Below are positions 1 through 64,000 of a DNA stretch of 64,000 nt, piece after piece. Position 1 is the first letter of the stretch. Each line of letters opens with the position of its first letter. The notes under the pieces were generated by a model, which saw only the letters and a program-made list of their open reading frames with translations, made no database searches and had not been told where the DNA came from. The translations under genes were made by a program, and so were the position numbers. The DNA is from Spirochaetia bacterium (lineage in GTDB: Bacteria > Spirochaetota > Leptospiria > Turneriellales > JAOUOS01), in assembly GCA_029880285.1 (NCBI GenBank), contig JAOUOS010000010.1, forward strand, positions 1 through 64,000, in the 5' to 3' direction.

Positions 1-151
1 ATTATTCTCCTTACCAGAGTCATAATGCTCTATACAAAATATTCAACCTGAAACCTATCTACTCCAGTTATCTTTTACCATAACTAGAATGAAAGTCCCA
101 AAGTCACTTTATCATGCCGTCTCCTTATAAGTATAGTCCTTAAATGAAAAT

Positions 152-298
152 TAGATCAAGATATTATCTTTATAAGGCAGTATATAAAATTTATCCTTAG
201 ACGAACCGAATAATATTGGATAGAAATAAAAAATTTTCCTTTAAGAGAGATATTACTCCTTCCCTTAAAGAAAAATACTAAAAGGAAATCTTGATCTA
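152..298. repeat. Inverted repeat pair flanking the terminator
   Basis: TAGATCAAGAT at 152-162 is the exact reverse complement of 288-298, and the match extends outward imperfectly into the adjacent AAAA. The arms are 125 bases apart. The unit could be a small non-autonomous element or an extended terminator stem. No target duplication is seen. Confidence 0.35.
229..275 (-). terminator. Intrinsic terminator after split lipoprotein gene
   Basis: Arms 264-275 and 234-245 pair over 12 positions with one mismatch. On the minus strand the second arm is followed directly by a run of T (228-233). It lies 37 bases past the stop at 312, in the right orientation for that gene. The stem is AT-rich, so strength is uncertain. 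Confidence 0.5.
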
Positions 299-311
299 TT
301 TTAGAAACAGT

Positions 312-605
312 TTACTGTTGCAAACCAGCATTAATCTTAGAGACTGTTTTTACAAGTAAAAATTCTAATAAGTTAATATACTCCCCTTTGGGATTTTGGC
401 CTTTCGGGAATCTTTCAAATTCCTGATACTTCCCAACACTTAAACCTGACGGTAATCTTACTTCGTACATATTTTTTGATCTTTTACGATCTCCAAAAGC
501 CAGTACAGCAATTTCAGCGTTCTTATTGACAACCATTATACCCAGATTTATTTCTGGATTAATCTTTCGTTTCGCAGGATAGTGTAAATTATAATCAACA
601 TACAT
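312..605 (-). CDS. 3' part of a stop-interrupted lipoprotein gene
   Basis: A 97-residue frame of unknown function. It has no signal peptide and no Shine-Dalgarno before the ATG at 605. The same frame stays open upstream of this ATG for 15 more codons (reading YKKICKLLEVDAVAL) up to a single TAA at 651-653. That TAA is the stop codon of the lipoprotein gene at 651-1112. The 97 residues are therefore best read as the C-terminal domain of that lipoprotein, cut off by one nonsense codon. Independent translation from this ATG is possible but unsupported. A sequencing error at 651-653 would restore one gene of about 266 residues. Confidence 0.45.
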   Translation of the reverse strand: MYVDYNLHYPAKRKINPEINLGIMVVNKNAEIAVLAFGDRKRSKNMYEVRLPSGLSVGKYQEFERFPKGQNPKGEYINLLEFLLVKTVSKINAGLQQ

Positions 606-650
606 TAAGGCTACAGCATCAACTTCTAATAACTTACATATCTTTTTGTA

Positions 651-1112
651 TTATTCATTTGTTTCTTTTTCTTCTTCCGCAAACAAAGCAATAGGCGGCA
701 CAAAAGGCATTTTGTTGTTATAGGGCGTAATTATATTATTTTCTCTACCTAATAAATATTCTTTCCAAATTTCTTTTACTGATGTAGAAAAGCTTTGGTA
801 TTCTTGACTATTTATAAAAGAATCCGGACTTTTCATTTTCCATCCTTTTATATTTTGAAGTTCGTTAGTAATAATCTCAGGGGATTCATCTACAAGATTT
901 CTAACAAGACTCATTATCTCAGGTTTTTTTGATGCAGGTTTAATTTCTTTTTTTTCATTCTTAAACATCAAAGTCTCACTTGAAACGATGCTGACAACAA
1001 CAACTGTTTTAATATTATCAGCCGCAGGTTTTCTCACGACTGACGCACAGTTTATTAATACCGCTGTAAATAAAACAGCCAGTATCATCCCCATTATTTT
1101 TAATATTTTCAT
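651..1112 (-). CDS. Lipoprotein, probably truncated by a stop codon
   Basis: A 153-residue exported lipoprotein: hydrophobic signal segment at residues 5-20 and a lipobox LINC with the lipidated Cys at 22, so it should be anchored in a membrane on the periplasmic or surface side. GGAG lies 8 bases before the ATG at 1112 and fixes the start. The body is Lys/Glu-rich with no domain I recognise. Translation ends at a TAA (651-653), yet the same frame continues for 113 codons beyond it, which suggests that the gene originally ran to 312. Function unknown. Confidence 0.6.
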   Translation of the reverse strand: MKILKIMGMILAVLFTAVLINCASVVRKPAADNIKTVVVVSIVSSETLMFKNEKKEIKPASKKPEIMSLVRNLVDESPEIITNELQNIKGWKMKSPDSFINSQEYQSFSTSVKEIWKEYLLGRENNIITPYNNKMPFVPPIALFAEEEKETNE

Positions 1113-1256
1113 ATTTTTATCTCCTTTTTTTATTTACGGACAAATTTACATATAAAGATACTTTATCCAGTTTTTTTCGAATACATACTTTTTTTGTGCC
1201 ATGAACATCTTTTTATACATATAAATTGGCATAATTCTGTGTCATTGAAATAACCG

Positions 1257-1292
1257 CATAATGAAATAAATTGTATTTTTTATTTCATTATG
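1257..1292. repeat. 14-bp perfect inverted repeat, 8-base loop
   Basis: CATAATGAAATAAA (1257-1270) pairs perfectly with 1279-1292 across an 8-base loop. It sits in a divergent promoter region, so an operator is as likely as a transcript hairpin. There is no T-run typical of a terminator right after it on either strand. Confidence 0.45.
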
Positions 1293-1404
1293 ATAATATA
1301 AAAATCAGAGACGAGCTTTGCTTTTATTAAAGCTATTTTTTGTTTTTTTGTCCTTATCTAAAATTGTACTATTATATCTTTTTTATTGAAGCCTTATCTT
1401 AAAT

Positions 1405-1410
1405 TATAAT
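1405..1410 (+). promoter_or_regulatory. Candidate -10 box of thrC
   Basis: A consensus TATAAT ends 8 bases before the thrC ATG, and no Shine-Dalgarno is present. If used, transcription would start at or beside the start codon, giving a leaderless mRNA. The best -35 (TTGAAG, 1386-1391) is at a short 13-base spacing, so the call is tentative. Confidence 0.35.
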
Positions 1411-1418
1411 TTTGCCTA

Positions 1419-2750
1419 ATGGCAACCAACGCGTATTTTCAATGTATTTCGGGCTGTGACGAAAAGCACGGTCTTGACGAAGTAATTTACAGATGCCCTA
1501 AGTGCAATAATCTTCTAGAAGTAATTCATAATTTAGACGAACTTAAAAAAAAGTCAGCCGATGAATGGAAAGAAACATTCGAAAACAGATATAAATCAAA
1601 TGAGTTCCCCTACTCTTCAGGCGTATGGGGTAAAAAAGAATGGGTACTGCCGGGTATAAAAAACGAAGATATTGTTTCTTTAGGCGAAGGAGCTACTCAT
1701 TTATTTAAAACCGCGAAATTAGATGAACTTTTTAATCAAGATGTTTACGTAAAACTATGCGGCAACAGCCATACCGGCTCTTTTAAAGATTTGGGAATGA
1801 CGGTACTCGTAAGCCAGGTTAACGCAATGATTAAAAGCGGCAGGCCCATAAAAGCCATTGCGTGCGCCTCAACCGGAGACACCTCGGCAGCTCTTGCCGC
1901 CTATGCGGCCAGCGCCGGTATACAATGCGTAATTCTTTTACCCAAAAATAAAATATCTCTCGCGCAGCTTATTCAACCGGTATCTAATAACGCCATTGTT
2001 TTATCACTAGATACCGATTTTGACGGATGCATGAACCTTGTGCAAAAGCTGACCACAGAAAAAGAAATTTATTTAGCTAATTCAATGAACTCACTTAGAA
2101 TAGAAGGCCAAAAAACAGTAGGTATAGAAATTATACAGCAGTTAAACTGGCAAGTTCCCGACTGGTTTGTTATTCCCGGCGGTAATTTGGGTAATGTATC
2201 GGCCTTGGGCAATGGAATTACCCTTCTTTATGAATTGGGCATGATTAATAAAATGCCCCGTATCGCCCTCGCGCAGGCTCAAAAAGCTAATCCGCTTTAT
2301 TTATCATATCAAAATAATTTTGAAGAGTTTCATCCTATGCAGGCGGGCAAAACTCTTGCTTCGGCCATACAAATAGGAAACCCGGTATCTGTTAACAAGG
2401 CCATAAGAGCCTTAAAAAAATTCAACGGCGTTGTTGAGCAGGCATCTGAAGAAGAACTGGCTAACGCCGCGGCCCTTGCCGATAAATCGGGCCTATTGGC
2501 CGACCCCCATACGGGAGTGGCCCTTGCCGCGCTTATTAAACTAAAAGAAAAAAATATAATTTCAAAAAATGAGTCTGTGGCGGTTATTTCTACGGCAAAC
2601 GGCTTAAAATTTGCCGATTTTAAGGTAAAATACCATGAAGATACATTAGAAGATATTAATATTAGATATCAAAATAAACCTGTTGAAATTAAGGCCGATA
2701 TTAGTGAAATTCAAAAAATTGTGAATAAAAAACTGGAAAAAAACAAATAG
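1419..2750 (+). CDS. thrC: Threonine synthase
   Basis: PLP-dependent enzyme converting O-phosphohomoserine to threonine, the last step of threonine synthesis, in the cytoplasm. The 443-residue protein starts with a four-cysteine zinc-ribbon-like segment (Cys9, 13, 26, 29). The PLP-binding lysine is in GSFKDLGM (Lys123), and the phosphate-binding glycine loop GGNLGN is near residue 254. ACASTGDTSAA (about 148-158) and the C-terminal ISTANGLKF match the family. No Shine-Dalgarno precedes the ATG; a TATAAT ending 8 bases upstream hints at a leaderless transcript. No other threonine-pathway gene is adjacent. The hemerythrin gene follows 38 bases later on the same strand. Confidence 0.95.
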   Translation: MATNAYFQCISGCDEKHGLDEVIYRCPKCNNLLEVIHNLDELKKKSADEWKETFENRYKSNEFPYSSGVWGKKEWVLPGIKNEDIVSLGEGATHLFKTAKLDELFNQDVYVKLCGNSHTGSFKDLGMTVLVSQVNAMIKSGRPIKAIACASTGDTSAALAAYAASAGIQCVILLPKNKISLAQLIQPVSNNAIVLSLDTDFDGCMNLVQKLTTEKEIYLANSMNSLRIEGQKTVGIEIIQQLNWQVPDWFVIPGGNLGNVSALGNGITLLYELGMINKMPRIALAQAQKANPLYLSYQNNFEEFHPMQAGKTLASAIQIGNPVSVNKAIRALKKFNGVVEQASEEELANAAALADKSGLLADPHTGVALAALIKLKEKNIISKNESVAVISTANGLKFADFKVKYHEDTLEDINIRYQNKPVEIKADISEIQKIVNKKLEKNK

Positions 2751-2788
2751 AATGATTATAATAGATTCGTAAAAAAAGTTTATAAGAT

Positions 2789-3193
2789 ATGAAACTAATT
2801 TGGAACGAAGAATTTTTAACCGGTATTGAATCTATTGATGAACAGCACAAGCGTATATTCGATTTAATAGAAAGACTGGAAAATGAAATTGACAAACAAT
2901 GTTCTACAACCGAAATACCGGCAGAAATTATCATGGAGCTTTTAGATTATACCTTAAAACATTTTATTTTTGAAGAATCACTGCTTGAACAAAATGATTA
3001 TCCTGAATTTACAGATCATAAAATAGCTCACGATATGCTTACCATGAAAGTAATGCAGTATAAAGAAGATTTAGATGCCGATAAACAAATAGACTGTAGT
3101 GAATTAATAAACTTTTTATACGAATGGCTTACCACGCATATAAAAATTGTTGATATGAAATATGTTTCTTTTATAAAAGAAAAAGTTTCTTAA
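2789..3193 (+). CDS. Bacteriohemerythrin
   Basis: A 134-residue single-domain hemerythrin that binds O2 at a non-heme diiron centre in the cytoplasm. All seven canonical ligands are present: His20, His58, Glu62, His77, His81, His117 and Asp122, in the usual HxxxE and HxxxH spacings. Family roles are O2 storage, delivery or sensing; a stand-alone domain such as this gives no output partner. A TATAAT at 2757-2762 between thrC and this gene could be its own -10 box. In an organism with periplasmic nitrate reduction, O2 scavenging under microaerobic conditions is a plausible but inferred use. Confidence 0.93.
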   Translation: MKLIWNEEFLTGIESIDEQHKRIFDLIERLENEIDKQCSTTEIPAEIIMELLDYTLKHFIFEESLLEQNDYPEFTDHKIAHDMLTMKVMQYKEDLDADKQIDCSELINFLYEWLTTHIKIVDMKYVSFIKEKVS

Positions 3194-3211
3194 ATTACCG
3201 ATAACTTATAT

Positions 3212-3622
3212 ATGCCTAAATTTATCCGCCGTTTATTTTTAGCGGCATTCATTATTCTATTCTTCAGTAATATAGCAGCTGAAGATGTTGAAGATGCTGT
3301 TGAAATTCTTAAAGAGAAAAAATATCTTGCGGATACTTTATTTGAAAAAACCGTATGGCGAAAAAAAATTTCAAATATCATTCTTGAAGAAGCAGGCGAA
3401 ACACACAGAGTCTCTTTTCTTATGATAATTCCCTATCCTCATAATTATAAATCTCAAAATTACGCTTTATATTACGAGTTTAACACTTACCGCGAAGCAT
3501 TTGAAAAATTTATTTACCTGGATAAGTTTATTGATAATAACGGCGTTATAAGAATAAAAATACTGGGCAGTAAAATAATATCTGAAGAAGTCATATACAA
3601 TCCTTTTGACCCGCAGCTATAA
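3212..3622 (+). CDS. Small exported protein of unknown function
   Basis: A 136-residue protein with a clear signal peptide (positive start, hydrophobic residues 8-20, likely cleavage after the Ala-Ala near 23) and a mature part of about 113 residues. The mature part carries no cysteine and no motif I recognise. It alternates charged helix-like and hydrophobic strand-like stretches and ends YNPFDPQL. It follows the hemerythrin gene by 18 bases and may be co-transcribed. It converges on alr with only 5 bases between stop codons. Likely periplasmic; function not inferable. Confidence 0.7.
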   Translation: MPKFIRRLFLAAFIILFFSNIAAEDVEDAVEILKEKKYLADTLFEKTVWRKKISNIILEEAGETHRVSFLMIIPYPHNYKSQNYALYYEFNTYREAFEKFIYLDKFIDNNGVIRIKILGSKIISEEVIYNPFDPQL

Positions 3623-3627
3623 ATATC

Positions 3628-4779
3628 TTATATTAATTCTCTTCTTAAACGATGCCCTAAACCGGTTAGTATTTCATAGGTAACAGTATTGGCCTTTTGG
3701 GCCCAGTATTCTAAAGGCAAAGACTTCTCTCCTATTATTTCTATAGGGGTTTGGGCAGATTTTACGTTCCCCAGCATTATTTGATCCATTGTTACCCGGC
3801 CCAAAAGTGGATGACCTTCAAAAGAAATTGAATTTGAAAGGGCCCTTAAGATACCGTCAGCATATCCTAAAGGTATTACACCCACCGCCATATTTTCATC
3901 TTTTACCGTATAAGTGGAACCATATGAAATTGACTCTCCTTTTTTTACATTTCTAATGCTAATAGGGCGCGCTAGTAGCCTTAAAGCGGGTTTTAACTTA
4001 AATTTTTCGTCATACTTTTCTTTATCTTCCCTATTTTGATAATATCCGTAAAACGCCAGCCCCGGTCTTATCATATCAAGATGGCTCTCTTTATAAAGTA
4101 AAGTGCCGTAACTGTTAGCCGCATGCATAATTACAGAATCACGCTTTATTCGTGTTACTGATAAAAATTCTTTCATAGTTTTTAAAAACTTGTTTAATAA
4201 ATCGCGTGTTGGTTTTTTATTAGTAGAATCAGCGAGAGGAAAGTGAGTAAACAGGCCTTTTATTTTTAAATTTTTAGATTTTTTTAAATCGTCGGTTATT
4301 TTATAAAGATCTTCCTGCTTTAAGCCTATTCTGCCCATGCCCATGTCCCATTTTAAATGGATATCCATTTTCTTATTTAACGCAGACGCTCTAAGCTGTA
4401 GAAGCGATATCTGCCAAACATCTGTAATAGAAGGAATTATATCATATTTAAAAAAATCATCCGCGTTTTCAGGATAAAATCCCCCTAAATTTAATATAGG
4501 TTTTTTATAACCTAAAGACCGAAGGTATCTGCCTTCCCACGGATTTGCCACGCCCAAATAGTCTATGGGGGCCTCATTAAAAAAAGGATACAAAGTTGAT
4601 ATACCAAAACCGTAAGCGTTTGCTTTAACGGGAATTAATATTTTCACTTTTTTTTCGCTTTTTGATATTAACTTTTTAAAAAGCTTTAAATTATTTAACA
4701 AGGCTTCTTTAGATATTTGAAGAACCGGATATGGATGTTCAGAAGAAAGATAATTTTCAATTGTTTCTTTTTTTTTCAC
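3628..4779 (-). CDS. alr: Alanine racemase
   Basis: PLP enzyme interconverting L- and D-alanine, supplying D-Ala for peptidoglycan. The 383-residue length is typical. The PLP lysine is in VKANAYGFG (Lys52) and the second catalytic base is the Tyr in SYGSTY (Tyr286). RPGLAFYGY (about 238-246) and GRVTMDQIM (about 328-336) are family signatures in the expected order. The start is GTG at 4779, 11 bases after the truA stop, so the two are probably one transcript. No clear Shine-Dalgarno is visible. Confidence 0.95.
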   Translation of the reverse strand: MKKKETIENYLSSEHPYPVLQISKEALLNNLKLFKKLISKSEKKVKILIPVKANAYGFGISTLYPFFNEAPIDYLGVANPWEGRYLRSLGYKKPILNLGGFYPENADDFFKYDIIPSITDVWQISLLQLRASALNKKMDIHLKWDMGMGRIGLKQEDLYKITDDLKKSKNLKIKGLFTHFPLADSTNKKPTRDLLNKFLKTMKEFLSVTRIKRDSVIMHAANSYGTLLYKESHLDMIRPGLAFYGYYQNREDKEKYDEKFKLKPALRLLARPISIRNVKKGESISYGSTYTVKDENMAVGVIPLGYADGILRALSNSISFEGHPLLGRVTMDQIMLGNVKSAQTPIEIIGEKSLPLEYWAQKANTVTYEILTGLGHRLRRELI

Positions 4780-4790
4780 TAATTTACGCT

Positions 4791-5624
4791 TTATTTTTTT
4801 AACACAGCGTCAAGCTTATCTATTTTTTCAAGATCATAATAAAATGGTATAAGCTCTTTGGGAGTTTCATATTCATCATAAAAGGCGTTTAAGAAAAATA
4901 AGGCGTAAGAAGGCAGTGTTTGACCAGCATCTTTTCTTTCTTTATTGTTTAAGATTTCTTTTACCGCTTCGGGTCTTATTTCTTCTTTGCCCGCCATAAG
5001 AAGAGTTCCCGTAACAATGCGTATCATATTGTGTAAAAACCCCGAACCGCTGTAGTAAAAATCAACAAAAGGACCGTGTTCAATAATAGAAATTTTATCT
5101 ATTCTTCTAATTGTTTTCTCTTTATTTTTAAAGTATGCTCCCTTGGTAAAAGCCGCAAAATCTTTTTCGCCTAATAAATAATTTGAGGTTTCTCTCATTA
5201 AATTGATATTTAATTTTTTACGAATCCAAAATGATTTTTTTTCATAAAAAGCCATTCTATAAGGGGTGTGTAAAATTCTGTAAATATAATCTCTGCCTTT
5301 GCATGAAAACCGCGCGTGAAAATCATTGGATACCGGCTTGCCATACACTAAAGAAACATCTTTTGGCAAAATAGAATTTACCGCATATATAAAACGTCTA
5401 AGATCATGAACCATTGAATCTTTGTTCTCAATACGAAAATGTACCACCTGACCTAACGCGTGAACTCCTGTATCGGTTCTACCGGCGACATGAAGCGTTA
5501 CTTTTTGACGAAGAATAATTTCAAATGCTTTTTCAAGTTCTTCTTGAACTGAACGAAAATCTTTTTGTCTTTGAAATCCGAAAAAATCAGAACCATCATA
5601 CTGAATCGTAAAAGCAAACTTCAT
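4791..5624 (-). CDS. truA: tRNA pseudouridine38-40 synthase
   Basis: Makes pseudouridine at positions 38-40 of the tRNA anticodon stem-loop. The catalytic Asp is in GRTDTGVHA (Asp51), followed by the conserved LGQVVHF. DFHARFSCKGRDYIYRI and the C-terminal GSGFLHNMIRIVTGTL match TruA signatures in order. The 277-residue length is slightly above the usual 245-270. It lies between the BrkB-type gene (40 bases upstream) and alr (11 bases downstream), all on the minus strand. Confidence 0.95.
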   Translation of the reverse strand: MKFAFTIQYDGSDFFGFQRQKDFRSVQEELEKAFEIILRQKVTLHVAGRTDTGVHALGQVVHFRIENKDSMVHDLRRFIYAVNSILPKDVSLVYGKPVSNDFHARFSCKGRDYIYRILHTPYRMAFYEKKSFWIRKKLNINLMRETSNYLLGEKDFAAFTKGAYFKNKEKTIRRIDKISIIEHGPFVDFYYSGSGFLHNMIRIVTGTLLMAGKEEIRPEAVKEILNNKERKDAGQTLPSYALFFLNAFYDEYETPKELIPFYYDLEKIDKLDAVLKK

Positions 5625-5664
5625 AATAATTTATTGTTAAATTTTCATTTTAATAAATAACGAT

Positions 5665-8013
5665 TTATTTTAATAGATCATCAAAAGTAATATTTTTAAA
5701 TATATCTGCTTTGCTTTTATTGGCTTTATTAAAAAGTTGTTTTACTTTTTTTGTAAAATTATCCTGTTCTGTGTTTACTGGTACAATATAATCAGAATAA
5801 TCAAGATTATCAATGATATTTTTTATTTTAATATTTTTTGGCGAAATAACAGGAATAAAATATTCATCTTCAATTTTTTGAATTATATTTAATTTGGTAA
5901 AAACAATTAATATTTGAGAAAGCTGATTAAAATTATTATCGCAGTATTTTAACAACCGGCTTTGTTTAGTTTTGCCTTCCTTTGATTCAAAATCAATATA
6001 AATTTTTCTTAACACGCTAAAAACAGACCACAAACCTGTTTTTTCATTTTCAATATTAATATTTTTTCTGCTTAATCTTACCAAATAAGGATACTGAACA
6101 AAAAAAGCAATCTCGGCGCCTAACAGCATTATTACAATTGAAACATAAACAAATAAAAGGCCCAAAGGTATTGCAGCCATTGTGCCGTATACTGCATAAG
6201 TTACTTTTGAAAAATATGAAATATATATTTTATAAAACAGAAGAAATAAAACCCAAAGAACAGAACCAGCCGCAGCCCCTAAAGCTGAAGATTTATTTTT
6301 AACCTCAGTAAAGGGAATTAGTTTATATACAAAAAAGAAAATTATCCAAATAGATACAAAAGGGATAAATATAGACGATAACGCAGAAATAAAATATCTA
6401 ATTAGCGGGGTTTTTTGTATATGTGAAAAATTATAAAATGTTTTTTCATCAGCAGAAAATATATTTTCTTCTGCGCCTAAAACATAAATTTTTTTTTCGG
6501 CAGTAATATATTCAATATCATTTAAGTTTATATTTTCTTTTAATTTTAGCGCCTGCCATATTTTACCACCTGTTTCTGTATGCCAAATCATACCCTCACT
6601 GCCGGCAATTAACCCTCTCTTTTTATCTAAAAAATAGATTTTATTTAAATTATAATGCTTTTGGCTTAAATGCTCTTTATGCCAGCTTTGGCCCATATCA
6701 TCACTTGTTAAAAGAGTTCCAAAATCGCCGCAAATAAATATTTTATTTTCATTTACGAAAATACTTTTTAAGCTTTCTTTTGAATTTAAAAGCTTTAATT
6801 CATTTAATACCTGCCAAGTTTCGCCTTTATCTTTACTTATTAAAATAGTAAAAGAATCACCCGCGATTATAAAAGAAGACTCATTTATTTGTTTAATATC
6901 ATTTAAATTTACCTTTAAATCTTCAATGTAAGACGGCTGCCATACATTGCCGCCGTCTATAGTTTTTAGTATCAAACCGCCGCCGCCAAGTATTATACCG
7001 GTTTTATCGGTAAACATTTTAATTTTGGTAAACAGCGGCGTTAACATAAATACATCTTTTTTTAAGTATTTTTGAATTTTCCAGTGAAGACCATTGTCAT
7101 TAGAGTGTAAAATCTCACCTTTATCGGTTATTAAAAAAATATCATTCTTAATCTGAGCCATATCTTTTAATCCCGATGTTTTGAAAGAATTTTTTGTAGA
7201 GGTTTTTGTTTTAAATGAAGAGTGACCGTTCATGCCTAAACCAGAAACTAAACTATTATCAGATGCAAAAATTACAGAATTTTTTTGATTTATAAAATCT
7301 ATTTTATCAATGATGTTAGTTTCTTCAAATTTAAATTTAGTTTTTTCAAGGTATGTGCTCTTTTCGCCTAAAATTACAGGTCTGCTGTTTACAACCCGCG
7401 TAACATTTAAATTTGCCGATGTATAAGATGATACAAAAGACTCTGCCGATGAAATTCCGGCAGCAATTACAGCAGGGCCCAATAACGATATCACTAAAAA
7501 ACCCGATATTTTATGAATAAACGGCCTTTCTTTTTGAACACGCCATATTTTATTTACCGCGTTTTCAATATTTCTTAAAACACTGGTTGCTGAAAATAAA
7601 ATAACCAGGATGCCAATACCTCCAATAGTAGCTGCGTTTTGAAGCATTTCATTTATAATTTCAATATAGGGCTCTATATCAATGGGAATATTCTCTTTTC
7701 TTAGGAATTCTTTAGCGTACATAAAATACATATCTTTTTGAATAAAATTCGAGCCTATCATAAGCGCCACAATTAAAGCGGGAATAAAACTAATAATTAA
7801 TGAATAGCTTATTGAAGCGGCGCGAAGCAATGCTTCATCGTAAATAAATTTTTGAATAACTACAATAATTCTTTTTATGCTATTTTTAATTTTATCCGCG
7901 GCGCTTTCTTCTTCGGCATATAATAGCTCTGTTAATTTTTTTATTTGAAAAACAATTCCTATTTTATTTTTTTTTTCTTCTTTAGGCAAGTTGTTTTTAA
8001 AATCTTTATTCAT
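5665..8013 (-). CDS. BrkB/YihY membrane protein with inserted propeller
   Basis: A 782-residue fusion. Residues about 50-195 and 535-645 are the two halves of a BrkB/YihY inner-membrane protein (once mislabelled RNase BN), with membrane segments near 68-88, 130-148, 170-190, 540-565, 578-598 and 608-635. The family signature around 566-640 is intact (PFTEVKNKSSALGAA; LLGAEIAFF). Between the halves lie about 340 residues with Asp-box repeats S/TxDxGxxW at 304-311, 351-358, 393-400, 437-444 and a degenerate copy at 479-486, spaced 42-47 residues as in BNR/YCF48-type beta-propellers. With a cytoplasmic N-terminus the insert would face the periplasm. A cytoplasmic winged-helix-like tail (about 685-730) follows. 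BrkB function is poorly known; the propeller suggests binding of a periplasmic partner. Confidence 0.88.
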   Translation of the reverse strand: MNKDFKNNLPKEEKKNKIGIVFQIKKLTELLYAEEESAADKIKNSIKRIIVVIQKFIYDEALLRAASISYSLIISFIPALIVALMIGSNFIQKDMYFMYAKEFLRKENIPIDIEPYIEIINEMLQNAATIGGIGILVILFSATSVLRNIENAVNKIWRVQKERPFIHKISGFLVISLLGPAVIAAGISSAESFVSSYTSANLNVTRVVNSRPVILGEKSTYLEKTKFKFEETNIIDKIDFINQKNSVIFASDNSLVSGLGMNGHSSFKTKTSTKNSFKTSGLKDMAQIKNDIFLITDKGEILHSNDNGLHWKIQKYLKKDVFMLTPLFTKIKMFTDKTGIILGGGGLILKTIDGGNVWQPSYIEDLKVNLNDIKQINESSFIIAGDSFTILISKDKGETWQVLNELKLLNSKESLKSIFVNENKIFICGDFGTLLTSDDMGQSWHKEHLSQKHYNLNKIYFLDKKRGLIAGSEGMIWHTETGGKIWQALKLKENINLNDIEYITAEKKIYVLGAEENIFSADEKTFYNFSHIQKTPLIRYFISALSSIFIPFVSIWIIFFFVYKLIPFTEVKNKSSALGAAAGSVLWVLFLLFYKIYISYFSKVTYAVYGTMAAIPLGLLFVYVSIVIMLLGAEIAFFVQYPYLVRLSRKNINIENEKTGLWSVFSVLRKIYIDFESKEGKTKQSRLLKYCDNNFNQLSQILIVFTKLNIIQKIEDEYFIPVISPKNIKIKNIIDNLDYSDYIVPVNTEQDNFTKKVKQLFNKANKSKADIFKNITFDDLLK

Positions 8014-8048
8014 ATATACTATTTACATAGCACCTTTATTTATCTTTC

Positions 8049-9695
8049 TTATTCACTGGTAAGAATACCGCGTATTTTTCCGCTTATTTCAACCTGATTA
8101 TTTTCTGTATCTACGACTATTTCTGTGGCATAAATTTTACTGCCGCCGTTAATAATATACGGATTACCTTTTAGGATTATTTTTTTTTCGTCATCTTTCA
8201 TGTCGGCCCATTCACCGCCAAGTATTACCGGCTTATTATCATCTTCTTTTTTAATATCAATCATATTAGATTTTAAATCGCCGTATGATTCTAAAATTAC
8301 ATTGCCTCTGGCATGTATTATTTTCTTTTCTACATTTCGTTCTATAACATTCGCGGTTACTGTCGCCGTTTTTTTATTATCATCTGAGTATGTTTCAATA
8401 TACGGCAGTATCTGCTCGCCTTTTATATTTTCTGCCGAATTCATTTTTAGTTTATTCTGTTCTTTATAAAAATAGGCTATCTGTGAATATATAAATGTGT
8501 TATTTTGTTTTATTTTGCTTTGAACGTTTTTTTCGGCTATTACTTCATCCGGGCCTTCGCCAAGAGCGGTTATTTTTAAACATTCTGTGTAAAAATCTTC
8601 ATTTTCTATGGTAATTAAATTATTCAAATCACCTGTCATAATGATTTTTTTATTTTCAGGTTTATCATCTGAAAATTCATATTCAGCCTTATTGCTTTTG
8701 ATTATCGTGGTAATCTTCCCTTCGCCTTCTTTTTTATCTTTACTATTATTTTTTTTGTCTGCATCATGATTTTCTGAACTTACATATAATATCTCAACAT
8801 TATTTTCAAGAAACGCTTTTTTATCATTTATAAAATATCTTATGATATCAGCCGCGAAAACATTTTCTTTTTGATATATTTTGGGGTCTTCTTCGGCAAT
8901 TACTTTTTTTTCATCTTCATACATAACTGCTTTTTGGCTGAATAAAAGGAACTCTTCATCTTTAATAGAAACGTTGCCCCATCCTCTTATTATTTTAGGT
9001 CCAAATAACCTTTCTATCTCTTTCGCGGTTAAAGTAACGTCTTTACCGTTTGAGGCACCTTTAAATATTACCAAAGGTTTATCTTGAACAAGAAGCCTGT
9101 CTTCAAACTTTCTAAATTCTCCCAGCCCTGCCTTTAAGAAAAATTTTTCTTTTTTATCATCTACTTCAAGACCTTTAGATGTTAGTGAGAGTTCCTGTTT
9201 ATCGCCAATTACTTCTATTAAAGGAGCATTTAAATTTGTGGTGCCATATTTTATTTTGGCGTTACCAGCAATAGAAAGCACGAGTTCTTTTCTTTTTACG
9301 TACGGATGTACTTTTACTTCTCGAATAAATTGGCTGCCTGAATAATGTACCGGATGTTTTGGTTTTTTTTCATACTCTTTCGCGGCTTTTTTGTCATTAT
9401 CAAACAGCACGCTTTCTTTTTTTTCTACTTTTTTGGGCGCAGTATTTACAACAGAGCCCACCCCAAAACCTTCTTTGGTTTTAAGCTCTTTTTCTTCAAT
9501 TTCTTTAACAGGTACATGGGGCTTTTTTTTAATTATGATTTGTTCTTCTTTTTCTTCTTTGGGTTTTACATCGTCTTTAAAGCCGGGTTTAATCCATTTT
9601 GTTGAAGTACAAAATTGAAAAGAAAAAATTAGCATTAAGCAGCTTATTTTTGCAAACCAAAACATCTTTTTTATACAATTTAAATGATTTTTCAT
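8049..9695 (-). CDS. OstA/LptA-like LPS-transport protein
   Basis: A 548-residue exported, Lys/Glu-rich protein with a signal segment (about 13-28) ending at Cys29 in a weak lipobox (FQFC). The mature part has repeated OstA-type strands: a first block near 125-215 (AGNAKIKYG; KGLEVDDKKEK), a second near 235-300 (GWGNVSIKDEEFLLFSQKA; AENDP-like YQKENVF) and a third near 445-545 (ARGNVILES; NNQVEISGKIRGIL). In the family these jellyroll strands form the periplasmic bridge that carries lipopolysaccharide or related glycolipid to the outer membrane. It is longer than LptA (about 180 residues), resembling the large OstA-like proteins of spirochaetes. Partner lpt genes are not in the window. Confidence 0.75.
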   Translation of the reverse strand: MKNHLNCIKKMFWFAKISCLMLIFSFQFCTSTKWIKPGFKDDVKPKEEKEEQIIIKKKPHVPVKEIEEKELKTKEGFGVGSVVNTAPKKVEKKESVLFDNDKKAAKEYEKKPKHPVHYSGSQFIREVKVHPYVKRKELVLSIAGNAKIKYGTTNLNAPLIEVIGDKQELSLTSKGLEVDDKKEKFFLKAGLGEFRKFEDRLLVQDKPLVIFKGASNGKDVTLTAKEIERLFGPKIIRGWGNVSIKDEEFLLFSQKAVMYEDEKKVIAEEDPKIYQKENVFAADIIRYFINDKKAFLENNVEILYVSSENHDADKKNNSKDKKEGEGKITTIIKSNKAEYEFSDDKPENKKIIMTGDLNNLITIENEDFYTECLKITALGEGPDEVIAEKNVQSKIKQNNTFIYSQIAYFYKEQNKLKMNSAENIKGEQILPYIETYSDDNKKTATVTANVIERNVEKKIIHARGNVILESYGDLKSNMIDIKKEDDNKPVILGGEWADMKDDEKKIILKGNPYIINGGSKIYATEIVVDTENNQVEISGKIRGILTSE

Positions 9696-9730
9696 TATGC
9701 TTTTTTGTTATTATATAATAATCGTCTTTA

Positions 9731-10483
9731 TTAGAGCCTTACGGGAATATTATTTTCCTGTAGATATTTTTTTATATCGGGTATGCTTATTTCTTTATAG
9801 TGAAATATAGATGCAGCCAGCGCGGCGCTGGCCCCCGTTTGAAAAGCCTCAAGAAAATGTTCCATGGTTCCAGCGCCCCCTGAGGCTATCACGGGAATAT
9901 TTACCCGGCTTATAACTTCGCCAAGAAGCTTTATATCAAAACCCTCTTTGGTGCCATCTTTATCCATACTGGTAAGTAAAATCTCTCCCGCGCCTCTTCT
10001 TTCAGCCTCTACGCACCATTTTACCGCATCAATACCCGTAGGAGTTCTGCCGCCATGCAAATAAACCTCAAACATACTGCCGCTATATTTAGCGTCTACG
10101 GCGCATACAACGCACTGGCTACCAAATCTTCTGGCGCCTTCTTCAAGCACATCAGGATTTTTAACCGCGGCTGTGTTTAAGGCGACCTTATCGGCTCCTT
10201 CGCTTAAAATAAGCCTCATGTCTTCAACGGTTCTAATTCCACCGCCCACGCAATAGGGTATAAAAATTTCTTCAGAAACATGTTTTACCAGGTCTAAAAC
10301 AATGTTTCTTTTATCTGATGACGCCGTTATATCAAGAAAAACAAGTTCATCGGCGCCTTCTTTGTCGTAAACCAGAGCGTTTTCAACCGGATCGCCGGCA
10401 TCCTGTAAATTAACAAAGTTAATGCCTTTAACAACCCTGCCGTCTTTAACATCAAGGCAGGGAATAATTCTTTTTGTGGTCAT
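9731..10483 (-). CDS. hisF: Imidazole glycerol phosphate synthase, cyclase subunit
   Basis: Cyclase half of the HisH-HisF complex. It uses ammonia from HisH to turn PRFAR into imidazole glycerol phosphate and AICAR in histidine synthesis. It is a 250-residue (beta/alpha)8 barrel with both catalytic aspartates, Asp11 ([15 protein letters not shown]) and Asp130 (CAVDAKY), and the phosphate loop GGGIRT. I start at ATG 10483 because family members begin directly at (M)[10 protein letters not shown]; a GTG at 10498 would add only MAISY. TTGACA lies 28 bases upstream (10512-10517). hisH, hisA and hisI are not adjacent, so the pathway genes are dispersed. Confidence 0.95.
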
Positions 10484-10609
10484 ATAAGAGATTGCCACAT
10501 TATTAATAATTTGTCAAGTGTTTTGTGTTGTTTAAATAAATAATAAAAACCGAAAATTCATTGACGCTCATAAAAAATATATCACGCTGGTTTAATAAGA
10601 GGTAAAATT

Positions 10610-10930
10610 ATGGGACTAGGCGACATGACAGAAATGTTTTCAAAAATGCGCGAAGCGCAAAAACATCTTAAAAGCTTTCAAAAAGAGCTTTCTAACATTC
10701 GGGTAGAAGCAGAAACAGGCGGCGGCACGGTAAAAGCTGTAGTAGACGGCGAAGCCATGCTGGTTGATCTTCAAATTGATACTTCGCTTTTAGAACCCGA
10801 CGAAATTAAGGTACTGCCCAAACTAATAAAACAGGCAGTAAGTGAAGCGCAAAAAAAAGCACGTGCCGAAATTGCCGAAAAAGCCAAAAGCATGACGGGA
10901 GGTATAAATATTCCCGGACTTGGGTTATGA
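10610..10930 (+). CDS. ybaB: YbaB/EbfC nucleoid-associated protein
   Basis: A 106-residue DNA-binding protein that forms a small dimer coating nucleoid DNA. The conserved middle GGGTVKAVVDGEAMLVDLQI and the Gly-rich C-terminal tail are typical. AGAGG sits 7 bases before the ATG. It overlaps recR by ATGA, the classic ybaB-recR pair; dnaX, the usual third member, is absent upstream, where hisF instead diverges. Confidence 0.93.
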   Translation: MGLGDMTEMFSKMREAQKHLKSFQKELSNIRVEAETGGGTVKAVVDGEAMLVDLQIDTSLLEPDEIKVLPKLIKQAVSEAQKKARAEIAEKAKSMTGGINIPGLGL

Positions 10931-11532
10931 TACCTGCTGAATTGTCTTATGCCATAGAACAAATAGCTTCATTACCCGGTATAGGCAAGAAATCGGCTTC
11001 AAGAATTATTTTTCATCTTTTGCGCCAGCCTTCTGAAAAAATAAATCATTTAACGGGCAGTATATTAAAACTTAAAGAGCATTTATCTTACTGCGACACA
11101 TGCGGAGGCATTAAAACAAGAAATAAAGAATGCCAGATATGTGATAATCACTCACGCGATAAAACCAGTATTTGCGTAGTTGAACAACCTTCTGATATAT
11201 TTATTATTGAAAATACGGGTGAATACCGCGGATTGTATCATGTTTTAAACGGGGTTCTTTCACCTTTAGACGGTATTAATCCTGAAGATTTACGTTTTGA
11301 AGAACTAAAATACCGTATATTAAAAAATGAACAAACCATTGAGATTATTGTAGCCACCAACCCCAGCATTGAAGGCAACGCTACCGCGTATTACATAGCC
11401 CAGCTTTTCGAAAATAAACCTGATATAAAAGTAACCAGAATTGCCAGCGGTTTAGCGGCAGGTTCTCTTTTAGAATATGCCGATTCACATACAATATCTC
11501 ATTCACTACGAGCGCGCTTGCCGGTTAAATAA
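10927..11532 (+). CDS. recR: Recombination mediator RecR
   Basis: Acts with RecO/RecF to load RecA at gaps. The 201-residue protein has the expected order: helix-hairpin-helix (LPGIGKKSASRI, about 15-26), a four-cysteine zinc finger (CDTC...CQIC, about 57-73), the Toprim core (CVVEQPSDI, about 83-91) and the closing ATNPSIEGNATAYY segment. The start overlaps the ybaB stop (ATGA), giving translational coupling. Its 3' end overlaps that of the opposing membrane-protein gene by 8 bases. Confidence 0.95.
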   Translation: MIPAELSYAIEQIASLPGIGKKSASRIIFHLLRQPSEKINHLTGSILKLKEHLSYCDTCGGIKTRNKECQICDNHSRDKTSICVVEQPSDIFIIENTGEYRGLYHVLNGVLSPLDGINPEDLRFEELKYRILKNEQTIEIIVATNPSIEGNATAYYIAQLFENKPDIKVTRIASGLAAGSLLEYADSHTISHSLRARLPVK

Positions 11533-12379
11533 ATATAAAAATATAAGGTACAAGAAGAATACCGTCTACCGCTGTTAAATAAAATTTTTCAGAAAATTCT
11601 TTTTTAATAAATGCGAGCGGCAAAAGCAGCGTATAGAATATTAAAGGAATTGTTTCATACCATAAAAATACCGGTATATTTTTACTAACGCCCAAAAATA
11701 CCAAAAATATATCTAATACACATAATAACAAAATAATAAAAATATATTGTGTAAAACCGATATGTAAGTGTATATTTGGTTTTTTTGTTTTTAAATCTCC
11801 TGTTTTATCTTTAAAGTCAAACCAAAGCGCGTTTGCTGAAAATAATAAAAATCGATGCAGTAAAAGTAAAATAACGGCATCTTTTTTTTTAGTATATATT
11901 TCAATAAGAGGTACAAATGAAGTAATCACACTCCAAATAAAACCTATGTAAAAAGGCTTTAATGCGGCAAAAAAAATGTTATTGCTGCTATATAAACTGA
12001 TATTGACAAAGAAAAAATAAATGATTACCGCAATAAAAATACCGGCGTATAAAATGATAATTGAAAGTTTAATATTATTAATAAATAATAATATTAAAGC
12101 GCTTGAAATAATTACTAAAAAAGGCGCCAGCCAGGAATTTTTAAGATGAAAATCTACTCTGCTGGGCATATTTTCTTTATCTTTTTTTAAGAAATATTTA
12201 AGCCTGTCTGTATTATAAGCCGCAACGGCAGATAAAGAAATTACCATAATAAGACTTTGGTTGCAATTAATATTAAAAAACTTTATCGATAAATCTACAA
12301 AACAGTAGGCAATGAATCCAACGTGAATATTAGAATGATAAAGAATAAGCGCTGATTTTTTTATTATTTTTCTAAACAC
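11525..12379 (-). CDS. UbiA-like polytopic membrane protein
   Basis: A 284-residue integral membrane protein with about eight hydrophobic segments. Two polar motifs stand in positions expected for the UbiA prenyltransferase superfamily: AYNTDRL near 55-60 (first Asn/Asp-rich motif) and DFKDKTGD near 187-194 (second DxxxD-type motif). In that family these bind Mg2+ and the prenyl diphosphate. The match is weak and the first motif lacks the full NDxxD. An unidentified UbiA-fold transferase is the best guess. The start is GTG at 12379, 14 bases after the rsmH stop, so it is the last gene of the clpC-rsmH run. It converges on recR with an 8-base overlap. Confidence 0.55.
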   Translation of the reverse strand: MFRKIIKKSALILYHSNIHVGFIAYCFVDLSIKFFNINCNQSLIMVISLSAVAAYNTDRLKYFLKKDKENMPSRVDFHLKNSWLAPFLVIISSALILLFINNIKLSIIILYAGIFIAVIIYFFFVNISLYSSNNIFFAALKPFYIGFIWSVITSFVPLIEIYTKKKDAVILLLLHRFLLFSANALWFDFKDKTGDLKTKKPNIHLHIGFTQYIFIILLLCVLDIFLVFLGVSKNIPVFLWYETIPLIFYTLLLPLAFIKKEFSEKFYLTAVDGILLVPYIFIFI

Positions 12380-12393
12380 CGGATTTTTTTGTT

Positions 12394-13335
12394 TTATCGA
12401 ATTTTTTCTAAAATTCTCATTTTTGCCGATCTGGCCCTTGAGTTTAATTCAATTTCTTCATCTGAAGGAACGATAGGTTTTTTTGTAATAATTTTATAAT
12501 CACCGTAAACAAAATTACTTTTAGCGAAAGGATCATCTGTAAAGATTTTTTCTCTGCTTATAAACTCATGCTTTATTAAACGGTCTTCAAGCGAGTGAAA
12601 GCTTATCATAATTAGTCTGCCTTCTTTTTCTAACATATCGGGTAAAAAAGTTAATGACTTTTCTAAATGGGCTATTTCTTTATTCGCAAATATTCTAAAA
12701 GCCTGAAATGTTTTTACCGATGGATTTCTTTGTGTATGAGTCATTACACCGCGTTTAGGGGGGGGGTAACAATTTTCGCAAATTTTTTTTAATTGAAAAG
12801 TTGTCGTAACGGGTTCCGTTATTTTAGCTTCATTTATTTTTCGGGCGATTTTAGCGGCATATCTTTCTTCGCCGTATTTTTGTATAACTGTTTTTATTTC
12901 ATTTTCACTTGCTTTTGAAAGCCATTTATATACAGGCATACCTTCATTTTCATTTAATCTCATGTCTAATGTCTGATTGTAACGAAAACTAACCCCTCTT
13001 TCAAAAAAATCAAGATGAAAAGATGAAATACCAAGATCAAGAAAGATAATATCAAAGGGACCCTCATTTTCAAACGGGTTTTCGCTGTAATTTGCCTGCT
13101 TTAATTTAATATTTTCATGAAGATTATTTTTTTTTAGATTCTCCCTTGCTTTCTCAAGCATCTTCGCGTCGCAGTCAGAACCATAACCCAAAGCCGAAGG
13201 ATTCTTTTTTAACCACGCGGCAAAATGACCGCCAAGACCCAATGTACCATCCCAGATTTTACAAGATTTTTTCTTATGAAAATTAGAATTTTCTAAAAAT
13301 TCTGTTAATAAAACGGGGGTATGCGTTTCAATCAT
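12394..13335 (-). CDS. rsmH: 16S rRNA (cytosine1402-N4)-methyltransferase
   Basis: SAM-dependent enzyme (former MraW) methylating N4 of C1402 in 16S rRNA. At 313 residues it has the usual length. The opening HTPVLLTEFLE, SAM-binding DGTLGLGGH, GYGSDCD, the LDLGISSFHLD active-site region and the closing ISFHSLEDRLIKHEF are all present. It is not in a mraZ/ftsL division cluster but overlaps clpC by ATGA, an unusual location. A run of nine C in the coding strand (12758-12766) encodes PPP in the PPKRG segment and could slip. Confidence 0.95.
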   Translation of the reverse strand: MIETHTPVLLTEFLENSNFHKKKSCKIWDGTLGLGGHFAAWLKKNPSALGYGSDCDAKMLEKARENLKKNNLHENIKLKQANYSENPFENEGPFDIIFLDLGISSFHLDFFERGVSFRYNQTLDMRLNENEGMPVYKWLSKASENEIKTVIQKYGEERYAAKIARKINEAKITEPVTTTFQLKKICENCYPPPKRGVMTHTQRNPSVKTFQAFRIFANKEIAHLEKSLTFLPDMLEKEGRLIMISFHSLEDRLIKHEFISREKIFTDDPFAKSNFVYGDYKIITKKPIVPSDEEIELNSRARSAKMRILEKIR

Positions 13336-15920
13336 GCCGAAGCGAATTCGGGCTTACCACTTCCTGAAAATAAATCATTGTCTTTCGTTTCATCTTCTTC
13401 AAAGTGTTCGTTTTCCCAGTATTCTTCAATAGATTTTTCTTCTACAAGATATTCTTTTTTAAGTTTTTCTATTTTTTCTTTTGACAAAACTTTCTTTTTA
13501 AAAATAAGTTTTTCATCATCTTTAACCGAAATACTAATTTCAGCAGATCCTGTTAATTTACCTTCAAGAACCTGATTTGCCAGTTCGTCTTCAATTTCTT
13601 TTTGAATTAAACGTCTTAAAGGTCTTACGCCTTCTTTCTCATTGTATCCTTTTTTAACAATATACTTTATGGCATTTTTATTTAATTTCAAAAATAAATC
13701 TTTTTGTATAATATACAAATTTATTTCTTCTATAATATTTTCTACTATTTGTTCTACATTTTCAGAAGTAAGCGTTTCAAAAAATATTATTTCATCAATA
13801 CGGTTAACAAATTCAGGATTAAAATATTTTTTTAAATCGTCCATGATTTGGTCATTTTTAGATTTTTCTTTATCACCTGCTTCATCAAAGCCAAGTCTGC
13901 CTCCTTTTTGAAGTCTTCTGGCGCCTAAGTTTGATGTCATAATAATAATTGTTTCTTTAAAGTCTACATGGTTACCCATATTATCTGTAAGTTCGCCTTC
14001 ATCTAAAATTTGAAGCAAAATATTTTGAATTTCTGGATGCGCTTTTTCAATTTCATCAAATAATAATATTGAATACGGATGTCTTTTTACGGCTTCTGTT
14101 AATAAACCGCCTTCTTCGTATCCCACATAACCGGGAGGCGAACCAATAAATTTCGAAACAGAGTGCATTTCCATATATTCGCTCATGTCAAAGCGAATTA
14201 AAGCTTCTTCATCGCCAAACATATACTCGGCTAACGCTTTACCCGTTTCTGTTTTACCTACTCCGCTTGGTCCAATAAAAATAAAAGAGCCAATGGGTTT
14301 TTTTTCAGGCTTAAATCCGGTTCTTGATCGTCTTACCGCTCTAGAAATAGACGAAATAGCTTTTTCTTGGCCTATAATTCTTTGCTGTAATTCTTCTTCC
14401 ATTTTTAAAAGTTTTTCACTTTCATTTACTTTAAGCTGCTGCAACGGTATACCTGTCCAGTCTGAAACAACTGTAATAATATCTTCTTCTGTAATAATGA
14501 GAACTTTTTCTTTTTGTTCTTCGCGCCATTTTCCTGTTTTATCTAAAATTTCTTGTTTTAAGTTTACTATATTATCTCTTAATGAAGCAGCTTTTTCATA
14601 TTCCTGAAGTTTTACCATATTATTTTTCTGCTTATTTAAATCAGAATATTCTTTTTCTTTTACTTTTATGTCATCAGGCATAACAAAGCTTTTAAGTCTT
14701 ATTCTCGCGCCTGCCTCGTCAATTAAATCAATAGCTTTATCGGGAAGATATCTATCGGTTATAAATCGGTTTGAAAGTCTTACTGCCGATTTTACCGCCT
14801 CTTTTGAATACACTACGTTATGATGTTCTTCATAAGCCTTTCTTAATCCCGAAATAATTCTTATTGTATCTTCCATAGAAGGTTCTTCAACCATTACACT
14901 TTGAAATCTTCTTTCAAGAGCTGTATCTCTTTCAATATATTTTTTGTATTCTTTTAAGGTAGTAGCCCCCACACATTGAATTTCTCCACGGGCCAGAGCG
15001 GGTTTTAATATATTCGCCGCGTCTACCGCACCTTCGGCAGCACCAGCCCCTATGATTGTATGTACTTCATCTATAAAAAGAATAATATTCTTATTAGATT
15101 TAACTTCTTTCATTATTTTTTTTATTCTGTCTTCAAATTCACCACGATATTTTGTGCCTGCAATTAAAGCCGCTACGTCTAAGGCGTATACTACCTTATC
15201 AAATAGTGATTCGGGAATACTTTTTTTCAAAATTCTCTGGGCCAGGCCCTCTACAATAGCAGTTTTACCTACCCCCGCTTCGCCAATTAAAATAGGATTA
15301 TTTTTAGTTTTTCTGGATAATACCTGAATGACCCTTTCAATTTCTTTGTCTCTGCCTATGATAGGATCAATAAGTTTTTCTTTTGCCATTTTAGTTAAAT
15401 TTCTGGCATATTCTTCAAGCATGGGATTTTTTAACGTTTCTTTTTGAGAAGGCTGCTGCGCGCGGTAATTTGTTGGGCCGCTTTGCGGCAAGCCAAGTGT
15501 CTGGTTTAACTCATTTTTAATTACCTGGTATGTTATCGAAAAAGAAGCTAAAGAAGCAGCCGCTATAGATGTTGAATCTCTAAGTAGCGCCATTAATAAA
15601 TGCTCAGAACCCACATAACTGTGGCGCATTTTTCTTGCTTCGTCACGTGAATATTCAAGAACCCGCTGAATTCTATCTTTATTACCCGGTTCTACCAGTA
15701 AAGTTGTAGCGTCTTGTTCACACCTTCTTTCTAATTCTTTTTTAAGCTCTTCAATTTCAACATTTAAATTTTGAAGAATTTTTACGGCTATTGAATCTGT
15801 AGCGCGAAGAACACCTAATAAAATATGCTCTGGCCCTAGATATTCATGTCCCATACGCTTTGCTTCTTTGGGAGCATATTCATTGATTATTTTCTTTACT
15901 CTATTTGTAAAATCAAACAT
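13332..15920 (-). CDS. clpC: ClpC-type AAA+ protease ATPase
   Basis: An 862-residue Hsp100 unfoldase that feeds proteins to ClpP. Order: two Clp-N repeats (about 1-145), AAA1 with GEAGVGKT (about 215), a UVR-type middle segment ([15 protein letters not shown], about 440) that marks ClpC rather than ClpA or ClpB, AAA2 with [12 protein letters not shown] (about 550) and the C-terminal ClpB-D2-small domain. AAGGA lies 7 bases before the ATG at 15920. A promoter-like TTGACG / TATTAA pair with 18-base spacing sits at 15972-16001. No CIRCE or other stress operator is evident. rsmH is translationally coupled downstream. Confidence 0.95.
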
Positions 15921-15971
15921 ATAAAATCCTTAATATTATATTATACATATATTTTTTATTATCGGCTGTTT

Positions 15972-16001
15972 TTAATATGATAACAGAATGTTTGGCGTCA
16001 A
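15972..16001 (-). promoter_or_regulatory. Candidate clpC promoter
   Basis: On the minus strand TTGACG (15996-16001) and TATTAA (15972-15977) are 18 bases apart, about 50 bases before the clpC ATG. This fits a housekeeping-sigma promoter. A TTGAC[AG] box recurs upstream of several other genes here. Confidence 0.4.
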
Positions 16002-16174
16002 TAAAAAAATTTAAAAAATACGCACTAATTATCCTATTTAAGCCTAATTTTTTACTTAAGTCTCTCATATTATATATAATACGATCTAAAATGTATTTTT
16101 TCATCTATATAGTCTTAAAATATTTACATATTGTTAAAAATATTTATACTGATAATAATTAAAGGATAAATAAA

Positions 16175-17275
16175 TTGAATATTCATATAATAGGCGCGGG
16201 CATTGCAGGACTTTCAACAGCAGCTGGTCTTTCAAACAGCAAATATAAAGTTTATCTTTGGGAAAAAGAAAAACTGCCCTGCATGTATGCTTCTTCACGA
16301 AACGCCGCTATTGCCAGAACATATGAGCCCGACCCTTCTCTTTCTCTTCTAGTTAAAAAAAGTATACTAAATATGCTAAAAACTGAAAAAGCGCCGTCTG
16401 AATTTATTAAGCAAACAGGTATACTAATAAAACCAATGGAAATTGATTATTTTGACGACGATTTTTTAAAAGAGTTTCCTGAAGCAAAGATTTTTATGCC
16501 AAAAGAAAAAACCATAAATTTGCCAAACAAAATCAGCTTTTCTGGAATATTTATACCTTCAAACGGTATACTTGATATTCATAATATTCAAACATATTTC
16601 ATAAAAAAAATACTTAAAAATAATATTGAAATTTTTTATGAGCATGAATTGTCAAAAATTGAAACAAAAAACGGATTTATTCAATTCATTGAATTTCAAA
16701 ACAACGCAAAAAATAAATCCATCCCCGTGAAGAAAGAGGATATTATTATTAACGCCGCGGGTTCATGGGCAGCCCATATTATTCATAAAAATGCAGATAC
16801 CTCTGTTCCTATAATAGCCCATAAAAGACATTTATTTTTACTGCAGCCCAGAAAAAATAAAATTCCCGATATTCCCGTAATTTGGGACGAAACCTCTGAC
16901 GCGTACATACGGCCAGAGCTGAACGAAATTTTAGCTTCACACTGTGATGAAACTCCCGTTGAACCTGATGATTATACGGCCGATAGTAATGAAACAGAAA
17001 TATTTCAAGAGAAAATTTTATCGGTTTTTTCTTTTCTAGAAGAATACCAGATACGAAGGTCATGGGCATGCCTACGCACTTTTGCTCTTGACAGTAAACC
17101 GGTTATTGGTTTTGATCCTAATATAAAAAATCTTTTTTGGGCAGCCGGATGGGGCGGCCGGGGAATGTCTCTTGCCTTTGAAATACAAAATATGGTAAAA
17201 GAAATTCTTCAAAAAGGGTACAATCAAGATGAAGACGAATTTTCAAATACTTTTACGGCCTTTCGGTTTTCATAA
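16175..17275 (+). CDS. FAD-dependent D-amino-acid oxidase family protein
   Basis: A 366-residue DAO-family flavoprotein. The N-terminal IIGAGIAGLS (GxGxxG at 7-12) binds FAD, and ASSRNAAIAR (about 39-48) is the flavin-contacting loop seen in glycine/sarcosine-type oxidases and dehydrogenases. The C-terminal FWAAGWGGRGM region (about 326-336) completes the FAD site. The substrate is probably a primary or secondary amino acid, not resolvable here. The start is TTG at 16175, chosen because AAAGGA lies 8 bases upstream and GxGxxG follows at the usual distance. It is flanked by divergent clpC and an exported-protein pair. Confidence 0.85.
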   Translation: MNIHIIGAGIAGLSTAAGLSNSKYKVYLWEKEKLPCMYASSRNAAIARTYEPDPSLSLLVKKSILNMLKTEKAPSEFIKQTGILIKPMEIDYFDDDFLKEFPEAKIFMPKEKTINLPNKISFSGIFIPSNGILDIHNIQTYFIKKILKNNIEIFYEHELSKIETKNGFIQFIEFQNNAKNKSIPVKKEDIIINAAGSWAAHIIHKNADTSVPIIAHKRHLFLLQPRKNKIPDIPVIWDETSDAYIRPELNEILASHCDETPVEPDDYTADSNETEIFQEKILSVFSFLEEYQIRRSWACLRTFALDSKPVIGFDPNIKNLFWAAGWGGRGMSLAFEIQNMVKEILQKGYNQDEDEFSNTFTAFRFS

Positions 17276-17372
17276 TCTGCTTATTGTTTAATTTTTCAAC
17301 TTCTGCTATAAATATAAGTTGCCGGTATGTTTCTTAACAATTTAATGCAGAAAGATTTTTTTCTTTTTTAAA

Positions 17373-18095
17373 ATGTCAAAAATAAAAAAAATATATATTT
17401 TTGCTTTTATTTTTTGCGCAATGCTCTGCTACTACGATCCAAATCCTCCTGAAGACAGCGAACTTTATGATGAAAGGCCAATATTAGTTTTAAATCTTAC
17501 AGGCTGCTCCGCTTCGTCAAAAGTTTTTATCCGCTACTGGGATTCTAAAGGCGCCTTTTTGTATCCTTCATCTTATCCTATTTTTACGAATACCGAGGGC
17601 GGTTTATTAAAAAGTCTTTCTCTAACTCAGTATACTCAAACCGTTTCTTTTTTATTGTATGTCGATCAAAATCAAAATGATGAAATAGATACTTTTGATT
17701 TTGGTATTTACCAAACCGTAACATTAAATACGCTGGAAAATGTAACCCGTGAAGATATTTCATGTATACCTGATACTTTAATAGAGGTATTACCTTTTGA
17801 TAATTTAACACCTGAAAGCGGTCAAAAAATTTGTGTTTATACACCGGCCGATAAACCAATATGGAACATTTATAATAGAAATAATATACCTGAATATCCT
17901 GAGCTTGCTGATAAATCGGCTTTTTTAACTGACTGGTTTCCCGCTTTTGTTCTGAATAGTAATGGAACAATTAAAAACAATTTTCTTATCTCTGGCAGTT
18001 ATCATGAAACATGCGTATATGATTACAACTTAAATAATTTATATGAAAGTTCAGAAACTATAACCACAAAGGAAAACGACTTTAATGTTCCGTAA
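17373..18095 (+). CDS. Exported protein with EF-hand-like loop, possible lipoprotein
   Basis: A 240-residue protein with a signal segment (about 5-18) followed by Cys19 in AMLC, a possible lipobox, so probably membrane-anchored on the outside. The mature part is strand-rich. The stretch DQNQNDEIDTFDFG (about 109-122) matches the DxNxDxxxD pattern of an EF-hand or dockerin calcium loop. The last 11 bases overlap the next gene, an outer-membrane barrel, so the two are almost certainly made together. A surface accessory or ligand-capture lipoprotein for that barrel is a reasonable inference; function is not proven. Confidence 0.65.
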   Translation: MSKIKKIYIFAFIFCAMLCYYDPNPPEDSELYDERPILVLNLTGCSASSKVFIRYWDSKGAFLYPSSYPIFTNTEGGLLKSLSLTQYTQTVSFLLYVDQNQNDEIDTFDFGIYQTVTLNTLENVTREDISCIPDTLIEVLPFDNLTPESGQKICVYTPADKPIWNIYNRNNIPEYPELADKSAFLTDWFPAFVLNSNGTIKNNFLISGSYHETCVYDYNLNNLYESSETITTKENDFNVP

Positions 18096-20526
18096 AAATA
18101 TTTTGTTTCTATTTTTTATTTTATCATTTTTTAAATTAACCGCGCAGGAACAGGCAGGTACAGAAGAAAATTTGGTTACTAATGAAAGCAATATGCAAAT
18201 TGAAAACATAGAATATGTAAACTGGTCCCTTATTAATCCTATTTTTTCACCTGAAACTTTTGAAATGCTGCCAAACACGAGCCACTTTGGCTCTTTTCTT
18301 GAGTATGTATATCCCGGTGCCATTCTTTCAAACCCAGACACAGCGGGATTTTCGCTTCTTGAACCTGTAACAATAAACACGCACGGTGAATCGGTAAAAT
18401 GGCAAAAATATTATATTAACAGCATGAATATTTCTAACCCCGGCATGCCGGGCAAACCTCTTATTTACATGCCGGAACATTTGTTTAATTCATTTCAGGT
18501 GAATTCTCAACTGCGATCGTATAGAAAAGATCATGGATACAATTGGCAGGTAAACACTGCCCAGGAAAAATCAGGAAAATTATATCTTTCGAACCCGGGA
18601 CACATAGGCGGACCTACATGGATGCCTTCTGAATTTGATCGTGAACCCGCGCAAGAATGGGGGGCGGCTGAAAAAACCAGACGTTTTGGACCTTCACTTG
18701 AAACTGCTTTTGATTATTCTTTTGAAGGCATAAATGAAAAAAAAGCGCGAATTTTTTATGAAAGCATTTATCACAACAGAACCTTTTTAAATCTTGATGA
18801 TTATGAAAACGGTTATCGTAATACATTATATTTTTCACACCAGCTTTCAGAAAATAAAGATATGGCGCTATATTATCAAAATATACAGCGTGATCACTAC
18901 GGCATAGAGACCGGCCATAACGACGAAAACTCATTAAAAGAAAATTCTAACGCTCTTTTAATTCAATTTTATAAACCAAAAGACTCAAACCAAAATAATT
19001 ATTATCTATTTTCTGCCGGTTTTATACAAAATGATTTAACGCAAAATTCAAAAGATTCTATGGTAATCGATCTTTTTGAAAAAGCTCTTTTTTACAAAAA
19101 TCTTACGCCAGAAACAAAAAATTCATGGTTCAGTGAGTTCCACTATAACCTGCTTGACTTTAATAAACTTTTATCATTTGCCCTCTCTTCTGAAAACAGC
19201 TTAAGAATAGAGGGCTCACATGTAAAACAAACCTTTAATAATAATATATTGGCGCGAACTTATTACGGCCAGCCACTTGACATAACAATTTTTGAAACAA
19301 ATAACCCTTATCATCAAGAGATAATAAAATTATATTCTTCAATTATTTTAGAGCAAAAATTTAAAAAAGCGGATATTCAACTTACAGCTGGTTTGCAGTC
19401 AGAAACCGCTTTCTCTAATTTCAATTTTTCTATTTTTCGTATAGAACCAAACGCTTCTCTATCACTTAATTATTTTTTAACAAAAAATCTACATCTTTTC
19501 TCTGGTTTACAGCATGACGCCATACCTCTTACGCTTGAAGAAGTTTCTTTCTTAAACAAAAAAAGTCTTTCAGGCGCTCGATATAATTGGAACGATAACG
19601 GCAATGATGTTCCCGAAAAAAATGAGGCTGGCAATGTACTTTCTAAAACCGGCGGTTTATACCATGTGAAAAATAATAACCTTTCATATCCTTCGCGTGA
19701 AGAAATATATACAGGAATATCATATGATTTTTTAAAATACTGGCGCTATTTTTTTTCAGTTCACGCCAAGCGTTTTACCGGTTTATATTTTGTAGATTAC
19801 GACTCAAGCGTAAACAGCGGCTACAGTAAAATAACAAGATCAGATTCTGAAATTGGGTATCTTTACAACCGTGACATAAACTCTTTTGGCAATGAAATAT
19901 TTCAATTAACAAATTCTTCTGAAAACGGATATTACGCGGCAGCAGAAACTCAAATACTCAAGAAATATGATTCCAATTCTCCGTGGTTTATTCAAATAAG
20001 CATTGGCGGTTATTATGCTCAGGCTAAAACAATTATGGGTAACGGTTATGATTATAACGACATGGGACAGTTTGATGAATCAAGCGCCAATAAAAACAAA
20101 CAGTTAAACACTCTCGCCAGAGTAGATTTCGACAGAGGTTACACCGGCCATCTTCTGTTTGGAGCAAAATTCTTTAAGCAATTTCTTTGGTCAAATATTT
20201 TGAGATATAGAGACGGCCAGCCCTTTGGAGAACTGCTTATTGTTGAAGGTTTAACCGAAGGACCGGTATTAATTCAAAATAAAAACAGATCGAATCCTCC
20301 GGTGGGTATGCCCCGTTTTACTTATGCTCTTTCATGGGATGTAAGATTAGCATATGATCATGTTTTTAAAGATAAAGAATTTACCGTATCCCTTGATATT
20401 TATAATCTTCTTGATTCACGCGCTGAACTTTATGAATATACACTTTCTTCAGAAAAATACAGAGACGCCTTAGAAACAGGCGGCAGAAGAAGCTATCGTT
20501 TAAATATGTCTTATAAATGGAAATAA
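18085..20526 (+). CDS. TonB-dependent-receptor-like outer membrane barrel
   Basis: An 813-residue protein with a signal peptide ending near TAQ (residue 20). Most of the chain is alternating aromatic/polar strands typical of a 22-strand outer-membrane barrel. The C-terminal part (TVSLDIYNLLDSRAELYEYTL; SYRLNMSYKWK) closely follows the final strands of TonB receptors. A reduced plug-like region precedes the barrel (about 60-150), but no clear TonB box is seen. Substrate unknown. The start codon lies inside the preceding lipoprotein gene (11-base overlap). The facing gene 4 bases downstream encodes a cysteine-rich exported protein, which makes a metal a candidate ligand, by inference only. Confidence 0.7.
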   Translation: MFRKNILFLFFILSFFKLTAQEQAGTEENLVTNESNMQIENIEYVNWSLINPIFSPETFEMLPNTSHFGSFLEYVYPGAILSNPDTAGFSLLEPVTINTHGESVKWQKYYINSMNISNPGMPGKPLIYMPEHLFNSFQVNSQLRSYRKDHGYNWQVNTAQEKSGKLYLSNPGHIGGPTWMPSEFDREPAQEWGAAEKTRRFGPSLETAFDYSFEGINEKKARIFYESIYHNRTFLNLDDYENGYRNTLYFSHQLSENKDMALYYQNIQRDHYGIETGHNDENSLKENSNALLIQFYKPKDSNQNNYYLFSAGFIQNDLTQNSKDSMVIDLFEKALFYKNLTPETKNSWFSEFHYNLLDFNKLLSFALSSENSLRIEGSHVKQTFNNNILARTYYGQPLDITIFETNNPYHQEIIKLYSSIILEQKFKKADIQLTAGLQSETAFSNFNFSIFRIEPNASLSLNYFLTKNLHLFSGLQHDAIPLTLEEVSFLNKKSLSGARYNWNDNGNDVPEKNEAGNVLSKTGGLYHVKNNNLSYPSREEIYTGISYDFLKYWRYFFSVHAKRFTGLYFVDYDSSVNSGYSKITRSDSEIGYLYNRDINSFGNEIFQLTNSSENGYYAAAETQILKKYDSNSPWFIQISIGGYYAQAKTIMGNGYDYNDMGQFDESSANKNKQLNTLARVDFDRGYTGHLLFGAKFFKQFLWSNILRYRDGQPFGELLIVEGLTEGPVLIQNKNRSNPPVGMPRFTYALSWDVRLAYDHVFKDKEFTVSLDIYNLLDSRAELYEYTLSSEKYRDALETGGRRSYRLNMSYKWK

Positions 20527-20530
20527 AAAG

Positions 20531-20968
20531 CTAAAATTTTAATTTTTTTTCTTTCATGCCCCCGCACCCGTCATGCTTAAAAGGCAGATCACATTTTCCG
20601 GTTTTGCAAGAGGTGCCTTCATAACCTTCTGGATTTACCCGTTTTATCCATTCTAAAACCGCTTTTTTTAACTGCTCTTCATTGTAATTTTTCTTAGCAA
20701 TTAAATATTTTGAAAGCCCCCATACGCTTTTTGCCAAATTGCATGGACAGCAGCATGTTTCAATCGTATTTTCGCTACAGCAGGGAGCTGGAATTTTTGT
20801 CAGCGCGTTTTTCTTTATTTTCTTTTGCTCTTGATTTAATTCTATTGTTTTATTGTATTCTATATATTGTTTCGTTAGTTTTTTAATGTCGTCATTTTCA
20901 TTAACAGCGTAAATATTTTTTAATAAAACTGCTATTAATACCATAGATATAATGAATTTTCTTTTCAT
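20531..20968 (-). CDS. Cysteine-rich exported protein with CCCPC motif
   Basis: A 145-residue protein with a signal peptide (about 4-21) and nine cysteines in the mature part: Cys63, 64, 72, 73, 74, 76, 121, 126 and 135. They form CC-x7-CCCPC, then SCxxxxC and DGCGGM near the C-terminus. The central PCNLAKSVWGLSKYLI is strikingly regular and looks like a conserved domain whose function I do not know. Cysteine clusters suggest metal (copper, mercury or Fe-S) binding or disulfide chemistry in the periplasm. GAGGAAG precedes the ATG by about 5 bases. It converges on the outer-membrane barrel gene with only 4 bases between them. Confidence 0.7.
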   Translation of the reverse strand: MKRKFIISMVLIAVLLKNIYAVNENDDIKKLTKQYIEYNKTIELNQEQKKIKKNALTKIPAPCCSENTIETCCCPCNLAKSVWGLSKYLIAKKNYNEEQLKKAVLEWIKRVNPEGYEGTSCKTGKCDLPFKHDGCGGMKEKKLKF

Positions 20969-21083
20969 AAGACTTCCTCTTTTATTTTTAGGTATATTAC
21001 TTAAACTATTTTTTTTTACATATCGTACAGTAAAAATTACCTTGACAGATTAATTTCATATAATAAGCTATATCTTAAATAAT

Positions 21084-21953
21084 ATGCGGTTTTTCAGGCA
21101 AAGACTAGAAAAGAAAGGCTTTAGACTAAGAGGAATACCCTGCTATGAATTTATGGCCTCTATAATAGACGAAGGTAAAAAAGCAATGACCGTTTCTTTT
21201 GAAAATGTTTTTTATTTTGAAAAAAATAATAATATTTCACTAAAAGACATCAGTTTCAACGTTCCTGCGGGCAAAAGTCTAATAATTTTCGGCCCTGAAA
21301 ATAGCGGTAAAGAAACTATTATAGATTTAATTATCGCTAAAAAAAAAGCCCAAAGCGGTCTGGTGCAAATTTGGGGTAAATCTTTAGATTCTGAAGCTGA
21401 AGATTTTGTAGAGTCAATGCGAACCTGCATTGGGTTTATATCGCAAAATTTTGGATTGATTAATAACCTTTCAGTACGCGAAAATATACTATTGCCATTG
21501 AGATATCATACTGTATTAAATGAATCTGGTCTGCAGTCTTTGGTATCCCGTTATTTAAAAAAATATTCAATTACAGAAAAGGCAGACCTTAGACCCCAGC
21601 TTTTAAGTTATAGTGAAAAATTAAAAACCGCCTTTGCCAGAGCTGTTATTACAAAACCACAGTTAGTATTAATAGAAGACGCTTTAAATGCTCAATGCCC
21701 TTTAGAAACAGCAAATTTTATTAAATTTATTAAAGAAGAAATTGAAAATTTCAGTGTGTCTTTTATTATTACCGCTTATAATCCCAAACAATTTTTCGGC
21801 TTAAATGCTTCTTATATTTTAATGCATGAAGGAGAAATTATGTTTTACGGCAGTGAAGATGAATTAAAATTCAGCCAAAATCCCTATGTCGAACAATATT
21901 TATACAGTCCACTTCAAGGTCCCATGAAAATTTCTCACGAGGTAGAAATATGA
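21084..21953 (+). CDS. Mla-type ABC ATPase with degenerate motifs
   Basis: ABC ATPase of the MlaF group by context: it overlaps the MCE gene (mlaD-like) by 4 bases. In phospholipid-transport systems MlaF powers the MlaE permease. Here the key motifs are altered. Walker A reads GPENSGKE (70-77; Ser/Thr after Lys replaced by Glu), the signature reads LSYSE instead of LSGGQ (174-178), Walker B ends IED with Asp and Glu swapped (197-199), and the switch His is missing (TAYN, 230-233). The Q-loop Gln121 is kept. The first 34 residues are extra and basic; ATG at 21186 (Met35, GAAGG upstream) is the alternative start that fits the family. No mlaE lies nearby. TTGACA and TATAAT occur upstream at unusual spacing. 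Confidence 0.75.
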   Translation: MRFFRQRLEKKGFRLRGIPCYEFMASIIDEGKKAMTVSFENVFYFEKNNNISLKDISFNVPAGKSLIIFGPENSGKETIIDLIIAKKKAQSGLVQIWGKSLDSEAEDFVESMRTCIGFISQNFGLINNLSVRENILLPLRYHTVLNESGLQSLVSRYLKKYSITEKADLRPQLLSYSEKLKTAFARAVITKPQLVLIEDALNAQCPLETANFIKFIKEEIENFSVSFIITAYNPKQFFGLNASYILMHEGEIMFYGSEDELKFSQNPYVEQYLYSPLQGPMKISHEVEI

Positions 21954-22651
21954 AATTTCAAAAAGATGATATATTTACAGGTTTGTTTATTATTATAGGC
22001 ACAACATTAGCTTTCGCCACCCTATTTTTAATGCTGGGGTATTCATTAAAAGAGAATAGAACTGAATATGTAGTGCGAATGGAAAAATTAGCGGGAGTTA
22101 AAAAAGGTACGCCTATTAAAGTAAAAAATTATACAGTCGGCGAAGTAACAGAAGTTATACCTATTTTTGGTTCTGATATTTATTTTAAATCAATTATCAA
22201 TGTAGACAGTAGTCTTATTTTATATAGGGGTACTAAAATAAATATTACCACTCAAAATGTTATTGGCGATACTATATTAGAAATTTTTCCTTCGCATGAA
22301 GAAACCAATCAACTTAAACCCGGAGAAACTCTTTTTGCTTTAAATGTTGTTAATTTAGATCAAATGGTAAAACAACTTTCAGGCTTAATAAATAACATAA
22401 GTCAAATGGTCTCTATTTTTGGCAATGTGGCAGGCGACAGTAAAAATGACATTAAGTTTTTGCTGACAAATTTAAACAAATCTATTATGAAGGTAAACAA
22501 TCTTCTTGATTCATCACAGGGCGAAATGCTTGAAATTATGAGAAATATAGGTTCTACGGCAAAAACTCTTGACAGCTTTACTAAAGAAGTGTCTAAAAAC
22601 CCCTGGAAGCTTCTTGAAAAAGGTCAATCAAACCGCTCAGCTTTGCCTTAA
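21950..22651 (+). CDS. mlaD: MlaD-like MCE-domain protein
   Basis: A 233-residue periplasmic lipid-binding protein anchored by one N-terminal membrane helix (about 9-29). The MCE domain spans about 37-115 (KLAGVKKGTPIKVKNYTVGEV; the later NVIGDTILEIF is characteristic). A helical C-terminal part (about 130-220) is typical of MCE proteins that form a hexameric ring or barrel. It moves phospholipids between the membranes together with an MlaE/MlaF transporter. ATGA overlap with the upstream ATPase gene shows coupling. Its 3' end overlaps the opposing SH3-protein gene by 4 bases. Confidence 0.85.
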   Translation: MKFQKDDIFTGLFIIIGTTLAFATLFLMLGYSLKENRTEYVVRMEKLAGVKKGTPIKVKNYTVGEVTEVIPIFGSDIYFKSIINVDSSLILYRGTKINITTQNVIGDTILEIFPSHEETNQLKPGETLFALNVVNLDQMVKQLSGLINNISQMVSIFGNVAGDSKNDIKFLLTNLNKSIMKVNNLLDSSQGEMLEIMRNIGSTAKTLDSFTKEVSKNPWKLLEKGQSNRSALP

Positions 22652-23439
22652 TCTGAAATAAATGAGCCGAAAATCCATCCTTGGTCAGAATTTTCGGTTA
22701 AAACAAAAAACCATTTATTTGTTTTATTATCAATTGTCATAGATGGCCCCTCTTCTCTAATAATTATGTTAGCACCTCTTTTTATTTGACTTAAAATTTC
22801 TGAATCTAAAGAAGGTTTTAAGCGAATGTTTACATTATCTGCGTTAATTTGTTTGATTTTATCTTGAAATATATCTTTATTGTTTTGAAAGATATTTTCA
22901 TAACAAGAAATTTCTGCCTTATTCCAATATACTGTGCTTTTAAAGCCTTTTTCAATAAAATTCGTAACTTTATTATCTGCTAATCCCCCCGGAAAAAAAT
23001 AGTTATATCGGCATAATAATTTAAGAAAATTTTTTGAATAAGAAAATTTTTCCAGTTTTTGAAGATAACTTTCATTTAAAAAAATGCGGGTTGAATCTTC
23101 TATTATTAAAATATTCATATACTTTTCATCTTTATAATCAGGATTTTCTTCGGCTAAAGCGTATTCTGCAATACTCCCATATACTAACAAATGTTTTCTT
23201 GAAAGCGTTTCTTCTTTTAAATATTCTTCAACCAGTGATATAACTCGCATCCAGTTTTGATTGTTCAGTTCATTTTCAATTTCAACGAGAGGGCCCTGCT
23301 GAATTTTTACAAAAACCAAATAAATAGAAGCTAAAAAAAACAATAAAGGAAAAATAATTACAACAACTCTTGTTATCTTTTGAAATACTGTTTTTTGTTT
23401 TTGATTTTCAAGCTTTTGACGTAAAAATATATGACTCAT
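22648..23439 (-). CDS. Membrane-anchored bacterial SH3 protein
   Basis: A 263-residue protein with a short cytoplasmic N-terminus, one membrane helix (about 26-47), a helical middle rich in Leu/Tyr (about 60-190, possibly TPR-like) and a C-terminal SH3-type domain (NVNIRLKPSLDSEIL from about 200; GWIFGSFISD at the end). Bacterial SH3 domains in the envelope often bind peptidoglycan. The start overlaps the stop of the flavin-reductase gene by 4 bases, so it belongs to the long minus-strand run from the STAS gene downwards. Specific role unknown. Confidence 0.75.
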   Translation of the reverse strand: MSHIFLRQKLENQKQKTVFQKITRVVVIIFPLLFFLASIYLVFVKIQQGPLVEIENELNNQNWMRVISLVEEYLKEETLSRKHLLVYGSIAEYALAEENPDYKDEKYMNILIIEDSTRIFLNESYLQKLEKFSYSKNFLKLLCRYNYFFPGGLADNKVTNFIEKGFKSTVYWNKAEISCYENIFQNNKDIFQDKIKQINADNVNIRLKPSLDSEILSQIKRGANIIIREEGPSMTIDNKTNKWFFVLTENSDQGWIFGSFISD

Positions 23440-24068
23440 AAATTTTTCCTTTTAATATACTCTGAACAGGCTTTACGTTCAATAGAAAATATATTTTCTA
23501 TATTTAGATACTGATTACCGCCCAAACGGCCTATAATACGGGATTTTTTAGCATCAATATTGCCTGTTTTTGTATCAATAATATCATCATTTACATGAAT
23601 AACTTTCACCTCTCCTATTACCACCGAAAAATCTTCACCTAAATCATTTATAATCTTTTTCAATTTTATTTCAAGGCTTGCCGGTGCTTCTTTTATTCTA
23701 ACTCCTTGAATTTTGTCACACGACACAGTATGAAGATTTGTGTAATCAAGCTCAGAAATGCCATAGGGAAAACCAGCGCCGCAAATAGTCATATCTTCAC
23801 TCATCAGTTCATTTACCATATTAATACAAAATTCACCTGAATCTATTATATTTTTAAGTGTGTCTTTTTTTTCTCCATTGGCTTTATTATAGATAGATAC
23901 AGAAATTAATATCGGATCAGACGATAGAGGACTAAAATAACTAAAAGGAGCAGCGTTTACAGTTTTATTACTATTTATTGTTGTAATAAACGCTATAGGT
24001 CTTGGTATTATTAAACTTGTTAAAAAATAATAAGCTTTATTGTTATTATGAAATGATTCTATTTTCAT
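23436..24068 (-). CDS. Flavin reductase-like FMN-binding protein
   Basis: A 210-residue split-barrel flavoprotein. RPIAFITT, NAAPFSYFSPLSSDPILISVS and the FCINMVNE segment match the flavin reductase/flavoredoxin family, which binds FMN and reduces free flavin or ferric species with NAD(P)H. No oxygenase partner lies next to it; neighbours are envelope proteins. It is separated by 15 bases from the GerMN gene upstream and overlaps the SH3 gene downstream by 4 bases. Confidence 0.85.
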   Translation of the reverse strand: MKIESFHNNNKAYYFLTSLIIPRPIAFITTINSNKTVNAAPFSYFSPLSSDPILISVSIYNKANGEKKDTLKNIIDSGEFCINMVNELMSEDMTICGAGFPYGISELDYTNLHTVSCDKIQGVRIKEAPASLEIKLKKIINDLGEDFSVVIGEVKVIHVNDDIIDTKTGNIDAKKSRIIGRLGGNQYLNIENIFSIERKACSEYIKRKNL

Positions 24069-24083
24069 TTCTTCAATATAAAA

Positions 24084-25001
24084 TCAGATAAGCCAGTTTT
24101 CTTCTTTAATAACTGAAGGTAAAATTAATCCATCACCTTCTAAATGATTTACCTGCTTACCTTTTATTTTTATTTGTATTGAATCAATGCCTTTAAATTG
24201 TATGGCTGTTTTTAATAACTGAGAAATTTGATACTTCAACATTTCGAAACTCAAACCTGATCCAAAATTTTCATCAAAATCTAATATTAAAATATTATTT
24301 TCTTTGCATACATTTAATATTTTAGGCGTATTTAAAAAAGAGTTAATATGCTCTTTAGAAAGCTCATTTTGCGAAGGACCGGCCAATAGAGCTTCAAAGG
24401 TTTTTTTATATAATAGATTATCATCTTTATTTTCAATTTTTCGTTCTATTTGATAAAATGACAACTTATCATTCTTATATTCAAAATAATATAGTTTTAT
24501 TATTTTTTTTATCTTTTCATGTATATTATTATTAATATTATCAAAATTTTCAATATTTTCTAAATTATTCTCACTGTCAAAATCAGCATCTTCTTCTATT
24601 TGAATATCAAAAGTATCTTGTTCTATATTGAGATCAGAAATATTATTTTTTTCTAAACTTTTTGATAACTTTGTTTCAGATATTACCGGAATATTCTGAT
24701 TTTCTTTTAATTTATTACTTTTTGAATTTAATTCCTGGTTTTTGGCCTCAACCAGCTTTTTGGCCCAGTTTTTTATTTTCTCTGTAAAATTATTGGTATT
24801 TCTTTCATTGGAATAACTTCTAAAACTTTTAGGCTCTTCTTCTTGAATAGCTATCATATCATCTTTAGCACTAACCGCCAAAGGTTTCGTAAGCCTATCA
24901 ATAGCAAAAAATCCCCAGCCTATAATGCCTAGTGTAAATAATACAGGCACCACGCTTGATTCTTGTTTTTTTGATCGTATCGTTTTACCGGCTTTTCGCA
25001 T
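24084..25001 (-). CDS. GerMN-domain membrane protein
   Basis: A 305-residue protein with one membrane helix (about 18-35), a long low-complexity linker rich in Asn, Glu, Asp and Ser (about 45-170), and a C-terminal GerMN domain (about 185-300: FEALLAGPSQNEL, ILDFDENFGSGLS, QLLKTAIQFKGIDSIQIKI). GerMN domains occur in spore-germination GerM but also in many non-sporulating diderms, where their function is unknown and a wall-linked role is suspected. Nothing else here points to sporulation. The gene sits between two envelope-protein genes. Confidence 0.75.
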   Translation of the reverse strand: MRKAGKTIRSKKQESSVVPVLFTLGIIGWGFFAIDRLTKPLAVSAKDDMIAIQEEEPKSFRSYSNERNTNNFTEKIKNWAKKLVEAKNQELNSKSNKLKENQNIPVISETKLSKSLEKNNISDLNIEQDTFDIQIEEDADFDSENNLENIENFDNINNNIHEKIKKIIKLYYFEYKNDKLSFYQIERKIENKDDNLLYKKTFEALLAGPSQNELSKEHINSFLNTPKILNVCKENNILILDFDENFGSGLSFEMLKYQISQLLKTAIQFKGIDSIQIKIKGKQVNHLEGDGLILPSVIKEENWLI

Positions 25002-25074
25002 TTTAGTTTATTATCGGAATAAACCATTAGTCTTCTTAATAATCTTTAAACAAGGGATTTATTTATTTTGAAAA

Positions 25075-25596
25075 CTAGTATTCAACTTCAAAGGCAAAAG
25101 GCATCTCTCTTTTGCTTACTTTTTCTATTAAATTTTCAGATGATATTCTATATGTTCCTGTATAATTCCCGTCTATATATGTTTCGTAAACCAAATAACC
25201 GGGAAGAATATCTGAATAATGATTTAGAAGAAGATTTACATTTTCTTCATCCCATTTTGTTTCTATGGACACATTGGAAGAATTTTTAGGTTTATTAAGA
25301 TAAAATTCAGAATTAAAATCATATTTTATTTTTTGTACAATAAGTTCAACAACTATTTTTTTACGGCAGTTTTCTAAGAATAACTTTCTTTTTTCATTTT
25401 CATTTAATTCTTTATGTTCTTCATACTGAAGAGAGCATACAACTTGAAAAATATCCTCTGAAATAAAACCTGTTTTTGTATAATTTACCGCTGTTTCTTC
25501 TAAATAATTATGCTGAACGGTTGAACACGAAAGAACAAACAAGAAAAATAAAAAACTAAATTCAACTGGCTTTTGTTTCTTAAGAATTCGCCACAT
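25075..25596 (-). CDS. Lipoprotein of unknown function
   Basis: A 173-residue lipoprotein: hydrophobic segment about 13-21 and lipobox VLSC with Cys24. The mature part alternates charged and hydrophobic residues and resembles small strand-rich LPP20-like or unknown lipoproteins; no motif is diagnostic. Its ATG lies inside the last codons of rho (17-base overlap, different frame), so translation is likely coupled to Rho. Confidence 0.65.
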
Positions 25597-27076
25597 TCAT
25601 ACTGTCTAAAAATAATTTATTACTTTTTGTTCCCCTCATCTTTTCAAGAATAAGTTCCATTGTTTCTACTGGCGACAAGGGTGAAAAAACTTTTCTTAAT
25701 ATCCAAATTCTATTTAAATCTTCACTGTCTATCAATAACTCTTCTTTTCTAGTGCCCGATTTATTAATATCAATAGCCGGGAAAATTCTTTTTTCAACAA
25801 GTTTTCTATCAAGAACAATTTCCATATTACCGGTACCCTTAAATTCTTCAAAGATAACTTCATCCATTTTTGACCCTGTGTCAATTAAGGCGGTAGCTAT
25901 TATTGTAAGACTTCCCCCTTCTTCAATATTTCGTGCTGCTCCAAAAAATCTTTTTGGTTTATGAAGAGCGTTTGAGTCAACACCACCCGATAAAACTTTT
26001 CCCGATGAAGGAATAACCTGATTATAGGCACGGGCGAGCCTTGTTATAGAATCTAATAAAATAACCACGTCTTTCTTATGTTCAACCAGTCTTTTTGCTT
26101 TTTCAATCACCATTTCAGCTACCTGAACATGTCTGCTCGCCGGTTCATCAAAAGTTGAAGAAATTACCTCGCCCCTAACATTACGGGCCATGTCAGTTAC
26201 TTCTTCTGGTCTTTCATCAATTAATAAAACAATCAGAGAAATATCAGGATCATTGGTTGTTATCGCGTTAGCAACATCCTGAAGAAGCATGGTTTTACCT
26301 GTTCTCGGCGGTGCTACTATCAATCCGCGCTGTCCTTTTCCTATTGGGGTCATTAAATCTACTATTCTTGTAGTAAACTTATTGGGCATTGTTTCTAAAC
26401 TAATTCTTTGTTCAGGATACAACGGAGTTAGGTTATCAAAATGTATTCGTTTTTGCGCGTTAGAAACTCCTTCTCCGTTAACAGACTCTATTTTTAATAT
26501 GGCAAAAAATCTTTCATTATCTTTTGGCGGACGTATTTGTCCGTATATTGTGTCGCCCTTTCTTAAATTAAACATTCTTATTTGCGAGGGACTAACGTAT
26601 ATATCATCAGGACCCGCTAGATAATTATAATTACTGGAACGCAAGAAGCCGTATCCATCAGGGAGTATTTCAAGAGTTCCTTCACCATATACCTGACCTT
26701 CTGTTTGAGATTCTGCCTGCAAAATGGCAAAAATAAGGGCCGGCTTTTTAAGTTCACCTGGATTTTCTATACCTAAGCTTTCAGCTAATTGCTGTAACTC
26801 TATCATATTTTTTTGTTTTATTTCTTTAATTTCAAGCTTATGATTTACAACTATATTCTTTTTTTCTTCTTTATAAACTTTCTCTTTGTTATCTGTTTCT
26901 TTTTTTACATCATTGGTTTTTGGGCTCATCGATACCTCTTCTTTCATGTTATTTATTTCATTTTCTATTTTATCATTTTTGTTCTTGTTTTTTAATTTAA
27001 TCTTACTTTGCATATTTTTTGATGAATCAATCGTTTGAGTTAAATTAAATTCACTTACTTCTTTTTTTTCAGACAT
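25580..27076 (-). CDS. rho: Transcription termination factor Rho
   Basis: Hexameric RNA-dependent ATPase ending transcription. The 498-residue chain has a Lys/Asn/Glu-rich extension (about 1-85), the Rho N-terminal helix-rich domain ([12 protein letters not shown]), the cold-shock RNA-binding domain ([15 protein letters not shown], about 133-147), Walker A APPRTGKT (about 262-269), Walker [17 protein letters not shown], and the Q/R loops near [21 protein letters not shown]. The long basic N-terminal insertion is common in spirochaetes and other low-GC diderms. The downstream lipoprotein starts within its last codons. Confidence 0.95.
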
Positions 27077-27136
27077 ATTTTACCAGCCTTTATTTACTAT
27101 CATACTATCTTTTTTATTTAAAACACTATTATTTAT

Positions 27137-27154
27137 TAGCTGTCAAAACAGCTA
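27137..27154. repeat. Short hairpin upstream of rho
   Basis: TAGCTGT and its reverse complement are separated by CAAA, giving a tight 7-bp stem-loop in the 150-base gap between the LysM gene and rho. It may end part of the LysM transcript or lie in the rho leader. There is no T-run directly beside it. Confidence 0.3.
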
Positions 27155-27226
27155 TAGAGTTTATGATTTAATTAATATTTATATTATATCTTTATGAAAA
27201 TATCTTACGTAAAGATATCTTTATTT

Positions 27227-28855
27227 TCATTCTACAGCCGGAGCTTCTTCTTCATTTAGTTGTTCATTCATCTCGTTATCTGAAGAATTATCCTGCTCAA
27301 TTTCAACAGGAGAGTCATCTTCTGCTGGTTGTTCTTCTTCAGCCGGAAGTTCAATAGCCGGTTCCTCTACTTCTAAATTAATAATTTCTTCAACAGGAGG
27401 TTCATCTTCTGCCGATTGTTCGTCTGCCGGCTTCTCAATAGCAGGCTCTTCTTTTTCTATATTCTTAATCTCTTCAGCAGGAGCCCCTTCTGTTTTTACT
27501 TCTTCATTTTCTTCTGTAATCGCTGGCGGTTTAACATCTAGTTGTTCTGATCCTACTGTTTCTTCATTTGTTTCCATTATTTTTGGTTTGACCGCGGCAC
27601 CATCTTTGGGCGGAATATCAAATATTTGACCGGGGAATATTAAATCTGGATTTTTAATTTGCGCTTTATTTGCTTTATAGATTTTGGGCCATAATAAAGG
27701 GTTGTCATATATAAAATCATACTCAGCAATTCTCCATAAACAGTCTCTTTTATTAGGAATTAATCGTACTTTATATGTTTTCCAGCCTTCTTTTGTAGTT
27801 ACCGGCACGGTTTGAACCTCAGAGCCTTTGCCGCGCGAAGCCATCGCTATTAATTGCGGTATTTGATCTTCAATTATTTTTGCCAGCCTAATAGCCTCTT
27901 CAGATTGATTTACTGAATCTTCATAGGCTTCGTTTTCAAGAGACTGTCTGGCTAAATCATAAGAATTTTGCGCCGCTTCCATCGTTTCATTCATAGAATT
28001 TAAAGCTGCCTGAGCCTCAACATCTGTTTCAAAAAACTTTTTTATTTTTTTGTCTTCGGCACTTTTATTTAATTTATCTATTTTTTCCTGTGCTGTTTTT
28101 ATAGCTGCTTCAGCTTGAATTAAAAGCTTGCTGGCCCAGTCTTTATGACCTATCATTAATGCTTGTCGCGCGCTTGCCGCCGCTTCATCAATATACGCCG
28201 CTGCGTCTTTTAAATTTAAGCCCTCTACGGCTTCTTTAGCCAATTCAAGTTTTTCTCTGGCATTTTTTAAAGCATCAGGAGCAGATTGTTCCGCTCCATA
28301 TTTTACCGCTTCATTAATAGTATCTTCAATTTCAGCGATATTTCTTTTCATTATTTCTGCCTGTGATTCTGCTATATTTCTTGCTTTTACTGCCTCTTCT
28401 CTTGAAGCTTCAAACTTTTGATATGCGTTTATAAAATCTTTTTTACCAAATAATTCATCACCTTCAGCCAATAATTTTTTAGCATTCTCAAGCTCTGCCG
28501 CGGCAAATTCTTCGGCAAATGCTTTTTCTGCTTCTTGAATAGCTGCTTCTGCTTCTTTTTTTGTTGCCTCTGCCAATGCGGGGGCCGCTTTTTCAAATGC
28601 CTGATCGGCAAATTTTTGAGCCTCAAGCGCATGATTTTTTGCCTCTGCCATATTATCTTCTGTTACTTTACCATGAGATTTTTTCAATTCATCTATGGCG
28701 CTTCTGTAATATCCAGGGGCATATTTGTCGGCCTTAACGCTTTCGGCTTTTGATATCTTATGCTTTGCCAAAGACATTTCTTCAAGGGGCATTGACTCTC
28801 CACCGCAATATGCTATAATTAAAATTAATATTATACTTAATAATATCTTTTTCAT
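27227..28855 (-). CDS. Alanine-rich coiled-coil LysM lipoprotein
   Basis: A 542-residue protein, from the ATG at 28855. I chose this start because GGAG stands 8 bases upstream; the ATG at 28870 would place the Shine-Dalgarno inside the gene. The signal segment ends at a weak lipobox IAYC (Cys17 in this numbering). A long Ala/Glu/Lys helical region (about 25-350) looks like coiled coil with DUF4398-like repeats. A LysM domain follows (TYKVRLIPNKRDCLWRIAEYDF, then PGQIFDIP; about 360-415), which would bind peptidoglycan. The tail (about 420-542) is acidic, Pro/Glu-rich, with two near-identical 23-residue repeats beginning EEPAIE. It probably bridges outer membrane and wall. Confidence 0.8.
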   Translation of the reverse strand: MKKILLSIILILIIAYCGGESMPLEEMSLAKHKISKAESVKADKYAPGYYRSAIDELKKSHGKVTEDNMAEAKNHALEAQKFADQAFEKAAPALAEATKKEAEAAIQEAEKAFAEEFAAAELENAKKLLAEGDELFGKKDFINAYQKFEASREEAVKARNIAESQAEIMKRNIAEIEDTINEAVKYGAEQSAPDALKNAREKLELAKEAVEGLNLKDAAAYIDEAAASARQALMIGHKDWASKLLIQAEAAIKTAQEKIDKLNKSAEDKKIKKFFETDVEAQAALNSMNETMEAAQNSYDLARQSLENEAYEDSVNQSEEAIRLAKIIEDQIPQLIAMASRGKGSEVQTVPVTTKEGWKTYKVRLIPNKRDCLWRIAEYDFIYDNPLLWPKIYKANKAQIKNPDLIFPGQIFDIPPKDGAAVKPKIMETNEETVGSEQLDVKPPAITEENEEVKTEGAPAEEIKNIEKEEPAIEKPADEQSAEDEPPVEEIINLEVEEPAIELPAEEEQPAEDDSPVEIEQDNSSDNEMNEQLNEEEAPAVE

Positions 28856-28910
28856 ATTCTTTATCTCCATTTTAAATTTTTTTATTTAATTTCTTTAGAT
28901 TAATTCTTAT

Positions 28911-29246
28911 TTATGCAAAATTTGTTATTGCTTCATCTTCTGATTCATATATTTCAAAAAAAGATGTTAATTTTGTAAGTTCAAAGACTTTTTTTACAGA
29001 GGCATATACATTGACAAGTTTTAAACCGCCTTCATATTTTTTTAGTGTTGAAAACCCTGAAATTAAAGCTCCTATACCTGAAGAATCAATATAAGAAACT
29101 TTCTCGAGATTGACAACTATTTTAAATTGTTTCGCGTCAATACATCTTTGCATAACTTCTTTAATCTCAGGTGCATTATATAAATCTATTTCACCTTGAA
29201 TATCTAAAATTATAACACCATTTTTTTCTCTTTGCTCGACTTTCAT
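28911..29246 (-). CDS. STAS-domain anti-sigma factor antagonist
   Basis: A 111-residue single STAS domain of the SpoIIAA/RsbV type. The phosphorylation motif IDSSGIGAL carries the regulated Ser56. The strand order GVIILDIQGEIDL, then KIVVNLEKVSYIDSS, matches the family. Such proteins switch an anti-sigma/kinase partner by phosphorylation; no kinase or phosphatase is adjacent. It heads the minus-strand run that continues with the LysM gene 55 bases downstream. A TTGACG/TATTTT pair precedes it (29292-29319). Confidence 0.92.
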   Translation of the reverse strand: MKVEQREKNGVIILDIQGEIDLYNAPEIKEVMQRCIDAKQFKIVVNLEKVSYIDSSGIGALISGFSTLKKYEGGLKLVNVYASVKKVFELTKLTSFFEIYESEDEAITNFA

Positions 29247-29291
29247 TTAATTTTTGAACACTTAATAATAATTAAATAATATTTGCTTTAC

Positions 29292-29319
29292 AAAATAATA
29301 TTGCAGTCTTTAGCGTCAA
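29292..29319 (-). promoter_or_regulatory. Candidate promoter of the STAS gene
   Basis: On the minus strand TTGACG (29314-29319) and TATTTT (29292-29297) are 16 bases apart, about 46 bases before the start codon. It is plausibly the promoter for the STAS-LysM-rho run. Sequence-based only. Confidence 0.35.
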
Positions 29320-29390
29320 TCAAAAAAAGGATTTTTTTACTGAAAGAATTTTTAATATAGTAAGTATTTGACATTGTGTAATAAGTAAAA

Positions 29391-30173
29391 ATGTTTGCTA
29401 AAAAAAATATGGACTACTATGTAGAATTTAACTCTTTTTTTAAAGAATTAACTAAAACAAGTTCTAAAATAATAAAAGATTATTTTAAAACTCAAATTTC
29501 GGTAGAAATTAAAAAAGATAATTCACCTGTAACTATAGCCGATAAAAAAGCCGAAGAAGAAATACGAAAACAAATTGAAAAACAATTTCCCGATCATGGT
29601 ATTATTGGCGAAGAATTCGGTACATCAAATACAAACGCTGAATATCAATGGATAATAGACCCTATTGACGGTACAAAATCTTTTATAGCGGGCATTCCTC
29701 TTTTTGGTACACTCATTGCCTTAACAAAAAACAAAATTCCTGTTTTGGGGGCCATACATATGCCTCTTCTTGATGAATTGGCTATAGGCGATAATAAAAA
29801 AACATTTATAAACGATAAACCTGTTCAAATTTCAAATACATCAAAATTAGAAGAGTCGGTTTTGCTATATACCAACTTAATAGATATTGAAAGACATCAA
29901 AATTTGAATAATTTCTTAAATTTATGCCGCCGGGTAAATTATTCGCGCACATGGGGTGATTGCTGCGGTTATTATCTTTTAACAAAAGGTAAAGCCGATG
30001 TTATGATTGATCCTATTATGTCGGTTTGGGATATAACAGCCTTAATACCCGTTATTCAGGGCGCGGGTGGTATTATAACCGATTACCAGGGTAATACTCC
30101 CGTTGAAGCTAAAAGCATTGTAGCGGCGTCAAAAAATCTTCACGAAAATATTATTACAATATTAAACAGCTGA
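29391..30173 (+). CDS. hisN: Inositol-phosphatase-type histidinol-phosphatase
   Basis: A 260-residue Mg2+-dependent phosphatase of the inositol monophosphatase fold. Metal-binding residues lie in GEEFG (about 77-81) and DPIDGTKSF (about 94-102), with WDITAL near the C-terminus supplying the last Asp. The stretch TWGDCCGYYLLTKGKADVM follows the pattern of HisN, which removes phosphate from L-histidinol phosphate, rather than of SuhB or CysQ. The substrate call is therefore family-based. TTGACA lies 17 bases before the ATG. The IS1182-type element begins 2 bases after its stop codon. Confidence 0.8.
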   Translation: MFAKKNMDYYVEFNSFFKELTKTSSKIIKDYFKTQISVEIKKDNSPVTIADKKAEEEIRKQIEKQFPDHGIIGEEFGTSNTNAEYQWIIDPIDGTKSFIAGIPLFGTLIALTKNKIPVLGAIHMPLLDELAIGDNKKTFINDKPVQISNTSKLEESVLLYTNLIDIERHQNLNNFLNLCRRVNYSRTWGDCCGYYLLTKGKADVMIDPIMSVWDITALIPVIQGAGGIITDYQGNTPVEAKSIVAASKNLHENIITILNS

Positions 30174-30175
30174 TA

Positions 30176-30195
30176 CCTTAACAAGGTGTTGAAAA
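30176..30195 (+). repeat. Left terminal inverted repeat of the IS
   Basis: CCTTAACAAGGTGTTGAAAA. It matches the reverse complement of the right end except at three positions (9-11). It starts 2 bases after the hisN stop. Confidence 0.8.
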
Positions 30196-30308
30196 TCTAA
30201 AAACCTGTATTTTCTAAACCCGTATTGGCTATAATTCAAACTCCTTTTTTTGCAGATCTGTTTTGTTTTGAAAGATTGTATAAATTTTTATTGTTATTTA
30301 AATACATA

Positions 30309-31805
30309 CTACGTCTCATGCAATCTAAAATCTAAAAGTTTGGCAATATTATGCGCAATACATCGCTCAGTCCATTCATTACGGACTTTATTGATACCTA
30401 TGCGAAAAAATCTTGAACCATTTCTGGCTACTTTTATACAGCCAAAAACGCCCTCGACAATATAACCTCTAATGGAAAATATATTTTTACCCATCTCTGT
30501 TCTTAATTTTTCTCTCATCGCCAAAGTTAAAGGGCCATAATGAATCTTAGGGCCTTTACCCGGAGGATAAACTTTTTTAATTTTTATATTTTTCAGATAA
30601 GATTTTCTTACCTTGAAATATTTTGATTTGGCAGACTTGCTAAGACACTTTGCTGCAAGTGAACATCCCTTGCAGCCTTTTGCAGAGTAATAAGCATACT
30701 CCGTATTTTTTGTCTTAGTATCTCGCTTGTATTCTAAAGTATTATTTGCAGGACAGAGAAAATTATTTTGCTTCCTATTATACTTGAATTCCAATGTTTC
30801 TGATGATTCAATTTCAGTTTTAAGTTCTTTATTTCTTAAACCAGCAAATTCATTGTCCGGCAAGTATAAATCAGCATCTTCCAGTTCTTCTAAGTTTTCT
30901 TCACCGGCATAACCTGAATCAAAAATAAATTTAGTCTTCTTGTCATTCAGGTCAAGATTTTTCTGTAGCTTTAGAATTTCTCTGACAATAGGCACTGTTT
31001 GCTGGTGATCGGTATTTTCTGAAATTACATTTTCATAAATAATCATCTGCTTTTGCTCATCAACAGCAATTTGGGCATTATAACCTATTATCATTTTCCC
31101 CTTATCTCTTTGCAAGAGAGCGTCAGGTTCATTCAAGTGAATTCTTTTTTTATCTTTATTTGATTCCAAAAATCCCAATGCATTTTCAAGTTTTTCTTTT
31201 TTACAATTAGCCTCAGATAATTTCTTCAATCTTTTTTCTTTTTCTGCCCCATCTTCTACTTCTTCCCATTCAATATATCTTTTGTTGCATATTTCTTTTA
31301 TCTTCTCATATCTTTTTTCAAATTTCTTCATATCGCCCATGTCTTTACTATTGGCATATGCTTTTATTTTAGAACCATCAATACAAACTTTATCTAAATC
31401 AATATAACCTGATTCTACGCCAAGAAAAACGGTTTGCTGAAAAATATCCTTAATTACTTCTGAATGTCTGTTTCGAAAACGACAAAATGAAGAATGATCA
31501 ATTGTTATTCCTCCCGATAAAAAAAGCAAATCTGCTCTTTTGGACATATCTCTGGCCAGCGCTCTCATTGAAATATTTCCATATAAAATAGAATAGATAA
31601 TCAAAGATAACATTCTATCAACGGGCAAAGCAGAACATCCGCCTTTTTCAGTATCATTTCTATAGTTTTCATCAAATTTAGATAAGTCTAATTTTCTTAC
31701 CATATTCAATAACTGATTCAAATAATGGTCTTCTTCAAAAAATTCAGAATAATTTATTGCTGACCATTGCCATTGTCTGTCTTCTATTTTCTTATATTTT
31801 GCCAT
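30309..31805 (-). CDS. IS1182-family transposase
   Basis: A 498-residue DDE transposase, intact. The N-terminal part (about 15-130) is the DUF772-type helical domain (LPVDRMLSLIIYSILYGN). The likely catalytic triad is Asp143 (CIDGSKIKA), Asp296 (FDSGYAG) and Glu451 (EGVFGCIK). A Cys cluster at 351, 378, 381 and 387 resembles the zinc-binding insert of this family. About 84 bases separate its ATG from the right terminal repeat, with AT-rich -10-like sequence between. No frameshift or internal stop is seen, so the element could be active. Confidence 0.92.
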   Translation of the reverse strand: MAKYKKIEDRQWQWSAINYSEFFEEDHYLNQLLNMVRKLDLSKFDENYRNDTEKGGCSALPVDRMLSLIIYSILYGNISMRALARDMSKRADLLFLSGGITIDHSSFCRFRNRHSEVIKDIFQQTVFLGVESGYIDLDKVCIDGSKIKAYANSKDMGDMKKFEKRYEKIKEICNKRYIEWEEVEDGAEKEKRLKKLSEANCKKEKLENALGFLESNKDKKRIHLNEPDALLQRDKGKMIIGYNAQIAVDEQKQMIIYENVISENTDHQQTVPIVREILKLQKNLDLNDKKTKFIFDSGYAGEENLEELEDADLYLPDNEFAGLRNKELKTEIESSETLEFKYNRKQNNFLCPANNTLEYKRDTKTKNTEYAYYSAKGCKGCSLAAKCLSKSAKSKYFKVRKSYLKNIKIKKVYPPGKGPKIHYGPLTLAMREKLRTEMGKNIFSIRGYIVEGVFGCIKVARNGSRFFRIGINKVRNEWTERCIAHNIAKLLDFRLHET

Positions 31806-31869
31806 AATTCTTTTTATATTTTTCTATTCTACAGATCAACTCTTTTAGAAAATTCCATACTGTTGATGT

Positions 31870-31889
31870 TTTTCAACATTCTGTTAAGG
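31870..31889 (-). repeat. Right terminal inverted repeat of the IS
   Basis: Read on the minus strand it is CCTTAACAGAATGTTGAAAA. Its CCT and TAA are used as the last codon and stop codon of the adjoining 686-residue gene. Confidence 0.8.
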
Positions 31890-33944
31890 CTGTGGATTTA
31901 CATCCATTATAATAAATGTTATAGGAACCGTAGAAACCTGCTGTGAAGCAAAATTTAAATAGTTTTGCGAATAAGTGGCCGGTTCAAAAACATATTCTGA
32001 TACATTTCTAGCATTATCCATTACCATAAGTTTGGGGTAAAGGGTAACGGGCGAGGTATCTCCAAATCCTGAAAGCACAATGTCACATATACAGGTACCG
32101 TTGCCAAGATTTAACGCGAAACAGCTACCATAGACATTTTGGCTACTTTCAGAATCTACAATGTCAATAAAAACTCCCATAATACCCGAATCGGCATCAG
32201 ACGCTGTGGATGTTACCGTAATAACATCACCTAACTGATAATTTGTACCGTTTGTTCCCGTTGGTGTACCTTCAACAGCAAGAGCGGTTAATAATGGTAA
32301 CACATTATCTATTAATGAATTGGTAATAACAACTGAAGGCGCAAATGTAGTACCTGTTGCTGTAGAACCATTATAAATATATTCTGCGCCATTATGTATG
32401 AAAGTATGCTCTATATTATCCGCGTCATATACAAAAACATCAGTTACCGTCCAGGTTCCATCCATATTATATTTTGACTTAGGGAACTGACCTGAAAAAA
32501 CACCCACGCCAGCATGCGTTAAATTTATATATTCAGTTTCATTGGCAGGGCCTGTTAAATTAACGCCAATATATTTCGCGCATGAAAAATCAGCGACAAC
32601 AGTAATGATAACATTCTCGCTCGTATTTAAATCTAAAGCTGCATTACTTATTGAAATAGATTGAAGCGAAGCAGAATTACAGGTACCGCTCGTAGGCGGC
32701 TCAAATTTACATGAAGTATTACATCCAATGGTAATCGTTTCACACTCTTCAGGAGGTGAAATATTTCCATCACCGCAAGTGTAACTATTAGCCCCAACTG
32801 TTAAAGAAGCCAATGGTATTGTTGAAGCATAATACTGGTTTATTTGATCACCTGCAGTATGCACAATAGTATAATTTGTTGTTGAAATTCGTGAGTCAGA
32901 TAAAAAAGAAATAGAATTACCCTGCATATCTAAGATAGAAAAGTAAACATAATAATTGCCGCCGTACGCTGGAGGCATTGTAAAAGTATAGCTTGATTCT
33001 GAAGGTAATATAATTCCCGATGAATTCATGCTAATATAAATAGATTCAATTTGACTAGTTGAAGAGGCTGTACTTGCGTCAAAATCACTTACCAGACCCA
33101 CTACAAAACCATATATGTTTGTTTTATTGGGTACGTTCCAGGTTATAGTTATTGGCATACCCTGCGTTAATGTACCGCTTAGGGTTAAGCTTTCTAATAC
33201 AGGGTAAAGTACAGTATTCACAGAATTTTTCATGTCTGAAAAAGCTATAGTTACGGCAGTATTTGTTGAATTTTCAAACGCGGTTTTAAGTTCTTCCGCT
33301 GTTTGTGCTGTTTCAATTAATGCTATTAAATTTGTATCATTTTTTATTTCATCAATAAATATCGCTGCTTTGTCGGTTAAAAATTCTGACATCTCATATA
33401 TTTTATAAAGCGAAGTATTCTCTTCAAGAGGCCCGCCAAAAATTGATTCTAAAGCTCTTACGGCCGCGTTTGACACAGGATCGCAAATTAAATTGGTCAT
33501 ATTATCTTTTCCCAGACATTTCATTTCTGAAAGATAATTGCTAATAGGTGCCGCGCATGAAAAAACAATCAGCGCTTCTTTATTTTCAGGAATATTTTCA
33601 ATGGCAAATTTTCCGCTTTCATCGGTAATACCTTTATAAACAGGCGAACTGCCCGCCCCTAAAATAAATACATTAAAAGGGCTGCTAGAGCATCCAGCTG
33701 GTGACGAAACCATTGCGGCGCTTAAATTAGCCAAACTTCCCGCTAATGAGCCTTCTATGGGTTCTACAATTTGAGCGCTGGCAGTTCCCGAAATAGACGC
33801 TGACAAACTGGTTTCATCATCAATATTTGTTTCTTCTTTATCTACTTTGGTACAACTGCAATAACCAATATATTGAGAAAATAAAAAGATTATACTAAGA
33901 TTAAAAGTAAATTTTACCAGAACTTTGAACTTGCCTGATTTCAT
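31884..33944 (-). CDS. Large cell-surface lipoprotein, 3' end cut by IS
   Basis: A 686-residue exported protein, probably a lipoprotein (hydrophobic segment about 12-27, then Cys29 and Cys31 in GYCSC). Near 60-130 there is a carboxypeptidase-regulatory-like fold (VYKGITDESGKFAIENIP). Ig/fibronectin-like strands follow (TITWNVPNKTNIYGFVVG). A CGDGNISPPEECE motif near residue 400 is the kind found as Cys-rich repeats in secreted proteins of myxobacteria and spirochaetes. The last codons read P-Q, then CCT-TAA inside the right terminal repeat of the IS1182 element, so the original C-terminus may be missing. Function unknown; adhesin or surface scaffold are possibilities. Confidence 0.7.
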   Translation of the reverse strand: MKSGKFKVLVKFTFNLSIIFLFSQYIGYCSCTKVDKEETNIDDETSLSASISGTASAQIVEPIEGSLAGSLANLSAAMVSSPAGCSSSPFNVFILGAGSSPVYKGITDESGKFAIENIPENKEALIVFSCAAPISNYLSEMKCLGKDNMTNLICDPVSNAAVRALESIFGGPLEENTSLYKIYEMSEFLTDKAAIFIDEIKNDTNLIALIETAQTAEELKTAFENSTNTAVTIAFSDMKNSVNTVLYPVLESLTLSGTLTQGMPITITWNVPNKTNIYGFVVGLVSDFDASTASSTSQIESIYISMNSSGIILPSESSYTFTMPPAYGGNYYVYFSILDMQGNSISFLSDSRISTTNYTIVHTAGDQINQYYASTIPLASLTVGANSYTCGDGNISPPEECETITIGCNTSCKFEPPTSGTCNSASLQSISISNAALDLNTSENVIITVVADFSCAKYIGVNLTGPANETEYINLTHAGVGVFSGQFPKSKYNMDGTWTVTDVFVYDADNIEHTFIHNGAEYIYNGSTATGTTFAPSVVITNSLIDNVLPLLTALAVEGTPTGTNGTNYQLGDVITVTSTASDADSGIMGVFIDIVDSESSQNVYGSCFALNLGNGTCICDIVLSGFGDTSPVTLYPKLMVMDNARNVSEYVFEPATYSQNYLNFASQQVSTVPITFIIMDVNPQP

Positions 33945-34111
33945 ATATGCCCCTTTTTTTATAAATTTAACTATTATATTTTCAACTATTAAATTTAAAT
34001 ACAGCTTTTAACTACAAACAAAGAGCATAAGACTTTACAAGCTGTATAAGTAATTGAAATTAAAAGAATAACCTTGTCAACTATTTTTTATTTTAATTTG
34101 TCTTTCTCATA

Positions 34112-34861
34112 TTAATGCTCATGCGAAAGATTTCTAATTAAAAGAATTGAAGAAATACCGGCCGCAATAAAAACCAGCTGATAAATAGTATGTGATAATT
34201 TAGTGTATTTATGTAGACTGGGGAACAAATCGGCCGCGGCTACATATATAAAACTGGCCGCCGCAACCGCCATGAAAAAGGGAATATATTCACTTATTTC
34301 TGATAAAAAATAATACCCTAAAATACCTCCTGCTAATGTTCCTAAGCTGGATAAAGCGTTAAATAACAGGGCTTTACTTTTAGAATATCCGCTTTCAAGT
34401 AAAATTGCAAAATCTCCTATCTCTTGCGGGATCTCATGAGAAATTACAGCTAAAGAAGAAGCTATGCCCAGAGGAACCGATGTAATAAAAGCCATTGCAA
34501 TTACAATACCATCTATAAAATTATGAAGAGAATCGCCTATCATAATTAAAACACCCGCACGGTTATGATGATCACATTCATCTTCATGGCAGTGCCGCCA
34601 TATAATTAATTTTTCAAGAATAAAAAAAAGAAAAATGCCTACTAAAACTGCTGCCAATATTTTTCCCGAACTTATTTTTTCCATAGCTTCGGGCAAAAGC
34701 CCTAAAAATGCCGCCCCTAATAAAGCTCCCGTAGCATAACTTATAAGCCAGGGAAGAATTTGTTTTCTTTTTTCAAAAGGAAACAGCAATATTAAACCAG
34801 CAGCCGCTATGCTGCCTATACCACCAATTAAAGTACTTAAAATAATATAGAATAAAGTCAT
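34112..34861 (-). CDS. ZIP-family divalent metal transporter
   Basis: A 249-residue, eight-helix transporter importing Zn2+ (or Fe2+/Mn2+). The metal-site helices are intact: HNFIDG (His113, Asn114, Asp117) and HEIPQE (His142, Glu143, Glu147). A His/Cys/Asp-rich loop (RHCHEDECDHH, 89-99) is the usual cytoplasmic metal-sensing loop. I start at ATG 34861. A TTG at 34894 would add 11 unlikely residues and overlaps a TTGACA box at 34889-34894, which lies 27 bases upstream of the chosen ATG. No Shine-Dalgarno and no Zur-type palindrome is evident. Confidence 0.9.
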   Translation of the reverse strand: MTLFYIILSTLIGGIGSIAAAGLILLFPFEKRKQILPWLISYATGALLGAAFLGLLPEAMEKISSGKILAAVLVGIFLFFILEKLIIWRHCHEDECDHHNRAGVLIMIGDSLHNFIDGIVIAMAFITSVPLGIASSLAVISHEIPQEIGDFAILLESGYSKSKALLFNALSSLGTLAGGILGYYFLSEISEYIPFFMAVAAASFIYVAAADLFPSLHKYTKLSHTIYQLVFIAAGISSILLIRNLSHEH

Positions 34862-35085
34862 CGTTTGAACTGTTAATTTTAAGCAGTTTGTCAATACATA
34901 TATTGAAAGCGGTTAATTTTTATTGGTCTTGTGATAGGCAGCATAATTGTTTAAACAAAAGATAAAATAAATCGGCTTTATTCTTCTTTTTTACAATTTT
35001 TTTACAAATATTGATATTTTATGGTTGATCTTTATAATAAACTACAGATTATTTATTATTATCAATTGAAAAGGAGAAACTAACT

Positions 35086-35784
35086 ATGATATTTGACCCT
35101 TTGTATTTAATGTTAATGGCGCCGGCTATGATTTTATCGGCATGGGCATCTTTAAAAGTAAAAAGTTCTTTTAACAAATATTCAAAATACCGTACACAAA
35201 ATAACATGACAGGCGCCGATGCCGCGCGCGCCGTTCTTGACGCGGCAGGTATCTCTAATGTAAGAATTGAAAGAGTAAGCGGATTTTTATCTGATCATTA
35301 TGACCCTTCAAAAAAGGTTTTAAGATTATCTCCTGATGTTTACGACTCTCCTTCTGTTTCTGCGGTTGGCGTAGGCGCGCATGAAGCCGGACACGCCATA
35401 CAAGATAAAGTAAATTATCCCATGTTAACATTTAGAACCATGCTTGTGCCCACGGCTTCTTTTGGCAGTAATATGAGCTGGATTATTTTAATGGCCGGTT
35501 TTTTCTTGAATATGACAAGCTTAATATGGGCAGGAATTATTCTTTTCTCGGCTGTTGTTTTATTTCAGTTGATTACTCTGCCTGTTGAATTTGACGCCTC
35601 GGCACGGGCTAAAAAAGTTTTGTGGGAAAGCGGAGTTATTACTACATCAGGTGAAAGAGACGGGGTCGCGAAAGTATTAAACGCGGCTGCAATGACCTAT
35701 GTAGCTGCTGCTATAAGCGCCATACTTACTTTAATTTATTTTCTAATTAGGGCCGGTCTATTAGGCGGCAGCAGAGATGAATAA
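35086..35784 (+). CDS. YugP-type membrane zinc metallopeptidase
   Basis: A 232-residue membrane protein of the Zn_peptidase_2 (YugP) family. The zinc-binding HEAGH (His99, Glu100, His103) is followed by membrane segments near 120-165 and 200-225. LPVEFDASARAKKVL (about 165-179) is a conserved family stretch. Substrates are not known. AAGGAG lies 10 bases before the ATG. It converges with an unknown gene; a 10-bp hairpin spans both stop codons. Confidence 0.88.
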   Translation: MIFDPLYLMLMAPAMILSAWASLKVKSSFNKYSKYRTQNNMTGADAARAVLDAAGISNVRIERVSGFLSDHYDPSKKVLRLSPDVYDSPSVSAVGVGAHEAGHAIQDKVNYPMLTFRTMLVPTASFGSNMSWIILMAGFFLNMTSLIWAGIILFSAVVLFQLITLPVEFDASARAKKVLWESGVITTSGERDGVAKVLNAAAMTYVAAAISAILTLIYFLIRAGLLGGSRDE

Positions 35785-35804
35785 ATAAAAAAGCTTATTT
35801 ATTC
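35779..35804. terminator. AT-rich hairpin spanning convergent stop codons
   Basis: GAATAAATAA and its exact reverse complement flank a 6-base loop and cover the stop codons of both converging genes. It may act as a bidirectional terminator, although the stem lacks GC pairs. A second hairpin with the same 10-6-10 build lies at 39878-39903. Confidence 0.4.
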
Positions 35805-36736
35805 TGAAGTATAAATTTATAGTCTTGCTCGCGTTGTTTAATATATGAAAAAACCTCACTGGGAGTTACAACAAATATTTTTTCTATACTTTTCGAGTAT
35901 GATAAATTCACAGGCATTATAGGAAGCAAAAGGCCGGTACGAAAAACTTCGAGAAGAGGACTTTTCTTCGCCGAAGCCAAGCTTAAAGAGCGAAAAAATC
36001 CTTTTTTGCCTTCTTTAAGAAGATAAATCCATTTTTCAAGTTCTAAATTATCACGGCCAAAAGCTTTTTTCAAATAATCCCACATTAATACGGGCTTTTT
36101 AGGCAAAATATTTTCTTTAGTACCATTTGTTGCCTTTTTGGTCTCTCTAATAAATGAATAAGGACTTTCTACTATTTTTCCCCGCGACAAAAAATCTAAG
36201 GATATATGTTTTCTATAAATATAATTACGGGCAAACCAAATATATAAAACAAGCGCCATATCTAAATGATTATTTTCAAACGTTATATTAAAATGATTTT
36301 CAGATGAACCACCCAATAAAGAAGCAAAATCTTTTTGTTCCTTTAGTTTTATTTTTTTTAATAAAGAAAATAAATAATTTTTTTTCAGATAGTTATCTTC
36401 CTGCATTAAATTTTTAATTAATTCTAGGGGAATATATATTCCACCGTTTGGGTGTTTAAATACCCAGGGAAGTTTTTCTTCTATAGAAATTAAATTATCT
36501 GTAATATCAGAAGCAGCAATGAATCCAAAATTATTCAACAGATCGAAAAATTCTTTTTCTTCTGCCGTATTTAAGATTTTTGATATCGTGTTTTCTTCAT
36601 ATAATTTTAGTAAATGAACCCAAAACCACTGTACTCTATCTTTTTTGCCGCCTGTTATTAAAAAATTTGTTTTTCTTGAAATATACCCCAAGTATTTTTC
36701 ACTTGAGGTTAAAACCATCTCAGAAATCGGATACAT
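35795..36736 (-). CDS. Conserved-looking protein of unknown function
   Basis: A 313-residue soluble protein with no signal peptide or membrane helix. It is Lys/Leu/Phe-rich and likely mostly helical, with phrases such as VQWFWVHLLKLYEE and GIYIPLELIKNLM, and no catalytic motif I recognise. GGAG-rich sequence (about 10 bases before the ATG) supports the start. It lies 26 bases downstream of purD and may be co-transcribed. Function not inferable. Confidence 0.65.
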   Translation of the reverse strand: MYPISEMVLTSSEKYLGYISRKTNFLITGGKKDRVQWFWVHLLKLYEENTISKILNTAEEKEFFDLLNNFGFIAASDITDNLISIEEKLPWVFKHPNGGIYIPLELIKNLMQEDNYLKKNYLFSLLKKIKLKEQKDFASLLGGSSENHFNITFENNHLDMALVLYIWFARNYIYRKHISLDFLSRGKIVESPYSFIRETKKATNGTKENILPKKPVLMWDYLKKAFGRDNLELEKWIYLLKEGKKGFFRSLSLASAKKSPLLEVFRTGLLLPIMPVNLSYSKSIEKIFVVTPSEVFSYIKQREQDYKFILQNK

Positions 36737-36762
36737 AAATAGTTCTCTCCCCCGTTTTTTTT

Positions 36763-38052
36763 TTATGAACCTATGTCGTGCCTGTAAAATAACCGCTTAA
36801 AATCATTTGTCTTTTCTAACGTTTCTATGAATTTGTAAACAAGATTTTTTGCTTCAGGTAAATTTTTTCCATATGCCACAATATTTAGTATTCTACCGCC
36901 GGATGAAACTATTTTATTTTCTTTTTCAGCCGTACCCGCGTGAATAATATGAATACCTTTTGGTAATTTTTCTGGCAAGTTAAGCTCAATGTTTTTTTCA
37001 TAACTAAATGGATAACCTTCTGCCGCTATAACTGTATTTAAAGTACAGCCGTGTTTTTGAGGAATTTTATAGTAGTTTTCTTCTTTAATTTTTGGAACAA
37101 TAATATCATTATCTCCACAGCTCCATAAAATATAGGGTATAATATCACCTTCAATCATAGGGAGTATAGACTGTGTTTCAGGGTCGCCAAAGCGGCAGTT
37201 AAACTCTAAAACTTTTGTTTCTTCGGGCTTATCAATATTTACCATTAAACCAATATATAATATTCCCGTGTAAGCAAATTTTTCAAGAACGGGTTTAACT
37301 ATTTTTTCACAGGCTAAAGATATATGTTTTTCAGACAAGGTGCTTCCCGGGCTAAATGAACCCATACCTCCCGTATTGGGTCCTTTACCGTCGTCATAAG
37401 CCGCTTTATAATCTCTTGCGGTAGGCAGTATAATTGCTTCTTTACCATTTAATAATGCAAATAACGATGCTTCTTCGCCGGTTAAAAATTCCTGAAATAA
37501 AACTTTTTCGCCGGCTGTGCCAAATATTTTATCAGAAAATATTTCACGCAATTTTTTTTCGGCGGCTTCTTTTTTATCATGAATACTTACGCCCTTGCCG
37601 GCCGCCAGTCCGTCTGCTTTTAATACAACAGGCAGTGAAAAATTATCTAAAACTTCTAAAGATTCTTCTAATGAAGAGGCAGATTTTGCCCTCGGAGCGG
37701 GAATTTTACTTTCTTTCATAAATTCATCCGCGAAAATTTTTGAACCTTCAAGAAGAGCCCCGTTTTTATCAGGCCCAAAAACAAACAGATCTGGCATTTC
37801 TTTATTAAAAAAATCTTTAATACCTTTTACCAAAGGGATCTCTGGCCCTACAACAAGAAGATTAATATTATTTTCTTTGATTATATTTAAAATAGCCGGA
37901 AAATCTGAAACATCTGTGTTTAAAATTCTATCAGTATTTGCGATGCCGGCGTTACCCGGTAATATTAATACATTTTTTACTAAAGGACTTTCTTTAATTT
38001 TTAAATAAAGCGCGTGCTCTCTGCCGCCGCCGCCAATTATTAAAACACGCAT
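36763..38052 (-). CDS. purD: Phosphoribosylamine-glycine ligase
   Basis: ATP-grasp enzyme of purine synthesis that joins glycine to phosphoribosylamine, making GAR. It has 429 residues, the usual length. The N-terminal RVLIIGGGGREHALY, the ATP-grasp VLKADGLAAGKGV (about 145-157), the DYKAAYDDGKGPNTGGMGSFSP block (about 210-231) and EFNCRFGDPETQSILP are all present. Other pur genes are not nearby. The metallophosphoesterase gene lies 50 bases upstream on the same strand. Confidence 0.95.
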   Translation of the reverse strand: MRVLIIGGGGREHALYLKIKESPLVKNVLILPGNAGIANTDRILNTDVSDFPAILNIIKENNINLLVVGPEIPLVKGIKDFFNKEMPDLFVFGPDKNGALLEGSKIFADEFMKESKIPAPRAKSASSLEESLEVLDNFSLPVVLKADGLAAGKGVSIHDKKEAAEKKLREIFSDKIFGTAGEKVLFQEFLTGEEASLFALLNGKEAIILPTARDYKAAYDDGKGPNTGGMGSFSPGSTLSEKHISLACEKIVKPVLEKFAYTGILYIGLMVNIDKPEETKVLEFNCRFGDPETQSILPMIEGDIIPYILWSCGDNDIIVPKIKEENYYKIPQKHGCTLNTVIAAEGYPFSYEKNIELNLPEKLPKGIHIIHAGTAEKENKIVSSGGRILNIVAYGKNLPEAKNLVYKFIETLEKTNDFKRLFYRHDIGS

Positions 38053-38102
38053 GAGACAGGTTTTATCATAACTTTCTCACGTAAATAAAAAAGAATCAAA
38101 AG

Positions 38103-39329
38103 CTATTTAATTCGAACACTTTTTATCCCTTTACCGGTTTCATAGGTAAAAATTTCGGCCCCGTATAATAAAGCGTCATCCCCTTTCACCCTTTCTATCC
38201 AACCTCCCGTATTATGAAAAAAAACCTTTTTACCGTCATGTTCAACAAAGTTTTTATCACATACGTCCCACGCTAAAGGAACATGAGTATGCCCTATTAT
38301 TACTCTATCTGGCTTTGGTATGTTTAGGTTCTCACACTCTGAAGCGCATAAATCAAGATATTTTACAATTTTTTCTTTGATATCTTCTTTATAAATATAA
38401 TCGGGATTAAATCTTGAATTTTCAGATTTACCTATTGTATGCAGTATATATCTTTTTGCCAGCTCTAATAATAAATCGGAACCTTTTTCTTTAAAAAAAG
38501 ATTCGGGCTCAATCATTTTATCCATACCCTTTTGAATATTATTTAAGAATTCTTCTAAGTCTTTCATATTTTTTTCTCTGGTATCTTTTTGAACCTTTTG
38601 AACAAGGGGAGTTAAAATACCCGATTGCCCAACACCAGAAGCAGATAATTGATTTAAAGAATGATTTGCCGCTACCGCGTTTTTTAAATTATAATCTTTT
38701 TTTGAAATATAGCCAGAATGAAAAGCCAGCTCGCCAAGATACGCCCAAAATGTATGCACAAAATGTCCATGCGTAAGTAATATAGTTTTATTATCTATTC
38801 TTAAATATATATTGGGATACGCCACATAGAAAGGAAGGCTTTTATTGTCCGTTAATCCGTCTAAAAAAAGACCGCCATAACGGTTATGGCCGCCGCCTTC
38901 ATTAATAGATACATCTGGCAAAAAAAACTTATCTTCACCTTTTATGTTTTCATCAAGAAGCCCCGGCAAAACCCATTTGAAAGGTTTTGGTTCTTTGCCT
39001 TCTTTTACACGATTTATTATATTTACCTCATACTCTACTTCATCCCAAAAATCATAATCGTGATTGCCAGCCGTGTAAATTATTCTTTTAGCAATATTAT
39101 TAGATACTATCGCATTAAAAAAATACTTTCCCGCAGAATATGAATCGATATAAGACGCGGTACTAAATTCAAAAGCATCGCCTACTAGAATAAGATAATC
39201 ATTATTTTCTCCTAAAGCGTTCAGGCAGGCGTCAAAATATCGCCCTTTTGACCAGTTACCTCTGCTACCTTTAACAAGAACATTACAAGGGTCCCCTAAA
39301 TGAGTGTCAGAAATAATCGCAATTTTCAT
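38103..39329 (-). CDS. Metallophosphoesterase
   Basis: A 408-residue calcineurin-like phosphoesterase. All five metal-site blocks appear in order: DTH (Asp8, His10), GDAFEF, GNHDYDFW, THGHFVH and GHTHVP. A roughly 100-residue helical insertion lies between the fourth and fifth blocks. The size and architecture are larger than UDP-diacylglucosamine pyrophosphatase LpxH (about 240 residues), so the substrate is left open. Cytoplasmic, no signal peptide. Confidence 0.82.
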   Translation of the reverse strand: MKIAIISDTHLGDPCNVLVKGSRGNWSKGRYFDACLNALGENNDYLILVGDAFEFSTASYIDSYSAGKYFFNAIVSNNIAKRIIYTAGNHDYDFWDEVEYEVNIINRVKEGKEPKPFKWVLPGLLDENIKGEDKFFLPDVSINEGGGHNRYGGLFLDGLTDNKSLPFYVAYPNIYLRIDNKTILLTHGHFVHTFWAYLGELAFHSGYISKKDYNLKNAVAANHSLNQLSASGVGQSGILTPLVQKVQKDTREKNMKDLEEFLNNIQKGMDKMIEPESFFKEKGSDLLLELAKRYILHTIGKSENSRFNPDYIYKEDIKEKIVKYLDLCASECENLNIPKPDRVIIGHTHVPLAWDVCDKNFVEHDGKKVFFHNTGGWIERVKGDDALLYGAEIFTYETGKGIKSVRIK

Positions 39330-39453
39330 AAAAAACCTCCTTTATCCATTATTTATAGACAAAATGAAATATCTAAAAATACTGTAAATAAGTATTTTAT
39401 TGACAAAGTATTTTCGCCTAAAATAAAGGAAATATATATAAAAGGTTAATCAG

Positions 39454-39888
39454 ATGTTAGAAAAATTAAGAAAAGATAGTCTTCAGGCAAGAAAAGATAA
39501 AAACACAGTAAAAGCCAATCTTTTAACAACACTCTTATCAGAAGCCCTGATGATCGGCAAAAATGACGGCAATAGAGAACCTACTGAAGAAGAGATTACA
39601 GCAGTTATAAAAAAATTCTTAAAATCTCTTAATGAGGCCATAGAAAGCCTGGAAAAAAGCGGCAGGGATGTAACAAAAGAAAAACAAGAAAAAGAAATTT
39701 TAGAATCTTTTTTGCCCAGGCAGCTATCTGAAGAAGAACTCGATAAAATAATTCAAGAATTAGCGGCCGCTCTGCCAGAAAAATCGCCAAAATTTATGGG
39801 GCAGGTAATGTCAAACCTCAAAGAAAAATATCCAAACCAATTTGACGGCAAACTAGCCAGCCAACTTGTAAAAAAACATTTATCTTAA
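39454..39888 (+). CDS. yqeY: GatB/YqeY-domain protein
   Basis: A 144-residue helical protein of the YqeY family, related to the tail of the amidotransferase subunit GatB and thought to bind tRNA-like RNA; its exact role is unclear. KLRKDSLQARKDKN at the start, ESFLPRQLSEEEL in the middle and GQVMSNLKEKYPNQFDGKLASQLVKKHL at the end are typical. AAAGG lies upstream of the ATG. It is preceded by a TTGACA (39400-39405) and converges with the DUF151 gene over a hairpin. Confidence 0.92.
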   Translation: MLEKLRKDSLQARKDKNTVKANLLTTLLSEALMIGKNDGNREPTEEEITAVIKKFLKSLNEAIESLEKSGRDVTKEKQEKEILESFLPRQLSEEELDKIIQELAAALPEKSPKFMGQVMSNLKEKYPNQFDGKLASQLVKKHLS

Positions 39889-39903
39889 AATAATAAGATA
39901 AAT
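39878..39903. terminator. AT-rich hairpin between convergent genes
   Basis: ATTTATCTTA and its exact reverse complement flank a 6-base loop, covering the yqeY stop codon. The geometry is the same as at 35779-35804. Possible bidirectional terminator. Confidence 0.4.
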
Positions 39904-39936
39904 CGCATGTTACATACTTTCGTAAATTATTTTTAA

Positions 39937-40680
39937 TTAATTATCTAAAGATTTATTTCGATTATCTTCTTTTTTTCGATCTTTATTTTTATGATTAGAT
40001 TTTAGACTTTTTATTTCATCTCTTATTGCGGCGGCTTCTTCATAATGTTCTTTTGTAATAGCCACTTTTAGCATTTGCTCTAAAACTTCTTTTTTTGATT
40101 TAAATTCATCTTCTTTTAGTTGAGACTTATCTCCCTTTTTAGCTAATTCTTCTTTTCCTTTAAGAGCCTCAAGCATTGCCTGAATACTTTCATCTGTTTC
40201 AGGATCATCGAGATTTTCATCTGTAATGGTAATTAAATCTTCATCTTTTGACTGCCTTTTTTCTTTAATTAAAGCCGCGTCAACCGCTGTCTGTTCGAAC
40301 ACAAACTCTTCCATATAAATGGGTGATTTAAATCTTAAGGCCAAAGCTATACCATCTGAAGGACGAGAATCAATATCAATAACTTCATTTTTTTTATCTT
40401 TACCATTAAACTTTAAATATAATCTGGCATAAAAAGTACCGCCCTTAAAATCATTTATTACAATTTTTTCAACAGTTGCGTCTATTACTTGCAAGAGATT
40501 TTTAACTAAATCATGTGTTAAGGGCCTTTCTGTTTTTTGACCCTCTAAAGCTGCCGAAATAGAATAAGTTTCTAAAGGACCTATAAAAATAGGAACAATT
40601 CCCGGACGTGACGGAGTTTTTAACATTAAAGCAAAACCCATTTGGGTTACTGATACTTCTACTATTTCTATCTCAAGCAT
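39937..40680 (-). CDS. DUF151 bifunctional nuclease with UVR motif
   Basis: A 247-residue protein with the bifunctional nuclease domain (DUF151) at about 1-140: FALMLKTPSRPGIVPIFIG, then IDIDSRPSDGIALALR, both hallmarks. A charged linker and a C-terminal UVR segment (about 205-240; KEHYEEAAAIRDEIKSL) follow. DUF151 proteins have reported DNase/RNase activity; the UVR motif suggests a protein-protein contact as in UvrB/UvrC and ClpC. The architecture is common in spirochaetes and Bacteroidota. Confidence 0.88.
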   Translation of the reverse strand: MLEIEIVEVSVTQMGFALMLKTPSRPGIVPIFIGPLETYSISAALEGQKTERPLTHDLVKNLLQVIDATVEKIVINDFKGGTFYARLYLKFNGKDKKNEVIDIDSRPSDGIALALRFKSPIYMEEFVFEQTAVDAALIKEKRQSKDEDLITITDENLDDPETDESIQAMLEALKGKEELAKKGDKSQLKEDEFKSKKEVLEQMLKVAITKEHYEEAAAIRDEIKSLKSNHKNKDRKKEDNRNKSLDN

Positions 40681-40756
40681 ATATCATTATAGTATACAAA
40701 TTTTTTCGTTTTTGTAAAGAAAAAATTTCAAATTGTAAATTATAATTTAAAATTTT

Positions 40757-43531
40757 TTAATTTTTAAGCTTTATTAAAAGGCTTTCTTCGGCTTTATTTA
40801 ATAAATTATTTATTTTTTCATTACTCTTTTCTACATTTTCATTTAAAGCACCCGAAGCCTGCGCAATTTCAATTTTACCTCCGCCGCCGCCTTTTAGCTC
40901 AGAAAAACTTTGTATAAATTCTTTTATAAAACTGCCTAAATCTATGGATATTTCTTTCGCGTATTCTTTAGTAGCGGCTGTTACCATGTTCCATTTATTA
41001 TCTTTATGTGACGCTAAAAGAAGTAAAGTCTTTCCGTTTTTTTCTCTTAACTGATCGGCAATTTGTTTTAATTCATTAATTTCCATTTGTTTCAGACCGG
41101 CTTTAATTATAGAAATATTATTTTTAATTTGAACAGTTTTTAATAAATCATTTAAAAGACTTTCTTCAATTTTTACTTCTGTTTTATTCTTTTCTTTCTT
41201 TTGGTCTTTTTTTATATTGATTTTTAAATTTTCCAGATCTTTTTCAAGATTTTTCAATTGAAGCCTATAATTTGATATCGAAAGAGACGAATTAAAATTT
41301 TTCGCGCTGCTAATTTGTGTAAATAAAGAACTCAATCTATCACTTTCATTTGTCCATTCTGTTTTTTCAGTATTATTATTTTTTATTTGCTCTATTTCTC
41401 TTTCAATAGAATTTTGCTTTTCTTCAATATATTTTATGGCGCTTTTACCGCTTAACGCTTCTATTCTTCTATTACCTGCCCCGGGACTGCTTTCTTTTAA
41501 AATTAAAAAAAACTGAATATCCGATGTATTGCTAACATGACAGCCGCCGCAGAATTCTTTTGAAAAAGCATTCATTTCTATAATGCGTACGATATCTCCA
41601 TATTTTTCACCAAAAGCCATAACCGCGCCTTTTTTTTCTGCCTCTTCTTTTGGTAAAACAAGTGTATTAACCTCAATAGACTCATGAATTTTTTGGTTCA
41701 CCATTTCTTCTATGCTTTTTATTTGTTCTTCTTTTAAAGCTGAAGGATGGGTAAAATCAAATCTAAAATGATCATAATGCACCAGAGAACCGCTTTGCGT
41801 CACGTGCTCGCCTAAAGTTTTTCTTAATGCCGCGTTTAAAAGATGAGTAGCGCTGTGATTTTTTTTTATACTTTCACGTCTTTTTTCATCAACATTAAGT
41901 TCAATTTCATCTTCTTCTTTAATTTCACCTTCTATTTTACCCGCGATATGTATAAAATAATTACCTATTTTTTGAGTATCAATGATTTCTGCTCTTCCTT
42001 TAGGAGCTGTTATAACGCCAATATCGCCTATTTGACCGCCGCTTTCAGCGTAAAAGACTGTTTTTTCTGAAATAAAAGATATAACAGATTGATTTAGCAT
42101 TTCTTTTTCAGTTACCTTTTGTACTTTTTCATTATCTTTATAAATACCCAGCACTTTCGATTTTTCTTTATATCTTTCATATCCTGTAAATTCTGTTTCT
42201 TTAATACCAGATATATTCAAAGCCGCTGATTTACCCTTCCAGGCTGAGCGGCCCCTTTCTTTTTGATTTTCCATTTCTTGGTGAAAACCTTTTTCATCTA
42301 CGTTTATATTTTTTAAGAGAGCCATCTCTTTTGTCATTTCAAGAGGAAAACCAAACGTATCATATAATAAAAAAGCATCTTTACCTGAAATTATAGTATT
42401 TGATTTTATTATAATGTCATTTAAGCGCAAAGCTCCTTCATCAAGTGTTCTTAAAAATCTTTCTTCTTCAGATTTAATATAGTTTTCAATTAAAGGAAGA
42501 GACTTTTTAATTTCAGGATAAAAATCTCCGTAAATATCGTTTACAACTGCCGCAAGCTTGAAAAACAAAGGCTCCTTTTGTCCCAGCCTTCTGGCGAATA
42601 ATAGCGCTCTTCTTAAAATACGTCTTAATACGTATCCTCGTGACTCATTAGAAGGATAAATACCATCAGACATGGCAAAAACAAGGGTTCTAATATGATC
42701 GACCGCTACCCTAAGGGGAACAATATTATCGCCTTTATATTCTGTGTTAAATATACCAGAAGCTTTTTTAATTAATGTTGATAGCTCGTCAGTATCATAC
42801 ACAGAATCAACATTTTGCGCCAGAGAAGCTATTCTTTCAAGACCAGCTCCTGTATCAATGCCCGTTGCAGCCAAAGGCTCAAATTGTCCTTTTTCATTTT
42901 TAAAAAACTGATTAAAAACCAGATTCCAGTATTCCAGAAATCTGTCGCAGTCACAGCCCGGGGCGCAACTTTCTTTTTGACAGCCGAATTCTTTGCCTCT
43001 GTCAAGATAAAGTTCACTACAAGGGCCGCAAGCGCCTGTATCACCCGCCGGACCCCAAAAATTATCTTTTTCATCAAGCCGTATAATTTTATTATGGGGT
43101 ATTTTTATATTCTTATTCCATATATTATAAGCTTCATCATCATCTTTATAAATACTTATCCATATATCTTCAGGTTTAAATTTTAGTCCGTCAATAGAAT
43201 ATTCCCATGCAAATTCAATCGCTTCTTTTTTGAAATAATCCCCAAAACTAAAATTTCCGAGCATTTCAAAAAAAGACAAATGGCGCCTTGTTTTACCTAC
43301 TTCTTCTAAATCTGTGGTTCTTAAACATTTTTGAATACTCGCTAGTCTGTTATGTGGAGGTCTTTGCGCTCCTGAAAAATAATCTTTAAAAGGAACCATA
43401 CCTGCTGTCGTAAACAACAGGGTTGGATCTGAAGCGGGTATAAGCGATGAGCTTTTTTCTATTTTGTGATTTTTACCCGCGAAATAATTAATAAATGATT
43501 TTCTTATCTCACTGACTGTCTGCATCGGCAT
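40757..43531 (-). CDS. alaS: Alanyl-tRNA synthetase
   Basis: Charges tRNA-Ala. It has 924 residues, slightly longer than the usual 870-880. The catalytic core begins IRKSFINYFAGKNH and PASDPTLLFTTAGMVPFKDYF. The editing-domain zinc site is HSATHLLNAAL with the later FCGGCHV (HxxxH and Cx3H). A coiled-coil and C-Ala domain with GGGGGK close the chain. A Cys-rich insertion (CGPCSELYLDRGKEFGCQKES, about 155-175) is an extra zinc-like loop within the core. It follows 11 bases after the receiver-cyclase gene on the minus strand. Confidence 0.95.
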   Translation of the reverse strand: MPMQTVSEIRKSFINYFAGKNHKIEKSSSLIPASDPTLLFTTAGMVPFKDYFSGAQRPPHNRLASIQKCLRTTDLEEVGKTRRHLSFFEMLGNFSFGDYFKKEAIEFAWEYSIDGLKFKPEDIWISIYKDDDEAYNIWNKNIKIPHNKIIRLDEKDNFWGPAGDTGACGPCSELYLDRGKEFGCQKESCAPGCDCDRFLEYWNLVFNQFFKNEKGQFEPLAATGIDTGAGLERIASLAQNVDSVYDTDELSTLIKKASGIFNTEYKGDNIVPLRVAVDHIRTLVFAMSDGIYPSNESRGYVLRRILRRALLFARRLGQKEPLFFKLAAVVNDIYGDFYPEIKKSLPLIENYIKSEEERFLRTLDEGALRLNDIIIKSNTIISGKDAFLLYDTFGFPLEMTKEMALLKNINVDEKGFHQEMENQKERGRSAWKGKSAALNISGIKETEFTGYERYKEKSKVLGIYKDNEKVQKVTEKEMLNQSVISFISEKTVFYAESGGQIGDIGVITAPKGRAEIIDTQKIGNYFIHIAGKIEGEIKEEDEIELNVDEKRRESIKKNHSATHLLNAALRKTLGEHVTQSGSLVHYDHFRFDFTHPSALKEEQIKSIEEMVNQKIHESIEVNTLVLPKEEAEKKGAVMAFGEKYGDIVRIIEMNAFSKEFCGGCHVSNTSDIQFFLILKESSPGAGNRRIEALSGKSAIKYIEEKQNSIEREIEQIKNNNTEKTEWTNESDRLSSLFTQISSAKNFNSSLSISNYRLQLKNLEKDLENLKINIKKDQKKEKNKTEVKIEESLLNDLLKTVQIKNNISIIKAGLKQMEINELKQIADQLREKNGKTLLLLASHKDNKWNMVTAATKEYAKEISIDLGSFIKEFIQSFSELKGGGGGKIEIAQASGALNENVEKSNEKINNLLNKAEESLLIKLKN

Positions 43532-43542
43532 TATGATTTAAA

Positions 43543-44694
43543 TTAAAGCAGTTCATATTTTTCTGAACTTCCAAATTCTTTTTCGCCGATAGATTGTAAC
43601 TGTCTTTTTTCTTGGTCTGACAGCTCCTGACTAATGTATTTTATACAATAAATTTTACTAGGTACAATATCCATTTTCCCGTCTATTGATATTTCTTTAT
43701 AATCCGCTTTTTCATTTAACGCTATAATAGTTTCTTTATCTGTTAATATATTTTCTTCTTCACATCCCGCTGCCAAAGACGATAGTACTGCGGCTGTTTC
43801 AACGGCTCGGCCAAACACTGAATAATCAACTCTGTTAATAGATAATATTTTACCGGCATGCAACCTGCCTGTTCCTATTCCTATGCCTACTTTTAAAGTA
43901 GTTTTTATAAAAGAAGGCAGCTGTTTATTATACTTTTGCACCAGTTCTTTAATTAAAGCAGCGCATCGAACCGCATTTAGCGTATCATTATCATAAACCA
44001 CTGGCAAACCAAATGTGGCCAAAATACCTGTTCCTACAATTTTGTTTACCGATCCGCGGGATATATAAATTAAAGACGTAATCTCTGAATATAAACTGCT
44101 CATAAAATTCATTACTTCATGAATATTTTTGCCATCAATTGTCACTTCTTCAATATTTTTAAATTTTACATATAAAACTGAACCAAAAACGGTTTTTTCT
44201 GTCGCTTCTATAGAAGTTTTTTGCGAAAGTATATATTCAGCCACGGTTTTTGAGAACTGTTCTCTTACCGAACTTTGTTCTGTTTCGGCTTTTTCATTCA
44301 TTGCTTCAATATTTTGTTTTGTAAGCACATCTCTTAACCAAACGCTTAACCTAAATACCAGATCTTTCATCTGCACCGGTTTATTTAACACGTCTACCGC
44401 GCCCTCATATAAAGCCTGCCTTACAATTTCTTCAGAAAAATCTGAGCTCATTAACACTATTTTTGCATTTGGATTTTCTTCTTTAATTTCTTTCAGCAGA
44501 TTAAGTCCAGACTTATCTGGAAGATAATTATCTAATAAAATTAAACCGGGCTGCCAGTTTTTTAAAATTTCAACAGCTCTTCCCGCGTTTTCAGCTTCTC
44601 TTACAACAAAGCCTAAATGTGTCATTATTTGAACCAGCACATTTCTTTGAAGTTCTTCATCTTCAACAATAAGAATATTTTGCAGTTGACTCAT
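43543..44694 (-). CDS. Response regulator with degenerate cyclase domain
   Basis: A 383-residue two-domain protein. The receiver domain (about 1-120) is intact: acidic pair Glu11-Asp12, phosphoacceptor Asp55 and Lys105. The C-terminal half (about 165-365) has the class III adenylate/guanylate cyclase fold, but both metal-binding Asp positions are changed: Lys177 replaces the first (VLYVKFKN) and Thr222 the second (KIVGTGILATFG). Catalysis is therefore unlikely; nucleotide sensing or partner binding is more plausible. AAAGGA precedes the ATG. alaS lies 11 bases downstream. A canonical cyclase is encoded at 46808-48523. Confidence 0.85.
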   Translation of the reverse strand: MSQLQNILIVEDEELQRNVLVQIMTHLGFVVREAENAGRAVEILKNWQPGLILLDNYLPDKSGLNLLKEIKEENPNAKIVLMSSDFSEEIVRQALYEGAVDVLNKPVQMKDLVFRLSVWLRDVLTKQNIEAMNEKAETEQSSVREQFSKTVAEYILSQKTSIEATEKTVFGSVLYVKFKNIEEVTIDGKNIHEVMNFMSSLYSEITSLIYISRGSVNKIVGTGILATFGLPVVYDNDTLNAVRCAALIKELVQKYNKQLPSFIKTTLKVGIGIGTGRLHAGKILSINRVDYSVFGRAVETAAVLSSLAAGCEEENILTDKETIIALNEKADYKEISIDGKMDIVPSKIYCIKYISQELSDQEKRQLQSIGEKEFGSSEKYELL

Positions 44695-44861
44695 TTTATT
44701 ATCCTTTCTTACAAAACTACTATAAGTTTTGTTAAGAATTTAAAAACTATTATTTTCTATTGATTTACAAAACCGATCTCTCCAAGAATCATGTAAAACA
44801 TACAAAACAAAAACCTTTAATACAAAAAAAAATACTAATTATATTAAATTTTCGTTATTTT

Positions 44862-45506
44862 TCATGAAATATGTTTAACTACAAAACGATATATTAAATA
44901 TAATGAAAAACAAATTAGCAAAATTCCACTTATATGACTAATACGCGTTAGTAAAGCGGTAGTTATCTTCGCGCGAGCCTTCTTTATACTTAATGAAAAA
45001 AAACCAAACCAGATAATAGAACCTGCTCCCGTAAAAAAAGATAACAAAACATTATTTAAATGAGTATCGCCAAAAAAATGCTGGCTTTTTATCCATCCGC
45101 CTAATCCCGCAAATAATGCTATAAGAGATGGGTTTGAAAGATAAAATATTATACCCATAAGAAAATATTTTCTCTTTTTGGCGTTTTTTTTTAAATTTTT
45201 CTCTGCTTCTTTTAATTTTTTTTCACTGTAAAAAAACTCCTGTATTCCAATATAAAATATGAACAAAATTCCTAAAATTTCTACGATAAATATATACTCT
45301 GGGTTTATATTTAATGCAGTGAAACCCATAAGAGCTAAAAGCATATAAATTACATCCATCAAGGCGGCGCCCAAACCTATAAAAAAACCAAACTTGGCGC
45401 CATGTTTAGCCGTAGTAGTAACAATCGCTAGGTTTATAGGTCCTACCGGTGCTGAAATTAAAACACCAATAATAAAACCCGAAAGAAATAATAATAATAC
45501 TTCCAT
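44862..45506 (-). CDS. LysE-family amino-acid exporter
   Basis: A 214-residue, six-helix transporter. FIIGVLISAPVGPINLAIV at about 11-29 is the LysE/RhtB signature, followed by a Gly-rich second helix (GFFIGLGAALMDVIYM). A charged cytoplasmic loop (KKLKEAEKNLKKNAKKRK) precedes the last three helices. The family exports amino acids or related metabolites; the substrate is unknown. Confidence 0.88.
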   Translation of the reverse strand: MEVLLLFLSGFIIGVLISAPVGPINLAIVTTTAKHGAKFGFFIGLGAALMDVIYMLLALMGFTALNINPEYIFIVEILGILFIFYIGIQEFFYSEKKLKEAEKNLKKNAKKRKYFLMGIIFYLSNPSLIALFAGLGGWIKSQHFFGDTHLNNVLLSFFTGAGSIIWFGFFSLSIKKARAKITTALLTRISHISGILLICFSLYLIYRFVVKHIS

Positions 45507-45621
45507 AATATATTCTTATAAACAAATTATAAAATATCCATTTTATAATTCTTATTCGTATTCGCAATTTTTTTTATGATTTGTTCTTAATTATTGCCAG
45601 AAGCTTGACTAAGACAAGTAT

Positions 45622-46518
45622 TTAAGATCGAGGATGATATTTCTTATGTACTTTTTTAAGTTCATTGGAAGCCAGATGAGTGTAAACTTGTGTCGTTGAA
45701 ATATCAATATGTCCTAAAAGTTCCTGCACAGCTCTTAAATTCGCGTTATTCTGTAGAAGGTGCGTGGCAAAAGAGTGTCTTAATGTATGGGGTGTGATGT
45801 TTTTTTGAATTTTCGCACGGCTAATGTATTTCTTTAGTAGTCTCCAAGCGCTCTTGCGGCTTAAGGCACCGCCTTTTCGTGATATGAAAACAAAGTCTGT
45901 GTGAGTTTCTTTTAGTATTTCTTTTCTGTGTTTTTCAAAATATTTTATTAAAAGCTCATGGGCTATTTCGCCAAAGGGCACCAGTCTTTCTCGGCCGCCC
46001 TTGCCCATTATATTTAACAGCATATTTTCCATATCAATATCACCCATCTTCAAGGCGCAGCCTTCTGAAATTCTTAGGCCCGAAGAGTACAAAAGTTCGA
46101 ACATTGTTTTATCCCTCATTTCAAGAGAATCATGTTCATTAAATACAGAAAAAAGCTGTCTTATTTCTTCTTTGGTTAAAAAATCAGGAAGTGTTTTTTC
46201 AACTTTAGGAGTTTCTACATTCTCCATCGGATTTTTGTGTATAATACGGTTTTGTTCCAGATAATTATAAAACTGTCTTAAAGAAGCTACAACTCTTGCT
46301 CTGGTTCTTGTTGAAAGTTTTTTCTTTGTTTCTTCCCTTAAGAATTTTTGTATGTCTAAAGGATCACTGTTAATAATATTCTTTTTTTCTTTGCTTAAAA
46401 AACGGTCTAATTTATTAACATCTGATAGATATGAAAAAATACTATTATGCGAAAGTCCTCTTTCAACTTCAAGATATTCCTGAAAATCTTTTACAACTTC
46501 TTTTTTTTGAACTGCCAC
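45622..46518 (-). CDS. XerC/XerD-like tyrosine recombinase
   Basis: A 298-residue site-specific recombinase acting on chromosome-dimer (dif-type) sites. The N-terminal SAM-like domain (about 5-95) precedes the catalytic core with Arg149 (SSGLRISE), His244 and Arg247 (HTLRHSFATH), His270 (LLGHIDIS) and nucleophile Tyr279. The GTG start at 46518 is supported by AGGGGAT 8 bases upstream. At this length and with these motifs it is more likely the housekeeping Xer protein than a phage integrase. XerC and XerD cannot be told apart here; no dif site was found in the window. Confidence 0.9.
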   Translation of the reverse strand: MAVQKKEVVKDFQEYLEVERGLSHNSIFSYLSDVNKLDRFLSKEKKNIINSDPLDIQKFLREETKKKLSTRTRARVVASLRQFYNYLEQNRIIHKNPMENVETPKVEKTLPDFLTKEEIRQLFSVFNEHDSLEMRDKTMFELLYSSGLRISEGCALKMGDIDMENMLLNIMGKGGRERLVPFGEIAHELLIKYFEKHRKEILKETHTDFVFISRKGGALSRKSAWRLLKKYISRAKIQKNITPHTLRHSFATHLLQNNANLRAVQELLGHIDISTTQVYTHLASNELKKVHKKYHPRS

Positions 46519-46706
46519 TTTTGTTATCCCCTGTTTTAAATCTGGTTTATAAAATGAGAATCGACGTTTTATGTCTACTCTTGAAGAAAAAAATAAAATT
46601 TATTAATATAATTTTTTTATAAATTCAAAAAATGATTGCATATAGTGACTTTTTTTGCATTATAATTTAATAATTTTTTTTCTTTCATGGCTTTTATATA
46701 TAAACG

Positions 46707-46740
46707 AATATTTATATATTGGCGGCTATATATAAATATT
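46707..46740. repeat. 13-bp perfect inverted repeat in divergent promoter region
   Basis: AATATTTATATAT (46707-46719) and its exact reverse complement (46728-46740) flank an 8-base, GC-richer loop (tGGCGGCt). It lies between divergent xer and cyclase genes. The right arm is followed by T6, but no upstream plus-strand gene needs a terminator. An operator is equally possible. Confidence 0.45.
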
Positions 46741-46807
46741 TTTTCTAATTTAAACATTTATTAAAATTTATTTTGACAAAGAGTTTTCATTTATTAGTTC
46801 TGCTTAA

Positions 46808-48523
46808 ATGAGTAATTCCGCTCTTACCAATTCTCCCGAGCTCGAAGCTGAAATTACCGCCGAGTATAACGGCGGCGAAAATCTTTCTGCTAAAGAACGA
46901 AAAAGGCTTCAAAAGCTTAAGCAGGATAAAGAATATAAAGATAATGAAATAAAATGGGGGCTTAGGTTTAAGTTATTATTTTTATTTTCTGCCATAAGTT
47001 TAGGTATCGCGATAGGTATTATGATTCCGGCTATTACAAACCAAACTAATTCTTTGTTAGCAGAGAAAAAGAAACAAGGTAAAGTAATGATTAGAGGCCT
47101 TACCTCTGCCATAAAAAACCGTCTTCTTGACCTTTATGCCTTAAATGACAAAAAGCTAAAAAAGATAAATTCATACGAACAGTACAAAAACTTTTATCAA
47201 AACAATGGAATTTCTGAACTTATATTTGAAGACGTGGACCAGGTTCTCGCCCAGCCTGATGTTGAGTACGCTTACGTTTTGGGAAAACATGATATTGCGT
47301 TGGGCCATACAAACCCTAAAATAGAAGCTTACACAAAATATAAATTTGAAAAGGGTATAAATAATTATTTTACCGAATTTAAGGCAAAACAAAATTTGGA
47401 CCCTGTTTACTATAAAACTCCCAGAGTGTTAGATAAGACCATTCAAGTAACTAAAAGTGTAAAAATAGATAAAGAAAAAAGCAAAGACAAGGTAATTGAT
47501 GTTATGGATTTTTCTTATATTATGACTTTTAAATCTAATCCCGAATTAAAAGACGCTATCGGCGAAGTTCACATAGGCATAAGTCTTGAATCGGTACACC
47601 AGCAGATATTTGATAACAAGGTAGAATTACAGATGGTTGGTGCCATCGCTATCGCGTTTGGTATATTAGCCGCTATTATCTTTGCCGCTTTTCTTTCAAG
47701 ACCAATTCGAAAAATTATATTTGGAATGCAGCAGGTTACGAAAGGAAATTTTCATGAAAGCGTAATATTGCATTCAAAAGATGAAGTAGGTCTTTTATCA
47801 AGAACATTTAATGTGATGCTAAAAGGGATGAGCATTCTAGTATCACCTGAAGTCGCTCAGGTTGTTTTATCAGGCGGCGACTTAACAAAATCGGGCGAGA
47901 AAAGAGAAGTTACTGTTTTATTTTCAGATATTCGTAGCTTTACCACTATATCGGAATCATTAACTCCTCATGAGGTTGTTGATATGCTAAACCAATATAT
48001 GGAAATCATGACTGATATTATTATAAAATACGGCGGTGTCGTAGATAAATTTGTGGGTGACGAAATTTTTGCCGTATTCGGCGCTCCTTTTGATCATCCA
48101 ATGCATCCCTTGTGCGCCACCGCCACCGCTATTGAAATGGATATTGAACTTGATAAACACAATGAAAATCGACGAAAAGAAGGAAAGCCTCCTATAATGA
48201 TAGGTATTGGGGTAAACACAGGTGATGTAATAGCGGGAGCAATGGGTTCCAGCAAAAGGGTAGATTATACATCTATTGGTGACGCCGTGAACCTGGGAGC
48301 CCGCCTTGAAGGAACAAATAAGGTTTACGGCACAAGAGCCATAATTTCTGAATTTACATATGATTTTGTAAAAAATGACATCATTACACGGGAACTTGAT
48401 TTAATTCGGGTAAAAGGAAAAAATAAACCGGTTACAATATATGAAGCAGTGGATCTTACTGAAACAGGCAGGCAAAAGATACAAAAATTTCTTTCTGAAC
48501 TAAAAAGTCAAAAACACCATTAA
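46808..48523 (+). CDS. HAMP-linked class III adenylate cyclase
   Basis: A 571-residue membrane-bound sensor cyclase. Membrane helices at about 52-77 and 275-297 flank a periplasmic sensor region of about 195 residues. HAMP (about 297-349) follows, then a catalytic domain with both metal Asp residues, Asp374 (FSDIRSF) and Asp418 (FVGDEIFAVFG), and the RVDYTSIGDAVNLGARLEG base-recognition segment. It makes cAMP or cGMP from ATP or GTP in response to an extracytoplasmic signal. The N-terminal 50 residues are charged and cytoplasmic. TTGACA is 29 bases before the ATG, and there is no Shine-Dalgarno. leuS follows 20 bases later. Confidence 0.92.
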   Translation: MSNSALTNSPELEAEITAEYNGGENLSAKERKRLQKLKQDKEYKDNEIKWGLRFKLLFLFSAISLGIAIGIMIPAITNQTNSLLAEKKKQGKVMIRGLTSAIKNRLLDLYALNDKKLKKINSYEQYKNFYQNNGISELIFEDVDQVLAQPDVEYAYVLGKHDIALGHTNPKIEAYTKYKFEKGINNYFTEFKAKQNLDPVYYKTPRVLDKTIQVTKSVKIDKEKSKDKVIDVMDFSYIMTFKSNPELKDAIGEVHIGISLESVHQQIFDNKVELQMVGAIAIAFGILAAIIFAAFLSRPIRKIIFGMQQVTKGNFHESVILHSKDEVGLLSRTFNVMLKGMSILVSPEVAQVVLSGGDLTKSGEKREVTVLFSDIRSFTTISESLTPHEVVDMLNQYMEIMTDIIIKYGGVVDKFVGDEIFAVFGAPFDHPMHPLCATATAIEMDIELDKHNENRRKEGKPPIMIGIGVNTGDVIAGAMGSSKRVDYTSIGDAVNLGARLEGTNKVYGTRAIISEFTYDFVKNDIITRELDLIRVKGKNKPVTIYEAVDLTETGRQKIQKFLSELKSQKHH

Positions 48524-48543
48524 AAGAAGACTAATTAATAAAA

Positions 48544-51069
48544 ATGAGTAAAGATAAAGAATCTGTCAATTATCAATTGACCGCAGAAAAAATACAAAAA
48601 TACGAAACGGCCCAAACAGCAAAATGGGAAGACGAAAATACTTATTGTACCCATATAAATTCTGAAAAAGAAAATTACTACTGTTTGGTTATGTTCCCCT
48701 ATCCTTCGGGGCGCATTCACATGGGACATGTACGCAATTATACCATAGGCGACGTTGTCGCCAGATACAAAAGACAAAAAGGCTATAACGTTTTACATCC
48801 AATGGGATGGGACGCTTTTGGTCTGCCGGCAGAAAACGCCGCTATAAAAAACCAGACACCTCCCGCTAAATGGACATACTCGAATATAAATGACATGAGA
48901 AGCCAGCTAAAACGCATGGGCTATTCTTATGACTGGGAAAGAGAAGTAGTCACATGCTCTGCTGAGTACTACAAATGGAACCAATATATATTTTTAAAAA
49001 TGTATGAAGAAGGCCTCGCCTATAAAAAGAAAGCGCCGGTTAACTGGTGTACCGAATGCAATACGGTACTGGCCAATGAACAGGTAATCAACGGCTGCTG
49101 CTGGAGGCATGAAAAAACACCGGTTGAAAAAAAAGAATTAGAACAGTGGTTTTTTAAAATAACTGAATTTGCCGATGAACTTTTAGATGGTCATAATCAA
49201 TTAGAAAAAGGCTGGCCAAACAGGGTTTTAAGCATGCAAAAAAACTGGATAGGAAAGTCAACCGGAACTATAGCAAAGTTTACTCTTGAAAAAGGAGAAC
49301 ATCTTGAGATTTTTACCACCCGCATTGACACCGTTTTTGGTGTAAGCTACATGGCAGTTGCCCCTGAACATGCTTTATTAAATACTATAGAAGAAGAACC
49401 CCATAAAACAAATATCATTGAATTTAAAAATAAAGTCGCGCGCATGAGTGACATTGATCGTGAAAATCCAAATTTAAAAGAAGGTATTTTTACGGGTCTT
49501 TTTGCTGTAAATCCGTTTAATAATGAAAAAATACCCATATACGCTGCTAATTTTGTACTACCCCAATACGGTACCGGAGCCGTTATGGCGGTTCCCGCGC
49601 ATGATCAAAGAGATTTTGAATTCGCTAAAAAATACAATCTTCCTATAAAACCTGTTATACATCCTGAAGGTAAAGAAAAGTTATTAGAACAAGACATGAA
49701 AGAAGCTTATACGGAACATGGTATTTTATACAACAGTCAAAAATATGATACCTTAAAAAGTAAAGAAGCCATTGAAAAAATGACCCAAGATTTAGAAGAT
49801 GAGAAAAGAGGTTCATTTAAAATTCAATATAGGCTACGTGACTGGCTTTTATCGAGACAGCGCTACTGGGGCACTCCAATTCCTATTATTTACTGTGATA
49901 ACTGCGGAACTGTGCCTGCTCATGAAAAAGATCTTCCTGTAAAACTGCCGGAAGACGTAACATTTGTAAGCGCCTCTTCTGTACTGCCTCATATTGAAGA
50001 TTTTGTGAACACGACATGCCCCAAATGCGAAAAAGAAGCAAAAAGAGAAACCGATACGATGGATACCTTTGTAGATTCAAGCTGGTATTTCGCGCGATAC
50101 CTTTCACCAAAAGATGAAAACGCTCCAGTAGATGAAAAAACAGCCAGTAAGTTTTTACCCGTAAATCAGTATATTGGCGGTATTGAACACGCTAATTTAC
50201 ATCTTTTGTATTCAAGATTTTTTACCAAAGTAATGAAAAAATTAGGTCTCTTAAAAATTGATGAACCTTTCTTAAATCTATTAACACAAGGTATGGTAAT
50301 TAAAGAAGGCGCTAAGATGAGTAAATCTTTGGGGAACATTGTGGACCCCGATGAACTTGTGCTAAAATACGGGGCAGATACCATTAGAATATTTACCATG
50401 TTCGCGGCACCGGCCGAAAAAGATTTAGACTGGTCAGAAAAAGGCGTTGAAGGCTGTTTTAGATTTATAAAAAGAATATATCGTTTTATTGAACCGCTTG
50501 TAGACGATAAAAATATAAAACTTAATTTTAATTCTCCCGTCATGCCTGATAAAGAAAAACAGGCAAAACTTCTTAGACTTACCCATAAAACAATAGCTGT
50601 TGTTTCTAGCGATATGGAAAACTTTTCTTTTAACACGGCCATTGCCCGTTTAATGGAATATATAAATTTTTGCTATAATGACTTTTATGACGAGAAAGAT
50701 ATAAAATACGCTGTAACAGAAGCCTCTGAAGAAATTATTTCATACGGTATCACTTCTTTTTTAACTTTGCTTTTTCCTTTTGCTCCATTTATTTCATTAT
50801 ATTTTCTTGAAAAAATGGGTTTAAAATTTGAAAAAGACTTAAACTGGCCAAATTATAATCCCGCCTATCTTGAAGAAGATACAATGAACATAGTCATTCA
50901 AATAAACGGAAAACTTAGGGACCAATTTGAAGTTAAAAAAGATGAAACAAAAGAGAATATTATTAAAGCCGCGAAAAACACAGATAAAATAATTAAATTT
51001 CTCGAGGGCCAATCTATTATAAAAGAAATATACGTTCCGGGTAAGCTGGTAAATTTAGTTGTAAAGTAG
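48544..51069 (+). CDS. leuS: Leucyl-tRNA synthetase
   Basis: Charges tRNA-Leu. The 841-residue length is typical of the bacterial form. The class I signatures are HIGH-like [12 protein letters not shown] (about 57-68) and KMSKSLGN (about 592-599). The CP1 editing domain includes the Thr-rich TTRIDTVFG and [17 protein letters not shown] zinc-like CxxC (CTEC, CPKCEK) is present. It follows the cyclase gene by 20 bases and ends 1 base before the transglutaminase ATG. Confidence 0.95.
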
Positions 51070-51070
51070 T

Positions 51071-52135
51071 ATGCGCCTCAAGTATCTGATAAAGTCAGCC
51101 TTAAATAAATTCAAATCAAGTCAATTTAGTTTTATATGTTTTACTGTTCTTCTAACCGTTTTTGCTCAATGCTCAGAAAAAAAATTAAGCACCGGCGGAG
51201 AAGTTACATTTAAGATAACGATAGATGCTCCTTTTGCCAGCAAAGATGTTAAACTTTGGCTACCCTATCCGACATCAGACAAATTACAGACGATTAAAAA
51301 TGTTAAAATAAACGGGAATTATAATAAACAACTAATTACACATGACACACAAAACGATATTCACGCCGTCTACGCCGAGTGGAACGAACCCATAAACAAT
51401 GAACGCTATCTTACTTTTACCTTTACGGCCAGTAGCATTGAACACAAGGTTCAACCGCTCAATGACGACAGTTCAACCGATTTACCCGCAGAAATTATAG
51501 AGTTTACCAAAGCTACACGCTACATACCAACAAGCGGCAAGATTAAAGAAGTCGCGCTTAAAACCATTGGCAATAAAAAAACTATTCTGACTAAGAGCCG
51601 CGCTATTTACGACTGGATAGTGGATAATATCAAGCGCGACCCTCGTGTTATAGGGTGCGGCACCGGCGAAGTAGAAAAGACGATACAAAGCATGAGCGGC
51701 AAATGCGCCGACGTCAGTACCGTTTACGTGGCTATGGCCCGGGCAGCAGGCGTTCCCGCCCGCGAGGTTTTTGGAATGCGCCTTGGCAGTAAATCAAAAA
51801 CCGACATCACAGATGGACATCATTGCTGGGCAGAGTTTTATCTGCCGAAAAAAGGCTGGGTACCAGTTGATCCCTCGGATGTTCTGAAAACAATTTTGGT
51901 AAAAGAAATCACAATCGAAGAGGCCCTTCCCTACCGCGAATATTATTTTGGCTCTGTTGACGCCAATCGAATTGTGCTGGCGCGAGGCGGCCGTGATATT
52001 TATCTGAATCCCAAACAAAATGACGCTCCGCTTAATTACTTCATGTATCCTTATGCTGAAGTTGACGGCAAAGCCCTTGAATGGCTTGCCGCCCAGGATA
52101 AATTGAAATACCAGATAACATATCACAATCTGTGA
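51071..52135 (+). CDS. Transglutaminase-like lipoprotein, GC-rich
   Basis: A 354-residue exported protein with a signal segment (about 19-31) ending at Cys34 (FAQC), a weak lipobox. The transglutaminase core has the complete Cys-His-Asp set: Cys212 (SGKCADVSTVYV), His251 (HHCWAEF) and Asp268 (PVDPSD). In bacteria such cores act mostly as cysteine proteases or amide cross-linkers on envelope substrates. The start ATG is 1 base after the leuS stop. Its base composition differs sharply from its neighbours (71 of 120 bases G/C in 51661-51780), suggesting recent acquisition. A CTCTGYG-rich non-coding tract follows. Confidence 0.8.
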   Translation: MRLKYLIKSALNKFKSSQFSFICFTVLLTVFAQCSEKKLSTGGEVTFKITIDAPFASKDVKLWLPYPTSDKLQTIKNVKINGNYNKQLITHDTQNDIHAVYAEWNEPINNERYLTFTFTASSIEHKVQPLNDDSSTDLPAEIIEFTKATRYIPTSGKIKEVALKTIGNKKTILTKSRAIYDWIVDNIKRDPRVIGCGTGEVEKTIQSMSGKCADVSTVYVAMARAAGVPAREVFGMRLGSKSKTDITDGHHCWAEFYLPKKGWVPVDPSDVLKTILVKEITIEEALPYREYYFGSVDANRIVLARGGRDIYLNPKQNDAPLNYFMYPYAEVDGKALEWLAAQDKLKYQITYHNL

Positions 52136-52396
52136 AATATCACATCACTTCAAACACTCTTCTTTATCTTCTCTGCGTTAATCTATTTCATCCCTCAAAT
52201 CTGCGTCCTGTTTTTCTACTTTTCCTGCTTTCATTTGTGCAGATTAGGCATTTATTAGTATCGAAGCATGGCTTCTTTATTTTTTCTCTGTGAACTCTAC
52301 GGCCTCTGTGGCTATTTCTTTTAATCTCTTAAAGAAAATATTCAATCATCATCTTAAATTACTTTAGAAATATATAAAACAAGCCAATAATCAATT
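52136..52396. repeat. Non-coding tract with CTCTGYG repeats
   Basis: Between the GC-rich transglutaminase gene and the next gene, four copies of (C/A)TCTG(T/C)G occur (52171-52177, 52199-52205, 52286-52292, 52304-52310). On the minus strand they read as CACAGAG and CGCAGA words. Similar tracts occur beside transferred genes in unrelated bacteria, by my recollection. No gene is seen here. Confidence 0.4.
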
Positions 52397-53023
52397 GTGG
52401 ACTATCTCGCGTTAGGCTTATTATTTATTGGCGCTTTGCTTGTTTTATCGGGAATTCTTTTGACTCATTCTGAAAAAATACGGGAAGGAACCGAGTATGT
52501 GGCAGTTGAACTGGCTAAACAAAATAAAATTAAAGAAAAAATCAACTTAGAAGAAAATATTATTCAAAAACAACCTTCACAAACCCTGCCAAAGGAAAAC
52601 AATTATGCGCCGCGCGTACCCCAGCAGGCCCCTTTTCCCCATATACTAACGGAAGCTCCCGATAAAATCAGCGGTTTTCCCGGATATAAGATTCCTAAAA
52701 TTTTTTCAAAAGAAGCCGTTTTATATTTTGATAACGCGAATAACAGTATTTATAACGGCAAAGAAGAAACTTTAAACATTGAAGATTTTTCTGGCTTAAG
52801 ACGCGTTGGCAAAGGGAGTTTTTCATATAATGGATTTAATTTTATTTTTGAGAATAATGGCTTAAAGCAGGAATTTGATCCGGCTTCTTTAAGCCATTTA
52901 GCGTTTTATCCTAACTGTTTGGTTCTTGTTTCAAAAAGTGATTTACCGCCTGCTCTTTTTTTTATGGATGAAACAGAAAATACGAGAAAAGCACTGGAAT
53001 CTTTTAACTTAAGCAAAGTATAA
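52397..53023 (+). CDS. Single-helix membrane protein, unknown
   Basis: A 208-residue protein with one N-terminal membrane helix (about 3-22), a Lys/Gln/Pro-rich linker (about 25-105) and a strand-rich C-terminal domain (about 110-208; SYNGFNFIFENNG). The start is GTG at 52397 with no strong Shine-Dalgarno. The C-terminal part looks like a small PH-like or beta-rich fold, which is speculation. It sits 1 base before the next membrane protein gene, so both are probably one transcript. Confidence 0.6.
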   Translation: MDYLALGLLFIGALLVLSGILLTHSEKIREGTEYVAVELAKQNKIKEKINLEENIIQKQPSQTLPKENNYAPRVPQQAPFPHILTEAPDKISGFPGYKIPKIFSKEAVLYFDNANNSIYNGKEETLNIEDFSGLRRVGKGSFSYNGFNFIFENNGLKQEFDPASLSHLAFYPNCLVLVSKSDLPPALFFMDETENTRKALESFNLSKV

Positions 53024-53024
53024 T

Positions 53025-54032
53025 ATGCTTTTTAGCCACCACACAGCCGGTAAACACGTTAAAAAAAAAAGTAACGCAGAAAAACTTTTTAATTTTATAT
53101 TTTGGATAATTATAATATCCTCTTTTATATATGGGGTACAATATTTATATAACCAAAAAGATAGAATTCTATTTAATTTTCAAAAAGACCGTTACAGTGA
53201 AATTGAAAATAAATTAATAAGTTTATCTGAAAACCTTAAAACAAGCGAGATTGAAAACAAAGATGAAATTAAAAATCTTTCAAACTTATTATCGGCGCTT
53301 TTAAAAGATCATGAAGATGACGGATACCTATATTTCTTATACGGAAAACTGTACTTCATTCTATTTAATAAACCTTTTCATTACAATGATAATCTTTATA
53401 GAAATTTTCTATTTAATTTATATTTAGAAAAAAATGATTTTTACGATCGCTTAAATAAAGACTACTGGAGCAAAGCTTTAATCTATTTTAGAAAATCAAT
53501 GCTGCTGACAATTCCTGAAAGCTACATTGAAACCGCCAAAGAAAATCTTTCCTTTTTATATTTTTGGGGAGGAAGACCCTACTGGAAGGCCGGATATGAG
53601 TTAATTAAAGAAAACATATCTAAAAAATTTACATTTGATATGTATAATATCTTTCTTTTAGAAGATACTCCCGACTGGGAAAAACTAAACGCAGATTTTG
53701 ACAGCGACCATATTAATTTATGGCAGTCTTTTTACTACCTGAATACTAAAAATACGCCTCTGGCTTTTTCAAAGTTAAATAAACTTGCCCTTTCTGAAAA
53801 TATAAATTTAAGAAATATGGCGCAATATCTGCTTGGATATTTAGCGGGAAAACAAAATAAAATGAAAACTCAATTTCATTTTTATTCTATGATCAATCTT
53901 GAAACTTTTTTACCTCAAAACAAATGGTTTCTTCAGGAATATTATATAGTAATACGTTTTCTTGGCTACGAAAAACTAGCCGCGCAGGTTTTAAAAAACT
54001 ATGAACCTATGGTTTTATCAAAAAGCAAATAA
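53025..54032 (+). CDS. Membrane-anchored helical protein, TPR-like
   Basis: A 335-residue protein with a basic cytoplasmic start, one membrane helix (about 24-46) and a large helical extracytoplasmic part rich in Tyr, Phe, Leu and Lys. Repeated helix pairs (YLYFLYGKLYFILF; KALIYFRKSMLL; TPLAFSKLNKLA) suggest TPR-type solenoid repeats, without a clear signature. It is coupled to the preceding gene (1-base gap). Function unknown. Confidence 0.6.
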   Translation: MLFSHHTAGKHVKKKSNAEKLFNFIFWIIIISSFIYGVQYLYNQKDRILFNFQKDRYSEIENKLISLSENLKTSEIENKDEIKNLSNLLSALLKDHEDDGYLYFLYGKLYFILFNKPFHYNDNLYRNFLFNLYLEKNDFYDRLNKDYWSKALIYFRKSMLLTIPESYIETAKENLSFLYFWGGRPYWKAGYELIKENISKKFTFDMYNIFLLEDTPDWEKLNADFDSDHINLWQSFYYLNTKNTPLAFSKLNKLALSENINLRNMAQYLLGYLAGKQNKMKTQFHFYSMINLETFLPQNKWFLQEYYIVIRFLGYEKLAAQVLKNYEPMVLSKSK

Positions 54033-54081
54033 CTCTTTCTCATTCGTTTGACCGCCTGTTTTATATCGAAATTTTGACCCA

Positions 54082-57000
54082 ATGCCCAGGCGAAAAGATC
54101 TGCAAAAAATTATGATCATAGGCTCTGGTCCTATTGTCATTGGGCAGGCCAGTGAGTTTGATTATTCGGGAACGCAGGCCGTAAAAGCTTTAAAAGAAGA
54201 AGGATACGAAATTCTTTTAATAAACTCGAATCCGGCTACTATCATGACAGATCCCGACTTAGCCGATAAAATATACATTGAACCAATCAGCCTTCCTTAT
54301 CTTGAAAAAATAATTAAAGAAGAAAGACCTCAGGCGATACTGCCAACAGTAGGCGGACAAACCGCTTTAAACGCGGCTTTGCTGCTTTACAAAGAAGGTA
54401 TTCTTGATAAATACAATATTGAATTAATAGGCGCGAAACCCGAAGCCATAGAAAAAGCTGAAGACAGAGAACTTTTCAAACAGGCAATGGAAAAAATTAA
54501 CGTAAAAGTTCCCTTATCTGTTACCGTAAAAACCTATAAAGACGCGCTTAAGTTCCTTAAAAAATCCGGTTTGCCTATAATACTACGGCCTTCTTTTACT
54601 TTGGGAGGAACCGGCGGCGGAATTTGCTATAATAAAGAAGATTTTGAAACTATGGTATTAAAAGCTCTTGCCGAAAGCCCTACGCATCAGGTATTAATTG
54701 AACAGTCAGTTCTAGGATGGAAAGAGTTTGAACTTGAAGTAATGCGCGACCTGGCTGACAATGTTGTTATCATATGCAGTATTGAAAATTTGGACCCTAT
54801 GGGTGTACACACGGGAGATTCAATAACCGTAGCGCCCCAGCAGACCTTAAGCGATAAAGAATATCAAAACTTAAGAAATATAGCCATAAATGTTATACGA
54901 GAAATTGGGGTAGAAACAGGCGGCTCTAATATACAGTTTGCCGTTAATCCTAAAAACGGCGATGTTATTATTATTGAAATGAATCCTAGAGTGAGCCGTT
55001 CATCTGCTTTGGCCAGTAAGGCTACGGGCTTTCCTATCGCGAGAATTGCCGCGAAACTATCGGTAGGATATACTCTGGATGAAATACCAAACGATATAAC
55101 AAAAAAAACGCCGGCTTCATTTGAGCCTTCTATAGACTATATAGTAACTAAAGCTCCCCGTTTTACTTTTGAAAAATTTCCCGATACACCCAGAACATTA
55201 GATACTCAAATGCGTTCCGTAGGTGAAGCCATGGCCATTGGGCGAACTTTTGGCGAGTCATTTCATAAAGTTTTTCGTTCTCTTGAAACGGGCCGCGGCG
55301 GATGGGGATTAGATTTTGATTTTACTGAAAAAATTGAAATTTTAAAACAGAAAAAAAACAATACTCATTCAGCTTTTTTACGTGAAACCTTAAGTATACC
55401 CACGGATAATCGTATATTTTATCTTAGAGAAGCCATGCTTGAAAATTTATCTAATGAAGAAATATATAGTCATACAAAAATAGATCCATGGTTTATAACG
55501 CAATTAAGACGCTTAATTGACCTTGAAAAATTATTTAAAAAATCATATGAACAAAATAATCTTGATTTTGAAACCTTTGAAAAAACTAAACAGTTCGGCT
55601 ATACTAATTTACAGCTTGCTTGTTTAATTTCTGAAGAAGAAATAAACCCTATATTAATAAAATTAGCAGACCTAAAAAAAGGCTCAGAAGAATATAATTT
55701 GTTATCGGCTAAAATTAAAAGCATTGTAAAAGAGAATAAAAAATTACTGGAAAATAAAACACACAAATGGGAAAAACCCCCCGTTTATAAAAGAGTTGAT
55801 ACCTGCGCGGCAGAATTTGAATCTTTCACACCCTACTTATACTCATCTTATGAAGAAGAATGTGAAGCAGAGCCTGATGATACAAATAAAGTGATAATTT
55901 TAGGCGGCGGACCAAACCGCATAGGACAGGGAATTGAATTTGACTATTGCTGCTGCCACGCTTCTTTCGCTCTTCAAGAAATGGGATATGAAAGTATTAT
56001 GGTAAATTCGAACCCTGAAACAGTTTCAACTGATTATGATACTTCTAACCGGCTATATTTTGAACCGCTGACAATTGAAAGCATCTTGTCTATTTATGAA
56101 AAAGAAAAATTAAAAGGCAGCTTAAAAGGTGTAATATTACAATTCGGAGGTCAAACTCCGCTTAGGCTAGCCAGAGAACTTTTAGAAAGCGGGGTTATTG
56201 TGTTGGGAACCTCGCCTGCTGATATTCACAAAGCTGAAGACCGCAATGAATTTAATAAAATGATTAAAAAATTAAATTTAAACCAGCCTCTGGGAGCAAT
56301 GGCAATAAGTCTTGATGAAGCGCTGGCAGCCGCTGAAAAAATAGGTTATCCGGTACTGGCCAGACCCTCTTATGTATTAGGCGGCAGGGCAATGATGATA
56401 GTGCATAATCCTGAACAATTAAAAGATTACATGGAAAAAAGCACCGAACTTAGCCAAGATAGACCTGTTTTAATTGATCAATTTTTACAGCATGCTGTTG
56501 AAGTAGATGTAGATGCTCTTTGTGATAAACAAGATGTGTTTATTACCGGCATATTGGAACATATTGAAGAAGCAGGAGTTCATTCTGGTGACAGCGCCTG
56601 CATATTGCCGCCTGCCAATATTTCTGAAAAACTAATAAACGAAATAACTGAAACCACGCGAAAAATTGCTCTTGAGCTAAATGTTTTGGGTCTTATTAAT
56701 ATTCAATATGCTATTTATGAAAATGAGCTTTATGTGATAGAGGTGAATCCGCGTGCGAGTCGTACTGTTCCCTTTATTTCAAAAGCAATAGGAATTCCTA
56801 TAGCAAAAAAAGCTACTGAAATTATCATGGGTAAAACTTTAAAAGAATTAAACTTAATTGATAAACCTAAGTTTGATCTATATTACGTTAAAGAAGTAGT
56901 TTTACCTTTCAAGAAATTTGCCGGTACCGATACAATATTAGGTCCTGAGATGAAATCAACAGGAGAAGTAATGGGTATAGGAAAGACTCCTTCTGAAGCG

Positions 57001-57438
57001 TTTTTTAAATCACAGGAAGCATCTGGGCAAACTCTTCCCTTAAAGGGTAATGTTTTTATATCGGTAAGTGATACGGCCAAAAAATACTTAATAAAGCCTT
57101 TAAACGCGATTGTAAAAAGCGGTTATGTAATTTACGCTACAGAAGGAACCCATAACTTTTTAAAAAATAATAATATAAAATCTATACGTGTCTCAAAAGT
57201 ATATGAAAGCCGCCCTAATATTGTTGATCTTATTAAATCAGGTAAAATAAATATTGTATTAAATATACCTACAGATATACAAACCCGAAATGACGCTCTT
57301 GAAATAAGACTCTCTGCTCTTCGATATAATGTACCCTATTTTACTACAATTGAAGCAGCCGCTCAGGCATTTGCCGGTATAGTAGAAATGCAGAACAGTT
57401 CTATTGAAGTATATCCTCTAAGAAAGAATAAAATATAA
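54082..57438 (+). CDS. carB: Carbamoyl-phosphate synthase large subunit
   Basis: Makes carbamoyl phosphate from bicarbonate, ammonia and 2 ATP for pyrimidine and arginine synthesis. The 1118-residue chain has the duplicated synthetase halves ([19 protein letters not shown] near 10-28 and [19 protein letters not shown] near 609-627), both ATP-grasp domains and the C-terminal MGS-like allosteric domain ([15 protein letters not shown] onwards). carA, which supplies ammonia, is not adjacent. TTGACC lies 28 bases before the ATG, with no Shine-Dalgarno. Confidence 0.95.
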
Positions 57439-57810
57439 ATGAAAGATAAGATAAGAGAAATTATACAGACAAGATAACAGATTTTTTTTCAATATTTTGC
57501 TATTCTGCAAAAAAGACATTACTTAAAACATCAACCTCTTCTTGTTTTTTCAAAAAAAGCTGAATCTAAATTGTGATATTTTTTTTTAAAAAATTTATTT
57601 TCTTTTCTTGACAGATGTGCGCACTAAAAACCCCTGTCCTAAATTAGGGTATTGCTAATAACTTATGAGTATACTTTTGAATATTAAGTAGTATTGTATC
57701 ATGAATTTAAGAGTAAAAGCATGCGCCCTTGGACTAGAGAAGAAGAGGTTTTGTTTTTAATGAATAAAGGTTTAATACTTATCTGATAGAAAAAATATTT
57801 AATAAATAAA
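57439..57810. other. Intergenic region between carB and napD
   Basis: A 372-base gap ahead of the nap cluster, so its promoter should lie here. Visible elements are TTGACA (57609-57614), an 8-bp palindrome GTGCGCAC just after it, a CCTAA-A-TTAGG dyad near 57638-57648 and a 21-codon frame at 57721-57786. No FNR-type TTGAT-N4-ATCAA site is evident. Confidence 0.5.
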
Positions 57811-58038
57811 ATGTTAATTTCAGGACTATTATTAGAAATGCAAGACGGAAAAATAAAAGAAGTATTGCATGCAATAAAAAAAATTAATGGTCTTGAAGTT
57901 ACAGAAGAGTTTCCTGAAAACAAACTCGGTCTGGTCTTAGAATCTAAAAACACACAGCAGGCTGTTGATGCTTGTAATAAAATAAATAGTCTGCCGCAAA
58001 TAACAAATTTAAGTTTAGTTTATTATCGCTATGTATAA
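57811..58038 (+). CDS. napD: NapD nitrate reductase chaperone
   Basis: A 75-residue cytoplasmic chaperone that binds the Tat signal of NapA and holds it until the molybdenum cofactor is in place. It has the ferredoxin-like NapD fold pattern: ISGLLLEMQDGKIKEVLHAI at the start and a central strand LGLVLESKNTQQAVDAC. It starts the nap cluster and its 3' end lies 28 bases before the napA ATG. Confidence 0.85.
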   Translation: MLISGLLLEMQDGKIKEVLHAIKKINGLEVTEEFPENKLGLVLESKNTQQAVDACNKINSLPQITNLSLVYYRYV

Positions 58039-58066
58039 TTTTAGACTAAGCAAAAGGAGATTTTCA

Positions 58067-60478
58067 ATGACAAAATTAACAAGAAAAAGATTTATTAAGG
58101 CAACAGCCGCTTCTGCTGTAGCGGTTGCAGCTATGCAAAATTGTAGAAAAAAACGAAAGCAGGGAGAGGGAAGAAGTCATTTGACTAATGAAGCACTTAA
58201 AGAAATGGATCTAAACTGGGTAAAAACTCAATGTAGATACTGCGGTTCTGGCTGTGGAGTATTAGTGGGTGTAGATGAATCTGAAAACCAAATTAAGGCT
58301 GTTAAGGCAGATCCAGATTGTCATTCAAACAAAGGTTTAAACTGTATCAAGGGCTACTTTTTGGCAAAAGTTCTTTATGGCGAAGACCGTTTAACGAAAC
58401 CTTTAATACGAAAAAACGGAAAGCTTAAAGAGTCTACATGGGATGAGGCCTTAGATTTAATTGCAAATAAATATAAAGAAGTATTAACAACGCATGGCTC
58501 AAATTCCGTTGCTATGTTTGGCTCTGGGCAATGGACAATTTTTGAAGGTTATACAGCAGTAAAATTTATGAAGGTGGGTCTAGGATATATTTCTAAAGAT
58601 AAAATAGGTTCAAACAACATTGATCCTAACGCGAGAATGTGTATGGCCAGTGCGGTTGCAGGATTTATGAGAACCTTTGGTTCAGATGAACCAATGGGCT
58701 CTTATGATGATATAGAGCATACCGATACTATTTTTACCTGGGGGGCGAATATGGCAGAAATGCATCCTATATTGTATTCACGATTATCGGCTCAAAAATT
58801 AAAAAATCCAAATTTTTTACACTTTGATTTTGGTACCCAGTTTACAAGAACATCAGCTAATGCCGATTACTATTGTGAGTTTAAGCCTCAATCTGATTTG
58901 GCAATTCTTAATTACTTCGCAAATTACATTATTCAAAATAATTTATACGATAAACAATTTATGAAAGATAATGTAACATTTAAAAAAGGTAAAACAGATA
59001 TAGGTTACGGAACTGATGACAAACCAGAGGATCCTAATGCAGGCGAAATGACAGACTTTAGTTTTGACGCATATAAAAAATTTGTTTCTGCTTATACACT
59101 TAACTACACTTCTGATATTAGCGGAATTCCTAAAAACACACTTGAAATAGCAGCTAAAACATTCGCCGATAAAAAAAGAAAATGTGTTTCTTTTTGGACA
59201 ATGGGTGTCAATCAGCATACACGAGGTACGTGGGCAAATCATTTGATATACAACATCCATTTGCTTACCGGTAAAATTTCAAAACCTGGCGATGGCCCTT
59301 TCTCGCTTACTGGTCAACCAAGCGCTTGCGGTACCGCGCGCGAAGTTGGTACATTTGCTCATAGACTTCCGGCCGATATGGTTGTTATGAATCCAGAGCA
59401 CAGAGAAAAAACGGCGAAAATTTGGAATATTGACCAAAGTTTAATAAATCCTAAACCAGGATTTCACACTGTTAAAATGTTCCGCGAACTTGAAAAAGGT
59501 ACAATTAAACTTATGTGGATTTCATGCGCAAATCCGTTTCAAAGTATGCCAAACGCCGGAAGATATCAAAAAGCGGCTCAGAGAAAAGATAATTTTATCA
59601 TTGTCTCAGATGTATACCCTTCAAAGTCAACCGAATACGCAGATGTTGTACTACCTTCAGCTTTTTGGGTTGAAAAAGAGGGCGCTTACGGCAACGCCGA
59701 AAGAAGAACCCAGCATTGGCGTCAGGCGGTAAAGCCGATGGGCGATGCTATGCCCGACGAAATGCAGTTTTATGAAATCGCCAAAAGACTGGGATTTGCC
59801 GATAAAATTTATCCATGGAAAAAAGAAACATGGCACAAAGAGTTATGGGCAGAATACGCGAGTTTTTCAAAAGGAACCGGAAAAGATCTTGCGCCTTATG
59901 ATGTTCTTGATAAAGAACATGGTGTTGTTTGGCCATATGTTAATGGTAAATCTGTAATATGGCGCTATAACGCAGACTATGATCCTTACGCGAAGGCAAA
60001 ACTCGAAGAGATGAAAGCTCCTGCGGATAGAAAAATAGTATTTTATAAAGCTAAAAAAACCGACAGTAAAGCGGTTGTTTTAGCGGTACCCTATGAACCG
60101 CCCGCAGAAGTTCCCGATAACGACTACCCTTTTTGGCTTTGTACGGGAAGAGTTCTGGAACACTGGCACACTGGTAGTATGACAAGAAGAGTACCTGAAC
60201 TTCATAGAGCCATGCCTGAAGCATACTGCAACTTTAATCATGTTGACGCAGAAAAACTTGGTATAGAAAAAGGTGATAAAGTTAAAATAAGCACAAGAAG
60301 AGGCAGTATTGTTATTACAGCTGATGTTCACGGCAGAAGCAAACCACAGCAGGGCATGGTTTTTATTGCTTTTTTTGATGAGACAAAAGAAGCAAACCTT
60401 TTAACATTAGATCAGTTTTGCCCTATTTCGAAGGAGCCTGATTATAAAAAATGTGCCGCAAAAGTTGAAAAAATATAA
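58067..60478 (+). CDS. napA: Periplasmic nitrate reductase catalytic subunit
   Basis: Mo-bisMGD enzyme reducing nitrate to nitrite in the periplasm; 803 residues from ATG 58067. AAGGAG 8 bases upstream fixes this start, whereas an ATG at 58031 would overlap napD. The Tat-like signal reads TRKRFIK (5-11), an Arg-Lys variant of the twin-arginine motif. The N-terminal [4Fe-4S] site is Cys56, Cys59, Cys63, Cys93 (CRYCGSGC...NCIKG). Cys192 in RMCMASAVAGFMRTFG is the molybdenum ligand expected for NapA. ANMAEMHPILYSRLSA and the C-terminal HWHTGSMTRRVPEL also match. napG follows 27 bases later. Confidence 0.95.
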   Translation: MTKLTRKRFIKATAASAVAVAAMQNCRKKRKQGEGRSHLTNEALKEMDLNWVKTQCRYCGSGCGVLVGVDESENQIKAVKADPDCHSNKGLNCIKGYFLAKVLYGEDRLTKPLIRKNGKLKESTWDEALDLIANKYKEVLTTHGSNSVAMFGSGQWTIFEGYTAVKFMKVGLGYISKDKIGSNNIDPNARMCMASAVAGFMRTFGSDEPMGSYDDIEHTDTIFTWGANMAEMHPILYSRLSAQKLKNPNFLHFDFGTQFTRTSANADYYCEFKPQSDLAILNYFANYIIQNNLYDKQFMKDNVTFKKGKTDIGYGTDDKPEDPNAGEMTDFSFDAYKKFVSAYTLNYTSDISGIPKNTLEIAAKTFADKKRKCVSFWTMGVNQHTRGTWANHLIYNIHLLTGKISKPGDGPFSLTGQPSACGTAREVGTFAHRLPADMVVMNPEHREKTAKIWNIDQSLINPKPGFHTVKMFRELEKGTIKLMWISCANPFQSMPNAGRYQKAAQRKDNFIIVSDVYPSKSTEYADVVLPSAFWVEKEGAYGNAERRTQHWRQAVKPMGDAMPDEMQFYEIAKRLGFADKIYPWKKETWHKELWAEYASFSKGTGKDLAPYDVLDKEHGVVWPYVNGKSVIWRYNADYDPYAKAKLEEMKAPADRKIVFYKAKKTDSKAVVLAVPYEPPAEVPDNDYPFWLCTGRVLEHWHTGSMTRRVPELHRAMPEAYCNFNHVDAEKLGIEKGDKVKISTRRGSIVITADVHGRSKPQQGMVFIAFFDETKEANLLTLDQFCPISKEPDYKKCAAKVEKI

Positions 60479-60505
60479 ATAATAACTTAAAAAGCATTAA
60501 ATAAT

Positions 60506-61180
60506 ATGCGCGGTGAAAATGAAAAAATAAATCAAAGCAGACGAGATTTTTTTCGCCGCGCTATTTTATCTAGTGTAAGTATTGTTACCGGTTTTTCATT
60601 ATTTAAAGTATTAAATACGAAAAGCAAAGTTAACAATTTCGTAATAAGGCCGCCCGGAGCTGTTAATGAAGAAGAATTTTTATCAAAATGTATTCGGTGT
60701 ATTAAATGTGTTATAGCTTGTCCATACGAAGTAATTATAAGCGCCGATGCCGAAGATATTACCGACATAGGTACACCTTATTTAAATTTAAGAGAAGGAT
60801 ATTGCAAATTATGCGCAGATTTTCCCTGTATTGCTGCGTGCCCCACAGACGCTCTAAGTGATATGGTAAAAAAACCTAAAGATGTTATGATGGGAACAGC
60901 TGTTATAACAAACAGAGAAGCCTGTCTTGCTCTTAGAGGATTAAGATGCGAAGTATGTTATAGAATATGCCCTTTTATAGATGAGGCGATTGTTATTAAA
61001 GAAAGATTAAATCCTTATACTCTAAGGCACACAATTTATGAACCTATCGTTCATAAAGAAATTTGTGTCGGCTGCGGCCGGTGTGAACAAGCCTGTGTTT
61101 TAGATGAAGCTGCTATTGAAGTTCTGCCTCTAAAAAGAGGAGATATATCTAAGCACTACATTGAGGCTTATGAAATATGA
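60506..61180 (+). CDS. napG: NapG ferredoxin-type quinol dehydrogenase subunit
   Basis: A 224-residue periplasmic iron-sulfur protein exported by Tat (SRRDFFRR, 11-18, true twin Arg). Four [4Fe-4S] sites are visible: Cys62/65/68/72, Cys100/103/108/112, Cys140/148/151/155 and Cys187/190/193/197. With NapH it forms the membrane quinol dehydrogenase that replaces NapC in sending electrons to NapA. It overlaps napH by 4 bases. Confidence 0.92.
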   Translation: MRGENEKINQSRRDFFRRAILSSVSIVTGFSLFKVLNTKSKVNNFVIRPPGAVNEEEFLSKCIRCIKCVIACPYEVIISADAEDITDIGTPYLNLREGYCKLCADFPCIAACPTDALSDMVKKPKDVMMGTAVITNREACLALRGLRCEVCYRICPFIDEAIVIKERLNPYTLRHTIYEPIVHKEICVGCGRCEQACVLDEAAIEVLPLKRGDISKHYIEAYEI

Positions 61181-62025
61181 AAATAAAAGGCTCAGATAAA
61201 AACTATGTACAAAACAGACGAATAATTCGTCATATTGTACAAATATTATTTATTATTTTATTTTTTTCACCTACAATAGGATATCCGTCTATTTATTATG
61301 GTACCCTAATATCAAGTTCCTTTTTAGGCATTGAATTATCAGATCCTCTTGCTGTATTAGAAAATATAGCTGCCCATAAACATTTTTATCCTGATTTAAT
61401 AATATCGGGGTTTATTGTTTTATCTTTTTTTATTCTAATAGGGGGTAGATTTTTTTGCGGCTGGGTATGTCCGTATTATCTGTTAAGCGAAATTATAAAT
61501 AAAGTTAGAAACTATTTTGCAATATATGATATTAAAATATCTTCAAGTTTTAAATATTGGTTTTTTATTTCAGTTTTAATATTAAGTTTTATTTTAAGCC
61601 TTCCTATTTTTGAATATTTTTCACCACCCGGTATTTTGCTTAGAACATTTTTTAATGGATTAGGAATAAGTATATTCATTATCATATCTATTCTTCTCAT
61701 AGAAATTTTTATAAGTAAAAGAGTTTGGTGCAAATCAATTTGCCCTATAGGAGCCCTTTACTCTATAGCTGGTAAGTTTTCAAAACTTAAAATAAATATT
61801 AATAAAAACATATGCACAAACTGTATAAAATGCCACAATGAATGCATTGATTCTAATATGCTTCAAAATATAACGGAAAATGCCAAAGGGCTTGAAAAAA
61901 ACAAAATTAAAAAATTTGATATTGAATCTGTAAAATCAGGCGAATGCACTTATTGTTTTCAGTGTTATGATGTTTGTCCTAAAAAAGCAATCAGCTTTGG
62001 ATGGATTAAAGCGAATAAAAATTAA
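61177..62025 (+). CDS. napH: NapH membrane quinol dehydrogenase subunit
   Basis: A 282-residue polytopic protein (about four membrane helices: 20-40, 72-90, 120-142, 155-178). It carries the family CGWVCP and CKSICPIGAL motifs on the cytoplasmic side and two C-terminal [4Fe-4S] ferredoxin motifs (CTNCIKCHNEC and CTYCFQCYDVCP). It oxidises menaquinol and passes electrons to NapG. The start overlaps napG by ATGA; the next gene's strong AAGGAGG lies just past its stop. Confidence 0.92.
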   Translation: MKIKGSDKNYVQNRRIIRHIVQILFIILFFSPTIGYPSIYYGTLISSSFLGIELSDPLAVLENIAAHKHFYPDLIISGFIVLSFFILIGGRFFCGWVCPYYLLSEIINKVRNYFAIYDIKISSSFKYWFFISVLILSFILSLPIFEYFSPPGILLRTFFNGLGISIFIIISILLIEIFISKRVWCKSICPIGALYSIAGKFSKLKININKNICTNCIKCHNECIDSNMLQNITENAKGLEKNKIKKFDIESVKSGECTYCFQCYDVCPKKAISFGWIKANKN

Positions 62026-62044
62026 ATACCTTAAGGAGGTAAAA

Positions 62045-62353
62045 ATGAAAATGACAAAAATTTTGCTTATGCTTATGGGAATGCTAATGGCAGGCTTATT
62101 GATTAGCGCCTGTAATGATAAGGGAGGATACGATAATTATGCTTATTGGGGAGCGCCGCCGACAGTTACTCATGAGTTAGACGGCGATTATGAATATTGC
62201 ATAGATTGTCATGAATCAGGAGAAGAAATAGAAGGTAAAATTTCTACAAAATTTGCCGAAGATCATGACCCTAAAAAAGGGCACATGAATTGTCTACAGT
62301 GTCATGCTTCAGAAGCAAAAGAAATTACCGTATATAAAAAGAACAACTTTTGA
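62045..62353 (+). CDS. Small diheme c-type lipoprotein, NapB-like
   Basis: A 102-residue diheme cytochrome c. AAGGAGG 7 bases before ATG 62045 fixes the start; longer frames run into napH. The signal segment ends with lipobox ISAC (Cys23), so it is probably membrane-anchored. Heme sites CIDCH (52-56) and CLQCH (83-87), with His43, His74 and His80 as axial-ligand candidates, match the NapB pattern of two c-hemes in a short chain. Classical NapB is soluble and about 125-150 residues; lipid anchoring is the oddity. It likely relays electrons from NapGH to NapA. Confidence 0.82.
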   Translation: MKMTKILLMLMGMLMAGLLISACNDKGGYDNYAYWGAPPTVTHELDGDYEYCIDCHESGEEIEGKISTKFAEDHDPKKGHMNCLQCHASEAKEITVYKKNNF

Positions 62354-62362
62354 GAAATTAAA

Positions 62363-62716
62363 ATGCATAATGTCAGCAGAAAGAATTTATTTAAAAACTT
62401 GATTTTAAAAACTGCCGATTTGGCTCAAAAACCGGCAGATAAATTAAATACTTTTATTGATGGTTATGCAGAAGAAAAAATTAAGAAAAAAATATATATT
62501 GCTAAAATAGAAACCGATGAATGTTTAACATATCGGGGCATCGTATGCATGAGCTGCTTAGACGCCTGCCCCCAAAATATAAATGGCTTGTTAATAGAAC
62601 ATGGCTGCCTTGTAATAAATAAAGAAATATGTAACGGATGCGGCGATTGTATTAATAAGTGTTCAATTTCTCCTTCGGCCATTAAACTTGAAGAAAGACC
62701 GGTTTATGTAAAGTAA
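62363..62716 (+). CDS. NapF-like 2[4Fe-4S] ferredoxin
   Basis: A 117-residue iron-sulfur protein without a signal peptide, so cytoplasmic. Cysteines 54, 62, 65 and 69 and 90, 93, 96 and 100 form two [4Fe-4S] sites, and the sequence resembles the C-terminal half of NapF/NapG. The N-terminal SRKNLFKNL recalls the twin-arginine-like start of those proteins without a hydrophobic core. NapF in other bacteria helps load the iron-sulfur site of NapA. The last gene of the cluster: a terminator overlaps its stop codon. Confidence 0.72.
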   Translation: MHNVSRKNLFKNLILKTADLAQKPADKLNTFIDGYAEEKIKKKIYIAKIETDECLTYRGIVCMSCLDACPQNINGLLIEHGCLVINKEICNGCGDCINKCSISPSAIKLEERPVYVK

Positions 62717-62723
62717 ACCGGTC
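62697..62723 (+). terminator. Intrinsic terminator of the nap cluster
   Basis: GACCGGTTTA and its exact reverse complement flank a 7-base loop, giving a 10-bp stem with GC pairs, followed by AT/T-rich sequence. It overlaps the stop codon of the ferredoxin gene, marking the end of the nap transcript. Confidence 0.7.
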
Positions 62724-62787
62724 ATAATTGTTTTAATAAATGGACGTTGATTTTATGTAAATTACATTTTGATATAAATAAATAATT

Positions 62788-63576
62788 ATGAATAATATTG
62801 AAACAATAAACCTCATTTATCTGGCATTATTATTTTTTTTAATAGCTTTAATTTATTCATCAGCGGGATTTGGCGGAGGATCAAGTTATCTTGCCATATT
62901 AGCTTTATTTTCGTTTCCTTTTTATTGGATACCAAAAATCGCTTTAATATGTAATATTATAGTTGTAACCGGCGGCTTTATTATATTCTATAGGCAAGGT
63001 TTTTTTTCATTTAAAAGAGTTCTGCCTTTTGCTACCAGCAGTATTCCATTCGCTTATTTAGGCGGATCAATAATTGTTTCAAAAAATATTTTTTTAATTA
63101 TTTTATCAATTAGCTTGATTTTAGTGTCTATGCGTTTATTATTTATGAACGAAAAAAACCAACAGACCTTAAAAAATAATTTTTCTTTAGCATTAAGCGT
63201 AGTTACAGGATCTGTGATAGGTTTTTTTTCAGGAATGATTGGAATAGGCGGCGGTATATTTTTATCTCCATTTTTATTTTTAATGAACTGGGGGCACGCG
63301 AAAGAAATAGCCGCTACTTCAAGTTTTTTTATTTTGGTAAATTCTGTTTCGGGATTATCGGGCCAGATAATTAAACATGAACTGACAAAAGATTTTTTAA
63401 ACATGGGCTTTAAATTATTACCTCTGCCAGCAGCGGTATTTTTAGGAGGACAGGCAGGATCCCGCTTAGGTGCTTACAAGCTTAAGCCTGAAAAAATAAG
63501 AATAGTAACCGGAATTATAATTTTAATTGTAGCGTTACGTCTTATTGTAAAAATTATAGAAGAAGGTATATTATGA
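62788..63576 (+). CDS. TauE/SafE (TSUP) family permease
   Basis: A 262-residue, eight-helix transporter of the TSUP family, which exports or imports sulfite, sulfonates or related anions. The paired Gly-rich signatures SAGFGGGSSYLA (about 24-35) and GMIGIGGGIFLSPFLFLMN (about 147-165) are diagnostic. It ends with ATGA overlap into moaC, so an anion linked to molybdenum-cofactor or sulfur metabolism is plausible; this is an inference from location only. Confidence 0.88.
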   Translation: MNNIETINLIYLALLFFLIALIYSSAGFGGGSSYLAILALFSFPFYWIPKIALICNIIVVTGGFIIFYRQGFFSFKRVLPFATSSIPFAYLGGSIIVSKNIFLIILSISLILVSMRLLFMNEKNQQTLKNNFSLALSVVTGSVIGFFSGMIGIGGGIFLSPFLFLMNWGHAKEIAATSSFFILVNSVSGLSGQIIKHELTKDFLNMGFKLLPLPAAVFLGGQAGSRLGAYKLKPEKIRIVTGIIILIVALRLIVKIIEEGIL

Positions 63577-64000
63577 TTGATATTGTATCAAAACAAATAA
63601 GTTTAAGAACTGCGAAAGCGAGTGCTATAGTTATATGCGCAGAAGAGACAATTACTCAAATAAAAAACAATACGTTGCCCAAAGGAAACTTATTAGACAT
63701 TGCCAAAGCGGCAGGCCTTCTTGGCGCGAAAAAAACAGCTGAATTAATACCCCACTGCCACCCTATTTCAATAGATTATTTGAATATTGACTACGAAATT
63801 TTAAGCGCGAGCGAAATTGAAAAAAAAGAACCCGCATATCATAAAAACAAACCGGGAATTTTAATTACAGTTACCGGAAAAGTTATTTCAAAAACAGGTT
63901 TAGAAATGGAAGTTTTAACCTCAGCATCAATAACAGCATTAACAATATATGATTTATTGAAACCAATCGATAAGAGCATTGAGATTTTAGCGACTAAACT
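63573..64000 (+). CDS. moaC: Cyclic pyranopterin monophosphate synthase (partial)
   Basis: Runs off the window; 142 residues are visible. MoaC, with MoaA, makes cyclic pyranopterin monophosphate, the first molybdenum-cofactor intermediate. KGNLLDIAKAAGLLGAKKT and AELIPHCHPISIDYL match the family signature, and MEVLTSASITALTIYDLLK continues it. The start ATG overlaps the permease stop. NapA needs molybdopterin, so the location just past the nap cluster is functionally consistent. Confidence 0.93.
   Translation, partial: MIDIVSKQISLRTAKASAIVICAEETITQIKNNTLPKGNLLDIAKAAGLLGAKKTAELIPHCHPISIDYLNIDYEILSASEIEKKEPAYHKNKPGILITVTGKVISKTGLEMEVLTSASITALTIYDLLKPIDKSIEILATK

Follow-up and report, generated by a model that had tools for sequence, protein, structure and literature searches.

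A Ycf48-like seven-bladed propeller lies between the membrane halves of a BrkB/YihY family protein in Spirochaetota

BrkB/YihY proteins occur across bacteria and archaea, and there is no agreement on what they do at the molecular level. Sialidases and GH74 enzymes are among the proteins with Asp-box propellers. The label of RNase BN given to yihY has been withdrawn, this enzyme being the product of elaC (PMC2330054), and this literature fits the suggestion of the original prediction, which was made from the sequence alone, that the protein described here is not a nuclease. The E. coli protein YhjD, also of BrkB type and located in the inner membrane, binds LPS, co-purifies with LptB and has an LPS-related phenotype (PMC3219608). 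Ycf48/HCF136 (PF14870) is a seven-bladed Asp-box propeller whose site of action is the non-cytoplasmic side of a membrane protein, and its binding to D1 takes place through a conserved Arg patch (PMC10403576). The Asp-boxes themselves are structural and alone give no indication of sugar binding (PMC2716378). Therefore, of the earlier assertion that such propellers bind sugars or proteins, the part concerning sugars receives no argument from the boxes alone.

The window, which is the whole stretch of 64,000 nucleotides that was analysed, contains on the (−) strand at positions 5665–8013 a single unbroken ORF of 782 aa, with its ATG at 8013 and its stop codon at 5665. The encoded protein consists of a BrkB half, a Ycf48-like Asp-box propeller, a second BrkB half and an Rrf2-like winged-helix tail, and this layout, already proposed in the original prediction, was confirmed by Pfam, AlphaFold and the profile of the tail. 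Virul_fac_BrkB (PF03631) matched with an E-value of 6.2e-37 (128.1 bits, cut-off 33.7) in two stretches, residues 59–188 and the C-terminal half, so that both halves of the model were covered, and the NCBIfam model TIGR00765 was also exceeded (100.6 against a cut-off of 73.15). PSII_BNR/YCF48 (PF14870) matched between both stretches with an E-value of 1.2e-19 (71.1 bits, cut-off 27). Both Pfam families were found in all 19 homologues of the first alignment. The first BrkB half (residues 50–195; positions 7429–7866, (−) strand) was delimited by Pfam, hydropathy and the AlphaFold helices 60–87, 127–156 and 165–195, and comprises TM1–TM3; the second (residues 537–645; positions 6079–6405, (−) strand) comprises TM4–TM6, according to Pfam, AlphaFold and hydropathy. 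The insert between them has about 342–344 aa in the window protein.

The propeller (residues 202–533; positions 6415–7410, (−) strand) was recognised by Pfam, AlphaFold, Foldseek and a profile search against the PDB. As anticipated, prediction of the structure of the full chain, performed with AlphaFold2 and 15 aligned homologues, gave a propeller. It has seven blades, mostly with pLDDT values of 84–92, and is joined by few residues to TM3, ending at 195, and to TM4, starting at 537. The blades are thus seven and not five, the number of boxes previously reported. Concerning these boxes, four comply strictly with [ST]xDxGxxW, namely SNDNGLHW (residues 304–311; 7081–7104), TIDGGNVW (351–358; 6940–6963), SKDKGETW (393–400; 6814–6837) and SDDMGQSW (437–444; 6682–6705), all found by motif search on the (−) strand and spaced by 47, 42 and 44 residues. 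The fifth, TETGGKIW (479–486; 6556–6579, (−) strand), is degenerate as it lacks the Asp, and the count of five holds only if it is included. Shuffling the insert 20,000 times did not once yield four strict boxes. The twelve best fold matches in the PDB obtained with Foldseek were all Ycf48 (E-values from 3e-13 to 2e-11; TM-scores by target of 0.69–0.74), and Ycf48 also ranked first in the search with the sequence profile (7.8e-28). A viral fold search matched generic propellers.

The window protein thus resembles BrkB/YihY proteins (PF03631; TIGR00765, NF003256) in its six-helix core, in which both halves match, and in having the same kind of C-terminal tail as other spirochaete BrkB proteins. 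It differs from them in the extra 320–390 residues, approximately, that form a propeller between TM3 and TM4, and the short TM3–TM4 loop that is usual in this family, albeit not required by its model, is absent from the window protein and 46 relatives. Compared with Ycf48/HCF136, it shares the type of propeller, for which Ycf48 is the top match in fold and sequence, and the predicted location on the non-cytoplasmic face of the membrane. However, it is here a part of a polytopic membrane protein of spirochaetes and the Arg patch binding D1 is not kept, since in the consensus most positions aligned to it hold acidic or polar residues. The score of the window protein against NF010237 was 71.4 bits, the equivalog cut-off being 326. 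A propeller of Ycf48 type is seen here in a membrane-protein role outside photosynthesis.

The propeller form was found in about 80 of the 296 Spirochaetota genomes searched, as counted by hand from the tables with partial copies included, so the domain order sought elsewhere does exist in other genomes. Among the near genomes, 38 of 41 gave a match, most of them full length and in the same order. The named relatives with the propeller form, which were scanned with patterns suited to close relatives, were all Spirochaetota (Turneriella, Leptospiraceae and Spirochaetia MAGs), and in the plasmid collection BrkB and YCF48-related proteins were seen only as separate proteins. The same order and insertion point, with unbroken frames, were repeated in dozens of independent assemblies, including the 2-contig 4.4 Mb assembly G007. 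Hence, it is close to certain that the architecture is real. Each domain is known, and we did not find the fusion of BrkB and propeller described in the literature, most subscription journals and preprints lying outside the search; the insertion of one domain into the other and its depth in spirochaetes are apparently new.

At the insertion point, 317–388 aa were counted in 47 sampled homologues, versus 7–18 aa in 23 propeller-less spirochaete BrkB proteins, which bears out the earlier remark that BrkB proteins normally have short loops here. A tree of the membrane columns alone separated the 47 propeller forms from the 23 propeller-less ones by one branch with an SH-aLRT of 100; this was a quick tree, with the propeller columns left out and some long branches, and as it is unrooted gain and loss are not distinguished by it. 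The tree of the propeller alone gave the same four clades. Both the single branch and the agreement between trees indicate one acquisition or one loss followed by joint inheritance. Consequently, these sequence comparisons strongly support a single insertion or loss of the propeller, after which propeller and core were inherited as a unit in Spirochaetota.

Six hydrophobic helices were predicted in the BrkB core by AlphaFold and hydropathy, although the model is weaker in the membrane, with pLDDT values of about 50–65 in the first half and 50–82 in the second, and the search of the PDB with the sequence profile returned no BrkB structure. The loop charges over 47 homologues obey the positive-inside rule with both termini inside and the insert outside. 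This prediction backs the N-in topology that had been suggested, and the propeller, placed in the TM3–TM4 loop, is probably periplasmic. The average share of the commonest residue was 0.55 and 0.58 in the membrane halves and 0.35 in both the propeller and the tail. The core is, as a consequence, the constrained part of the protein. In the window genome the propeller form is the sole BrkB detected, and neither a second BrkB nor a second Ycf48-like sequence appeared at the thresholds used. BrkB matches were also obtained in the Gram-positive and archaeal control genomes; BrkB function is accordingly not tied to the outer membrane, and this distribution of sequences points to a general function in the cytoplasmic membrane.

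By analogy with Ycf48, which keeps D1 in place on the lumenal side of the reaction centre in photosystem II, we tentatively propose a general BrkB core, probably handling lipids, that carries the propeller as a periplasmic docking platform. The conserved membrane core would perform what BrkB proteins do everywhere, that is, a general task of the cytoplasmic membrane, most likely the handling of lipids or glycolipids in the bilayer. The faster-diverging propeller would dock or guard, so that a partner protein or a client might be held over the core. Several results count against this proposal. The Arg patch of Ycf48 is not kept, as mentioned above. In addition, no neighbour conserved across the family was found in an all-against-all comparison of neighbours at 55 loci. 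Finally, no clear binding face was identified among the conserved propeller positions of the 47 forms. The near-invariant positions are structural Gly and Trp residues plus D239, the sole acidic exception, which is acidic in 94% of these forms and belongs to a motif resembling [KR]-[IV]-D-[FY]-[DE]-N-Q that links the region between the first two blades (KIDFINQK in the window protein, residues 237–244; positions 7282–7305, (−) strand; defined by conservation over the 47 forms), and no propeller column has Lys or Arg in at least 75% of the 47 forms. The protein may also be a simple transporter to which an accessory domain has been added. For a family whose role is unsettled, a large folded domain kept in a periplasmic loop through several families offers a handle: under the docking proposal the propeller should bind a partner or client and could be purified as a soluble bait.

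A role in the transport of LPS or of lipid A precursors together with the Lpt bridge, as in the case of YhjD, with the propeller docking a lipoprotein of the LptA/LptC type, was also considered. On the same strand and 35 nt upstream of the gene there is a 548 aa lipoprotein-like protein of this type (8049–9695, (−) strand; Pfam OstA_2/LptD_N, AlphaFold, Foldseek), whose model, made from two sequences and with large low-confidence stretches, best matches LptC, LptD and LptA. The same pair is adjacent in L071, where OstA_2/LptD_N is also found. Furthermore, the window genome has LpxC, as most of its class, and three LptF/G matches. However, outside the window the LptA-like neighbour was recognised in just one genome, of the same family, so it is a possible operon partner in this lineage alone. 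YhjD has no propeller, and the window protein obtained 26.5 bits with the YhjD model TIGR00766, well under its 213.65. Moreover, in five other families LpxC was detected in none of the 35 genomes that bear the propeller, and LptF/G above the cut-off in none of the 17 of these LpxC-less genomes that were tested, although genomes within one family are related and these absences amount to few independent events. The propeller form is thus still present in genomes without LpxC and LptF/G, and it does not depend on LPS. LPS as a substrate common to the whole family was ruled out by this distribution, and an Lpt-linked role appears unlikely on the whole, although for the window lineage alone an LPS role could still be true. 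With regard to the 548-aa neighbour itself, its LptA/LptC/LptD-type beta structure is far longer than E. coli LptA and its N-terminal 115 residues, approximately, are of low confidence in the model.

Omp85 was present in all 17 of the tested LpxC-less, propeller-bearing genomes. Families f23, f31, f12, f35 and f41 (loci L075–L094 are examples of them and of two further families) have Omp85 and lack LpxC, as well as LptF/G above the cut-off. Unlike them, five propeller-less genomes of families f49 and f47, in which LpxC was undetected, kept LptF/G. Judging from gene content, the first five families are apparently LPS-less diderms devoid of the Lpt inner-membrane complex. It is conceivable, albeit improbable, that in such LPS-less, LptF/G-less and Omp85-bearing spirochaetes the propeller-BrkB protein is a core part of an undescribed route by which envelope lipids or lipoproteins are moved or sorted, the propeller being a periplasmic gate or dock above a lipid-handling core.

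The presence of a periplasmic domain and a cytoplasmic winged helix on one chain could also suggest a transmembrane sensor, in which a periplasmic ligand would be sensed by the propeller, with the Rrf2-like winged helix regulating genes from the membrane. The tail (residues 660–782; positions 5668–6036, (−) strand) is present in the AlphaFold model and its sequence profile matches structures of the Rrf2 family (4cic, 4.2e-6; 3lwf, 0.0067; 2y75, 0.011), but the Pfam Rrf2 model was reached by only two of the 19 members. In addition, the tail is net neutral in charge and as variable as the propeller, the conserved part being the six-TM core. Furthermore, of the nine f6 propeller forms sampled five are devoid of it, and it occurs in propeller-less spirochaete BrkB proteins, so that tail and propeller are not coupled. 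We infer that this winged helix, in the cytoplasm, is an addition to BrkB of older date and does not serve as the output of a sensor built on the propeller. The sensor is consequently quite doubtful, and the membrane sensor or envelope-assembly factor of the original prediction is a conjecture. The propeller forms at L103–L106 and L108 end soon after TM6, without the winged-helix tail.

The weak profile matches of the propeller to sialidases and GH74 in the PDB would agree with a domain of glycan-binding or glycosidase type whose target is peptidoglycan or a surface sugar. Nevertheless, Ycf48 is a far better match in both sequence and fold, the Asp-boxes have a structural role, and in the propeller no cluster of catalytic-looking residues was found to be conserved over the 47 forms, all of which makes this activity very unlikely. 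Lastly, an assembly error or the accidental joining of adjacent genes, to which the broken or split copies of some MAGs such as G025 might point, is refuted by the conservation of order, insertion point and frames described above and can be practically discarded.

With respect to its surroundings, neither a tRNA nor an Rfam family reaching the gathering threshold was found in the window (positions 1–64,000). Two of its long ORFs, encoding 813 aa (18085–20526, (+) strand) and 686 aa (31884–33944, (−) strand), had no Pfam match at 1e-5. Downstream of the gene, after a gap of 40 nt, a TruA-type tRNA pseudouridine synthase was identified with Pfam (4791–5624, (−) strand). The contexts of the propeller gene are lineage-specific. 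The TruA-type gene appears in f1 and f4, and its order is kept in L061, L062 and L071; in the other class, a TonB-like protein and EF-G on the opposite strand are found. After the gene in L064, L066, L068 and L074 there is a strongly conserved, secreted-looking protein of 222–228 aa (LRLDYYYDQSGMFTKFSDWIPKRLHQW...), which gave no Pfam match when that of L066 was scanned. In f6 the context is a single-TM periplasmic protein, for which no match was obtained in Pfam (L099 scanned) or, with the family profile, in the PDB. This conserved protein of 230–300 aa has one N-terminal TM helix and is located just upstream in L099, L100, L101, L104, L105 and L108; in L099, L104 and L108 there is an overlap of 4 nt between its gene and that of the BrkB-propeller protein.
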